NCBI GenBank assembly: GCA_913055745.1
Contig: CAJXJZ010000011.1
Coordinates: 1 to 46,861 of the forward strand
Direction: 5' to 3'
Origin: an uncultured bacterium
GTDB taxonomy: Bacteria; Hydrothermota; Hydrothermia; UBA1063; CAJXJZ01
DNA: 46,861 nucleotides
Shown piece by piece: positions 1-46,861 of the stretch. Every line of letters begins with the position of its first letter. The first letter of the stretch is position 1. The notes beneath the pieces were generated by a model. It worked only from the letters and a program-made list of their open reading frames with translations, was not told the origin of the DNA and made no database searches. Both the position numbers and the translations under genes were made by a program.

Positions 1-2
1 AG

Positions 3-470
3 AATTACCGTACTGATGCGACACAGACATTCCAGGTAATCCTGTATCCGAATGGGGAGATAGTATTTCAATACAAGGATATAACGGATGATGTAACGAC
101 GGTTATAGGGATAGAGAACCAGAGTGGAAGTAGAGGAAAGAGTGCTGGTATGCCACGGAATGGCACAGCATATAGGTTTGTGCCTACAACAAAGAATGCC
201 CTCGCTCAGATTGGAAACATAACAGGTTTGAGACTTGCAAGTAATATGGTTAGGAATGGTCTTGGTATCAGGTACGCTGTAAATGGCACAAATGAACTTA
301 GGATTAAGGTCTTTGACATGCAGGGTAGAGTAGTGAAGAGTGCAGAGAAGATGATTAGCGGTATAGGCGAAGTGAGTATACCAGTTTCTGACCTTAGGGC
401 CGGTGTCTACACAGTGGTTGCATTAACGAATGATAAAAAGATGATGGCTAAATTCATGGTTGCGAAATAG
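3..470 (+). CDS. C-terminal part of a secreted protein with a type IX-like sorting domain (5' end cut by the window)
   Basis: The frame is open from the first bases of the window, giving 155 residues of a longer protein. The first part reads like the end of a beta-rich module often seen in secreted proteins of FCB-type bacteria: FQVILYPNGEIVFQY, then a G-I-E-N-Q-S-G turn. The last 75 or so residues match the usual type IX secretion sorting domain pattern: a K-V-F-D-M-Q-G-R-V-V strand, a G-x-x-x-V-S-I-P strand, L-R-A-G-V-Y, and a basic end. The protein is probably exported and anchored or released by a Por-type system. The catalytic or binding part lies outside the window, so no function can be given. 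A strong terminator follows. Confidence 0.75.
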   Translation, partial: NYRTDATQTFQVILYPNGEIVFQYKDITDDVTTVIGIENQSGSRGKSAGMPRNGTAYRFVPTTKNALAQIGNITGLRLASNMVRNGLGIRYAVNGTNELRIKVFDMQGRVVKSAEKMISGIGEVSIPVSDLRAGVYTVVALTNDKKMMAKFMVAK

Positions 471-502
471 TGCTTCCCTTATAAAAAATTTTAAGTAAAG
501 AG

Positions 503-528
503 AGGGCGACCTTCGAGGTCGCCCTTTT
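503..528 (+). terminator. Rho-independent terminator
   Basis: A perfect 10-bp stem (503-512 with 516-525) closes a 3-base TCG loop and runs straight into a T tract. It ends the secreted-protein gene finishing at 470. The next start codon (537) lies only nine bases after the T run. Confidence 0.9.
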
Positions 529-536
529 GCTTTTCT

Positions 537-1761
537 ATGTACTTGAAAGAATTCTTTGAGTTCATATACGATAGGCTTAACTTGGCTCTTGATACTTTAG
601 ATTATTTGTATTTTGTAGCCACAATTGGACTCTCAATCTTAATATATAGTAAAACACATGGTATTCTACTTGCTATCATTTTCTTTATTAGCATCTCAAT
701 TCTTGCTATTTGGTTGTTGGAAAATTCGGTTTTTCTCTTGGCATCGCTTTTTTTATCTCTTCTTGCAGTGAGTTTGTATTACACCCATACGCTCTGGATT
801 TTTTCAATTGTTTATGCACTATTCTGTTATGCTTATTGGTACTACTTTGGAAAAGACCCAGAACTGGGTTCGGTAAAGATAGAGTACTCTCTAAGTGAGG
901 AGCTTGACCCCCTTACGGCGTCATTTATTTTTAAGGAGAGCATAGATACTTTTGATATTGTAGCCTCTATCTACAACCTTATAAGAAAAGGGGAAATAGA
1001 TGTTGAGATTCAGAAAAATGATATTTATCTTAAGAAGAAGAGTGTGGATAGTCTTCTTTCAAAACCTGAGATGTTCTTGCTTGATAGGGTTTTTATAATG
1101 ACAGGTGTTGAAATAGCAGCGATGGGTATAAATCTTAAAAAAGACGAGTTCCCAGAAGTTGTCAGTTTTGGACATGTGCTTGAAAACATACTAAAATGGG
1201 AACCTGCTTTTTTAAGGGTTGTTGAGGAGCATGTTGTGGACTCAGGCTATTATGATTATGCTCCTGTTCTTCAGAGAAAATACACAAAATACCTTTCAGG
1301 TATACTTTTTATGGCATTTGTTGCTATAACAAGTTATTCTTTACGTTTTTCCTCCATAATTGGTTATTCTAAAGTATTGTTTAATATTGTTATTCCAGGC
1401 ATTATTCCACCTGTTACAACGTATATACTCTCTCTATGTGACAAAGAGAACAGAAAAAGGCATGGATACATACAGGAAGGTTTTAGGCTTTAGAGAGTTT
1501 CTAAGAAGGGTTGAAAGACCAAAACTTACTTATCTTATAAAAGAAAAGAGTGTTGATATTGAAGAACTCTTTGTTTATATGATTTCTTTGAAAGTGATGG
1601 GATTTTTTGACAAACTTAAAATGGTGCTTTTGGAGTTTGATGAATTAAATGAAAAGATTCAGTTGTATTTGAAGTTAGATGCCTTTATAAGGCGTAACTT
1701 GAGAAAAGCCATTGAGAAGGCAAAGAGAGAGAAAAAGATGGGCTCTTTCATGGGAAGATAA
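537..1761 (+). pseudogene. DUF2207-type membrane protein, frameshifted
   Basis: The reading frame 537-1493 encodes four hydrophobic segments in the first 110 residues, then a soluble part with the DUF2207 pattern P-L-T-A-S-F-I-F-K ... A-S-I-Y-N-L-I-R-K-G-E-I, then two more membrane segments near residues 250-300. The family normally continues with R-T-x-x-G ... L-G-F-R-E-F-L. That continuation lies in the next frame (to 1761) and can be entered at about 1440-1452. One surplus base, or two missing ones, therefore splits the gene. The large extracellular beta domain usual at the N-terminus is absent and extra membrane helices take its place. No Shine-Dalgarno is seen before 537. It could be a decayed gene, a sequencing or assembly error, or a +1 recoding site. 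The function of the family is unknown. Confidence 0.6.
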
Positions 1762-1788
1762 CTATTTTTAAAGCCCTTTTGAGAACAT

Positions 1789-1794
1789 TATAAT
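1789..1794 (+). promoter_or_regulatory. -10 box directly before the TPR gene
   Basis: TATAAT ends six bases before the ATG at 1801, so the predicted transcription start falls on the start codon. No Shine-Dalgarno is present and no good -35 box is visible. A leaderless start is inferred. Confidence 0.45.
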
Positions 1795-1800
1795 TTTTAT

Positions 1801-2865
1801 ATGCTTAAGATTATAGTGGTAATACTATTTTGTACCCAAACTGAAACCTACAAAAGCCTGTTACAGGATGGTATTGAGTTTGGATATAGAGAAAAGTATA
1901 AAGAATCTCTTACGCTATTTAATCTTGCTATTAGCAAAAACCCAAAATACCCTGCCGCTTACCTTTATAAAGCAGCACTTTTGGATCTTTACATGATAGA
2001 CTTTACAGATGATAGCAAAGAGCCCGAATTCTTTAAACTACTTAATAAAGCGATGAAACTTTCAGACAATCTTATAAAAAGTGAAAACAAAAAAGAGAAG
2101 GCAAAAGGATATTTTTTTAAAGGGTCTGCACTTATGTATGCAGCCGTGCGATATGGACGTAAGAAAAGTTATATTAATGCGGCAAATGCCGCAATAAGAG
2201 CGATTAAGATTTTGATGAAGGTACCTCGTTATGATTCTACATTATACGATGTTTATTTACCACTTGGTATTTATTCTTACGCAATAAATAAACTACCAAG
2301 GGGATTGAAATTTTTGAAGGCCTTTCTGCCAGATGCCAAGTCAAAGGAGGAGGGCATCAGAATGATTGAACTTGCAATGAATAAAGGTAGATATGTAAAG
2401 ATACTTGCAAAGGATGCCCTTGCTTGGGTGCTTGCCTATGATGGACAGAGGGAAAAATCAATAAAATTAGCAAAGGAACTTGTTAAGGAATATCCTGGCA
2501 CACGCGCCTTTAATTGGACATTGGCTTATGCATTAAAAAGGGCAGGCAGATGGCACGAGGCAGAGGTGGTGCACAAGGTCATACTCTACCTTACTTTGCG
2601 TGATCAGAGAGAATATCCTTATAATATTGCTCTTGCACTTTATGCGCTTTCAATTTGCGAGTATGTCCTTGGAAGGAAGTTTTACTCTATATTCTATCTT
2701 GATATGGCATACGCTTTTCTAAAAGATGCGAGGGATATTCCAGAGAAAAAATACCTTGCAAAAAGAATTAACAGGCTTAATGAGAGGCTTGAAAGGTATC
2801 GTAGGATTTATAATAATATGCAAAAACAGGAACTTGTAAAGGAACTTCATGACTATGGTAGCTAA
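1801..2865 (+). CDS. Exported TPR-repeat protein
   Basis: This 354-residue protein starts with a short hydrophobic export signal (about residues 1-14), followed by helical TPR-like repeats: G-I-E-F-G-Y-R-E-K-Y-K-E-S-L near residue 25, A-K-D-A-L-A-W-V-L-A-Y near 205, and A-G-R-W-H-E-A near 250. The middle block (Y-L-P-L-G-I-Y-S-Y ... K-G-I/E-E-G-I-R-M-I ... G-R-Y) resembles a TPR family common in Bacteroidota-like genomes whose role is unknown. It is probably a periplasmic scaffold. The gene overlaps the following dehydrogenase by 17 bases, so the two are likely translated from one message. The C-terminus is basic and charged. Confidence 0.7.
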   Translation: MLKIIVVILFCTQTETYKSLLQDGIEFGYREKYKESLTLFNLAISKNPKYPAAYLYKAALLDLYMIDFTDDSKEPEFFKLLNKAMKLSDNLIKSENKKEKAKGYFFKGSALMYAAVRYGRKKSYINAANAAIRAIKILMKVPRYDSTLYDVYLPLGIYSYAINKLPRGLKFLKAFLPDAKSKEEGIRMIELAMNKGRYVKILAKDALAWVLAYDGQREKSIKLAKELVKEYPGTRAFNWTLAYALKRAGRWHEAEVVHKVILYLTLRDQREYPYNIALALYALSICEYVLGRKFYSIFYLDMAYAFLKDARDIPEKKYLAKRINRLNERLERYRRIYNNMQKQELVKELHDYGS

Positions 2866-3829
2866 AATACTTATAACAAGAAAACTTCCGGGTAGTGCTA
2901 TAGATAATCTAGCCCAAAAATATGAGATTGATTTATGGCAAGAAAAGGAAAGGATGCCACATGATGAAATCAAAAAGAGAATAACGGATAAGGATGCTCT
3001 TATATGTCTACTTTCAGATAAAATAGATAAAGAAATAATAGATAGTGCTAAAAACCTTAAGATAATTGCAAACTATGCAGTGGGATATGATAATATAGAT
3101 GTTGAATACGCCACGAAGAGGGGTATATATGTAACAAATACACCAGATGTTCTAACAGATGCTACAGCAGAACTTGCATGGGCTCTTGTGCTTTCTGTGG
3201 CACGAAGAATAAGAGAAGCGGATATGTTCTTGAGAAGTGGAAAATTTAATGGATGGGAGCCAGACCTATTTCTTGGGAAGGAGGTTACTGGAAGCAGCAT
3301 AGGTGTCATTGGTACAGGGAGGATAGGGAGAAGTTTTATGAAAAAGGGTATGGGATTTGACATAAAATGGTGCTATTATTCAAGGAGTAGAAAGCCTGAT
3401 ATAGAAAAAGAGTTTAATGCCACATATCTAAGTCCAAAGGACATGTTTTCTAAGTGTGATTTTGTATCTTTGCATGTTCCACTTACAAAAGATACATATC
3501 ATCTAATAGGTAGAGAGCATTTTGAGAGGTCTTCAGGTAGAGTGATACTTATCAATACTTCAAGAGGAGCAGTAGTAGACGAGAAGGAAATGATAAAAGC
3601 CCTTTATAATGGCAACCTACGCGGTGCAGGCTTAGATGTATTTGAGAGGGAGCCGTATATTCCAGAAGAGCTTTTAAAATTGAATAATGTTGTCCTTTTA
3701 CCGCACATAGGTAGTGCAACACAAAAAACGCGCGAAAAGATGGCAGAGATGGCCTGCAGAAATGTAGATATTGCACTTTCAGGAAATATTCCCCCCAATC
3801 TCGTTAATAGAGAGCTTGGGCTAAAATGA
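2849..3829 (+). CDS. D-2-hydroxyacid dehydrogenase (glyoxylate/hydroxypyruvate reductase type)
   Basis: The 326-residue length is normal for the NAD(P)-dependent D-2-hydroxyacid dehydrogenase family. The cofactor motif GTGRIG is at 155-160. The catalytic triad is complete: Arg239 in NTSRGAVVDE, Glu268 in FEREP and His286 in LPHIGSAT. The segment T-N-T-P-D-V-L-T-D-A-T-A-E-L-A-W-A-L (96-113) is typical of glyoxylate reductases (GyaR), which reduce glyoxylate or hydroxypyruvate to the D-hydroxyacid. Phosphoglycerate or another 2-oxoacid is a possible alternative substrate. The protein should be cytosolic. The start could be the first Met or Met3. It shares four bases with ftsE, so it seems cotranscribed with the division genes, though no functional link is evident. 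Confidence 0.85.
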   Translation: MTMVAKILITRKLPGSAIDNLAQKYEIDLWQEKERMPHDEIKKRITDKDALICLLSDKIDKEIIDSAKNLKIIANYAVGYDNIDVEYATKRGIYVTNTPDVLTDATAELAWALVLSVARRIREADMFLRSGKFNGWEPDLFLGKEVTGSSIGVIGTGRIGRSFMKKGMGFDIKWCYYSRSRKPDIEKEFNATYLSPKDMFSKCDFVSLHVPLTKDTYHLIGREHFERSSGRVILINTSRGAVVDEKEMIKALYNGNLRGAGLDVFEREPYIPEELLKLNNVVLLPHIGSATQKTREKMAEMACRNVDIALSGNIPPNLVNRELGLK

Positions 3830-4482
3830 AAGAAATACTTCTTGAACATGTTTATTTTGAAAAGAATGGTAGGACTATATTAGAGGACATTAGTTTTGAA
3901 GTTGAGACAGCAAAGTTCATTTTCCTTGTTGGGCCAACAGGTGCAGGCAAATCATCCTTACTGAAACTTATTTATATTGAAGAGTACCCTACAAGAGGTA
4001 ATATGAGGGTGATGGGTTATGATACGAGGAAAATAAACAAAAAAACGTTGCTCGTTGTGAGGAAGAATCTCGGAATAGTTTTTCAGGAACTTAATCTTTT
4101 AAATGATAGGACTGCCTATGATAATGTTGCACTCCCACTTGAGATTGATAGAAGACATGATGTAGGCAAAAAGGTTCATGATACACTAAGAAGGCTTGGA
4201 ATTTTGCATAAGGCATCGTCTTATGTATATTCCCTATCTCGGGGTGAACAACAGAAGATTGCTATTGCCAGGGCGATTGTAAGGGGTCCTAAAATACTTA
4301 TTGCGGATGAACCTACTGCTCACATATACAAGAGCGAGAAAGAAGGGATAATAAAAATGTTTATGGAACTTAATGCCCAGGGCACAACCTGTATAATTGC
4401 CACACATGATAACTATATTGTTGACATGGTTCCATATGCTACGGTAATCCATATAGAAGATGGGAGAGTAAACTTATTATGA
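3826..4482 (+). CDS. ftsE: FtsE, cell-division ABC ATPase
   Basis: This 218-residue ATP-binding subunit has Walker A GPTGAGKSS (36-44), Q-loop Gln87, signature LSRGEQQ (137-143), Walker B ILIADEP (157-163) and a switch His in ATHD. With FtsX it transmits ATP hydrolysis to a periplasmic activator that switches on peptidoglycan amidases at the division site. FtsE identity rests on the size and on the adjacent ftsX and EnvC-like genes, with four-base overlaps. One oddity: the D-loop after Walker B reads PTAHIY where FtsE normally has PTGNLD, so the conserved Asp is missing. Confidence 0.88.
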   Translation: MKEILLEHVYFEKNGRTILEDISFEVETAKFIFLVGPTGAGKSSLLKLIYIEEYPTRGNMRVMGYDTRKINKKTLLVVRKNLGIVFQELNLLNDRTAYDNVALPLEIDRRHDVGKKVHDTLRRLGILHKASSYVYSLSRGEQQKIAIARAIVRGPKILIADEPTAHIYKSEKEGIIKMFMELNAQGTTCIIATHDNYIVDMVPYATVIHIEDGRVNLL

Positions 4483-5312
4483 GAGTGGGCTTTTTCTTTG
4501 GAGAGGTAAAAAGGCTATATCACGATGCTTTCGCTTCCTTGGTTTTCATTGGTATAACAGCCATCTTCATGTCAGTGCTTTTGAATCTTGTTATAGGGGG
4601 ATATGTTTATGTTGGAAATGTTACAAGAAGAAACAGTACATACCTTAAGGCAAGGGTTTATTTAAAGGAAGGCACTCCTCAGCCTATAAAAAATGTCTTC
4701 AGTCTCATGCTCCGATATAACCCGTATGTTGATTCAATAAAATTTATAGATAAAAAAAAGGCAAAAACAGAGTTTGAGAACAATTTTCCCAAATTTGGTG
4801 ACCTTATAAAACTTTTTGAATCCAACCCTCTACCTGAAAATTATGAAGTTTATTTGAATTATAGACTTTTAAATGCAAAAAAACTCAATGAACTTACGAA
4901 AAACATCCAGCGTTTTGATTTTGTAGATGAGGTTTACCCACAGGGACTATTTGTTTTCAAACTCTATGCACTCGAGAAGGTAGTTTATTTCATCCTCGTG
5001 AGTTTTATAATAATATTTTTCTTCATCCTATCAATGATAACGAGAGGGAGTATAAAATCATCTGTTGAAAAGAAGAAGGATCTTATAAAGGTATACTGGC
5101 TACTTGGTGGAAATACAGAAGACCTCATAGGTCCATTTCAGGTGGCAGGTGTTGTTGCAGGTGCTATAGGAAGTATTTTATCTTCATTAATCTTTTATCT
5201 TGTATTTAAGTTTTTTATGATTCCTACCTGGATGCTTCTTATCTCACCCATATTGACCGTATTTATAGTTATTATAGTTATAAGGGAAGTCATAGAACTT
5301 TCTATAAACTGA
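4479..5312 (+). CDS. ftsX: FtsX, membrane subunit of the FtsEX complex
   Basis: The 277-residue protein has the FtsX layout. It starts with a cytosolic N-terminus and a first membrane helix at about 20-42. An extracytoplasmic domain of about 120 residues follows, then three more helices near 168-188, 222-242 and 250-270. The extracytoplasmic loop would bind the coiled coil of the EnvC-like protein encoded four bases downstream. It overlaps ftsE by four bases. Sequence identity to known FtsX proteins looks low, as usual for the family, so the call relies on topology and gene order. Confidence 0.85.
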   Translation: MRVGFFFGEVKRLYHDAFASLVFIGITAIFMSVLLNLVIGGYVYVGNVTRRNSTYLKARVYLKEGTPQPIKNVFSLMLRYNPYVDSIKFIDKKKAKTEFENNFPKFGDLIKLFESNPLPENYEVYLNYRLLNAKKLNELTKNIQRFDFVDEVYPQGLFVFKLYALEKVVYFILVSFIIIFFFILSMITRGSIKSSVEKKKDLIKVYWLLGGNTEDLIGPFQVAGVVAGAIGSILSSLIFYLVFKFFMIPTWMLLISPILTVFIVIIVIREVIELSIN

Positions 5313-5316
5313 AATC

Positions 5317-6444
5317 ATGAAGTTAATTTTAACTTTGTTCCTTCTTTTATCTCAGGTATCAAGGTATAGAACAGACCTTAGAAGACTCAAAAGAAGCCTT
5401 CACTCTGCAAAAGCAAGACTGCATAAGATTAAGAGAGAAAAAGTTGGAACAGAGAATGAACTCTCCTATCTTGATGAAAAGGAGAAAGCAATAATAAAAT
5501 TCCTTGATTTTTTGAGAAGTAGCAGTAAATCTTTAGGCGATGAACTGGATACTATAGATATGGAAATTAATAAAAGGGAAAAGGTTATGCAAAAGGACCT
5601 TAGTGACATCAAATCAAGCCTCCTGCTTTTGTATAAATTGGGTGCGATAGAAGAGCCTGTAAACTATTATCTCTTTCTCCCAAAGGAGGAAAAAAGCGCA
5701 AGATATAGGATGTTGCTTAATGATTATCTTAAAAGAGTTGTTGTATTTAGAAAAAACGAGTATGAGCGAGTTCTCAAAGATTATAGGGAACTTAGGGAAA
5801 TAAAGGAACTAAAGGAAGACCATCTTGCTCTTTTGCTCGCCATGAGGGACGAGGAGGATAGGGAGAGAGTTGAACTTGCCCAGACCAGAATGGAAAAGGA
5901 GGCATACCTTAGAACGCTAAAGGAAAAGGAACAAAGAGAAAAGAAGAGAATTAGACGCCTTCTTGCTTCTATAAAGAAGATGGAAAAACTGATAAAGAAA
6001 TTAGAGGCAGAAAGGGCCAGTCAGAGAAGAAGAGAGGGGAGGGTAGCGGTAAAACCTCATGGTAGGTACTTATGGCCTTGCAGGGGAAAGATTGTCTCCT
6101 ATTATGGTACCATTTGGCATCCAAAGTATAAAACAAAGGTTAAAAACAATGGTATAGATATAAAAGTGTTTTCCCGTGATGAGGCTGTAAGGTCCATAGA
6201 GCATGGAACGGTGATATTTGCTGAACCTTATCTTGGGTATGGCAATACGGTTATAATAGATCATGGAGGCTTTTTCTCAGTTTACACTCAACTTTCTCAG
6301 ATTAATGTCAAAAAAGGAGAGAAAGTGAGAAGAGGGCAATTGATAGGTAGGGTTGGAGACCCAAATACAGGTTACATTTTACATTTTGAGTTAAGGGTGG
6401 CAGGAAAAAGTGTAGACCCATTGAGGTACTTAAAAAGGGGATAG
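5317..6444 (+). CDS. EnvC-like murein hydrolase activator with degenerate LytM (M23) domain
   Basis: This 375-residue protein has a short signal peptide (1-13), a long charged coiled coil (about 16-240) and a C-terminal LytM/M23 domain (about 250-375). The zinc site of active M23 peptidases is broken. The first His of H-x-x-x-D is Asn277 (Asp281 is kept), the His of the YxHL motif is Gln325, and the first His of H-x-H is Ile354 (His356 is kept). This matches EnvC, whose LytM domain has lost catalysis and instead activates amidases when pulled by FtsEX. Position right behind ftsEX supports that role. It should be periplasmic. No amidase gene is in the window. Confidence 0.85.
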   Translation: MKLILTLFLLLSQVSRYRTDLRRLKRSLHSAKARLHKIKREKVGTENELSYLDEKEKAIIKFLDFLRSSSKSLGDELDTIDMEINKREKVMQKDLSDIKSSLLLLYKLGAIEEPVNYYLFLPKEEKSARYRMLLNDYLKRVVVFRKNEYERVLKDYRELREIKELKEDHLALLLAMRDEEDRERVELAQTRMEKEAYLRTLKEKEQREKKRIRRLLASIKKMEKLIKKLEAERASQRRREGRVAVKPHGRYLWPCRGKIVSYYGTIWHPKYKTKVKNNGIDIKVFSRDEAVRSIEHGTVIFAEPYLGYGNTVIIDHGGFFSVYTQLSQINVKKGEKVRRGQLIGRVGDPNTGYILHFELRVAGKSVDPLRYLKRG

Positions 6445-6595
6445 ATTTCCTTGAAAAGAGAAAGATTGCACGAGAGGATATTCCGACAAGTATGCCGATT
6501 ATAGTAGATAGAATAACCCATCTTAATATGCTTAATAATATTAAAAGATGCTCAAGTACCCATTTTTTTAATCTTTTAGAATTAGAAAAGGCCAT
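6445..6595 (-). pseudogene. Possible remnant of a membrane-protein gene downstream of ruvB
   Basis: On the minus strand a frame starts at 6595, overlapping the end of ruvB by 14 bases as a coupled downstream gene would. It gives about 50 residues with a basic start (K-R-L-K-K-W) and a membrane helix (L-S-T-I-I-G-I-L-V-G-I-S-S-R-A-I-F). This resembles the first helix of ClC-type channels. It then runs into the antisense of the EnvC-like gene. It may be the stump of a gene cut by a past deletion, or chance coding in a 138-base gap. Nothing else is visible in this gap. Confidence 0.3.
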
Positions 6596-7589
6596 CCTTC
6601 CTTTCTATACCAAGATGCAGGTAGGCAGACTCAGTTGCTACCCTCCCTCTCGGAGTTCTCTTTAAAAAGCCCTCCCTTATGAGAAATGGTTCATATATTT
6701 CTTCAATAGTGCCTTGCTCTTCTCCCACTGCCACAGAGAGCGTTTTAAGTCCAACTGGTCCCCCATTAAACTTCTCAATAATGGTCTTTAAAATCCTTTT
6801 GTCCATCTCATCCAAACCCTTAGAGTCCACTTCAAGATTCCCGAATGCATATTCTGCTATCTCTTTTGTTATTATCCCATTACCTTTTACCTCTGCATAG
6901 TCTCTTACCCGTTTTAAGAGCCTGTTCGCGATACGTGGGGTGCCCCGAGACCTTCGTGCTATTTCATAAGCACCATCTTCTTCTATTTTTATGTTTAAAA
7001 GTCGTGCCGACCTTTTTATAATAAGTATAAGGTCTGAAACAGAGTAGTAGTCAAGTCTTGACTGTATACCGAATCTCGCTCTAAGTGGAGAGGTAAGAAG
7101 TCCTGCTCTTGTTGTAGCACCAATTAGAGTAAATGGTAAAAGGTTAATCTTCACGCTTTCTGCAGCGGGTCCTTTATCTATCAGGATGTCTATCTTAAAA
7201 TCCTCCATTGCACTGTACAGGTATTCTTCTACAATGCGAGGCAATCTGTGAATCTCATCTATGAATAAAACATCCTTTTCTCCAAGTGAGGTTAATATAC
7301 CTGCAAGGTCTATAGGCCTTTCTATGACAGGACCACTTGTGATTTTAATATTGACACCGAGTTCGTTGGCTATAATATGGGCTAATGTCGTTTTACCCAG
7401 TCCTGGTGGTCCATAGAAGAGTATATGGTCAAGAGGCCATCCTCTTCTTTTTGATGCCTCAATAAAGACCTCAAGATTCTCCTTTACTTTATTTTGTCCA
7501 ATAAAATCCCGAAGTCTCTTAGGGCGAAGAGCCCTATCTATTTCAACATCCTCTTTGCTTGGTTTTGGATTAGTAAGGTCTTTTATCAT
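6582..7589 (-). CDS. ruvB: RuvB, Holliday junction branch-migration ATPase
   Basis: RuvB is the hexameric AAA+ motor that drives Holliday junctions through the RuvA tetramer during recombination repair. The 335-residue length is standard. Visible marks are the N-terminal R-P-x-x-L-x-D-F-I-G-Q, Walker [10 protein letters not shown], Walker [10 protein letters not shown], the sensor region G-A-T-T-R-A-G with L-R-A-R-F-G, and the C-terminal winged helix ending P-R-G-R-V-A-T-x-x-A-Y-x-H-L-G. It is the last gene of a yebC-ruvC-ruvA-ruvB set and overlaps ruvA by four bases. Confidence 0.97.
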
Positions 7590-8155
7590 TTTTCCTTTAC
7601 GATTTCACGAATGGCATCTTCAATAGAAGTTATTTTGCCATGTTTTGAGATATACTTTTTTACATAACTTCTTGCCTCTTCTTCTTTAAGCCCTAATGCC
7701 AATAGTGCTTTTTCAAGTATGTCCACACCCTGAGCCTTATCCTCCTGTATCTTTTCAGAAATAGAAGGCAATTTTCCCCTAAGTTCAAAAATCAATCTTT
7801 CTGCCTTTTTTCGCCCAATACCTTTTATATTAGATAGTGTGTTAATATCTTCTGTTTCTACGCACCTTATAATCTCCTCAGGATTGAGTGCTGAAAGGAT
7901 TCGGAGTGCCATTTTTTCCCCAATACCCTGTGATTTTGTGATTTTTAAAAAAAGTTCTCTTTCTTCTTCTCGTATAAAACCGTATAAGGTAATCTGTTCA
8001 TTTTTCATTGAAAGATAAGTAAACAAGGTAGTCTCATCGCCTGGTTTTAATTTTAGTGCCCCGGGTGATACTATTTCATAGCATATATTGCCTGTCCGTA
8101 AAATCACTTTGAATGTATCTATTTTCTCTACTGTGCCGCTTATGCTGTAAATCAT
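7586..8155 (-). CDS. ruvA: RuvA, Holliday junction recognition protein
   Basis: This 189-residue protein has the three RuvA parts: an N-terminal OB-fold domain starting [12 protein letters not shown], helix-hairpin-helix motifs in the middle ([12 protein letters not shown] and [11 protein letters not shown]), and a C-terminal domain (about 140-189) that contacts RuvB. A longer frame extends 10 codons upstream. The ATG at 8155 is preferred because the OB fold begins there and because it overlaps the ruvC stop as ATGA. Confidence 0.95.
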
Positions 8156-8610
8156 CGCATGCTCCTTGCTCCTGCAAGGGCACATGCAAGTGCATCAGTT
8201 GCATTTTCATCCATTTGAACAGTATCTGGTATATTAAGGAGGTGCTTTACCATGTATGCGACCTGTGTCTTTTTTGCCTGGCCGTTGCCTGTTATAATGC
8301 CCTTTATTTTCGTAGGTGAAAGTTCGATGACTTTGATATTTGCTTTTGCAAGTTCCAAAAGCACAACACCTCTTATTGCACCCAATTGAATAGCTGTTTT
8401 TACATTTTTGTAGTAAATAGTAGACTCCAAAAAGGCTATATGTGGAGGAAGTTCAGAAACAAACTCAGATAGCATAGAAGATAGGTAAACGAGCCTCTCT
8501 TGAATATCTTTACTTTTTAGGTTTATTGTCTGTGCCTTTAAAAAATTTCCGTTTTCAATAACACCAATACCGAGTTTTCGTGTGCCTGGGTCTATTCCCA
8601 GAATACGCAT
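8152..8610 (-). CDS. ruvC: RuvC, Holliday junction resolvase
   Basis: This 152-residue endonuclease cuts Holliday junctions symmetrically. The RNase H-like core shows catalytic Asp7 in G-I-D-P-G-T, Glu62 in F-L-E-S and Asp139 in T-D-A-L-A. The remaining acidic position, three residues before the last Asp, is Asn136 here. Thermus RuvC has His at that place, so the position tolerates change. The gene sits directly behind yebC and overlaps ruvA by four bases, as in many bacteria. Confidence 0.94.
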   Translation of the reverse strand: MRILGIDPGTRKLGIGVIENGNFLKAQTINLKSKDIQERLVYLSSMLSEFVSELPPHIAFLESTIYYKNVKTAIQLGAIRGVVLLELAKANIKVIELSPTKIKGIITGNGQAKKTQVAYMVKHLLNIPDTVQMDENATDALACALAGARSMR

Positions 8611-9359
8611 TATGAGGCGTATTTTTCAATAATTTCGTCAGGAATATCGTAATTACCATGTACCTTTTGTACATCATCATTCTCTTCCAGGGCATCAATA
8701 AGTTTAAGGAGTTTTTCAGCATCTTTTTCAGAAATCTTAACGGTATTTTTGGGTATCATAAGGATATCTGCAAATTTTATGGGCACATTCTTTTCCTCTA
8801 AGGCAGATTTTACTTGTATAAAGTCATGTGGAGTTGTAATGATTTCATAGTAATCGTCCTCACCTTTCATATCCTCCGCACCAGCCGAAAGTGCAATTTC
8901 AAGTAAGTCATCTTCACTAATGGCATTTTTGTCTACTTGAATAACCCCTTTTTGTTCAAATTGCCATGCAACGCTTCCAGGACTTCCGAGACTGCCACCA
9001 TATTTTGAAAAGATGTGCCTTATTTCACCGGCTGTCCTATTTTTGTTGTCTGTTACAGTTTCAACCAAAAGGGCTGCCCCTCCAGGTCCATATCCTTCAA
9101 ATGTGGCTTCTATGTAATTAACCCCTTCAAGTTCTCCAGTGCCTTTTTTGATGGCTTTTTCAATATTATCCTTTGGCATATTCTGCTCTTTCGCTTTTTC
9201 AATAGCAAGTCTCAATCTTGGATTTAACTCAGGGTCTCCTCCGCCCAGTCTTGCTGCAATGGTAATTTCCCTTATAAGTTTTGTAAATATTTGCCCTCTT
9301 TTGGCGTCATTTTTAGCCTTTTGGTGCTTAATTTGAGACCATTTAGAATGTCCAGACAT
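8610..9359 (-). CDS. yebC: YebC/PmpR family translation or transcription regulator
   Basis: This 249-residue protein has the invariant start M-S-G-H-S-K-W-x-x-I-K-x-x-K, the A-R-L-G-G-G-D-P-x-x-N-x-R-L motif, and G[11 protein letters not shown]. YebC proteins have been described as DNA-binding regulators, and more recently as factors that help ribosomes through proline-rich stretches. A TTG three codons upstream is in frame. The ATG at 9359 is chosen because AGGAGG lies nine bases before it. It heads the ruv cluster and shares one base with ruvC. No clear promoter was found in the 60 bases upstream. Confidence 0.95.
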
Positions 9360-9429
9360 ACAGATCAACCTCCTAATTTTTTTATATTACTTATAGTCTA
9401 AACTAAATCATCTGGATATACAAAAAATG

Positions 9430-10308
9430 TTATTTACAAAACACTTTAACAGCCTTTTCCCTTACTTTGACAGTAACGGGTAGTATGCCTCCTTTTTCAG
9501 AATCTATATGATAGTGAACGCTCTTGCCCTCCAAGTGAATTTCCTGTGCCCTGTATGTATTTACATCCTCAAGGTAAAGATGCCTGTTTATTATAACACT
9601 GAAGAAGTATCTTGTATCTTTCAGTATGCCGCCGTTCCTGAAGATAACGACATCAAGATACCCGTCGTCTACGGATGCAACAGGCGATATCTTAAAACTT
9701 CCACCGTAGGAAGAGGTATTTGCTATTATAACTTCATATCCTGTTCCAAGGTCTCTCCCATCTGCAATGACCTTTATAGGTTGTGGACTATAGGTCCTAT
9801 AACTTTTAATGCCCTCAATAATATGTGATGGGGCGCCGTATTTTTTCTTAAATTCGTGGGAAAGATTATGTATAACATAACCATCAAGACCTGCACCAAG
9901 CATCATGGTAAACGCCCTACCATTAGCCTCTCCAACATCTACTTTTTTTGTGTGTCCTTCTAAAATAAGTTTTATAGCCTTTTTGGGGTTCATAGGTATC
10001 CCAAGTTCAAGGGCAAATACATTTGTTATACCAAGTGGGATGATGCCAAGTGGAATATCACTGCCTATGATACCATTTACAACTTCGTTTAATGTTCCAT
10101 CTCCTCCTGCTGATATTACAATATCAATTCCTTTTTTCAGGTATTCTTTCACTATTTGTGTTGCATGACCCGAGTATTGTGTTTTTTCTATGTGAACCCT
10201 TCCTAAGTTTTTAAGTTCCCAAAGGCCTTTTATGCCATCCTTAGTGTTAAGCCTATCAAAATTATAGGATTCTTCGTTTAATACAAGGAGTATATCGTGT
10301 TTTGGCAT
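9430..10308 (-). CDS. Diacylglycerol kinase-like lipid kinase (YegS/DagK family)
   Basis: The 292-residue protein belongs to the lipid/diacylglycerol kinase catalytic family. It has the nucleotide-binding motif S-A-G-G-D-G-T-L-N-E-V-V-N-G (about 62-75), followed by P-L-G-I-I-P-L-G-I-T-N-V-F-A. The C-terminal beta-sandwich contains Y-G-G-S-F-K-I-S-P-x-A-x-x-D-D-G. Members phosphorylate diacylglycerol or related lipids using ATP, at the inner face of the membrane. The exact lipid cannot be told. It starts 11 bases after the GH57 gene on the same strand, so it is probably cotranscribed with it. Confidence 0.85.
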   Translation of the reverse strand: MPKHDILLVLNEESYNFDRLNTKDGIKGLWELKNLGRVHIEKTQYSGHATQIVKEYLKKGIDIVISAGGDGTLNEVVNGIIGSDIPLGIIPLGITNVFALELGIPMNPKKAIKLILEGHTKKVDVGEANGRAFTMMLGAGLDGYVIHNLSHEFKKKYGAPSHIIEGIKSYRTYSPQPIKVIADGRDLGTGYEVIIANTSSYGGSFKISPVASVDDGYLDVVIFRNGGILKDTRYFFSVIINRHLYLEDVNTYRAQEIHLEGKSVHYHIDSEKGGILPVTVKVREKAVKVFCK

Positions 10309-10319
10309 TAAACAGTTCC

Positions 10320-13300
10320 CTATCTAATGAGCAGAACCTTTTTTAACGCCTTGTTCCCTTGTTTTATAAAATATACACCACCTTTTTTGGGTAGATTGAG
10401 TATTACCTGCCCGCTTTTTATGAATTTTTTGTATCTCACCTTTCTTCCTTCAATATTATACACTGCAATGTCAAGGTTATTTATATTACGGCTTGTTGGA
10501 AGTACAATCACATTGTTTTTCACAATGAAGCCATCCTTTGCGATTTGTATATTTGTTTGAGTCCCACTGTTTGATTTCATTATATTCCTTAAATCAATTC
10601 TTATAAGTTTGCTTCCATCTTTAATGTCATCCTCTGGATTGGTCATTCTCGGAAGGGTCCAGCCTATACGGAATCCATTAAATCCCATTGATAGTACATA
10701 AACATTGTTTGGTATGTGAGCAGGCTTTATTACACCCTCTAAAAGTCCATTACTGTATATACATTTAAAGTTTACACTATCTCTTATGATTATACCGTTT
10801 TGTGATTTCCAGAAACTCCCTCCGTGGTCTGCTACAAGATAGTAATCGTATGATGCCATTTCATACCTTGCCCATGGAGATGAAGAGGTACCAGATGGGT
10901 CTTCTGAAATAAAGATATATTCCCTTTGATTGTTTTCGTTTATGTTACCAGTTAATGCAAAGTAAATTTGCCCACCATCAGGGTCAAAGATGTAATAGAG
11001 TTTTCTTCCATCTTGCTCTGTGAGCAAGGTGGCACCCTCATCAAGATGCCCATCCATTACGAAAGTGCGTATGTTTACCGTGTAAGAATAATTTTGCCCT
11101 CCATTATTGTCCCAAGATTCATTGTCAAGTGAGTCTATGGCATGGATTGCGTATTCAACATGGGTTCCACCACTGTATGGGGGGATATAACCTCCAAAGA
11201 GGTCATAATCTGGTTTACCATCATTATCAAAATCATAATGTGAACCATCGTCTCTGTGCATTGTAATATCTGGATGTGACCAGTTGCCATCTGTTCCATA
11301 ATGGATTTGTGCGAGTTTTACACCTGAGACATCCTTTATGTAACGCGTCACAAGTACACTGTCTCTTGCATGTACTACATCAGAAGGGCTTTGCCATCCA
11401 CCATAGATAATAGGGCCGTCTTTGTCCCCAGGACCTTGCTCATCAATCTCTACAGGTCCCCTACCGGCGAAAAAGTAGATGGTGTAATCACCAGACCTGC
11501 CACCGAGTTCTATTTTCTCCGCAAAGGATGACATTTTTCCATTGTTGTGATAGGTAAGCCCCTCGCCTGAGCCCCATACAAAGCAAGCCTTTGCATGATT
11601 AGTGTTATTTTCATAGCCTGCGTATTGCCAGCCGTTATTCGTCATTCCGTTTATAAAGGATAGGTTATATCCATGAAGGAGCATATTCCATGTGCCAGGA
11701 GATACCCCTGCCTTTGTCCAATTATCCCATCTTGAATGGTAATTTATTTTAAAGTACGATTTGCCTTTAATTAATATCACATCTTTTCTCAAATCGTTTT
11801 CTGAATTGCCACCTGCATTATATGCTTCATTAAGATGTAAAATTACAGTATCTCCCCTCGTTTCAGGTGTTATGTTATACCATGAATTCTCTGCTTGTGA
11901 CTCTTGTAATAGTCCAGGGTGCCCCCCATCATCGTAATCTCCCTCACCACCATAGTTCGAAAATAGATTACCCACTATCACATCTTGGTCTTTGTCAAAA
12001 ACCCATAGTGCTCTTCCACCCCTTCTATCAAAGATAGCAAAAATTTGACTGTTGAAAATGGCATATTCATCTATGCCATCACCATCATAATCTCCAACCT
12101 CTATCTCAGGATGTGTAATGTTTCCGATATCTTGTACCCATTTTGCCCCTCTTGCAAATCCTCCTGCATACCTTGTATGGTTCCAAAGATTCTTGCCCCA
12201 ACCTTCAAGTTGTCCGCCTGGCCCTGTATGCCATGCTGTTTCATAAGTCATTGCCATAAGTGTTACCCAACCCATTTTTGCAAGGTTATTGTCTGGTGCC
12301 ATCATGAGTTCGCCCTTTGCCCATTTCCAGAGGTCCTCGTAGTCTCCTCTTATGCCGTTTCCATTTCTATCGTATCCATCTCCGCACCCATAGGCTTGAG
12401 TATTTTTAAAATCATTGTACCAGTTATCGTAATTTCCACCGGTCCACTCGTGGAGTTCCTGATATGTCGCATAATGGATGGTTATTGTAGGTGGGTCATT
12501 ATTTGGGTCATTGTCGTATATTTTATCCACACCCCACCATTTTGCAACCTCACAGATATGCACAGGTTGAATCCATGATTGGGACTTCATCCAACCTATA
12601 TTGTGGTCATAGGATGAAGAAGGCGCACCTGGATGTCCAAAATCCCATCCTGCAACACCTGCCGCTTTTTCCCAATCGTCTGCATAGAGAACAACCTGTT
12701 CCTGGTCTGGGGAGTTATGCAAGTTCCATAAAAGTTGATGTAATGGATTATCATTATTTGACACATCCTGCCATACGAGGTTATCTCTTGCTGTTTTAGA
12801 TATGAATATTATGAAAATCCTATTCCCCTCATTATCAAACATCTGATGTATTTTAAAGGGATTATCGCATCTGGTGCCATCATGATAATAACTGTGATAC
12901 CATCCAACAACATGGTCATCAAGTACTATAACAGGTGGCATATAGACCCACTGCCCCCATGAGGTATGCCCCCATTTTCCGTATTTATCGTTGAGTATTT
13001 TAATGATAGAATAAGGCATACCTGTTTGGTCTTTAAATACACGCTCTGGTATCCATATAACATTTGGATAATCAGGCCATCCAGATTCTTTAATGAGATT
13101 CCTATAAACATCCTGAACGTACCATAGGGAAAACTCATTCATCTCTTTATCCACATAAGGCATAATATGCTCCGCATAGGTTCCACCTACTATATATACT
13201 ATGTTATCGTTTTTCATTCTATCTAAAAGTCCTCGGTCGTTTTTCATCCATGCAAATGATTGTGCGAGCACCCCTGACATATGCAGGTCAACAGGGAAGT

Positions 13301-13472
13301 TATAGTATTCATGCGTGTCTAAGATCCTATGAAAGGAGTTTCCGTTATACCCGTAGTCTCCAGGTCGCATTGCATAAGAGCCGTTGTCGGCAATGGATTG
13401 ATTTGCATGATGAAGTATGGCTATCTTTGCTGTGCCTGAAATTAAAAAGAGAGTCAAAATAATACTCTGCAT
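10320..13472 (-). CDS. Large secreted GH57-type glycosidase with C-terminal sorting domain
   Basis: This 1050-residue protein starts with a signal peptide (1-15). The first 500 residues match glycoside hydrolase family 57, which acts on alpha-glucans. The family motifs are H-H-A-N-Q (21-25), V-G-G-T-Y (95-99), W-I-P-E-R with probable nucleophile Glu143, and L-Y-A-D-D-W-E (262-268) with the acid Asp265 or Asp266. Calcium-type loops occur further on, such as D-Y-D-G-D-G-I-D-E. Several beta-sandwich modules follow. The last 75 or so residues are a type IX-like sorting domain (A-V-Y-N-I-E-G-R-K-V ... G-G-V-Y-F-I-K) with a basic end. A starch-, glycogen- or pullulan-degrading role outside the cell is inferred. 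It has a good Shine-Dalgarno (GGAGTG) and its own promoter. Confidence 0.82.
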   Translation of the reverse strand: MQSIILTLFLISGTAKIAILHHANQSIADNGSYAMRPGDYGYNGNSFHRILDTHEYYNFPVDLHMSGVLAQSFAWMKNDRGLLDRMKNDNIVYIVGGTYAEHIMPYVDKEMNEFSLWYVQDVYRNLIKESGWPDYPNVIWIPERVFKDQTGMPYSIIKILNDKYGKWGHTSWGQWVYMPPVIVLDDHVVGWYHSYYHDGTRCDNPFKIHQMFDNEGNRIFIIFISKTARDNLVWQDVSNNDNPLHQLLWNLHNSPDQEQVVLYADDWEKAAGVAGWDFGHPGAPSSSYDHNIGWMKSQSWIQPVHICEVAKWWGVDKIYDNDPNNDPPTITIHYATYQELHEWTGGNYDNWYNDFKNTQAYGCGDGYDRNGNGIRGDYEDLWKWAKGELMMAPDNNLAKMGWVTLMAMTYETAWHTGPGGQLEGWGKNLWNHTRYAGGFARGAKWVQDIGNITHPEIEVGDYDGDGIDEYAIFNSQIFAIFDRRGGRALWVFDKDQDVIVGNLFSNYGGEGDYDDGGHPGLLQESQAENSWYNITPETRGDTVILHLNEAYNAGGNSENDLRKDVILIKGKSYFKINYHSRWDNWTKAGVSPGTWNMLLHGYNLSFINGMTNNGWQYAGYENNTNHAKACFVWGSGEGLTYHNNGKMSSFAEKIELGGRSGDYTIYFFAGRGPVEIDEQGPGDKDGPIIYGGWQSPSDVVHARDSVLVTRYIKDVSGVKLAQIHYGTDGNWSHPDITMHRDDGSHYDFDNDGKPDYDLFGGYIPPYSGGTHVEYAIHAIDSLDNESWDNNGGQNYSYTVNIRTFVMDGHLDEGATLLTEQDGRKLYYIFDPDGGQIYFALTGNINENNQREYIFISEDPSGTSSSPWARYEMASYDYYLVADHGGSFWKSQNGIIIRDSVNFKCIYSNGLLEGVIKPAHIPNNVYVLSMGFNGFRIGWTLPRMTNPEDDIKDGSKLIRIDLRNIMKSNSGTQTNIQIAKDGFIVKNNVIVLPTSRNINNLDIAVYNIEGRKVRYKKFIKSGQVILNLPKKGGVYFIKQGNKALKKVLLIR

Positions 13473-13492
13473 TTTCTCACTCCTTTTATAAT

Positions 13493-13521
13493 ATTTTATA
13501 GCAACCTAAGGGTTTTGTCAA
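13493..13521 (-). promoter_or_regulatory. Sigma70-type promoter of the GH57 gene
   Basis: On the minus strand TTGACA (13521-13516), a 17-base spacer, then TAAAAT (13498-13493). The start codon at 13472 has a Shine-Dalgarno in between. An alternative -10 reading is TATAAA with a 15-base spacer. Confidence 0.75.
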
Positions 13522-13536
13522 TACTTTGGTATTAAA

Positions 13537-14070
13537 TCAAGAATTAAAAGGCAATTTGATATCTAACTTCAAATCCTTTATCGCATGTTTTATTATTTTT
13601 CTATGGGAAGAAAAAGGTATTTTTGGAATATCATTTAATTTGAAAAATCGTGCATCACTTGCATCATCACCTGGTACTATCTTCCCATAAGTTTTTGGTA
13701 TTATAAATCCCAATACAACTACAGAGCCGTATCGTTTGGAGTTTTGTGTTATTGCACAGCAAAGTTTTGGGTCTTCACCCAAAAGCCCTGTCTCTTCCTT
13801 TAGTTCTCGTAATGCGCCTTCTTCTGGTTGTTCATAGAGTTCTAAAAAACCTGCTGGAAGATTCCATTTACCTATATTGGGCAAATTTTTTCTTTTTGCA
13901 AGGAGAATACTATTATCTTTGATAACTACTGATGCTACCACTGGCACTGGGTTTAGATATATGGTTTTACCGCATTTTGCACACACAAGACGCCTCTTGT
14001 CATTTATATACTGCGTTGTAAGACTCCCACCACAATATGGGCACCTGTCTATTGCTATCTCAAAGGTCAT
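13537..14070 (-). CDS. Nudix hydrolase with N-terminal zinc ribbon
   Basis: This 177-residue protein has a zinc ribbon formed by Cys10, Cys13, Cys30 and Cys33, followed by a Nudix fold. The Nudix box is intact from Gly74 to Leu96: Gly74, Glu80, Arg88-Glu89, Glu92-Glu93, Gly95. This layout is shared with NADH pyrophosphatase (NudC) and ADP-ribose hydrolases, which split nucleoside diphosphates linked to another group. The NudC-specific tail motif SQPWPFPxS is not seen, so the substrate is left open. It overlaps the upstream lipoprotein gene by four bases. Confidence 0.85.
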   Translation of the reverse strand: MTFEIAIDRCPYCGGSLTTQYINDKRRLVCAKCGKTIYLNPVPVVASVVIKDNSILLAKRKNLPNIGKWNLPAGFLELYEQPEEGALRELKEETGLLGEDPKLCCAITQNSKRYGSVVVLGFIIPKTYGKIVPGDDASDARFFKLNDIPKIPFSSHRKIIKHAIKDLKLDIKLPFNS

Positions 14071-14615
14071 TTAAAAGATACCTCAAAGTAAAATCCCTGA
14101 AAGGTGCCTTTCAAAGATGCAAGTTTTCCATCCTTATTATAAAACAATGAGATATCATCGTTCCTGTTTTTCGCATAATCAACATGACCATTTTTTATAT
14201 AAACCATCAAGGTATCTGATTTTTTGGTCAAAAGCACACTACCATCATCCCCATCTCCTAAAACAGTAAACTCTCTTTGAAAATTCTCTCCAAAAATATA
14301 TAAACCTAAGAAATCAAGCAATGTATAGTTTGTATTTTCTATGTTTACCCTTATGTGCTTTGGTCCTGTGAACATGTTGTTTGTTGTAATTTCTAAGAAT
14401 GTGTCTCTCCTTATTATATGGGATGTGCCTGATAAAGAAAACCCTTTTCCCTGTATGCGATATTTCGCTGTGGTTGAATCTGGGAGATAGGCTTTCCCTG
14501 TAAATACGGTTGATAGATCTATAGAGGTTTTCTGGGTGTGCCTTATTGTGGCACACCCAGAAAGGAGGGCTATGAAGCACAGAGTGAGTTTACTTAAGGT
14601 TCCAGATCTCTTCAA
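14067..14615 (-). CDS. Outer-membrane-type lipoprotein, LolA/LolB-like or DUF4292-like
   Basis: This 182-residue protein has a signal peptide and lipobox L-L-S-G-Cys21. The mature part alternates short beta strands (A-K-Y-R-I-Q-G-K-G-F-S-L-S-G, T-F-L-E-I-T-T-N, T-L-L-D-F-L-G-L-Y-I-F-G). That suggests an open-barrel lipid-binding fold such as LolA/LolB, but no diagnostic motif confirms it. The gene starts inside the last codons of the aminotransferase gene (26-base overlap) and ends in the Nudix gene. Codons 20-31, just after the lipidated Cys, lie in a perfect 14-bp inverted repeat described separately. Confidence 0.7.
   Translation of the reverse strand: MKRSGTLSKLTLCFIALLSGCATIRHTQKTSIDLSTVFTGKAYLPDSTTAKYRIQGKGFSLSGTSHIIRRDTFLEITTNNMFTGPKHIRVNIENTNYTLLDFLGLYIFGENFQREFTVLGDGDDGSVLLTKKSDTLMVYIKNGHVDYAKNRNDDISLFYNKDGKLASLKGTFQGFYFEVSFK
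14529..14563. repeat. Perfect 14-bp inverted repeat inside a lipoprotein gene
   Basis: Positions 14529-14542 and 14550-14563 are exact reverse complements around a seven-base loop. The hairpin lies within the lipoprotein coding region and begins 27 bases downstream of the aminotransferase stop on the minus strand. Neither strand has a T tract behind the stem, so it is not a standard terminator. Confidence 0.85.
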
Positions 14616-15663
14616 TATGCCAGAGAAGTTCCTTTAATTCATATAAAGTAACATCACCCATATGACCTATTCTAAATGTCTGTTCTTTTAGTTTACCATA
14701 ACCATTGGATATAGCAAAACCCCTTTTTGCAAGTTCCTTGTTCAAGTCGTTAATGTTCAGTCCCTTTGTATTCTTTATGGTACTTACTGTTGGAGATTCA
14801 TACCCTTTCTCAGGGAACATCTCAAATCCATGTTCAATCGCCCAGTTCCTTGTGTATTCTGCCATTTCACTGTGCCTCTTATAACGGTTTTCCACACCTT
14901 CCTCTAATATTCTATCCATCTGAAAATCCATCGCATACAGTAGAGATATGGCAGGTGTTGCAGGTGTTTGATGCTTTTCTTCATATTTCTTAAGCATACC
15001 AAGAAAATCAAAATAATACCCTCTGTTTTTGACCTTTTTTGCCTTTTCAATGGCTCTTTCGCTTACCACAGCCACGGTAAGGCCAGGAGGCAATGCAAAT
15101 GCCTTCTGAACACTTGCAAATACCACATCAATCCCCCATTCTTCTGGCTTTATAGGTGCCCCCATCATTGCACTCACAGCGTCCACCATAAGGAGAACAT
15201 CTGGATAGTTTTTCATCATTTCCCCAATTTCTTTTAAAGGATTTAGTACGCCTGTGGATGTTTCATTGTATGTAACAAGCACTGCCTCATAATTTCCTTT
15301 TTTTAGTTTCTCTTCTATCATCTCAGGCTTTATTGCCTTGCCCCATTCTACTTCAACAAAATCGCCTTCTTTACCGTTGCTTTGTCCTATCTTATACCAT
15401 CTTTCACTGAATGCACCACATATTGTAGAGAGGAACTTCTTTTCTACAACATTTCGCAGGGACCCTTCCATAACTCCTGTGGCGGATGAGGTGAATATAA
15501 AGACATGATGTTTTGTATTAAGTGCCTTTTTTACTTTTTCTGTAACGCTATAAAATAACTTTGAAAAATCCTCCATTCTGTGGCCTATCATCCATCTGGC
15601 CTGTGCATCAAGCACCTCTCTCCTTACCTCTGTTGGGCCTGGTATAAAGAGTTTTTTGTGCAT
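14590..15663 (-). CDS. Class V PLP-dependent aminotransferase (alanine/serine-glyoxylate type)
   Basis: This 357-residue fold-type I enzyme begins with the family start I-P-G-P-T-E-V. Asp161 in L-M-V-D-A-V-S-A-M-M-G contacts the PLP ring, and Lys187 in S-V-Q-K-A-F-A-L-P-P-G-L forms the Schiff base. Members transfer amino groups from alanine, serine or aspartate to glyoxylate or pyruvate. Some thermophiles use close relatives in serine synthesis. With the glyoxylate/hydroxypyruvate reductase-like enzyme at 2849-3829, a glycine-serine-glyoxylate link is possible but unproven. It has a good Shine-Dalgarno (GGGAGGA) and a promoter upstream. Its last 26 bases overlap the lipoprotein gene. Confidence 0.87.
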   Translation of the reverse strand: MHKKLFIPGPTEVRREVLDAQARWMIGHRMEDFSKLFYSVTEKVKKALNTKHHVFIFTSSATGVMEGSLRNVVEKKFLSTICGAFSERWYKIGQSNGKEGDFVEVEWGKAIKPEMIEEKLKKGNYEAVLVTYNETSTGVLNPLKEIGEMMKNYPDVLLMVDAVSAMMGAPIKPEEWGIDVVFASVQKAFALPPGLTVAVVSERAIEKAKKVKNRGYYFDFLGMLKKYEEKHQTPATPAISLLYAMDFQMDRILEEGVENRYKRHSEMAEYTRNWAIEHGFEMFPEKGYESPTVSTIKNTKGLNINDLNKELAKRGFAISNGYGKLKEQTFRIGHMGDVTLYELKELLWHIEEIWNLK

Positions 15664-15691
15664 AAAATCCTCCCTCTATTTTATGTTTATA

Positions 15692-15720
15692 ATTTTAGAG
15701 ATTTTTGGATGGTTAAGCAA
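15692..15720 (-). promoter_or_regulatory. Promoter of the aminotransferase-lipoprotein-Nudix unit
   Basis: On the minus strand TTGCTT (15720-15715), 17 bases, TAAAAT (15697-15692). The -35 is a weak match and the -10 is good. A Shine-Dalgarno and the ATG at 15663 follow. Confidence 0.55.
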
Positions 15721-15745
15721 AATAAATGCATAGATTTAAACTTTT

Positions 15746-16537
15746 TCATAACCTGGTACGGTTTTTGTTCTCCTTATCCTTTCTTACACATGCAAATGCA
15801 TTATGATTATGGATGGATTCGTAACTTGTAACCTGCACAAAGTACCATGTTATATTATCATTATGGTCTAATTTATGTGCCACCTCCCTTGCCACATCTT
15901 CAACGAATCTTGGATTGTCATATGCATGTTCTGTTATAAACTTCTCATCGGGTCTTTTTAAAAGTGCATATAGTGGTGATGATGCACTCTCTTCACCGTA
16001 TTTTATTAGGTCTTCTAACCATACCATTTTTTTCATTCTCACACTTATTAAGATTTTTGCCCTCTGATTATGCGCTCCTCTTTCGCTTATTTCCTTACTA
16101 CATGGGCACAGGGTATTGACAGGAACAATAACTTCGGTTATAAAATCAAATTTATTCCCTAACTCAGCCACGAATCTTGCCTCATAGTTCATAAAACTCT
16201 CTTCATGTGTAATGGGCGCCTTCTTTTTGATGAAATAGGTAAAGTTTATATCTACATGAGCCCTCTCTGCCTGTAATTTTAGCCTGATGTCGGAAAGTAG
16301 TTCTTTTATGTTGCGAGGAGTAATATTATCAAGATGGGCATTTAAAACCTCTATGAATCTGGACATGTGTGTGCCTCTATAGTTATGTGGTAGGTTGCAA
16401 TATAGATTTATCTTTGCGATGGTTTGCTGCATACCGTTTGCTCTGTCAAGTACCTTAATGGGATAAATGATATCCCTCACCCCAACGCGGTCTAAGGGTA
16501 TAGCATGATTCGCAGGCTCAGACTGAACATCTCTCAT
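15746..16537 (-). CDS. folE2: GTP cyclohydrolase FolE2 (type IB)
   Basis: FolE2 turns GTP into 7,8-dihydroneopterin triphosphate, the first step of pterin and folate synthesis, and replaces the unrelated FolE. The 263-residue protein shows the family marks R-V-G-V-R-D-I, N-L-P-H-N-Y-R-G-T-H-M-S-R-F (48-61) and N-T-L-C-P-C-S-K-E-I-S-x-R-G-A-H-N-Q-R, with metal-site Cys144/Cys146 and His156. It overlaps the PTPS gene upstream by four bases, so the two are coupled and probably act in sequence. Confidence 0.95.
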   Translation of the reverse strand: MRDVQSEPANHAIPLDRVGVRDIIYPIKVLDRANGMQQTIAKINLYCNLPHNYRGTHMSRFIEVLNAHLDNITPRNIKELLSDIRLKLQAERAHVDINFTYFIKKKAPITHEESFMNYEARFVAELGNKFDFITEVIVPVNTLCPCSKEISERGAHNQRAKILISVRMKKMVWLEDLIKYGEESASSPLYALLKRPDEKFITEHAYDNPRFVEDVAREVAHKLDHNDNITWYFVQVTSYESIHNHNAFACVRKDKENKNRTRL

Positions 16538-16899
16538 TTATTGTTCTCCTTTATATAGATGCAACTATCTTGGGTTTCACATACCCTAACTTCTGTTAAT
16601 TGGATATCCTTATTAAAATCGTAAGCCTTTGACCAGATAAATTCTGCTATATTTTCTGTTGTAGGGTTTGAAAAGATCTTATTTAAATCCCTTCCATCAA
16701 GAACACTTAAAATATCCCTTTTTATAAACTCATTGAGGTCTTTAAAATCCACTATTATACCGTCCTGGTTCTTTTTGCCTTTATATGTTATTGATACATA
16801 AAAGGTGTGTCTATGTGGAACCTCTGTGGTACCATTTATTTTAACAGCATGAGAGGCATCAAATTTAAATGATTTTCTTATATAATATTCCTTATACAT
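16534..16899 (-). CDS. 6-pyruvoyl-tetrahydropterin synthase family protein, PTPS-III-like
   Basis: This 121-residue T-fold protein keeps the zinc ligands His17 (F-D-A-S-H), His29 and His31 (P-H-R-H). The catalytic Cys of QueD (the C-x-x-x-H-G-H motif) is absent; Thr25 stands there. A Glu follows at 26, the position of the Glu in the C-E-x-x-H-G-H motif of PTPS-I/III and PTPS-III enzymes. PTPS-III is known to replace dihydroneopterin aldolase by making 6-hydroxymethyl-7,8-dihydropterin from dihydroneopterin triphosphate. Coupling to folE2 supports a folate role over queuosine synthesis. H-R-H instead of H-G-H is unusual. It overlaps the archease gene by eight bases. Confidence 0.82.
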   Translation of the reverse strand: MYKEYYIRKSFKFDASHAVKINGTTEVPHRHTFYVSITYKGKKNQDGIIVDFKDLNEFIKRDILSVLDGRDLNKIFSNPTTENIAEFIWSKAYDFNKDIQLTEVRVCETQDSCIYIKENNK

Positions 16900-17302
16900 C
16901 CATTACAACCTCGGTTTCATAAAAATTTTTATTTTTCTGTATGTGCAAATTGTGATATGTTATGGCTTTTACCTCTTTTTTTACTTCTTTTGTTGGATCA
17001 AATGGTTCGTAAGAATAATGACAATGTAAACTATTGGCTGAAATATGTAGATTGATTTGACATATCTTTCTTTTTTTTACAAAGGTTATATATAAAATTT
17101 CATCAAGAAAATCATGAAAAAGCATATCCAAATCTAAGGATTCAAGAAGGAAATCATCATATTCTGAACTTTGGCAGATAGGCTTTTCCAAAAACACTAT
17201 ATTATAGAGGGCATAAACTCCTTCTTTGAACAGAGACTCAATGGTATTCCCATATACCTTAATCCTTAGGTCTGCAGTATGGGATAATTCTTCGTAAGGC
17301 AT
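16892..17302 (-). CDS. Archease
   Basis: This 136-residue protein matches archease from end to end: Y-E-x-L-S-H-T-A-D-L-R-I near the start, a D-x-x-x-L-F-H-D-F-L-D-E-I-L-Y central helix, and E-V-K-A-I-T-Y-H-N-L at about 109-118. Archease activates the RNA ligase RtcB by helping its guanylylation, in tRNA splicing or RNA repair. No rtcB gene lies in the window. Its place before two pterin genes has no known functional reason. On the minus strand TAAAAT ends six bases before the ATG with no Shine-Dalgarno, so it may be leaderless. Confidence 0.88.
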   Translation of the reverse strand: MPYEELSHTADLRIKVYGNTIESLFKEGVYALYNIVFLEKPICQSSEYDDFLLESLDLDMLFHDFLDEILYITFVKKRKICQINLHISANSLHCHYSYEPFDPTKEVKKEVKAITYHNLHIQKNKNFYETEVVMDV

Positions 17303-17354
17303 ATTAAAATTTTATGGCGATTTGCATGTAAAATAAAATATATACAAGAAGTTC

Positions 17355-17383
17355 TTGACTTTTTATCCTTATGGGTATATATT
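17355..17383 (+). promoter_or_regulatory. Promoter of the lipoprotein-LysM pair
   Basis: TTGACT (17355-17360), a 17-base spacer, TATATT (17378-17383). A GGAGGTG Shine-Dalgarno and the ATG at 17422 follow. The region is shared with the divergent archease gene. Confidence 0.75.
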
Positions 17384-17421
17384 TTTAGAACTTGCGAACT
17401 TTTAAGAGAAAGGAGGTGTGT

Positions 17422-17685
17422 ATGAAAAAGTTAAGCCTTTTAGTAGGCACAGGAATACTCGTAGCCCTCTTTGCGGGGTGTGGCCCCAAGAAGGCCACAA
17501 AGGAAACCATGTCCCAGATAGAAGAGTGTCGCAAAGCCGAAGAGTCTGCAAACCAGAAAATCGCAGAACTCAATGCCCAAATTAAAGAACTTCAGTCTGA
17601 AAATCTCGACAGTAAAATCCAGTCGCTCCAACATGAAAGGGATTCCCTTAAGAATTATCTTGAACTGCTTGAGAAAGGTTACTAA
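17422..17685 (+). CDS. Small coiled-coil lipoprotein
   Basis: This 87-residue protein has a classic signal and lipobox L-F-A-G-Cys20, a short charged linker, and a heptad-rich helix to the end (I-A-E-L-N-A-Q-I-K-E-L-Q-S-E, then L-Q-H-E-R-D-S-L). It resembles Lpp-like or murein-linked helical lipoproteins in build, not clearly in sequence. The start is set by AGGAGGTG nine bases upstream; a longer frame starts ten codons earlier. It lies 11 bases before a secreted LysM protein with its own coiled coil, so the two may form an outer membrane-peptidoglycan bridge. That is inference. Confidence 0.8.
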   Translation: MKKLSLLVGTGILVALFAGCGPKKATKETMSQIEECRKAEESANQKIAELNAQIKELQSENLDSKIQSLQHERDSLKNYLELLEKGY

Positions 17686-17696
17686 GGAGGTGTAAC

Positions 17697-18299
17697 ATGA
17701 AACGCATTATAGTATTACTTTTAGTTATTTTCGCATTTGCAGGAAATGCTTTTGCACAGGAGAATAAAAAACTTACTGAGGAAGAGGCGCTCAAGATGCT
17801 TGAGGATTGTAAGGCAAAGGTGACAGACCTTAATGCTAAGATAGACCAACTTTCAAAGAAACTCAATTCATTAAAGAGTGAGAAAGAAAATAAAGAGGCG
17901 CAAATAGAGCAATTAAAAAATGAAATTGCTGAGATCAAAAGTGAAATAGCCAAGTATCCAAGTGAGTATACGGTTGTAAAAGGTGACTACCTTGCGAAGA
18001 TAGCTGCAAAGAGGTATATATATAACAATGCAAAGGCCTGGCCAAGAATTTATAGAGCGAATAGAGACCTTATAAAAGATCCTAATCTTATCTATCCAGG
18101 TTGGGTGCTTAAGATCCCTCATGGTCTTGTGAAAGACTTTGAGGTTATTTCTGGTGATTATCTCTGGAAGATAGCAGGATTCTCGTGGATATACAATAAT
18201 CCAAGGATGTGGACAAAGATCTATGAAGCAAACAAGGATCAAATAAAGGACCCTGACCTTATTTATCCAGGGCAAACACTCGTAATACCAAGAGATTAA
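17697..18299 (+). CDS. Secreted coiled-coil protein with two LysM-like repeats
   Basis: The 200-residue protein has a signal peptide (about 1-20, cleavage near A-F-A-Q), a coiled coil (about 25-80), then two similar blocks of about 50 residues: Y-T-V-V-K-G-D-Y-L-A-K-I-A to L-K-I-P and F-E-V-I-S-G-D-Y-L-W-K-I-A to L-V-I-P. Each ends in D-P-x-L-I-Y-P-G, the LysM hallmark for binding N-acetylglucosamine sugars of peptidoglycan. Both repeats carry an extra W-x-x-I-Y-x-A-N-x-D segment, as in the long LysM type found behind other envelope domains. A good Shine-Dalgarno (AAGGAGGTG) precedes it, and a terminator follows. Confidence 0.85.
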   Translation: MKRIIVLLLVIFAFAGNAFAQENKKLTEEEALKMLEDCKAKVTDLNAKIDQLSKKLNSLKSEKENKEAQIEQLKNEIAEIKSEIAKYPSEYTVVKGDYLAKIAAKRYIYNNAKAWPRIYRANRDLIKDPNLIYPGWVLKIPHGLVKDFEVISGDYLWKIAGFSWIYNNPRMWTKIYEANKDQIKDPDLIYPGQTLVIPRD

Positions 18300-18319
18300 T
18301 AAGTATTGGATACCCCAAT

Positions 18320-18356
18320 ACCCCCGTATGTTTATACATCATGCGGGGGTTATTTT
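18320..18356 (+). terminator. Rho-independent terminator
   Basis: An 11-bp stem with one G-U pair (18320-18330 with 18340-18350) has a nine-base loop and is followed by TATTTT. It ends the lipoprotein-LysM unit. The phoH start codon (18362) comes right after it. Confidence 0.85.
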
Positions 18357-18361
18357 AATAT

Positions 18362-19330
18362 ATGGTAGAAAAGTCAGTTAAGATAGAGATTCCATTAGAT
18401 GATATAGATACGAGAAAATTTCTGGGGGTTAACGATAGTACCCTCAAATTTTTGAGAAATCATACAGGTGCTAATATTTGGGTAGAGGATGAGACGCTTT
18501 TAGCACAAGGCAGTGAAGTCCAGATTAAACTTCTAAAAAAACTTGTTAGAGTTTTGAAAGGCATTCTTGCTGCGAGAGGTTTTATATCAGAGGAAGATAT
18601 AAGGGAGGTCGCTACAATAAGAAATTCAGATAGTGTGAAAGGTACAAAAAATGAAGTATTTATAGATGTGCCTAAGAGGAGAATATATGCCAGGACGTCT
18701 CATCAGGAAGAGTACATAAGGGCAGTTAGAGACTATGATATAGTGATTGGTATTGGTCCTGCAGGTACTGGTAAGACTTATCTTGCTGTGGCGCTTGCCA
18801 TTGAGTTCTTGCTTCATGGCAAGGTTGAAAAAATTATACTAACGCGTCCTGCTGTTGAGGCAGGAGAATCTCTTGGTTTTCTCCCCGGTGATTTAGAGGA
18901 GAAAATTAATCCTTATCTAACTCCTCTTTACGATGCCCTTCATAGTATGATGGGCTATGACAAGGTTAAAGCACTCGTGGAAAGGCGAATGCTGGAGATT
19001 GCTCCTTTGGCTTATATGAGGGGGAGGACTTTCCATGATGCTTTTGTTATATTGGATGAAGCGCAAAATACTAAACCTGTTCAAATGAAGATGTTCCTTA
19101 CAAGGCTTGGTCTTAGATCTAAACTTGTACTCACAGGTGATATAACCCAGATAGACTTACCTGATGAGGGTCATTCTGGCCTTGTAGAAATTCAGAAGGT
19201 TTTAAAAGAGGTTAGGGGCATTAAATTTGTTTATTTTGGAAAGGAAGATGTAATAAGACATAGATTGGTTAAGGAGATTGTGGAGGCGTATGAAAGGTAT
19301 CAATCTGAAAAGAACAAAAAAATGGAATAA
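18362..19330 (+). CDS. phoH: PhoH-family ATPase (YbeZ)
   Basis: The 322-residue protein has an N-terminal KH-like RNA-binding part (about 1-95) and a helicase-like ATPase domain with Walker A GPAGTGKT (132-139), R-P-A-V-E-A-G-E-S-L-G-F-L-P-G-D, and Walker B F-V-I-L-D-E-A-Q-N. YbeZ works with YbeY in rRNA maturation and ribosome quality control. YbeY is encoded two genes downstream, in the common phoH-pgpH-ybeY order. No Shine-Dalgarno is seen between the terminator and the ATG, so the message may start at or very near the codon. Confidence 0.95.
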   Translation: MVEKSVKIEIPLDDIDTRKFLGVNDSTLKFLRNHTGANIWVEDETLLAQGSEVQIKLLKKLVRVLKGILAARGFISEEDIREVATIRNSDSVKGTKNEVFIDVPKRRIYARTSHQEEYIRAVRDYDIVIGIGPAGTGKTYLAVALAIEFLLHGKVEKIILTRPAVEAGESLGFLPGDLEEKINPYLTPLYDALHSMMGYDKVKALVERRMLEIAPLAYMRGRTFHDAFVILDEAQNTKPVQMKMFLTRLGLRSKLVLTGDITQIDLPDEGHSGLVEIQKVLKEVRGIKFVYFGKEDVIRHRLVKEIVEAYERYQSEKNKKME

Positions 19331-21323
19331 GCCATTTATAATATTAATGCATTTTTTACTCTTGGTTTTCTTAACAGAATATTTCTATCCATACCGTAAT
19401 GAATACAGGATAAAGTCTCTAAAAGTAGGTGATATATCAAATACTAACATTGTTGCGCCCTTTTCATTTTCGGTTAAGAAGAGTGAAGCTGAAATTGAGA
19501 GGGAGAGAAGGGTTGCAATGGCTGAGGTATTTCCTTATTACTCTTATGTACCCTTTATACTTGATTCTCTTCTTTTATATGTGGATTCGGCGCAGAATGT
19601 GACATCTGATATAAAAGCGGCAGCAAAAAACTTTCTCAAGAAGTATTATAGGTATAAGATAATTCCTTCTAAGCGTGGGATAACTACGGATAGTGTTGTT
19701 TTGATTTATAACCAGAAAGAACATCTTTATGGTATTAATAGACTCTGGGACCTTGAAGAATTACATGACAAATTGAACGAGGTATCTTATTACTATTTTC
19801 CCACTGATGAAAAGAAGAGAACATCTTTTTTAAGGTTTTTAGGTTCACTTCTTAAAGAAAATTGTATCCCTCTCACAGAACTTACGGAGAAAAAGAAAAA
19901 AGATGCAGCATCCAATGTATCTGAAACAAAATACTATGTAGAAAAGGGAGATGTTATTGTACAAAAAGGGGATACAATTACTCCTAAGAAGTATAGTATT
20001 ATACAGGCCATGTATGAGACAGGTCGTTTCAACTTTTATGGTAAGTTATGGAAAAGGCCTAAAATCCGCATTCTAATATTTGTAATACTTGTTCTTAACT
20101 TGCTTTTTACCCTACTGTTATTTATTCCAAATACGTTGTTTGATCCTTCTAAGTACATTCCATTTTATGTTGTTTACTTATTGGTACTTTTAAGTCATTC
20201 AATTTTTATTAAAAATAGTATAGACCCTTATTTCACACTCATCCCTTTTGCAGGAATTTTCCTCACAATAATTGTTAATAGGGAATATGCCACTTTTGTT
20301 TTATTTTTGCTTTCTATGGTAATGGCAGTGTATGCGGGGAGTAGCTTTAGTGTTTTTATATACAACATGCTCGTAGGATTCATTGCTGCACTTTCCGCAC
20401 GCACCATAAAATCAAGGTTTGCTATATACTATGCTATTATTGCAGTTTTTGTCTCAGAGATCCTTTTAATTCCTCTTATGAGATATAGTTTTGATCCGCA
20501 TCCCAATATTGCTTTAAATACACTCTTTTCTGTTCCGTTTTTTAGCACACTCGTTTCAGTTATCCTTTTTGTGATAGTTTTGCCTATTTATGAGCGTGTT
20601 TTTAGGATTGCCACAGATTTTTGGTTAATGGAACTCTCCAATCTTAATAACCCTCTTTTGAAAGAACTTGCAGAGAAGGCTTCTGGAACATTTACGCATT
20701 CTGTTTCTGTGGGTAATCTTGCATCTATTGCGGCAGAAAACATTGGTGCTAATGCTTTGCTCGCAAGGGTTGCATCGTATTATCATGATATTGGAAAGAT
20801 GAAACATCCATCCTTTTTTATAGAGAATCAAACGCAAGATCAAAATAATCCACATGACAAACTATCGCCCGAAATGAGTGCACAGGTGATTATTGGTCAT
20901 GTTAAGGATGGTGTAGAACTTGCAGAGAAGGCAAGATTGCCTAAGGAAATAGTAAGAATTATTAAGACCCATCATGGTACATCTTTGCTTCTTCCATTTT
21001 ACACCAAAGCAAAGGAGCAAGGGAAAGAGATTGATGAAAAGAGTTTTAGATATCCGGGCCCTTTGCCTTATTCAAAAGAAGAGTCTATTGTTATGCTTGC
21101 TGATAGCGTAGAAGCCGCTGTAAGGAGCCTTAAGAATAAGGACGATAAAAGTGTAAAAAATATGATTAAAAAAATCATAGATTCCAAAATAGAAAATGGT
21201 GAGCTTGCAGAATCACAATTAACTCTTGGCGATATTGCTAAAATAGAGAATGCTTTTTCTAAAATAGCTGGTTCTATTAACCATAAGAGGCCAGAATATC
21301 CCAACAATGAGGATAATTACTAA
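19290..21323 (+). CDS. pgpH: PgpH-type 7TM receptor with HD phosphodiesterase domain
   Basis: The 677-residue protein has one membrane helix (about 18-36), an extracytoplasmic 7TMR-HDED domain (about 40-245), a bundle of seven helices (about 258-450) and a cytosolic HD domain with the His-Asp pair near residue 497 (Y-Y-H-D-I-G-K-M-K-H-P). PgpH proteins hydrolyse cyclic di-AMP to pApA and so control turgor and wall stress. The ATG at 19290 is chosen; a TTG four codons earlier is in frame. It overlaps phoH by 41 bases and ybeY by 17. Confidence 0.9.
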   Translation: MKGINLKRTKKWNKPFIILMHFLLLVFLTEYFYPYRNEYRIKSLKVGDISNTNIVAPFSFSVKKSEAEIERERRVAMAEVFPYYSYVPFILDSLLLYVDSAQNVTSDIKAAAKNFLKKYYRYKIIPSKRGITTDSVVLIYNQKEHLYGINRLWDLEELHDKLNEVSYYYFPTDEKKRTSFLRFLGSLLKENCIPLTELTEKKKKDAASNVSETKYYVEKGDVIVQKGDTITPKKYSIIQAMYETGRFNFYGKLWKRPKIRILIFVILVLNLLFTLLLFIPNTLFDPSKYIPFYVVYLLVLLSHSIFIKNSIDPYFTLIPFAGIFLTIIVNREYATFVLFLLSMVMAVYAGSSFSVFIYNMLVGFIAALSARTIKSRFAIYYAIIAVFVSEILLIPLMRYSFDPHPNIALNTLFSVPFFSTLVSVILFVIVLPIYERVFRIATDFWLMELSNLNNPLLKELAEKASGTFTHSVSVGNLASIAAENIGANALLARVASYYHDIGKMKHPSFFIENQTQDQNNPHDKLSPEMSAQVIIGHVKDGVELAEKARLPKEIVRIIKTHHGTSLLLPFYTKAKEQGKEIDEKSFRYPGPLPYSKEESIVMLADSVEAAVRSLKNKDDKSVKNMIKKIIDSKIENGELAESQLTLGDIAKIENAFSKIAGSINHKRPEYPNNEDNY

Positions 21324-21711
21324 TAGAGCAACTTTCAAGAAAAAGTTTATTAGGGCACTTAGGAAGTTTTTAAGGGAAAACTTTTCTGATATTTATAATA
21401 AACTGGAAATAGTTTTTGTTAGTGATTCTACAATGCGAAAATATAACAGGAGATTTTCTGGCAAAAATAAGAGTACAGATGTACTTTCCTTTGATATAGA
21501 CAAGACGTATGTAATTATTGTATCAGTTGATACCGCAAGAAAGAACGCTATATTATATGGAGAAAAATTTGAAGATGAGGTATTAAGGTATGTAGTGCAT
21601 GGCATTTTGCATCTTTTGGGCTTTGATCATAAAGTAGAGGCTTTTAAAGAAAAGATGCGGAATAAAGAAGAAGAAATGATGGAAAAATGGAAAGTGTATT
21701 ATTATTACTGA
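21307..21711 (+). CDS. ybeY: YbeY, rRNA maturation factor
   Basis: This 134-residue putative metalloendoribonuclease is needed for 16S rRNA 3'-end processing and ribosome quality control. It has the invariant zinc motif H-G-I-L-H-L-L-G-F-D-H with His98, His102 and His108, and the upstream S-T-D-V-L-S-F motif. It is slightly shorter than most YbeY proteins (about 150). It overlaps pgpH and the following CNNM gene. Confidence 0.95.
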   Translation: MRIITNRATFKKKFIRALRKFLRENFSDIYNKLEIVFVSDSTMRKYNRRFSGKNKSTDVLSFDIDKTYVIIVSVDTARKNAILYGEKFEDEVLRYVVHGILHLLGFDHKVEAFKEKMRNKEEEMMEKWKVYYYY

Positions 21712-22829
21712 TTCTACTTTTACTGTCTTTTGTTTTTTCAGGCTATGAGACATCCTTTTTTTCGATATCTTCAGTGCAAAGAGAGAGGATATCTGTAAAA
21801 TACCCTCATCTTAATCTCCAGGCTCTTCAGGATGATAAAGGGACGCTTTTAAATGTGCTTCTTTTGATGAATCTTCTTGTTAATACGCTAAGTTCTTTTA
21901 TCTTTGCGCATATAGTGGAGGTTTTGTACAAGGTAAATGGGTTACCTCAGGGCCTAATTCTTTTCTATCAGATTGGCGCATTTTTTGTAATACTGCTTAT
22001 TTTTGGAGAAATAACACCAAAGGTTATTGCTATCAATAATCCCTCTTTTTTTATTATACATTTCAGTGCGTTTATATACGCGACATATAGGCTTACAGGG
22101 TGGTTTACAAGACCTTTATCCCTTTTATTTAACAAGATATTTTCCAGTCTATGGCACTCAGATACTTCAAAAGAGGCACTATTCAATGAAATTAAGGTGC
22201 TTTTTCCAGATGTTTGTGGAGTTTTTACAGGGATAAGCCTTATAAGAGGAAGTATTAGGCGCTTAGTTAAAGATAAAAGGCATGTTGTGCACTTCGCACT
22301 TGGAATGACACAGGATGAGATGGATAACATTGTAAGGAACCATCCGCATTCAATGTATCCTGTTATAAAAGAAGATGAGGTGGTGAAACTTGCTGATATG
22401 CGAAAAAGCAATAAAACTCAGATTTTTTTCGAGGACCCTATGATTGTGCCGGATACTATAACTCTTTTGGATTATTTAAAGGAGGTGAGAAGAGAATTGA
22501 ATGGGTTTAGGATTGTAGTTTCTGAAAGTGGAGAATACATCGGCATTGCTACCTTAGATGACATTATAAATGTTTTATCTCCAAAAACCAATATAAAGAA
22601 GGTAAAAGACAGAGTGTTTATTACAGAAGGTAGGGCATACATAGAAGATGTAGAGAGAAGACTTGGTATAGTATTCAACACAGAAAGTGAGACGTTGATG
22701 GGATATTTAATGGAAAAGACTGGAAGGATTTTGGAGGAGGGAGAAAAGGTTGTTATTGATGGTGTGAAATTTGAGGTACTTTTGAAAGAAAAAGGATATA
22801 TCAAACTACTCAGGATGGAACTTTTATGA
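21687..22829 (+). CDS. CNNM/CorC-type membrane protein with CBS domains (copy 1)
   Basis: The 380-residue protein has an N-terminal DUF21/CNNM membrane domain (about 1-175) with three to four helices and the signature F-G-E-I-T-P-K (about 109-115), a weak CBS pair (about 200-300) and a C-terminal CorC_HlyC-like domain (about 305-380). CNNM proteins bind Mg-ATP and are linked to magnesium export. The same neighbourhood behind ybeY is common in bacteria. It is followed by a second copy with a four-base overlap. Confidence 0.87.
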   Translation: MESVLLLLILLLLSFVFSGYETSFFSISSVQRERISVKYPHLNLQALQDDKGTLLNVLLLMNLLVNTLSSFIFAHIVEVLYKVNGLPQGLILFYQIGAFFVILLIFGEITPKVIAINNPSFFIIHFSAFIYATYRLTGWFTRPLSLLFNKIFSSLWHSDTSKEALFNEIKVLFPDVCGVFTGISLIRGSIRRLVKDKRHVVHFALGMTQDEMDNIVRNHPHSMYPVIKEDEVVKLADMRKSNKTQIFFEDPMIVPDTITLLDYLKEVRRELNGFRIVVSESGEYIGIATLDDIINVLSPKTNIKKVKDRVFITEGRAYIEDVERRLGIVFNTESETLMGYLMEKTGRILEEGEKVVIDGVKFEVLLKEKGYIKLLRMELL

Positions 22830-23971
22830 TATATATTATACTCTTTGTAGTTTCCACTATAATAGTATCTTTTTATACTTTTTTTGAAATGTCTTATCTT
22901 TTAATTCCGAAGAAGAGCTTAAATAAAGAGGGAAAAATCTATGTTTTTTTAAAAAAGCCTGATAGTGTAATTATAACGGTTCTCTTAGGAACGAATCTCT
23001 TTGCTATATCCGCCTCAATGTTCTTCCGCAAATTTATAGGTGGAGAGGTTGTTGGAGGTGGGCTATTGGTTACAATCATTCTCTTTATCTTTTCAGAAAT
23101 GTTACCTAAGAATCTTGCAACTTACTTATATGATAAACTTTTTTATCTACTTTCTCCCTTTATTTGGGGAACATATGTGCTTTTTTTACCAATTATTCTG
23201 ATAATTCGTAAGATTACAAAGCACTTCTACGATAAAAATAGTGATATTTCTATAAGTAGGGATATAGAGGCTATATCGTACATTTCAGAAATGAAAAAGG
23301 GGCTTTCTGAACATTCCGTGGGTTCTTACATGACAGTAATAGTGGATACTATAAGGTTTATGTCTTCGCGTGTGATGGATTATTCTATCCATCTAAGAGA
23401 AGTAAATTTTGTTAACATAGATAATCCTGATCTTACAAAGACAAAGTTGAATGGCTTTTCTATCGTTTACAGATCCAACATAGATAATATTATTGGCATT
23501 CTCAAATCAAAGTATGTGTATCTAATTGAAAAGGGTCTTATAACCATAAATGAGGCTATAGATGAACCTGTTTTCGTTCATGAAAAACAGAGTATCAAGA
23601 ATGTGCTTTCTGTATTAAGAGATAGAGGACAAAGCGAGGCAGTTGTAGTTGATGAACATGGTAATATAAAGGGAGTATTTGCTGTATATATATTTAAAGA
23701 ACTTATATCCGGTGTATCAGATAGACATTTTATTACAGTTTTTGGGGAGGATAAACTGGAAAAACTTGCAAAACTTTGTAAAGAGGTTAATACTTATAAT
23801 ATGTCAATGACCTTTCATGAATTTCTGAAAAGTAAAATGGGCTCAGAACTAAAACCAGGAATAAGCATCACATTAGGTAATTGTAGGTTTACCGTGCTTT
23901 CTATGAAAGAGGGAATAATAGGTAGAATATTAGTGGATAAGATAGGAGAAGAAAATGGAACTGAACTTTAA
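22826..23971 (+). CDS. CNNM/CorC-type membrane protein with CBS domains (copy 2, divergent)
   Basis: The 381-residue paralogue of the preceding gene has the same order: DUF21 membrane domain (1-150), CBS pair (about 190-300, V-V-V-D-E-H-G-N-I-K-G-V-F well kept) and CorC_HlyC end. The membrane signature reads S-E-M-L-P-K instead of G-E-I-T-P-K, and membrane helix 1 differs strongly. The two may form a heterodimer, since CNNM proteins work as dimers. It overlaps rfaE1 by 17 bases. Confidence 0.85.
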   Translation: MIYIILFVVSTIIVSFYTFFEMSYLLIPKKSLNKEGKIYVFLKKPDSVIITVLLGTNLFAISASMFFRKFIGGEVVGGGLLVTIILFIFSEMLPKNLATYLYDKLFYLLSPFIWGTYVLFLPIILIIRKITKHFYDKNSDISISRDIEAISYISEMKKGLSEHSVGSYMTVIVDTIRFMSSRVMDYSIHLREVNFVNIDNPDLTKTKLNGFSIVYRSNIDNIIGILKSKYVYLIEKGLITINEAIDEPVFVHEKQSIKNVLSVLRDRGQSEAVVVDEHGNIKGVFAVYIFKELISGVSDRHFITVFGEDKLEKLAKLCKEVNTYNMSMTFHEFLKSKMGSELKPGISITLGNCRFTVLSMKEGIIGRILVDKIGEENGTEL

Positions 23972-24938
23972 AACAAAAACCGTTATTGTTGCAGGCGACC
24001 TTATACTTGACAAATATGTAGAGGGAGTGGTGAGGCGCATTTCTCCTGAGGCACCAGTACCAGTGGTTGAACTTAAAAGGGAGGAATATAAACCAGGAGG
24101 TGCAGCAAATGTTGCTGTACTTCTGAGACATCTTGGAGCCAGGGTGCATCTTTTGGGTGTCATAGGAGATGATGAGAATGGCAATTTGCTTTTGTCGTTA
24201 ATTCAGAATGAAGGTGTTGATACATCCTTAGTTGTTCGTGAAGAGAAAAGACCCACCACTGTGAAAACAAGAGTAATCTCAAGGTCACAACATATAGTAA
24301 GACTTGACAAGGAAGTTACAAGACCTGTATCAACAAGAACCGAGCAACATGTTATTAAACTCCTAAATAGGTACATAAGTGATGCTGATGCCATATTGAT
24401 TGAGGATTACGATAAAGGTTTTTTGACACCTAATCTGATAGAATTCCTTAAAAAGAGTAATTTACCATTGTATGTGGACCCAAAGATTAAAAATATGGCA
24501 TACTATACAGGGGTGAGATTACTTAAACCCAATTTAAGAGAATTTATGGATAGTTCTGGTTATAGAAATAGCATAGATGATGTTGAGTTTTATGAAAATG
24601 CGTATGATTTCAGGAAAATACAGAGGGCAGATATACTACTTATAACCTTGGGAGAGCGTGGTATGCTCATGTTAGAGGATGGGAAAATATTAAAAATTCC
24701 CACTATTAAAAGGGATGTCTATGATGTAACTGGCGCAGGTGATATGGTTATTGCAGCCTTTACTATGGCGGATCTTTCAGGATATTCTTCCTTAGATGCC
24801 GCTTTAATATCTTCAGTTGCAGCGGGTATTGAGGTAACAAAGATGGGAGCAACTCCCGTGTCTTGTGATGAGATTAGAGAGGCCTTGGATGAGGAATATA
24901 GTAGCATAAAGGATAAAGTAGAATGTATTTCTTGCTAA
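23955..24938 (+). CDS. rfaE1: D-glycero-beta-D-manno-heptose-7-phosphate kinase (RfaE1/HldE kinase domain)
   Basis: The 327-residue PfkB-family kinase phosphorylates heptose 7-phosphate at C1 on the way to ADP-heptose for the LPS core. It has G-D-L-I-L-D-K-Y, R-I-S-P-E-A-P-V-P-V-V, P-G-G-A-A-N-V-A-V, and the ATP site D-V-T-G-A-G-D-M. It is only the kinase half; the adenylyltransferase domain of bifunctional HldE is absent. It suggests that this organism makes heptose-containing LPS or S-layer glycan. It overlaps the next gene by 16 bases. Confidence 0.9.
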   Translation: MELNFKTKTVIVAGDLILDKYVEGVVRRISPEAPVPVVELKREEYKPGGAANVAVLLRHLGARVHLLGVIGDDENGNLLLSLIQNEGVDTSLVVREEKRPTTVKTRVISRSQHIVRLDKEVTRPVSTRTEQHVIKLLNRYISDADAILIEDYDKGFLTPNLIEFLKKSNLPLYVDPKIKNMAYYTGVRLLKPNLREFMDSSGYRNSIDDVEFYENAYDFRKIQRADILLITLGERGMLMLEDGKILKIPTIKRDVYDVTGAGDMVIAAFTMADLSGYSSLDAALISSVAAGIEVTKMGATPVSCDEIREALDEEYSSIKDKVECISC

Positions 24939-25294
24939 TCTTAATGAGTTTATACCCAGTTCGTACAAAGAGTATAAGCCCCGAAAAGGCCATGATGTAT
25001 TCTGCCCTTTTCCCGGGTGGTGGGCAATTCTATACGAAAAGATACGCAAAAGGCATCCTATTCTTAGGCCTTGAGACTTCTCTCGCTTTCCTGTCTTGTA
25101 AAAATTACGAAAAATCTTTAGAATATGAGGATTTTAGTCCAGAGAGGGATTTTTACAAACATGAAAGTGTTTCCTATGCCCTTTATTTCTTAGGCGCTTA
25201 TCTTTTTTCCATCGCAGATGCATATGTATCTGCGCATTTTTTCAATGTAGAGCATTATTTTACAAGCAATATAGAAAATGAAAAAAATAGGTAG
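24923..25294 (+). CDS. DUF5683-type small membrane protein
   Basis: This 123-residue protein starts with a hydrophobic segment (1-11), then the motif S-P-E-K-A-M-M-Y-S-A-L-F-P-G-G-G-Q-F-Y-T-K-R-Y-x-K-G. That is typical of DUF5683 proteins of FCB-type bacteria, where a P-G-x-G-Q-x-Y turn separates two helices. A further helix lies at about 83-102. The function is unknown. The start lies inside rfaE1 and the end inside thiE, so it is translated in a coupled chain. Confidence 0.75.
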   Translation: MYFLLILMSLYPVRTKSISPEKAMMYSALFPGGGQFYTKRYAKGILFLGLETSLAFLSCKNYEKSLEYEDFSPERDFYKHESVSYALYFLGAYLFSIADAYVSAHFFNVEHYFTSNIENEKNR

Positions 25295-25895
25295 ACTTTA
25301 CGTCGTAAGTCCTGAGCCTGTAGGCGAGATTGTGGAAAAAATAGTAATGGCTGCGAGGTGTGGTGCTGATATTATCCAGATACGGAGCAAGAAAATGCCA
25401 AAAAAGGATTTGTCTCTTCTTGTCTCATATATAAAGACTAAGATCCCTATGGATAAACCGCTTATAGTTAACGATTATCCTGATGTTGCAATTTCTTCCG
25501 GTGCCGATGGTATACATGGAGGAAGGGATGATTTTGACCTGAAAGAAATAAAGGTTTTTAAAGAAAAATACAATTTATTAGTTGGTATAAGTGCTTATGA
25601 TTCCTTAAAAAGAGGCTATGTTGCAGAAGAATATGGAGCAGATTATGTGGCGTTTAGTTCACCTTTCCCGTCTCCATCAAAGGAGAAGATACAGACGCCT
25701 AAAGAAATAATAGAAGATGCTGCACGCACCATTAAAATACCCGTATTTGTAATTGGTGGAATAAACGATAAAAATATAGCACAGATGCTTGAATTGGGCG
25801 TTCATGGGGTTGCTGTACTTTCGTATGTGTTCTTAAAAGATACATGCCAGAGGGTAAAGAAACTTAAAGGCATAATAGAAAGGTATGCTTCTTAA
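25278..25895 (+). CDS. thiE: Thiamine-phosphate synthase (ThiE) or TenI-like paralogue
   Basis: The 205-residue TIM barrel has the ThiE/TenI marks: I-Q-I-R-S-K at strand 2, N-D-Y-P-D-V-A near 65, G-A-D-G-I-H, G-I-S-A-Y-D, G-A-D-Y-V-A-F-S-S-P-F-P-S-P-S-K and I-G-G-I-N-D-K-N. ThiE joins the thiazole and pyrimidine phosphates into thiamine phosphate. The family also holds TenI, a thiazole tautomerase of similar build. No other thi gene and no TPP riboswitch is nearby, so the exact role is open. Confidence 0.82.
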   Translation: MKKIGRLYVVSPEPVGEIVEKIVMAARCGADIIQIRSKKMPKKDLSLLVSYIKTKIPMDKPLIVNDYPDVAISSGADGIHGGRDDFDLKEIKVFKEKYNLLVGISAYDSLKRGYVAEEYGADYVAFSSPFPSPSKEKIQTPKEIIEDAARTIKIPVFVIGGINDKNIAQMLELGVHGVAVLSYVFLKDTCQRVKKLKGIIERYAS

Positions 25896-26625
25896 AGATT
25901 TTTTTATTTTCATTAAAAAGGTTATATCGCTTTTTCTCTTTCTATTTAATCCAAGAAAACAGGCAGTTGAGACTAATTTAGAAAAGATAGGAATCACAAA
26001 GCATAAGAGGAGATTAGCCTTTCAAACGTACTACAACCTTTTTAATGCATATTTTACGCTGTTTTTACATACAGTGCTTAAAAAAAGTCCAAAACTTATA
26101 ATTCATAATGAAGAGTATATAAAAGAGGGGAAGATATTTGTTAGTATCCATTATGGGCCATGGGATATGGCACTAAGATTGGTCAGAAAGAAATACCCCT
26201 TTGTCTCTGTTGTTGGGAAAAGGGACTTCCTCAGTATATTAAGAGAAAAACACGGCCTAAAGATTATATATTCCACAGATGGTTTTGGTAAAATAGTAGA
26301 TGTAGCAAAACATGAAAGGGTAGCCATCATGCTTGATAGAACATTCAACGAGAAAGGTTTGTTTATTCCAGTTGGCAGATCCTGTCTAAAGATTTCAAGG
26401 GCTGCTACCATTCTTGCAAGGCGTCTTAGGGAGGATATGTTTTTTATAACAGCAAAGGACAAGGAGAGTACTATTGAAATTTTTATAGATAAAATCCCTT
26501 ATGGAAGTTTTCAGAGTATGGTAGAAAAGATAAAAGAGCATATAAGTGTTATGTTGCTTAACCATCCAGAGTATTGGTTTAATTTTTTCGCAAAATGGAA
26601 ACAAAAGGGTAGAATGTGCCGATAA
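25885..26625 (+). CDS. LpxL/HtrB-family lipid A acyltransferase
   Basis: This 246-residue protein has a membrane segment at about 6-20 and the acyltransferase motif H-Y-G-P-W-D (H-x4-D, about 89-94), followed by a V-G-K-R motif and an L-D-R-T segment. LpxL-type enzymes add secondary acyl chains to lipid A at the inner membrane. It is shorter than the usual 290-310, so a phosphatidylinositol mannoside-type or other lysolipid acyltransferase cannot be excluded. With rfaE1 in the same chain it supports LPS synthesis. Confidence 0.78.
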   Translation: MLLKDFFIFIKKVISLFLFLFNPRKQAVETNLEKIGITKHKRRLAFQTYYNLFNAYFTLFLHTVLKKSPKLIIHNEEYIKEGKIFVSIHYGPWDMALRLVRKKYPFVSVVGKRDFLSILREKHGLKIIYSTDGFGKIVDVAKHERVAIMLDRTFNEKGLFIPVGRSCLKISRAATILARRLREDMFFITAKDKESTIEIFIDKIPYGSFQSMVEKIKEHISVMLLNHPEYWFNFFAKWKQKGRMCR

Positions 26626-26647
26626 ATCTAATATTTTTCAAGGTGGT

Positions 26648-26676
26648 TTGACCGACCTTTTAAAGGCATTTATAAT
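26648..26676 (+). promoter_or_regulatory. Promoter of the PDO-TldD-TldE-...-purN chain
   Basis: TTGACC (26648-26653), 17 bases, TATAAT (26671-26676). AAAGGAGG and the ATG at 26709 follow. Confidence 0.82.
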
Positions 26677-26708
26677 TTTCACAAGACATAAGATAAAAGG
26701 AGGCTAAT

Positions 26709-27359
26709 ATGGGACTTTTAAGAGATGAAGACAAGAAACAGATAAGGGAGATGTTCAATGCAAGGATGAAAGAACCTGTAAATATTGAATTTTTTACAGG
26801 ATCTTCAGGATGTGAATACTGTACTGACACGCTTATGATATTGAAAGAAGTAGCAGAGTTGGATGATAGGATAACCCTTAATGTTTATGAGAAGGAAAAT
26901 TCTGAGCATCAACTTGCTTTTTCTAAATTTGCGATAGATAAGGTGCCTGCTCTTACTATTACAAAGAATGGGGAAGATTTTAGATTCAGGTATTTTGGCA
27001 TACCTTCAGGATATGAGTTCAGTACATTACTTGAAGACATAATGATGGTATCTTCTGACATTACCGAACTATCACAGGACACCATATCAAAGATCTCCAA
27101 TTTAAAAGACGATATCTTTATATATATATTCATTACTCCAACCTGTCCTTATTGCCCAAGAGCAGCCATACTCTCACACAAACTTGCATTTACCTCGCCA
27201 CGAATAAAGGCTCATGTAATTGAATCGATTGAATTTCCAACCCTTGCAGACAAGTACGGTGTTTCTGCTGTTCCCAAGATTGTTGCCAATGATAAGGTGC
27301 AGTTTGAGGGTGCACTTCCAGAAGAGGATTTTGTAGGTAGAATTTTGGAGGCTATCTGA
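26709..27359 (+). CDS. Protein disulfide oxidoreductase with two thioredoxin folds (PDO)
   Basis: This 216-residue protein has two tandem thioredoxin-like units, each with a redox pair: C-E-Y-C (Cys35/Cys38) and C-P-Y-C (Cys146/Cys149). Cis-Pro positions occur in V-P-A-L (about 79-82) and V-P-K-I. PDO is a glutaredoxin-like enzyme that makes and shuffles cytosolic disulfides. It occurs mostly in thermophiles with intracellular disulfide-rich proteins. It stands four bases before tldD. Confidence 0.92.
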   Translation: MGLLRDEDKKQIREMFNARMKEPVNIEFFTGSSGCEYCTDTLMILKEVAELDDRITLNVYEKENSEHQLAFSKFAIDKVPALTITKNGEDFRFRYFGIPSGYEFSTLLEDIMMVSSDITELSQDTISKISNLKDDIFIYIFITPTCPYCPRAAILSHKLAFTSPRIKAHVIESIEFPTLADKYGVSAVPKIVANDKVQFEGALPEEDFVGRILEAI

Positions 27360-27363
27360 GGAT

Positions 27364-28731
27364 ATGAAAGAAATCTTAAAACAGGGCCTTTATTCATTTT
27401 CTGGAGAGTTTGCAGACCTTCGTTATGAAATAAAAAGGTCTTCGCGGGTTGTATTTAGGGGAAAGGAACTTGAGACAGCAGGTAAAACTATTGAACAGGG
27501 TGGTGGAGTTAGGGTATTTGATGCTGGAAGATTAGGGTTTGCTACATTTTCACGCCCAGAAGATGTAAAAAACGCATTGAAAGAAGCAGAAAGGCTTGCG
27601 CACATATCAAAGCCAGAACAAAAGATACATCTTGCCAAAGTGGAGCCTGTAGTTAAAGATTTTATACCAGAGCTTCAAAAAGATCCAAGGAAGATTAGCC
27701 TTGAAGAAAAGGTAGATCTCACAAAAAAATACAATGATATCGCACTTCAAGGTGGTGAAAAAATTGCCTCCACCGTTGCGGTTTATATGGATAATGAGAT
27801 TGAACGTTATTACATTTCAACAGATGGCACGCTGGTAAAAGAGGTTAGAGTTTATTCAGGAGTTAGTGTAAATGTAATAGCTCGTGATGGAACCAATGTT
27901 CAGTCAGCCCATATATCCTTTGGTGACCAGAGGGGATTTGGTACGGTTTTAAACAGAGAGAAGGAAATAGAAGATGCGGTGCGGGATGCTATTAACCTTT
28001 TAAACGCAGAGAGGGTAAAAAAGGGTACCTACACGGTTATTCTTGACCCTGAAATTGCAGGTGTGTTTATACATGAGGCCTTTGGGCATCTCTCTGAAGC
28101 AGACTTTGTGTATAAAAACGAAAAGTTAAAAGAGATAATGGTTATTGGGAAGAGGTTCGGGCCTGAGTTTCTCAATGTTGTTGATGATGGTTCTCTTATT
28201 GGCGAGAGGGGATACATACCAATAGATGATGATGGTGTATTATCAAAGAGAACATATTTAATTAAGGATGGGAAACTCAATGCAAGATTGCATTCTCGTA
28301 TAACCGCAGAGTTGATGGGTGAGGAGCCTACAGGTAATTCAAGGGCCGTAAGCTTTATGTATCCACCGATTGTGAGAATGACAAACACCTTTATTGAGCC
28401 ACATGAAGGCACGTTTGAGGAGTTGTTGGATGGTGTGGAACATGGGCTTTATGTGGTTGGTGCTCTGGGCGGTCAAACAGAACTTGAGATGTTTACATTC
28501 TCTTCTAAAAAGGCATATATTATAGAAGATGGCAAGATAGGTAAAATGGTTAGGGATGCTGTATTAAGTGGAAATGTTTTTAAAACCCTTATGCATATTG
28601 ACAAAATAGGGAGTGACCTTAGACTTTTTGGTGGTCTGGGTGGTTGTGGTAAAGCAGGTCAGTATCCATTACCAGTATCCACTGGAGCACCACATATTAG
28701 AATAAAAGATGTGGTAATAGGGGGAGAGTGA
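27364..28731 (+). CDS. tldD: TldD, metalloprotease subunit
   Basis: The 455-residue active subunit of the TldD/TldE heterodimer has the zinc motif H-E-A-F-G-H at about 236-241, and the tail G-G-L-G-G-C-G-K-A-G-Q (about 420-430). TldD/E cleaves unfolded or leader peptides through a narrow tunnel; it matures microcin B17 and degrades CcdA. No small peptide gene is seen nearby as an obvious substrate. The partner follows with a four-base overlap. Confidence 0.95.
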   Translation: MKEILKQGLYSFSGEFADLRYEIKRSSRVVFRGKELETAGKTIEQGGGVRVFDAGRLGFATFSRPEDVKNALKEAERLAHISKPEQKIHLAKVEPVVKDFIPELQKDPRKISLEEKVDLTKKYNDIALQGGEKIASTVAVYMDNEIERYYISTDGTLVKEVRVYSGVSVNVIARDGTNVQSAHISFGDQRGFGTVLNREKEIEDAVRDAINLLNAERVKKGTYTVILDPEIAGVFIHEAFGHLSEADFVYKNEKLKEIMVIGKRFGPEFLNVVDDGSLIGERGYIPIDDDGVLSKRTYLIKDGKLNARLHSRITAELMGEEPTGNSRAVSFMYPPIVRMTNTFIEPHEGTFEELLDGVEHGLYVVGALGGQTELEMFTFSSKKAYIIEDGKIGKMVRDAVLSGNVFKTLMHIDKIGSDLRLFGGLGGCGKAGQYPLPVSTGAPHIRIKDVVIGGE

Positions 28732-30026
28732 TGAGAAGGAAAATCCTTGACATTCTTGCAAAGAAGAAGGTAAAGAAATACGATGTTATAATTGAAAGAA
28801 AGAGTACTTATCCTATTTCTTTTGAACAGAATGAACTTAATATGCTGGAGAATAAAAATCTTATAGGTATTGGACTCAGGTTATTTGAAAATGGTCGTGT
28901 TGGATACTCCTACACGAATGATATTACTACATTTGAGGAAGTGGTTGATTTTGCGAGGGAATCTGCCACATATGGAAAAGAACTTGACCTTGACCTTCCT
29001 AAGAATACAGAATACCCTTCACTTTCTATTTATAATGATATATTTTGGGATGAAAGGGGTTGGGTTACCAAAGGTAAGGAAATCATAAAAAAGATTGAGG
29101 ATATTGCAAATGATGTTAAGATTGATATAAATTTTTCAAAATCTATATTGGATGTTGAGATTTTAAACTCAGAGGGCTTTCACGGAAGATATAAGAAAAC
29201 ACTTTATAGATTTAGCATATCAGGTTTTGCTATTTTAGATTCTGGATTTACATTTGTTTCTGAGATTGAAAGTTCCACAAAACCCATATCTGGCATAGAT
29301 AAGGCAACAGAGAGTATCCTTAAGCAATTGGAAAAGGCACGGAGTGTTTCAAAGATTAAAACAGGGGAGATGCCTGTAATTTTTGCACCCATTTCACTTT
29401 GGTCCCTTTTGCATTCTATATCTATGGGTATAAGTGCTGACAATGTAAAAAAAGGGATATCACCGTTAAAGGACAAAATAAACGAAAAGATATTTTCCGA
29501 AAAGATCACGATAACCGATAATCCTTATGATTATGAACTTATAGGTGCTAAGCCATTTGATGGTGAGGGTATAGCGACAAAGATCACACCTGTTGTGGAA
29601 AATGGAGTATTAAAGACATATTTACATACATTGGAGACGGCAAAGCATTTTGGCACAAAGCCTACTGGCCATGCAGAAAGAGGCTATAGCAGTATACCGC
29701 TGCCTGGCTTTAATAATATGGTAATATCACCTGGTAAGAGGACTTTGGAAGAAATAATTGAGGATATGGACTATGGACTTATTGTTTATGAAGTGATTGG
29801 TGGAGGACAATCCAATCTACTGAGAGGGGACTATTCTGTCAATGTAGGATTAGGATTTTTGATTGAAAATGGAGAGATTAAAGGTAGAGTCAAAGATACC
29901 ATGATAGCGGGGAATGTGTACGAGGATTTTAATAGAGTAATTGAATTATCCAAGGAATCAAAGAAGTTTATGAATTTTGACATACCCTATTTAGTTATTG
30001 ATGGCGTAAGCGTAACGAGTAAATGA
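28731..30026 (+). CDS. tldE: TldE/PmbA, inactive partner of TldD
   Basis: This 431-residue homologue of TldD lacks the H-E-x-x-x-H motif, as expected for TldE. It keeps the family fold marks F-E-Q-N-E-L-N, G-I-G-L-R-L-F-E-N-G-R-V-G-Y-S-Y-T-N, and the C-terminal G-x-x-S-N-x-x-x-G-D-Y-S-V-N-V-G. It forms the closed chamber with TldD. A GTG one codon earlier is in frame; the ATG overlapping the tldD stop (TGATG) with GGAG before it is chosen. Confidence 0.93.
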   Translation: MRRKILDILAKKKVKKYDVIIERKSTYPISFEQNELNMLENKNLIGIGLRLFENGRVGYSYTNDITTFEEVVDFARESATYGKELDLDLPKNTEYPSLSIYNDIFWDERGWVTKGKEIIKKIEDIANDVKIDINFSKSILDVEILNSEGFHGRYKKTLYRFSISGFAILDSGFTFVSEIESSTKPISGIDKATESILKQLEKARSVSKIKTGEMPVIFAPISLWSLLHSISMGISADNVKKGISPLKDKINEKIFSEKITITDNPYDYELIGAKPFDGEGIATKITPVVENGVLKTYLHTLETAKHFGTKPTGHAERGYSSIPLPGFNNMVISPGKRTLEEIIEDMDYGLIVYEVIGGGQSNLLRGDYSVNVGLGFLIENGEIKGRVKDTMIAGNVYEDFNRVIELSKESKKFMNFDIPYLVIDGVSVTSK

Positions 30027-30463
30027 GCATCCTTGCTATCCTGATAGCAACCTCCCTGGAGATGGGATTTGCCTTTCCTGGGGGAGGGCTTGAAAAGGAA
30101 GTGAACATAGGAAAATACCTGTTCATTGAGCAGAGATTGGTTCGGGTTGAGAGTTTTGATATTTCTTCCTATGTAAGACTCTCACGTTTTCCATCCATAA
30201 CCACTGCACTTTCTGTATATGATATGAATGCTGGTGTGAATATACATCTTCCTATGGGATTTTTAAAGGCAAGAGGCGCTCTTGGATTGGGCTTAGGTAG
30301 ATTGAGTTCATCTGGGGATATTTTCAGGTTAGAGTTGTGTCCTTTGATAAGAAAACCCATTTATGGCAAGAATCACCTCTCCCTCTCTCTTTCTTTTCCT
30401 GTATTTTTTCTTAAGAATACTGTTATGTACAGTGTGAATCCTGGTATTTCTGTATCTTTATGA
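30023..30463 (+). CDS. Small exported beta-rich protein, possible outer-membrane barrel
   Basis: The 146-residue protein is not recognised. It has a hydrophobic start (1-17). The rest is a series of alternating polar/non-polar strands with turn glycines (K-Y-L-F-I-E-Q-R-L-V-R-V, S-S-Y-V-R-L-S-R-F, L-S-L-S-L-S-F-P-V-F-F) and ends in G-I-S-V-S-L, an aromatic-poor but barrel-like end. A small beta barrel or a periplasmic beta protein fits. It is coupled to tldE and alr by four-base overlaps. Confidence 0.55.
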   Translation: MSILAILIATSLEMGFAFPGGGLEKEVNIGKYLFIEQRLVRVESFDISSYVRLSRFPSITTALSVYDMNAGVNIHLPMGFLKARGALGLGLGRLSSSGDIFRLELCPLIRKPIYGKNHLSLSLSFPVFFLKNTVMYSVNPGISVSL

Positions 30464-31551
30464 GTTTTAGTAAGATATTACTTTCACAAAGTGCGTTTTT
30501 ACATAATGCCAAGGTAATTTCTAATATAAAAGGTAAAAAGAAGATTATATTTCCTGTAAAATCCAATGCTTATGGTCATGGCCTTCACCAGGTCGTGAAA
30601 ATGTCTCATAATATTGTGGATATGTATATGACAGCGACATTGGAGGAGGCTATTGAGATAAAGAGGATTGCACCTTTTAAAGATGTATTTATAGACCTTC
30701 CTCTTCTTGAGGGTGAAGAGTTAAAAGAGGCAATAGAAAGGGGATTTATTTTCAACATTGTCACAGCTTGCCAACTTAAACTACTTAGCGGTTTACCCTA
30801 TAACCTAAGAAGAAAGGCAAGACTGCAGGTGGAGTTTGACACGGGTATGAATCGCACGGGTTTTAAGCATAACGATATAAACCTCCTTAATGATTTTTTT
30901 CTTGATCACCCTGAAATTAAGGTTGAAGGTGTTTTCACACACTATGCAACAGGTATTGAGGATAAAGAGGCATTGAATAAGCAGTATGATATTTTTAAAG
31001 ATATACTGAGCAAAATAAGATTTTACTATGCTTCTGTTCATTCAGAGAACAGTGCTGCTCTACTTACTTTCAATTTTGAGGACATGCATTATGTTCGTCC
31101 TGGAATTACCCTATATGGTATGAAACCCTCTCCTTCGTACAATATTGACCTTTTACCTGTTCTCTCTTGGAAGAGTGTAGTAATAGATGTAAAAGATGTT
31201 AAAAAGGGAGAAGGTGTAAGTTATGGACCTACATTCATAGCACAAAGGGATATGAAGATTGCTACTGTGCCAGTAGGTTATGGCGATGGGTATCCAAGGA
31301 ACCTTTCCAATAAGGGATATGTGATTATACGGGATAAAAGGGTTAAAATTATAGGAACAATTTGTATGAACCATTTTATGGTGGATGTAAGTGGAATAGA
31401 CAATGTTAAAGTGGGGGATGAGGTGGTTGTTATAGGGAATGCTAAGGATGAGAGTATAAGTGCAGAGGAGATTGCTGCCCTCTCTGGGACCATTAATTAT
31501 GAAATAACCACAAGGATATCTCCATTTTTGCCAAGAATAGTTGAAAAATAG
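30460..31551 (+). CDS. alr: Alanine racemase
   Basis: Alr converts L- to D-alanine for peptidoglycan. The 363-residue protein has the PLP Lys34 in P-V-K-S-N-A-Y-G-H-G, the second catalytic base Tyr255 in G-V-S-Y-G-P-T-F, the N-R-T-G-F motif, and R-P-G-I-T-L-Y-G at about 213-220. The C-terminal beta domain contains G-T-I-C-M-N-H-F-M-V-D-V. It overlaps the preceding gene by four bases. Confidence 0.95.
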   Translation: MSFSKILLSQSAFLHNAKVISNIKGKKKIIFPVKSNAYGHGLHQVVKMSHNIVDMYMTATLEEAIEIKRIAPFKDVFIDLPLLEGEELKEAIERGFIFNIVTACQLKLLSGLPYNLRRKARLQVEFDTGMNRTGFKHNDINLLNDFFLDHPEIKVEGVFTHYATGIEDKEALNKQYDIFKDILSKIRFYYASVHSENSAALLTFNFEDMHYVRPGITLYGMKPSPSYNIDLLPVLSWKSVVIDVKDVKKGEGVSYGPTFIAQRDMKIATVPVGYGDGYPRNLSNKGYVIIRDKRVKIIGTICMNHFMVDVSGIDNVKVGDEVVVIGNAKDESISAEEIAALSGTINYEITTRISPFLPRIVEK

Positions 31552-31561
31552 GAGGTTTATT

Positions 31562-32080
31562 ATGGATTTTAACAAAAAAATGGTAGAAATACTGAATTCT
31601 GCAATAAAGGTAGAAAAGGATGGACTTATTACATACATAAATGCAGCAAGAAAATCTAAGGATATTGGTGTGAAGAACATGTTTATTTCTCTTGCGAGAG
31701 ATGAATATAATCACATGGAAATTCTTGAAAAAGAGAGAGATAGGTTTATGGCTGGAAAGTCTTACGAGCCTGTACATGTGCCACATTCTGAGATAGAAAA
31801 ACTTATACCACATGTTAAAGAGGCTGAGAAGAAACGTGGTGCAAAGGGAGAATTGTCTGAGATAGAGGCCTTAAATGTCGCACTTGAACAGGAGAAACTC
31901 TCAAGAGACTATTATCAAAAGAAAGCAGAGGAACTCCCAGATGACTGTAAAGCAAAGCAACTTTTATTGGAACTTGCTAAAATGGAACAGATGCACTATG
32001 ACCTGATCCTTGCACAATTGGACTATATAAAGGGTACAGGTTTCTGGTTTGACATGCCGGAGTTTACTTTAGAACTTTAG
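31562..32080 (+). CDS. Ferritin-like/rubrerythrin-type diiron protein
   Basis: The 172-residue four-helix bundle has two diiron half-sites: Glu19 with E-Y-N-H (Glu48, His51), then E-Q-E-K in helix 3 with M-E-Q-M-H in helix 4. The rubredoxin-like Fe-Cys4 domain of full rubrerythrins is absent. Such proteins handle peroxide or oxygen in anaerobes. The start at M-D-F-N-K has AGGAGG before it; an in-frame codon seven residues earlier is rejected. Confidence 0.85.
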   Translation: MDFNKKMVEILNSAIKVEKDGLITYINAARKSKDIGVKNMFISLARDEYNHMEILEKERDRFMAGKSYEPVHVPHSEIEKLIPHVKEAEKKRGAKGELSEIEALNVALEQEKLSRDYYQKKAEELPDDCKAKQLLLELAKMEQMHYDLILAQLDYIKGTGFWFDMPEFTLEL

Positions 32081-32082
32081 TG

Positions 32083-32913
32083 ATGCCATTCTTAGGTGCC
32101 CACCTGAGTATTAAAGGTGGACTACATAATGTGGAAAAACAGTGTGATTATTTAGGGTGTGATACATTCCAAATATTCGCAAAAAATCAACTAAGATGGG
32201 AGTCAAGGCCATTAAATCCTAAGGAAATTTCAACATTCAAAGAGTTTGTACAAACTAAGAACATAGAAAAATTTGTTGTTCATGCATCCTATCTTCTAAA
32301 CCTTGCCTCAATTAACAGCGATATAAGAGAGAAATCTATAAAATCCCTTAAAGAAGAACTAAAAAGGGCAGATGATATAGGTGCTTCTTATCTCGTGTTG
32401 CATCCAGGTTCACCTAAGAGAAAGAATAGTACGAAAGATGGAATAAAGAATGTTATAGATGCACTTTGCAAGGCTCAGAATGCAGTGCATTTGGAAAATG
32501 TGAAAATCGCCGTTGAAAATACCGCAGGAGGAGGTAATCTTGTTGGCAGAAATCTACATGAACTTTTATCAATAGTGGAAGGCGTAGAAAAATGCGGGTT
32601 TGAAATAGGTGTGTGTATTGATACTGCGCACGCATTTGAGAGTGGATACACCCTTGATGCGCGGTTTATAGATGAGATGCATACCCTTTTTAAAAGCAGA
32701 ATATTTGTTTTTCATATCAATGATTCTTTAACAGAGAAGGGTTCAAAGAGGGATAGGCATGCAAACATAGGAGATGGGTTAATACCCACTGAGTTTTTTA
32801 AACTTCTTTTAAATGATAAGAGATTTCAAAAAGTTCCATTCATACTTGAGACCCCGGGAGGGCTTGAAAAGTTCAAAAAAGACCTTAAAACCCTAAGGAG
32901 CATGATATTATGA
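32083..32913 (+). CDS. nfo: Endonuclease IV (AP endonuclease)
   Basis: Nfo cuts DNA at abasic sites in base excision repair. This 276-residue TIM barrel carries the zinc ligands in known motifs: G-A-H-L-S at the start, V-V-H-A-S-Y, L-H-P-G-S, V-E-N-T-A-G, C-I-D-T-A-H-A-F, V-F-H-I-N-D and R-H-A-N-I-G-D-G. A GTG one codon earlier is possible; the ATG at 32083 gives the usual M-x-x-x-G-A-H start. It follows the ferritin-like gene with a two-base gap. Confidence 0.95.
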   Translation: MPFLGAHLSIKGGLHNVEKQCDYLGCDTFQIFAKNQLRWESRPLNPKEISTFKEFVQTKNIEKFVVHASYLLNLASINSDIREKSIKSLKEELKRADDIGASYLVLHPGSPKRKNSTKDGIKNVIDALCKAQNAVHLENVKIAVENTAGGGNLVGRNLHELLSIVEGVEKCGFEIGVCIDTAHAFESGYTLDARFIDEMHTLFKSRIFVFHINDSLTEKGSKRDRHANIGDGLIPTEFFKLLLNDKRFQKVPFILETPGGLEKFKKDLKTLRSMIL

Positions 32914-34268
32914 ATAAATTTGATGCTGTTATAATAGGTGCAGGCATGGGAGGATATACAGCAGCAATAAGACTTGCCCAGTATGGCAAGAAGGTAGCAC
33001 TTTTAGAAAAGGATAAGCCAGGGGGCGTATGCTTAAATACAGGGTGTATTCCAACAAAGGCTCTTTTACATGCATCTATGTTATATTATGAGGCAAATAA
33101 TGGGACAACCAGAAGTGGGATTGAGTTTAAAGGTGCTCTTTTAAATTTAGAGAAGTTAAGAAGATGGAAGAACTCCATATCAGAGAGGCTGGACAGAGGA
33201 CTTTTATATCTTTTTAAACAGTATGGAATTGAATATATAAATGGTTTTGCAGATGTGGAAGATGGAAGAGTAAAAGTTGGTGATAGAGTTCTTGAGTATG
33301 AAAATCTTATCCTTGCAACAGGTTCTTCTCCTAATATAAAAGGTGCTTTATCCAATATAGAGCATTGGACTTCCACCGAAGCCCTGGATGTGCCAGAGAT
33401 CCCAGATAGTTTGCTTGTCATTGGTGGTGGTGTTATAGGTGTTGAACTTGCATCCATTTATGCCATGTTTGGCAGCAAGGTTTTTATGGTAGAGGCTTTA
33501 CCTTCCATACTTTCCTTTTTAGACAAAGACCTAAGGGAGATAAAATTTAGAGAACTCAAAAAACTCGGGGTTAGAATCCATACATCTTCATTGCTTGAAA
33601 AATATGAAAACAAAAAAGCGTTCATAAAGGGGCAGGATGGTAAAGTAGAAGAGGTGACCGTAGATAGAATATTGATAGCAACAGGGAGAAAGCCTAATAT
33701 AGAAATACCACAGAAACTTGGCCTTTTTATGGAAGATGGTTTTGTAAAAACCAACGATGTTTATGAGACTACGATGGACCATGTTTTTGCCATAGGTGAT
33801 TTAATAAAGGGACCAATGCTTGCACACAGGGCGCATAAAGATGGGATAAAGGTTGCAGAATATATATCTTGCAGCCACAAGCCGAAAAAGGATGTAATAC
33901 CTATGGTAGTATATGGCAGGATAACGCTTTTGTCAGTAGGCATGAGTGAAGATGACCTTATAAGGGAAGGTATTACTTACAAAGTGGGTAGATTCCCATT
34001 TTCAGCAAATGGAAGGTCGCTAACAATGGAAAGTATGGATGGCTTTTGTAAAATACTTGGAGACCCTGATACAGGTAAGATTTTTGGCATTCATGTTGCA
34101 GGAAGAGGGGTTGATGAAATTGCGGGTGAGATGTCCCTCGCCATAAATAATAATCTTACTGTATCGCAGATTGCAAATACTATTCATGCCCATCCAACAC
34201 TCTCAGAGGCGCTTATGGAGGCGGCAGAGCATTTTTATAAAAAGTCCATCCATATTCCAAACAAATGA
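32910..34268 (+). CDS. lpdA: Dihydrolipoamide dehydrogenase-like flavoprotein
   Basis: The 452-residue class I pyridine nucleotide-disulfide oxidoreductase has FAD site G-A-G-M-G-G (10-15), redox disulfide G-G-V-C-L-N-T-G-C-I-P-T-K (Cys41/Cys46), NAD site G-G-G-V-I-G-V-E and C-terminal H-A-H-P-T-L-S-E with the catalytic His. E3 enzymes reoxidise lipoyl groups of 2-oxoacid dehydrogenases or the glycine cleavage system. No E1/E2 or gcv gene lies nearby, so its partner is unknown. Confidence 0.9.
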   Translation: MNKFDAVIIGAGMGGYTAAIRLAQYGKKVALLEKDKPGGVCLNTGCIPTKALLHASMLYYEANNGTTRSGIEFKGALLNLEKLRRWKNSISERLDRGLLYLFKQYGIEYINGFADVEDGRVKVGDRVLEYENLILATGSSPNIKGALSNIEHWTSTEALDVPEIPDSLLVIGGGVIGVELASIYAMFGSKVFMVEALPSILSFLDKDLREIKFRELKKLGVRIHTSSLLEKYENKKAFIKGQDGKVEEVTVDRILIATGRKPNIEIPQKLGLFMEDGFVKTNDVYETTMDHVFAIGDLIKGPMLAHRAHKDGIKVAEYISCSHKPKKDVIPMVVYGRITLLSVGMSEDDLIREGITYKVGRFPFSANGRSLTMESMDGFCKILGDPDTGKIFGIHVAGRGVDEIAGEMSLAINNNLTVSQIANTIHAHPTLSEALMEAAEHFYKKSIHIPNK

Positions 34269-34831
34269 AAAGGATTGTTGTTTTAGCCTCTGGTAATGGA
34301 AGCAATTTTGAAGCAATTGTAAGGTATATGCGAAAATGTAATTGTGGCATAGAAGTTGAAGCACTTATCACGGACAATAAAGAGGCCTATGCCATAAAAA
34401 GGGCGAAAAAACTCCACATTCCAACAATTATATTGAATTATTCGGATTTTACCTCAAAGGATAAATACAATCATGCACTTTTGAATAAACTAAAGGAGAT
34501 ATCACCCAATCTAATCGTTTTAGCAGGATATATGAGAATATTACCTTCATACATAGTAAATGAGTTTAAAGGCAGGATTGTCAATATACACCCATCCCTT
34601 TTGCCTTCTTTTAGAGGTCTTAATGCCATTGAAAGGGCGTATAAAAAGGGTGCAAAATGTACAGGTATAACAATCCATTATGTTGATGAAGGCGTTGATA
34701 CAGGTAAGATTATTGAACAGAGATGTATAAGGATAAGGGAAGATGAGGCCCTTTTGTCCCTTGAAAGACGCATACACAGATTGGAGCATTTTTATTATCC
34801 AAGGGTAATTAAAAACCTCTTGACAGAATAA
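34265..34831 (+). CDS. purN: Phosphoribosylglycinamide formyltransferase PurN
   Basis: PurN adds the formyl group of 10-formyl-tetrahydrofolate to GAR, step three of purine synthesis. The 188-residue protein has the substrate loop S-G-N-G-S-N-F, catalytic Asn107, His109 in V-N-I-H-P-S-L-L-P-S-F, and Asp145 in H-Y-V-D-E-G-V-D-T-G. It is coupled to lpdA by a four-base overlap. The end of the gene contains the -35 box of the next promoter. Confidence 0.95.
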   Translation: MKRIVVLASGNGSNFEAIVRYMRKCNCGIEVEALITDNKEAYAIKRAKKLHIPTIILNYSDFTSKDKYNHALLNKLKEISPNLIVLAGYMRILPSYIVNEFKGRIVNIHPSLLPSFRGLNAIERAYKKGAKCTGITIHYVDEGVDTGKIIEQRCIRIREDEALLSLERRIHRLEHFYYPRVIKNLLTE

Positions 34832-34848
34832 AGTTTATGTCGTAAAAT
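34820..34848 (+). promoter_or_regulatory. Promoter of the lipoprotein gene at 34872
   Basis: TTGACA (34820-34825) inside the last codons of purN, 17 bases, TAAAAT (34843-34848). GGAGGGAGG and the ATG follow. Confidence 0.8.
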
Positions 34849-34871
34849 TATGTATAAAAAGGAGGGAGGAT

Positions 34872-35843
34872 ATGAAAAAATACATGACTGCCATAGTGAT
34901 GGCGCTCTTTGTATTGAGTGCCTGTAGCAAGAAAGAGTCTCCCGCAGAGCAAAGGGAAAAAGCAGAGGCCACAATAACGAATACCGTCAATACAGGAGAG
35001 AAAATACAAAATAGTTCGGCTGTACAAGCAATTCAGTCTATGCCAGAAGGCGCACCTATAGAGGCTAATTTCCCCGGAGGAATAAGCAGCAAGTCCATTT
35101 TATCAAATGTACTTGAGGGGCATGTGCCATTTTTCAAAAAGAGTGAAACTAAGTCTCCTATTGATAGCATAGAGGGTACATGGGAGTATGATGTATCTGC
35201 TGGCTGGCAACATAAAAGCAATAACCCTGCTGACGAGGTTGTTTTAATATGGCATTTTGTAAGTGATGATGGTGCAAGTCACGAAGCCGAGTTAGAATTC
35301 AAGAATTTTGGGTGGTACAATGATACACTCCTTACTAAATTTGATGTTGACGAGTATGTTGACAGTGCAAAGGTTGCAAATTACAGTTATCAATTAACCA
35401 TTCAGGACAATGTTTCAAAAGCGCTTCATTTAAGTGGCACTCTGGTTGGTATTGTGAATTTTTCCTTTGATGTGCAGGCAGCAGATGGTCATTCGCTTGA
35501 TGAAAGTGATTTTTACGGTACCATTCACATAAGTGGTACAAACCTACAAGATGGAACCTCTTATACCATTGATTTGGTCTATAACGATGATGGGTCCTGG
35601 TCATTTGATCTTGTAACAAACGATAATGGTGGAGATTGGCATGCGCATCTTGCAGTTTCTGCACCTGATGCAACAGGCGCACAGCATGTATCAGGCTATT
35701 TAAAGAACGGCGATACAGAGGTTGCAACAGTGGATGGAACTATTTCAGAAGATGGCGATTTTTCAGGCGTATATATTGTATATTCAGATGGGACAAGGGT
35801 GCCATTTTCAACATACCTTCAAGGCTGGCATACAGGGAATTAA
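34872..35843 (+). CDS. Lipoprotein of unknown function, beta-rich
   Basis: The 323-residue protein has a signal with lipobox V-L-S-A-Cys18, a low-complexity polar linker (about 20-75) and a beta-rich domain from about 95 on. Repeating units such as G-T-W-E-Y-D-V-S-A-G-W, V-D-G-T-I-S-E-D-G-D-F-S-G and D-D-G-S-W-S-F-D-L-V-T-N look like stacked strands with acidic turns. It is not recognised. It has its own promoter and terminator, so it is expressed alone and perhaps strongly. Likely surface or periplasmic. Confidence 0.75.
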   Translation: MKKYMTAIVMALFVLSACSKKESPAEQREKAEATITNTVNTGEKIQNSSAVQAIQSMPEGAPIEANFPGGISSKSILSNVLEGHVPFFKKSETKSPIDSIEGTWEYDVSAGWQHKSNNPADEVVLIWHFVSDDGASHEAELEFKNFGWYNDTLLTKFDVDEYVDSAKVANYSYQLTIQDNVSKALHLSGTLVGIVNFSFDVQAADGHSLDESDFYGTIHISGTNLQDGTSYTIDLVYNDDGSWSFDLVTNDNGGDWHAHLAVSAPDATGAQHVSGYLKNGDTEVATVDGTISEDGDFSGVYIVYSDGTRVPFSTYLQGWHTGN

Positions 35844-35868
35844 CATAACTGAATAATCTGAACTATGG

Positions 35869-35897
35869 GAGCCAGGACTTTGTCCTGGCTCTTTTAT
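35869..35897 (+). terminator. Rho-independent terminator
   Basis: A perfect 10-bp stem (35869-35878 with 35882-35891) with a three-T loop is followed by TTTTATT. It ends the lipoprotein gene. Confidence 0.9.
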
Positions 35898-35900
35898 TAT

Positions 35901-35929
35901 TTGACCGTCCCTTTGTTAGAGATTATCCT
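35901..35929 (+). promoter_or_regulatory. Promoter of the outer-membrane assembly operon
   Basis: TTGACC (35901-35906), 17 bases, TATCCT (35924-35929). It sits directly behind the terminator. A purine-rich site (AAGGGGG) precedes the ATG at 35953. Confidence 0.65.
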
Positions 35930-35952
35930 TATACAAAAGATAAGGGGGAATT

Positions 35953-36765
35953 ATGTATAAAAAAGTTTGGTTATTCTTCGCTATAGGTTTTGTTGCTCTG
36001 CAGGGTTCAATGTGCAATAATGAAGAGAACATTAAAGGCACACCCATTGAGAAGATAGATGGAATTACCATATACAAAGAAGATATAGAAGCAAATATAT
36101 CTAAAGGCGTTCAGATGACACCCGAAATGAAGGATTCTATGCTAAAAACACTGGAAAAGATGGTTGTACTTTATTTGGCTGCCCGAGATGAAGGATTTAC
36201 AAAGGATCCAGATATTATGAGGAAGGCTATATGGGCTAAAAGAATAGCGATAATAAATGATTATGTGTATAGAAAAACTGCAGGAGTGACAGTCTCTGAC
36301 GCTGAGGTAAACAAATTTATTGAAGATAGAAAAGCCTTATTTGGAAAGAATGTGAGTTTTGATGTCCTTTATGTTTACGATACAACAAAGATGAAAGAAG
36401 TTATAAAGTTGTTTAAATTCAACAGTAAAGCAAGAAAACTTCAAAATTATCAGAAATTAGGTCTTATTAGGATAGAGTCCCATGATGATAACAATCTTGG
36501 TCTTTGGGCCCTAAATTTTGGTGAGAACAATCCAATGACACAGGCACTTTTAAATGTCCCGGTGAAAGGTATATCAGAGCCGATAAATCTGGGAAATTTT
36601 TATATAGTCTATAAGAAAACATCTGAAACATCGCAGGACCTTAACGCGACGGAGATAAAAGAATATATAAGACAGTATTTAATTTCAAAGAAAAAGCAAG
36701 AGATTATTGACAAAATTTATAAAATGTATATGGGTAAATATGAACCGGAGGTAATAGAGAAATGA
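35953..36765 (+). CDS. SurA/PrsA-like periplasmic chaperone, single degenerate parvulin domain
   Basis: The 270-residue protein has a signal peptide (about 1-20) with a Cys at 21 but a poor lipobox. The helical SurA-N-like part (about 30-125) contains I-D-G-I-T-I-Y-K-E-D-I and a V-T-V-S-D-A-E-V-N-K-F-I motif. The following region (about 125-225) has the length and order of a parvulin domain but lacks clear active-site residues. It probably acts as a chaperone for outer-membrane proteins. A four-base overlap couples it to the larger SurA-like gene. Confidence 0.7.
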   Translation: MYKKVWLFFAIGFVALQGSMCNNEENIKGTPIEKIDGITIYKEDIEANISKGVQMTPEMKDSMLKTLEKMVVLYLAARDEGFTKDPDIMRKAIWAKRIAIINDYVYRKTAGVTVSDAEVNKFIEDRKALFGKNVSFDVLYVYDTTKMKEVIKLFKFNSKARKLQNYQKLGLIRIESHDDNNLGLWALNFGENNPMTQALLNVPVKGISEPINLGNFYIVYKKTSETSQDLNATEIKEYIRQYLISKKKQEIIDKIYKMYMGKYEPEVIEK

Positions 36766-38030
36766 AGAGGATACTACATATAATAAGCATATCTATATTC
36801 TTTGTAGGTGTTTTAAAGGCGCAGGTCTTGTTCCAAGATTCATGTGTCATGAGAGTAGGAAATGAGGTCATTACTTCAAAGGACATAGATGATAATCTTG
36901 AAACATACAAACTACAGTTTCCAGGTGTGCCAGAGGATTCTCTCAGAAAAGCCATACTTGATGAACTTGTAAATAGAAAGGTCATTGTCGTTGCAGCGAA
37001 AAAAGATACGAGCATAAAAGTTAGCGATGATGAGGTTGAAAATGCCCTTGATAACTGGATACAGGGATTGAAAAAGCAATATGGAGAGCAGAATTTTCAA
37101 AAGGAGTTGGAAAGAGAAGGCCTGACCTTAGCAAAACTCAAGAGTTTAAATAAAGATAAAATGAGGGAAGAACTTTTGATACAAAAGTACCTGCAAAAAT
37201 ATATATTACCTAAATTGAATATTACAGACAAGGAACTTAAAAAGTTTTATGCGCAGAATAAGGATTCATTAAATAAGCCTGCAAAATACAAGATATCTCA
37301 GATACTTATAAAATACAAGCCATCCCCCAAAGAGGATAAAGCAGTGTACGAAAAGGCTTATGCAGTATATAAAAAAATTAAAAAAGGTGAACCGTTTGAG
37401 AGTTTTATCAATCTATCTGATGATGACCTTACAAGAGACAGGGGAGGAGACCTCGGGGTAGTGAATATAAATCAATTTTCAGATTCGGTTAAAAATGCAC
37501 TATCAACTCTTAAGGCAAATGAGGTTTCTAAGCCTGTGAGGGGTGAGTTTGGTTGGCATATTTTCAAGGTTGTGGAGAAAAGGGATAGCATATATCATTT
37601 AAAGCACATTATGTTCAAGATAGTGCCATCTGAAAAAGATAAAAAGAATGCATTAGAAAGATTAAATAAGGTAAAATCTGAATTAAAAAAGGGTACACCT
37701 TTTGAAACCCTTGCTCAACTTTATTCTGATGATAACATGTCAAAAGACCTTGGTGGGGATCTTGGGTGGATATCTGAGTACGACCTCAATCAGCAAACTC
37801 GTGATACATTGAAGAAGATGAAGAAAGGGGAGATTAAAGTCATTAAATCTCCTGTTGGGTATCATATTATAAAACTTCAGGATAAAGAGGAAGCAAGAAC
37901 ATACACGTTTGATGAGGTGAAGGATAATTTGAGACAGCTTCTTCTTCAAAGGAAAGAGCAACAGGAGATACAGGCCCTTGTAGATTCTTTAAAGAAGAGG
38001 ATTTATGTAGGAAAATGTGAGGGTAGATAA
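36762..38030 (+). CDS. SurA-like peptidyl-prolyl isomerase with two parvulin domains
   Basis: The 422-residue protein has a signal peptide (1-20), a SurA N-terminal helical domain (about 25-170) starting R-V-G-N-E-V-I-T-S-K-D-I, then two parvulin domains (about 175-275 and 278-375). Each has the G-G-D-L-G motif and an F-G-W-H-I-F-K or V-G-Y-H-I-I-K end. Like SurA it should help beta-barrel proteins cross the periplasm. The neighbouring TPR lipoprotein with BamD-like build fits an outer-membrane assembly unit. It overlaps the S4 gene. Confidence 0.88.
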   Translation: MKRILHIISISIFFVGVLKAQVLFQDSCVMRVGNEVITSKDIDDNLETYKLQFPGVPEDSLRKAILDELVNRKVIVVAAKKDTSIKVSDDEVENALDNWIQGLKKQYGEQNFQKELEREGLTLAKLKSLNKDKMREELLIQKYLQKYILPKLNITDKELKKFYAQNKDSLNKPAKYKISQILIKYKPSPKEDKAVYEKAYAVYKKIKKGEPFESFINLSDDDLTRDRGGDLGVVNINQFSDSVKNALSTLKANEVSKPVRGEFGWHIFKVVEKRDSIYHLKHIMFKIVPSEKDKKNALERLNKVKSELKKGTPFETLAQLYSDDNMSKDLGGDLGWISEYDLNQQTRDTLKKMKKGEIKVIKSPVGYHIIKLQDKEEARTYTFDEVKDNLRQLLLQRKEQQEIQALVDSLKKRIYVGKCEGR

Positions 38031-38313
38031 ATACCTATCTATTTTAGGCCTTGTAAGAAGGTCCAGTTTTAAAAAAGAGGGCATACTTATAAAGGTAAAT
38101 GGAAACATAGTAAAGCCATCAAAAAATATAAAAGTAGGGGATGTTGTGGAGTTTCAATCCCCTACTTTGATGTTTAAAATAGAGGTAGTTCAACTTCCCA
38201 ACAGTAAGAGCATAAAGTCGCAAGAGAGAAAAGACTATTTTAAAATAATTCAGAAAGAGACCAGAAAGAAAGAAATAACTTCAGAGTTTATAAAATGGCT
38301 ATTAAAAGATTAG
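38017..38313 (+). CDS. Small S4-domain RNA-binding protein (Hsp15-like)
   Basis: The 98-residue protein begins with an S4 domain: M-R-V-D-K-Y-L, L-V-R-R-S-S-F, I-K-V-N-G-N-I-V-K-P-S-K-N-I-K-V-G-D-V-V-E. The tail is basic. Hsp15-type proteins rescue stalled 50S subunits carrying nascent chains. It starts with GTG inside the SurA-like gene and ends inside the TPR lipoprotein gene, so its level is tied to theirs. Confidence 0.8.
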   Translation: MRVDKYLSILGLVRRSSFKKEGILIKVNGNIVKPSKNIKVGDVVEFQSPTLMFKIEVVQLPNSKSIKSQERKDYFKIIQKETRKKEITSEFIKWLLKD

Positions 38314-39608
38314 GGATATTTGTATTCATACTTTTTATATCCTGTGCCTATTTCAATACTTTTTATAATGCAAAGACATATTTCAATGAGGCAGAGAGGA
38401 CATACAAGGAAAGGGGAAATACCTCCGAGAGTTTAAAAAAATACAGGAAAGTAATAGAAAAATGTTCCAAGGTCCTTGACAGGTATCCTAAATCAAAATA
38501 TGTGGATGATGCCCTCTATCTTATGGCCCTCTCATATATGCGCATTGGTGAAAAACAAAAGGCAAAGAGGAAGTTTGAAGAACTCTTTACATTTTATCCA
38601 CATACGAGGTATAAAAATAAAGCCCTGTTAGATTATGCCAGTTTGCTTGTTTCCCTTGGTATGTACGATAGTGCAAAGAGTGTAATAGAGCATATTAACA
38701 CCAAGAAAAAAGATGAAGTGCGTCTTGTGCTTTCAAAACTTGCTTTTAAAGAGGGGAACTATAATGCCTTAGTAAAGATGGGAAGGAATATGTTAAAGAA
38801 CAGAAATATTGATGAAAAATCTCAAGAGTTTCTTAACCTCGCTACCCTTGCTGCAATTAAGATAGACTCCCTTGATGCAGCACAGCGTTTTTTATCGTCT
38901 CTTAGAAAGATAAACCTTACTCCATCTGAGAGGTTCAGGGTCAACACCATGTATCTTGATTTTTTATTTAAGAGAAGAGAACCCGATACCGCACTTTCTG
39001 TAATCTCTTCACTTAGATACCCGCCTGAAAGCAATGAAAGCCGCATACTTTCTCTATATAAGTCAAAGTTTTTATTATTAAAGGGTGATACATCTTCTGC
39101 AAAGAGGACCCTTATGGATATTATAAAAGAAAGGCGTTCTGATAGTTTAAAGACTATTTCCACATATGAACTTGCAAAAATATTTGAGGAAGAAGGTAGC
39201 CTTTCTAAAGCAGACTCTCTTTACAAATCAATCATGTATTCTTCATACATCCCTGTGGCGAAAAAGGCAAGAGAGCGTGAGGAAGTTATGAAAGACATTA
39301 TTGCATTAAAGGATAGTACAGATTGTAGGAGTTTATCCAGAACGGCAGAACTCTATCTTTTTGACTTGCAAAGGTCAGGGTTTGCTGAGAAGAAATACGC
39401 TGAGGTTTTTAAAAGATGTGATGGTATTGAAAAACAGCGGTCATTTTATGCACTCTTGTATATCGCTCTTTCTAAAAAAGATACCACGAGTGCTTTAAAA
39501 TGGATTAGGGCATACCCATGTGATAGTATATCTGATACATTAAGGTCTTTAGTCAAGCAAGGTCTTGGTTTGAATATAAAGTGCCAGGCTTTTGATACAA
39601 CGAGATAA
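38295..39608 (+). CDS. TPR lipoprotein, BamD-like
   Basis: The 437-residue protein has lipobox F-I-S-Cys17 followed by A-Y-F-N-T-F-Y-N-A-K-x-Y-F. That start is common in TPR lipoproteins of FCB-type bacteria. TPR units follow, the clearest being Y-P-K-S-K-Y-V-D-D-A-L-Y-L-M-A-L-S-Y-M-R-I-G (about 58-79), which is BamD-like. More divergent repeats extend to about 350. It could be the lipoprotein part of the barrel assembly complex or a general scaffold. The last 56 bases overlap the convergent HD-GYP gene. Confidence 0.75.
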   Translation: MAIKRLGIFVFILFISCAYFNTFYNAKTYFNEAERTYKERGNTSESLKKYRKVIEKCSKVLDRYPKSKYVDDALYLMALSYMRIGEKQKAKRKFEELFTFYPHTRYKNKALLDYASLLVSLGMYDSAKSVIEHINTKKKDEVRLVLSKLAFKEGNYNALVKMGRNMLKNRNIDEKSQEFLNLATLAAIKIDSLDAAQRFLSSLRKINLTPSERFRVNTMYLDFLFKRREPDTALSVISSLRYPPESNESRILSLYKSKFLLLKGDTSSAKRTLMDIIKERRSDSLKTISTYELAKIFEEEGSLSKADSLYKSIMYSSYIPVAKKAREREEVMKDIIALKDSTDCRSLSRTAELYLFDLQRSGFAEKKYAEVFKRCDGIEKQRSFYALLYIALSKKDTTSALKWIRAYPCDSISDTLRSLVKQGLGLNIKCQAFDTTR

Positions 39609-40725
39609 TTTTATCATAAACCTTTATAAATGCCTCAACTACTACTGGGTCAAAGTGTTGTCCTTTTTGAGATACGATAAATTCTTTAGTCTTTTCAAGG
39701 GGCCATGGTTCTTTGTAAGGCCTTTTTGATACAAGGGCGTCAAATACATCTGCAACTGCTACCACTCTTGCCTCAATAGGAATTTCATAACCTTTCAGAC
39801 CTTCAGGATAGCCCGTACCATTATATTTTTCGTGATGATATAGGGCAATCTTATAAGCCACTTTTAAAATTGGAGTCTCTGCACCCTTTAAAATCTCTGC
39901 ACCTATCTTTGTGTGGGTTTTCATTATTTCAAATTCTTGCTTTGTGAGTCTTGCTGGTTTTAAGAGAATGCTGTCGGGTATTGCCACCTTTCCTATATCA
40001 TGCATTGGGCTTGCATAGAGTATAAGTTCTATGAAATCAGGATCATTTTTCATTGCACTTGCAATATACTTGGATACAAGTGACATTCTCCTTATATGGT
40101 CTCCTGTTTCTCTGTCTTTAAACTCAGCAACCCTTGAAAGCCTATAAATTGTATCCAATTGAGCGTTTTTCAACTCGTCAAGAAGGAGCGCATTGGATAA
40201 GGCTATTGCTGCCTGCGAAGCCATAGCCCTTGCAAGGCGAAGTTCTTCTTTTTCAAATGAACCTTCAGGTAGATTTACAATTTGAAGAACACCTATAATT
40301 TCACCTTGAGGACCTTTAAGTGGTATAGAAAGGAGTGATTTTGTTTTGTATCCCAGGTCTTTATCCATTCTTCTGTCATATTTAAAACCAAGTTCTTCCA
40401 CCCTGTCCATATCAGGGATTGCTATTATTTCACCTCTTTTTACACATGCACCTGCTATACTTGTGCCTTTAATTTCAAAACTGGATTTTTTTATCCTTTT
40501 TTTCAGTAAATCAGGTGAGACCCTTTCTTCGAGTATCCTGTTTTTGAAGACCATAAAGTGTAGGGTATTTCCCTTTTTAATATAAAGTGACCCCCCTTCT
40601 GCTCCAGTGAAATTTATTACCTCTTCAACTATCTTGTTGAGTAGTTTTCGTAAGTTTTTTTCTTGTGATAGCAATATACCTATGTTTACTAATTTTTCAA
40701 CGATATCACCCTTTTTTATATGCAC
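39553..40725 (-). CDS. GAF and HD-GYP protein, probable cyclic-di-GMP phosphodiesterase
   Basis: The 390-residue cytosolic protein has an N-terminal GAF domain (about 10-170) and an HD-GYP domain (about 190-380). The catalytic motifs are intact: H-I-R-R-M, H-D-I-G-K-V-A-I-P-D, H-H-E-K-Y-N-G-T-G-Y-P and A-V-A-D-V-F-D-A-L. It should hydrolyse cyclic di-GMP under control of a GAF ligand or partner. It starts with GTG (TAGTG with the stop of the sugar-phosphate transferase), with a G-rich site before it. It may regulate exopolysaccharide made by its neighbours. Confidence 0.9.
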   Translation of the reverse strand: MHIKKGDIVEKLVNIGILLSQEKNLRKLLNKIVEEVINFTGAEGGSLYIKKGNTLHFMVFKNRILEERVSPDLLKKRIKKSSFEIKGTSIAGACVKRGEIIAIPDMDRVEELGFKYDRRMDKDLGYKTKSLLSIPLKGPQGEIIGVLQIVNLPEGSFEKEELRLARAMASQAAIALSNALLLDELKNAQLDTIYRLSRVAEFKDRETGDHIRRMSLVSKYIASAMKNDPDFIELILYASPMHDIGKVAIPDSILLKPARLTKQEFEIMKTHTKIGAEILKGAETPILKVAYKIALYHHEKYNGTGYPEGLKGYEIPIEARVVAVADVFDALVSKRPYKEPWPLEKTKEFIVSQKGQHFDPVVVEAFIKVYDKIISLYQKPGTLYSNQDLA

Positions 40726-42113
40726 TATACGGCCCCCCTTCCTGTAAGGACCACACTTATTGTTTTAAGTATGATCTCAAAATCAAGTTCAATGGACCAG
40801 TTTAATACATAATATTCATCAAGTAGAAGCCTTGCATTAAAATCCAGTTCATTCCTTCCTGATACCTGCCATAATCCAGTGATACCTGGTAAAACAGAAT
40901 AGTAGTACTTAATTGTCTCTTTATAGTAGTTTTCAATTTCTTCCTTTGTGACAGGCCTTGGACCGACAAGGCTCATCTCTCCTTTAAGGATGTTTATAAT
41001 CTGCGGCAGTTCATCCAATGATGTTTTTCTCAAAAACTTGCCGATTTTTGTTATTCTGGGGTCATTTTTCAATTTACGGTACTGTTCCCATTCCAATCGC
41101 GCATCTTTATCTTTTTCAAGAATTTCTTTCAGTTTTTTGTCTGCATCCTGGTACATTGTCCTGAATTTATAAACCTTAAAGAGTTTCCCACCTTTACCTA
41201 CGCGGGTTTGTTTATAAAGAACAGGACCTTTTGAATCCAACTTTATACAAATTGCTATAATGGGGTATAAAGGCAGGGTAAATAGTATAAAGAAAAAGGC
41301 AAATAGTCTATCAAAGATGAATTTTACATACTTATTAAGTGGTTTAAATAGGTTATAGTTAAATTTTATGGTAACTATGCCACTTATATTCCATGTACCA
41401 ATGCCCTGAGACCGAAGTCCAAAAATATCTGTTATTGCAAGTAGTTCTATCCCTTCTGTTTCCACAAACTCCATTACTTCTCGTGCTATTTTCACACCTG
41501 GTGCTAAGATGATAATATCCAGTTTGGTATCTTTATAAATCTTTTTAAGGGTCCCAAGGTCTAAATTATCTATTTTTTTTACAATATTAAATGTGTTTGG
41601 ATGATACTTTATAGTGTTTTCAATAATGAAAATCTCTGGAGAGTCTCCCACTATGAGTATTCTATACTTCCATAGTCCAAATCTCTTAAAAAATGAGCGT
41701 ATTAACTTTCGTACTATTATAATAACAAAAGGAGAAAAAAGCCATGAGAGAAGGAATACGGACCTTGGAAATCTTGGCCTTACATCAAGCATGTAAAGAG
41801 CAATTGCAGAGAGTATGTAGGCTATTGTACTACCTTTGAATGCCCTTACAATTTCAAGTTCACTGCTTATTATATGGTCATAGAGTTCAAGGATATAGAA
41901 GATAAGTGGCCATAAAAAGAGTAAAAACATGTATTTTTTGTAAATAGATATGTCATACAAGGGTTTTAAACTGGTTATAAACTTGTAAAGGAAATGCTCT
42001 CTTAGTACATAGGCAAGGTATAATGAGAGGAGTATTGCCAAAACATCCCCCAACGCGAGCAGGGTTATTGAAACAAATCTCAAAAGTGCCTTTTTCTTGA
42101 TCGCATCTTCCAT
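40725..42113 (-). CDS. Polyprenyl-phosphate sugar-1-phosphate transferase (WbaP/WcaJ type)
   Basis: This 462-residue enzyme starts glycan synthesis by placing a sugar-1-phosphate on undecaprenyl phosphate. Four N-terminal helices (about 10-150) and a Rossmann-like domain (about 160-270) precede the membrane-bound catalytic domain (about 280-462). That domain has K-L-D-S-K-G-P-V-L-Y-K-Q-T-R-V-G, K-F-R-T-M, D-E-L-P-Q-I, L-V-G-P-R-P and G-I-T-G-L-W-Q-V-S-G-R. The frame is open 37 codons further upstream; Met at 42113 (M-E-D-A-I-K-K-K) gives the usual length. It overlaps the glycosyltransferase by 34 bases. Confidence 0.9.
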   Translation of the reverse strand: MEDAIKKKALLRFVSITLLALGDVLAILLSLYLAYVLREHFLYKFITSLKPLYDISIYKKYMFLLFLWPLIFYILELYDHIISSELEIVRAFKGSTIAYILSAIALYMLDVRPRFPRSVFLLSWLFSPFVIIIVRKLIRSFFKRFGLWKYRILIVGDSPEIFIIENTIKYHPNTFNIVKKIDNLDLGTLKKIYKDTKLDIIILAPGVKIAREVMEFVETEGIELLAITDIFGLRSQGIGTWNISGIVTIKFNYNLFKPLNKYVKFIFDRLFAFFFILFTLPLYPIIAICIKLDSKGPVLYKQTRVGKGGKLFKVYKFRTMYQDADKKLKEILEKDKDARLEWEQYRKLKNDPRITKIGKFLRKTSLDELPQIINILKGEMSLVGPRPVTKEEIENYYKETIKYYYSVLPGITGLWQVSGRNELDFNARLLLDEYYVLNWSIELDFEIILKTISVVLTGRGAV

Positions 42114-42982
42114 GATTGCTCTGGCCTCTGAATAGAGAAAAAGTCCAAAAATAGTATGAGTATAGTATAAAGTCCTAATAATAGACCAACAAATGGTCTT
42201 GATAGTTTTTTTATTTCTCTCCACTTAACAAAATACATATACACAGATTTTGCTTTAGAGTAACCGCTTTTTAGTGGGGCCCGCTTTCTTGTAGAGCCTG
42301 TATGATGTGTGATCTCTAAATATGGAATAACCATAATCTCATATCCTGAAAGTCTCAATTTACGCGATAGGTCAACATCTTCCATAAATAGAAAATAACC
42401 GGGATCAAAGCCACCTACCTTAAAGAATGCATCCTTTTTGAGAAGTACAAAGGTCCCTGTAAAGGCATCCACATAGAATGGTTTTTCTTCATTTAGTTTG
42501 TCCATATACCTGTATCGTTCACCTATTTTTTGAAATAATTTTAACTTTAATAGGGGAGAGCGTCTTCCTCCTACAATGTCGTATGCCTTTGTAAACCTTC
42601 TTGCAAGCACCTCTTTGCCCTCTGGAGTGTTGGCCATTACACTCACTGCAGCAAGTTTCTCATCACTTGTTAATTTTTTAATCATAATATCTAAGATATT
42701 CATGTTAATTATTGTGTCAGGGTTTTGAAGAAGGACAAGTGGAGTATCAACATATTTCATAGCAAGATTTATAGACCTTCCAAATCCAAGGTTTCTGCCA
42801 GGTCTAATAATCATTATCTTCTGAGTTATGTTAAATAGGTTTTCGTATCCTGAAAGACCATAATTGTCCACAACTATTATTTTTTCTACAAGTTCGCTGT
42901 GATATTGAAGGAGGCTCTTTATTGCCCTTTCTGTGAATTTAAGGCTGTTGTAGTCCACAATGATACAGGTTAATCTCTGCAC
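42080..42982 (-). CDS. GT2-family glycosyltransferase (WbbL/rhamnosyltransferase-like)
   Basis: The 300-residue protein has a GT-A fold: V-D-Y-N-S-L, V-V-D-N, N-L-G-F-G-R-S-I-N, Q-N-P-D-T (DxD-like site), G-T-F-V-L-L-K-K-D-A-F and G-G-F-D-P-G-Y-F-L-F-M-E-D-V-D-L-S. Membrane-binding hydrophobic residues lie near 255-280. It probably adds a sugar to the lipid-linked glycan begun by the next gene. It starts with GTG six bases after a -10 box and has no Shine-Dalgarno. Confidence 0.87.
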   Translation of the reverse strand: MQRLTCIIVDYNSLKFTERAIKSLLQYHSELVEKIIVVDNYGLSGYENLFNITQKIMIIRPGRNLGFGRSINLAMKYVDTPLVLLQNPDTIINMNILDIMIKKLTSDEKLAAVSVMANTPEGKEVLARRFTKAYDIVGGRRSPLLKLKLFQKIGERYRYMDKLNEEKPFYVDAFTGTFVLLKKDAFFKVGGFDPGYFLFMEDVDLSRKLRLSGYEIMVIPYLEITHHTGSTRKRAPLKSGYSKAKSVYMYFVKWREIKKLSRPFVGLLLGLYTILILFLDFFSIQRPEQSWKMRSRKRHF

Positions 42983-42988
42983 CCTTAT

Positions 42989-43017
42989 ACTTTAAAACAT
43001 TCTATGAACATGGTCAA
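42989..43017 (-). promoter_or_regulatory. Promoter giving a leaderless GT2 message
   Basis: On the minus strand TTGACC (43017-43012), 17 bases, TAAAGT (42994-42989), six bases, then the GTG start codon at 42982. Confidence 0.65.
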
Positions 43018-43030
43018 CTTTTAGTTTTTC

Positions 43031-43059
43031 TTGACATTTCTTCTCTATGTGAATATAAT
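43031..43059 (+). promoter_or_regulatory. Consensus promoter giving a leaderless SdpI-like message
   Basis: TTGACA (43031-43036), 17 bases, TATAAT (43054-43059): a perfect consensus. The ATG at 43067 lies seven bases after the -10 box, at the expected transcription start. Confidence 0.85.
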
Positions 43060-43066
43060 AATGAAT

Positions 43067-43720
43067 ATGAAAACAAAATATCCGATTTATATCGAAATAT
43101 CTATAATAATCGCCATGTTTTTACTTGCCCTGTATTTTTATCCACTAATGCCTTATAAAATGGTCACGCATTTTGACTTTTATGGCATACCGAATGGTTT
43201 TATGGGCAGATTCTGGGGCATATTCCTTTTGCCTTTTATTTCCTTACTGTTATATGTGCTTTTCAGGGCTATCTTATATATTGACCCTCTAAAAGAGAAC
43301 ATAAAGTCATTTAGAATATATTACGATGTCTTTGTTGATATCTTTCTTATTTTAATGCTTTACCTGGAACTTTCCTTAATCCTGTGGAATGTTGGGATAA
43401 AAATAAACATATTACGATTTTTAACGATTCCTATAGGGCTTTTTTACATTTATATTGGTGTGCTTTTGGGTAAGTCAAAGAGAAACTGGTTTATTGGCAT
43501 CAGAACCCCATGGACTTTAACAAGTGATTATGTATGGGATAAGACGAATAAACTCGCTGGCAAATTCTTTATCATAGATGGCATTTTTGTTATGCTGTCA
43601 TTCTTTTTTAGTAGATTATTACTAATTTTTATGTTGTACATTGTGCTATTAGGGCTCTTCATTATTGCAATCTATTCTTATGTACTTTGGGCCAAAACAA
43701 AAACAGAGGAGTTAAAGTAA
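43067..43720 (+). CDS. SdpI/DUF1648-family membrane protein
   Basis: The 217-residue protein has five to six membrane helices. It shows the family start P-L-M-P-Y-K-M-V-T-H-F-D-F-Y-G-I-P-N-G-F and the SdpI motif K-R-N-W-F-I-G-I-R-T-P-W-T-L (about 142-155) with V-W-D-K-T-N. In Bacillus, SdpI gives immunity to a killing peptide; most relatives have unknown roles. No sdpC-like toxin is nearby. The start at Met 43067 is chosen over 43061 because it fits the promoter. The stop overlaps the next start (TAATG). Confidence 0.8.
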   Translation: MKTKYPIYIEISIIIAMFLLALYFYPLMPYKMVTHFDFYGIPNGFMGRFWGIFLLPFISLLLYVLFRAILYIDPLKENIKSFRIYYDVFVDIFLILMLYLELSLILWNVGIKINILRFLTIPIGLFYIYIGVLLGKSKRNWFIGIRTPWTLTSDYVWDKTNKLAGKFFIIDGIFVMLSFFFSRLLLIFMLYIVLLGLFIIAIYSYVLWAKTKTEELK

Positions 43721-46140
43721 TGGGTATTTTTACTATAATTATGTTGTTATATGCTTTCAGTGGGAAAACGCTTGCAGAGAAGGTAAGTAGAGTAGAAATA
43801 GATAGAAGTTTGTATGTGCTTTCAGAGGAGATCCCCCTTTATAGTCCTGATTTAGTAAGATTTGCCACTTTATATGTTTACACCAATTTTAAAGATACAT
43901 TCTCAGTGATTACAGGTGATAATACATATTCAAGGCCAGTTTACGAATTTGGGCACGGAACATACAGATTCAAAATGTATCGCAGTAAATACGGTGGATA
44001 TAAAGACAAAAAGGTCATATATGCAGGGTATTCAACTTTTTTCATCTACAATGGAAGTTCTTATTATGATGTGAGATTTTTTAAGCACATAGAAAAGGAT
44101 GATGTCCGGCGTATATTTAATGAGGGTGTAAAATTCATGGATTATAGAGAGAAATGGGAAAAATATACAAAAAATCTCTTTAAATTAGATGAATATGCAC
44201 AAATAGACAGTGTCCCTGCGTTTTTATGGTCTTATGGGTGTAGCCCAACATCATCTGCCATGATCTTAGGGTATTGGGATAAAAAGGGTTATGGAAGGCT
44301 TATTGATTATTATTTTGACCACTATGATGTTGTACTCGGTGAAATGGTAAGCAATGTACCAAATGTCCAAAAAGAACTCGCCATCTATATGTATACAGAT
44401 ACGACCACAGGAGGTACATGGTGGTCTTCCATATCTTCTGGAACAGAGGATTGTGCGAATGTAGGAAATGGTTATTCCTTTATATCAAATTGGCTCTATG
44501 GTTCAGACGATGCTTATGATACATCTTTTATGTACCTAAAACAAGAGGTAGATTCAGGAAGACCTGTTCATTGGGCAGTGGGGAATTATCAGGACCCGTA
44601 TGGAAGGATTATAGATCACTCTACATGTGCATTTGGTTATCAGGTCTCAGGCGCTGATACCTTTGTAATACTTCATAATACATGGGATAAAGGTACATGG
44701 GCATGGCCTCTTTATACAACAGACAGTACCTATATAGCAATTTACAATGTAATTCCAGGCGGAGCCATATCGGGAAATGTAAATCAAATAAATGCGCCCC
44801 GTTCAATAGTCAATAATTTATATTTTCCTTTGAATGTTGTGTACGATGATACACAAAGTATACAGCGCTGTGAACTCTATATGCAGGATCAAAACGGAGA
44901 TGAGTGGAGCTTCGTAGGGGACATTTTAAAAGATTCTTTAATTTTTATTAAAAAGGATTTCAATGCACTGACAAAAACGCGTTTTCTGATAAAAACATTT
45001 GATGCCAATGGAAGTCTTATATCATCTGAATCCTCCGTTATACCTTCAGGCATTGTCTATCCTGTATTTTTGGACGGCATTTTCCAATCTAAGGCCTTCT
45101 GCAGCATAGAAAGAGAGCCTTTTGTAATAAATACTACTCAATCAACCATACTTGTTGGAACAAGCCATGGTATAGTAGCATTAAATGATGCAGATTCCTT
45201 GATGTATAAAGATACTACCTTAAATGATACTGTTTTCCTCTCATCACAGTATGGAGATTATATCATTTATGGGAAGAATGCAGAAGGCTTCAGCATATAT
45301 CTTGGAGACTCTTTAATTTATCATGATACCACATTGAACTATGTTCAGGATGTGGATATAGATGATAGCGTAGCATGCGTATTTGAGAGAAACTCTGGCA
45401 TGAGAATAATCCATTACAGAGATGGATTTCATCAAGATACCGTAGCATCTGGTGGACTATTTTTTATGACAGGTGCTGTTTTTAGAGATTATGTTTATGT
45501 AGGGACATTAACAAAGGGCGTTTTGGTGTATAATGTATCATCCAACCAGTTTGTGGATACAATGGGTACAGGAAGAGTGTGGGATATTGCCGTATCAAGA
45601 AACAGTAAACTTTTGTACGTGCTCTTTAATGAGTATGTAAAGGTGTATGACATTACTGTTTTAGATAATCCATCATTGGTAGATTCAATACCAGTCAGTA
45701 ACGCGTCGCATATAAGATCACATGAAAACAAGTTTTTTGTAGTAAAAGGTGATGAAGGAGTGGATATTTATTCTGTGTCTTCTTCTGGATATTTAAAAAG
45801 CAGCATAATGGGCATTGGTACAGTAAATGATGTTTGTGAAAAGGATTCAACCTTGTATATCACGACAGGAGAAGGTCTTGTTTATAAGGTGATTTATCTT
45901 GGAAGTGGTATAAAGGAAGAAGAGAAGGCTCATAAAATAAAAGATTATGTGTTGAAAGGGGGCATTTTAGATCTGGGAGGTGACTATAATAACAAAAAGG
46001 TTTATATTTACTCACCTTGCGGTAGGTTGCTTAGAAAAACGGTGGTAAAAGGTGGAAAGGTGAGTCTTATGAACTTAAATAGTAGGAGATTCATATTAAA
46101 AATTGGGGAAAGAACCATCAAGGTAATAAAAATCAATTGA
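43720..46140 (+). CDS. Secreted C39-type cysteine peptidase with beta-propeller repeats and sorting domain
   Basis: The 806-residue protein has a signal peptide (1-19), then a C39-like peptidase domain (about 160-345) with Cys174 in S-Y-G-C-S-P-T-S-S-A-M, His300 in I-I-D-H-S-T-C-A-F-G-Y and Asn320 in L-H-N-T-W-D. The part from about 480 to 730 holds LVIVD-like propeller blades (G-V-L-V-Y-N-V, V-K-V-Y-D-I, V-D-I-Y-S-V). The last 60 or so residues are a type IX-like sorting domain. The GGAG before the ATG and the TAATG overlap set the start. The substrate is unknown. The stop codon lies in the -35 box of the tRNA promoter. Confidence 0.8.
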   Translation: MGIFTIIMLLYAFSGKTLAEKVSRVEIDRSLYVLSEEIPLYSPDLVRFATLYVYTNFKDTFSVITGDNTYSRPVYEFGHGTYRFKMYRSKYGGYKDKKVIYAGYSTFFIYNGSSYYDVRFFKHIEKDDVRRIFNEGVKFMDYREKWEKYTKNLFKLDEYAQIDSVPAFLWSYGCSPTSSAMILGYWDKKGYGRLIDYYFDHYDVVLGEMVSNVPNVQKELAIYMYTDTTTGGTWWSSISSGTEDCANVGNGYSFISNWLYGSDDAYDTSFMYLKQEVDSGRPVHWAVGNYQDPYGRIIDHSTCAFGYQVSGADTFVILHNTWDKGTWAWPLYTTDSTYIAIYNVIPGGAISGNVNQINAPRSIVNNLYFPLNVVYDDTQSIQRCELYMQDQNGDEWSFVGDILKDSLIFIKKDFNALTKTRFLIKTFDANGSLISSESSVIPSGIVYPVFLDGIFQSKAFCSIEREPFVINTTQSTILVGTSHGIVALNDADSLMYKDTTLNDTVFLSSQYGDYIIYGKNAEGFSIYLGDSLIYHDTTLNYVQDVDIDDSVACVFERNSGMRIIHYRDGFHQDTVASGGLFFMTGAVFRDYVYVGTLTKGVLVYNVSSNQFVDTMGTGRVWDIAVSRNSKLLYVLFNEYVKVYDITVLDNPSLVDSIPVSNASHIRSHENKFFVVKGDEGVDIYSVSSSGYLKSSIMGIGTVNDVCEKDSTLYITTGEGLVYKVIYLGSGIKEEEKAHKIKDYVLKGGILDLGGDYNNKKVYIYSPCGRLLRKTVVKGGKVSLMNLNSRRFILKIGERTIKVIKIN

Positions 46141-46165
46141 CCATCCGGATGATTTATATTATAAT
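46137..46165 (+). promoter_or_regulatory. Promoter of tRNA-Asn
   Basis: TTGACC (46137-46142), 17 bases, TATAAT (46160-46165). The tRNA starts 13 bases after the -10 box. Confidence 0.85.
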
Positions 46166-46178
46166 ATTAGCACAACGC

Positions 46179-46254
46179 TCCCCGGTAGCTCAACCGGTAG
46201 AGCACCTGACTGTTAATCAGGGGGTTGGGGGTTCGAAACCCTCCCGGGGAGCCA
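46179..46254 (+). tRNA. tRNA-Asn (anticodon GTT)
   Basis: The 76-base cloverleaf has acceptor stem TCCCCGG/CCGGGGA, D arm with GCTC/GAGC, anticodon stem CCTGA/TCAGG with loop CTGTTAA (anticodon 46212-46214), T arm closing TTCGAAA, discriminator G and an encoded CCA. All stems pair, with one G-U in the T stem. Confidence 0.97.
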
Positions 46255-46293
46255 TTTAAAATTATATAAAAATTAGTGTTTATTTCTCTTTAT

Positions 46294-46322
46294 TTGACAC
46301 TTTTCACCAAAAGTTATATAGA
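46294..46322 (+). promoter_or_regulatory. Orphan promoter antisense to the restriction-type gene
   Basis: TTGACA (46294-46299), 17 bases, TATAGA (46317-46322). It points away from the tRNA into the 3' end of a minus-strand gene. No plus-strand gene follows. A short inverted repeat (AACTTA/TAAGTT) lies within the next 25 bases. Confidence 0.5.
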
Positions 46323-46390
46323 ATTTTTAACTTATACTTTTAAGTTCACAGGTTCTTAAATAGCAATAAGGTAATTCTCTTCTTCTGCAT

Positions 46391-46861
46391 TCAAGGTATG
46401 ACACTGGTGGGTAAGTCTTCCAAAATATCAGTTAACATCTTATCTATATTATCAAACCAATATTTTCTATACCCATTTTGAGGCAATTTGTTGATATCAT
46501 CGGTGCGTAAAAATACATATACTCTTGCCACTATTTGCTTAAAGGGGAACTCTTTTTGCTTCCCGCTATTTTCTTCAAATATCATCCTATATCCATCTAC
46601 TTTATGCATATAATCAGTATATTCTGTTCCTTTTGGGTCAATAAAGACAATGAAGTAATTGTTTTCTTTCTTAAGCCAAAAGATAAAATCTGGATGAAAC
46701 CTACTAATCTTGTTCATTTTAGGATTATAGTAAGGAATATACACTTCTTTATCCAGTGTCTCATCCAGCTTACTGAAGAGCCACCAATCAAATTTATTTA
46801 ATTTATTTTCATTTTTCTTTAAGTAATTCTCTAAGTCATTAACAAATTTTACTTCACTTGG
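46391..46861 (-). CDS. C-terminal part of a type III restriction / DEAD-helicase-type protein (5' end cut by the window)
   Basis: The frame is open from the window end, giving 156 residues. It starts F-V-N-D-L-E-N-Y-L, then W-W-L-F-S-K-L-D-E, I-P-Y-Y-N-P, F-H-P-D-F-I-F-W-L and V-F-I-D-P-K-G. The P-D ... D-P-K pair is a PD-(D/E)xK nuclease signature, as at the end of type III restriction Res-like helicases. The helicase part would lie outside the window. It is AT-rich and stands behind a tRNA gene, a usual place for acquired defence genes. It could also be a stand-alone fragment; the window does not tell. Confidence 0.65.
   Translation of the reverse strand, partial: PSEVKFVNDLENYLKKNENKLNKFDWWLFSKLDETLDKEVYIPYYNPKMNKISRFHPDFIFWLKKENNYFIVFIDPKGTEYTDYMHKVDGYRMIFEENSGKQKEFPFKQIVARVYVFLRTDDINKLPQNGYRKYWFDNIDKMLTDILEDLPTSVIP

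Follow-up and report, generated by a model that had tools for sequence, protein, structure and literature searches.

The genome that carries this locus, in which a profile search found no FolB, very probably uses a relative of PTPS and QueD, whose gene adjoins that of FolE2, to produce the intermediate that FolB would otherwise supply. We consider it highly likely that the products of its archease-PTPS-folE2 run carry folate synthesis through its first two pterin steps with no need of dihydroneopterin aldolase. Replacement of FolB by PTPS-III is an already known route. New here, and possibly not seen before by specialists, are the loss of the catalytic-triad His together with a drifting zinc motif, and the linkage to archease. 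A preliminary description of the PTPS and folE2 genes had its facts correct and very likely the function too; the overlap with the archease gene and the replacement of the triad His are two features that it did not contain.

The window (the whole stretch of DNA analysed, 46,861 nucleotides) comes from a WOR-3 assembly of 1.79 Mb that is 95% complete (G000), and the closest relatives that bear a name belong to candidate division WOR-3, their FolE2 proteins being 84-85% identical to the one here. On the minus strand of the window the gene order is archease, PTPS, folE2. The archease gene overlaps the start of the PTPS gene by 8 nt, and the proposed translational coupling of PTPS to folE2 is consistent with an ATGA common to the stop of one and the start of the other. 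The features are as follows.

16892-17302, minus strand: archease gene (Pfam Archease, E=1.2e-30)
16534-16899, stop codon included, minus strand: PTPS-III-like protein, 121 aa (Pfam PTPS, E=9e-23)
16849-16851, minus strand: His17, third zinc ligand, invariant in alignments A1 and A3
16822-16824, minus strand: Glu26, predicted catalytic Glu (ExxHxH), from alignments with PH0634, Plasmodium PTPS and relatives
16807-16815, minus strand: His29-Arg30-His31, two of the three zinc His, with Arg for the usual Gly
16693-16698, minus strand: Asp68-Gly69, with Gly at the usual place of the catalytic His of the Cys-Asp-His triad
16576-16578, minus strand: Glu108, C-terminal Glu conserved in alignments A1 and A3, which we take to be the pterin anchor
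16534-16537, minus strand: ATGA overlap of the PTPS stop and folE2 start
15746-16537, minus strand: folE2, GTP cyclohydrolase IB, 263 aa (Pfam GCHY-1, E=2.8e-92)
L001:1495-2603, on another contig of the same genome (C1): overlapping pair of QueD and QueE-like genes

The active site of the window PTPS agrees with what had been described: the QueD Cys is missing (Thr25 stands at its position), the Glu of PTPS-III is at the right place (Glu26-Val-Pro-His29, three residues N-terminal to His29 with ExxHxH spacing), and the zinc-motif variant H29-R30-H31 is real. The LDHxxLN motif reads LDGRDLN, so the Asp is kept and the triad His is replaced. In rat PTPS this His is reportedly part of an intersubunit Cys-Asp-His triad, as the title of a 1995 paper in the references of PMC2229834 also indicates. 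In alignments Glu26 lines up with the corresponding Glu in Pyrococcus PH0634 and in Plasmodium PTPS, and the zinc His, Glu26 and Glu108 are invariant across nine Cys-less sequences (alignment A1). The AlphaFold2 model of the protein has a mean pLDDT of 95.5.

Membership of PF01242 (PTPS / COG0720) is supported by 81 bits against a curated cut-off of 22.4. The PTPS-III motif appears as ExxHGH in PMC5041015; because H-R-H departs from this strict H-G-H, and the printed motif is thus incompletely matched, we name the window protein PTPS-III-like. The Asp-His pair of solved PTPS-III enzymes, LDH in PH0634, is likewise missing. Neither the Cys nor the HGH of the QueD (PTPS-I) motif CxxxHGH is present, and the Cys of the PTPS-II (biopterin) motif CxxxxxHGH is also lacking. 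An NCBIfam model for a PTPS subfamily gives the window protein 56.4 bits, below its cut-off of 125.5, under which the QueD of the same genome (83 bits) also falls.

Pyrococcus PH0634 (2dj6/2dtt), presumably the orthologue of P. furiosus PF1278, is the best PDB match of the window PTPS by sequence (2dj6, E=2.5e-16) and the best structural match of its predicted fold (Z 18.4, rmsd 1.3, 35% identity). Like the window PTPS, it has no Cys, places a Glu three residues before HxH and shares the fold, and one tree grouped it with the clade of the window PTPS at modest support; unlike the window PTPS, it is archaeal and retains H-G-H and Asp-His (LDHRNLN), and its substrate may be a monophosphate. PF1278 is named a PTPS-III in PMC5041015. 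In Plasmodium falciparum PTPS (1y13) a Glu also replaces the Cys and aligns with Glu26, but the protein is longer and retains H-G-H and LDHH. According to PMC2229834, the Plasmodium enzyme makes 6-hydroxymethyldihydropterin in vitro with pyruvoyltetrahydropterin as a second product; its Glu38 is required for the former, E38C and E38Q retain only the other product, and E38L yields no product. The PTPS-I/III hybrids (C-E-x-x-HGH) carry a Glu at the same place and often lie directly upstream of folE2; genomes with such a hybrid close to folE2 come from Synergistota, Smithellaceae/Syntrophaceae and, in one case, Spirochaetes, and WOR-3 family f6 has hybrids too. Unlike the window PTPS, they retain the QueD Cys, HGH and Asp-His, and may therefore serve two pathways. 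QueD (PTPS-I) has the fold and zinc site in common with the window PTPS, but possesses the full Cys-Asp-His triad of which the latter has only the Asp.

A profile search for FolB (PF02152) found none in the source genome, with the same search positive in 10 of 14 control genomes. FolK and FolP are present, their genes lying away from this locus, and both score over the respective NCBIfam thresholds (folK and DHPS). As the assembly is 95% complete, a folB might have escaped it, though none of the 40 genomes of the class carries one; from this and the empty search of the source genome we reject a FolB hidden there. The archaeal MptD was considered as a replacement and dismissed, PF04038 being absent from the genome. 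FolE was not found there either, and FolE2 is the only GTP cyclohydrolase I found. The FolK domain is fused to an Ogt (methylated-DNA-cysteine methyltransferase) domain in a 314-aa ORF (L004:949-1893, contig C42). Of the queuosine genes for which the preliminary description suggested looking, a QueE-like gene is present and queC was not found in the genome; the only weak QueC match, which we take from its sequence to be NadE, adjoins a gene that we likewise consider nitrilase-like. The QueE-like gene overlaps that of a second PTPS, a QueD of the Cys type (CQNLHGH, without the Glu). This arrangement suggests a division of labour between the two PTPS genes, the queuosine-type job being covered separately by the QueD beside queE.

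The linkage of the three genes extends beyond the window. In 18 genomes, from families f1, f5, f6, f7, f8 and f11, archease lies directly upstream of PTPS, the spacing ranging from -8 to +6 nt; it was not found at 12 Glu-type PTPS loci from f3, f4, f9 and f10, although at one of these the upstream sequence ends after ~0.6 kb. Downstream of PTPS stands folE2 in f1, f8 and f11, and in f5 a gene whose N-terminal sequence leads us to assume a CTP synthase. We know of no functional link between archease and PTPS, and found no paper, judging by titles and the starts of abstracts, that connects archease with folate or PTPS. From the FolE2 side, 31 of 80 loci (genome_contigs) include a PTPS, which shows Glu-type motifs at all but two of them (29), and in 19 of the 80 the PTPS stop is within 60 nt of the folE2 start codon. 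Since these close pairs span WOR-3, Synergistota, Spirochaetes and deltaproteobacterial genomes, the FolE2-PTPS pairing appears widespread; FolE2 beside PTPS-IV is also reported in PMC5445326. No queuosine gene was seen beside the Glu-type orthologues in the loci, which were read rather than annotated gene by gene. Neither part of the combination that would have spoken against the original proposal, a normal folB and orthologues clustered among queuosine genes, was thus encountered.

FolB counts across relatives support the folate role. Among 150 related genomes, FolB was detected in 26, FolK in 140, PTPS in 117 and FolE2 in 58 (57 over the family cut-off). PTPS was typed in 102 of the 117 PTPS-bearing genomes, with 15 left out: FolB accompanies none of the 31 Cys-less Glu-type cases, none of the 28 with both Cys and Glu, and 6 of the 43 without Glu (Fisher p=0.0045, kinship ignored). 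The last bin holds Cys-only genomes, tandem-domain genomes, and two genomes (G102 and G130) in which PTPS lacks the Cys as well as the Glu at these positions. Conversely, none of the 26 FolB carriers has a Glu-type PTPS, and the 20 outside the typed set have no PTPS match at all. It is this mutual exclusion that argues for a folate function; FolB is commonly absent in relatives without a Glu-type PTPS, so FolB absence alone is weak evidence. FolB is also missing from 37 of the 43 typed genomes lacking a Glu-type PTPS, with FolK in 36 of the 37, and all five genomes of sister family f2 (G004-G008) lack FolB and a Glu-type PTPS and keep FolK. Some other, third route must therefore exist in related families. 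We found no literature on dihydroneopterin aldolase in WOR-3. In f18, f34, f12 and f21, too, FolB and a Glu-type PTPS are both missing from most typed genomes, nearly all of which have FolK.

As its family suggests, FolE2 would convert GTP to 7,8-dihydroneopterin triphosphate. By analogy with PTPS-III enzymes, the Cys-less PTPS would bind zinc through His17, His29 and His31 and, with Glu26 as base, cleave the side chain directly to give 6-hydroxymethyl-7,8-dihydropterin, which FolK and FolP would carry on to dihydropteroate; the separate Cys-type QueD beside queE would serve the 7-deazaguanine branch. With two of the three triad residues, Cys and His, gone, the canonical PTPS/QueD reaction has probably been given up, leaving a dedicated cleaver. 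The aldolase-bypassing role put forward earlier is supported by the absence of FolB, the presence of FolK and FolP, the separate QueD, and PTPS-III structures with an aligned Glu, and both the activity and the substrate (tri- or monophosphate) are predictions. Because H-G-H and Asp-His both differ from published or solved PTPS-III enzymes, the predicted activity is not guaranteed.

One variant of this reading concerns the substrate. The same cleavage could act on dihydroneopterin monophosphate, with a phosphatase or phosphodiesterase working between FolE2 and PTPS, as the archaeal origin of the closest solved structure might suggest; archaeal members may use a monophosphate, according to PMC5041015. 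We regard this as unlikely, given that folE2 follows PTPS directly and that the cyclohydrolase scores above the bacterial FolE2 cut-off (NF010200, 279.7 bits, cut-off 215) and below that of archaeal MptA (TIGR00294, 160.7 bits, cut-off 220), a FolE2-type score from which we predict the triphosphate. It is quite improbable that an unrecognised enzyme does the folB job while PTPS makes some other pterin. Such an enzyme must operate in f2, if f2 makes folate, and the other families that keep FolK with neither FolB nor a Glu-type PTPS point the same way, but the source genome yielded no candidate other than the Glu-type PTPS, which is coupled to folE2.

A degenerate or regulatory PTPS, for example a non-catalytic partner of FolE2, would account for the lost triad His and the relaxed HGH, and also for the finding that among four genus members the non-synonymous change per site exceeds that in FolE2 by a factor of 2 to 6. 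Against it stand the invariant zinc His and Glu positions, a genome otherwise without a known enzyme for the step, and purifying selection on the ORF (pN 0.20, pS 0.90, window against G001), on which we also reject a pseudogene; we judge this account very improbable. That the protein is a QueD-type queuosine enzyme with a diverged active site is scarcely credible. Family membership and a weak match to the QueD model TIGR03367 (59.4 bits, cut-off 89.25) speak for it, but the missing Cys and triad His, the Cys-type QueD beside queE on another contig, and the loci free of visible queuosine genes led us to reject it.

We compared 85 single-domain PTPS sequences, leaving out tandem domains, domains shorter than 95 aa, matches with E above 1e-6, X-containing sequences and identical copies. 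All 58 Cys-containing proteins have H-G-H and Asp-His. By comparison, the triad His is missing from 18 of the 27 Cys-less Glu-type proteins and the middle residue is not Gly in 12. Each of these 12, the window PTPS (H-R-H, Asp-Gly) among them, also lacks the triad His; of the other 15, 6 combine H-G-H with a missing His and 9 retain H-G-H and His alike. Three relatives in the genus have H-G-H with Asp-Arg or Asp-Lys, or H-T-H with Asp-Cys, and a further case outside the class pairs H-E-H with Lys (G054). On a tree of 86 rows, with few columns and many weak forks, loss of the His requires at least 5 changes, 3 of them forced by well-supported branches.

We infer that once Glu replaces Cys the His becomes dispensable, and that the constraint on the Gly of H-x-H falls too. 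Tentatively, and with more doubt than the folate role itself, we propose that the folate PTPS of WOR-3 lost the Cys, and the triad His several times over, so that an enzyme with two products became a dedicated retro-aldol cleaver needing no more than zinc and a single Glu. The Gly of HGH would have been freed once the His was lost, the middle residue drifting to R, T, W, A, E, Y, P or K, and the enzyme would be translationally bound to archease in six families and to FolE2 in three of them. Neither PTPS-III without the His nor H-x-H variants came up in a literature whose coverage of PTPS subfamilies was incomplete, which makes this a weak negative; CxxxHGY is named for PTPS-II-like clusters in PMC5445326.

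Other PTPS forms also occur among the relatives. In f18 (L167, L169, L175) and f28 (L200, L201) there are more PTPS-like proteins that have neither the Cys nor the triad His; their zinc motif reads H-A-H or H-E-H, and their Glu is placed farther upstream than that of PTPS-III. Tandem PTPS domains, two to a single ORF of about 250-346 aa, occur in families f3, f5, f7, f9, f10 and f11 (L123, L128, L129, L130, L134, L137, L139, L147, L149, L153, L154).

If the proposal of a Cys-less and His-less cleaver is right, the reaction that replaces folB needs little of the PTPS active site, and nature would have supplied, in these lineages, a graded set of enzymes lacking the Cys and the His with which to approach the question of mechanism. 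The published ExxHGH motif would then miss real folate enzymes in uncultured phyla. Families that have folK but no known enzyme for the preceding step mark an open gap in folate synthesis.
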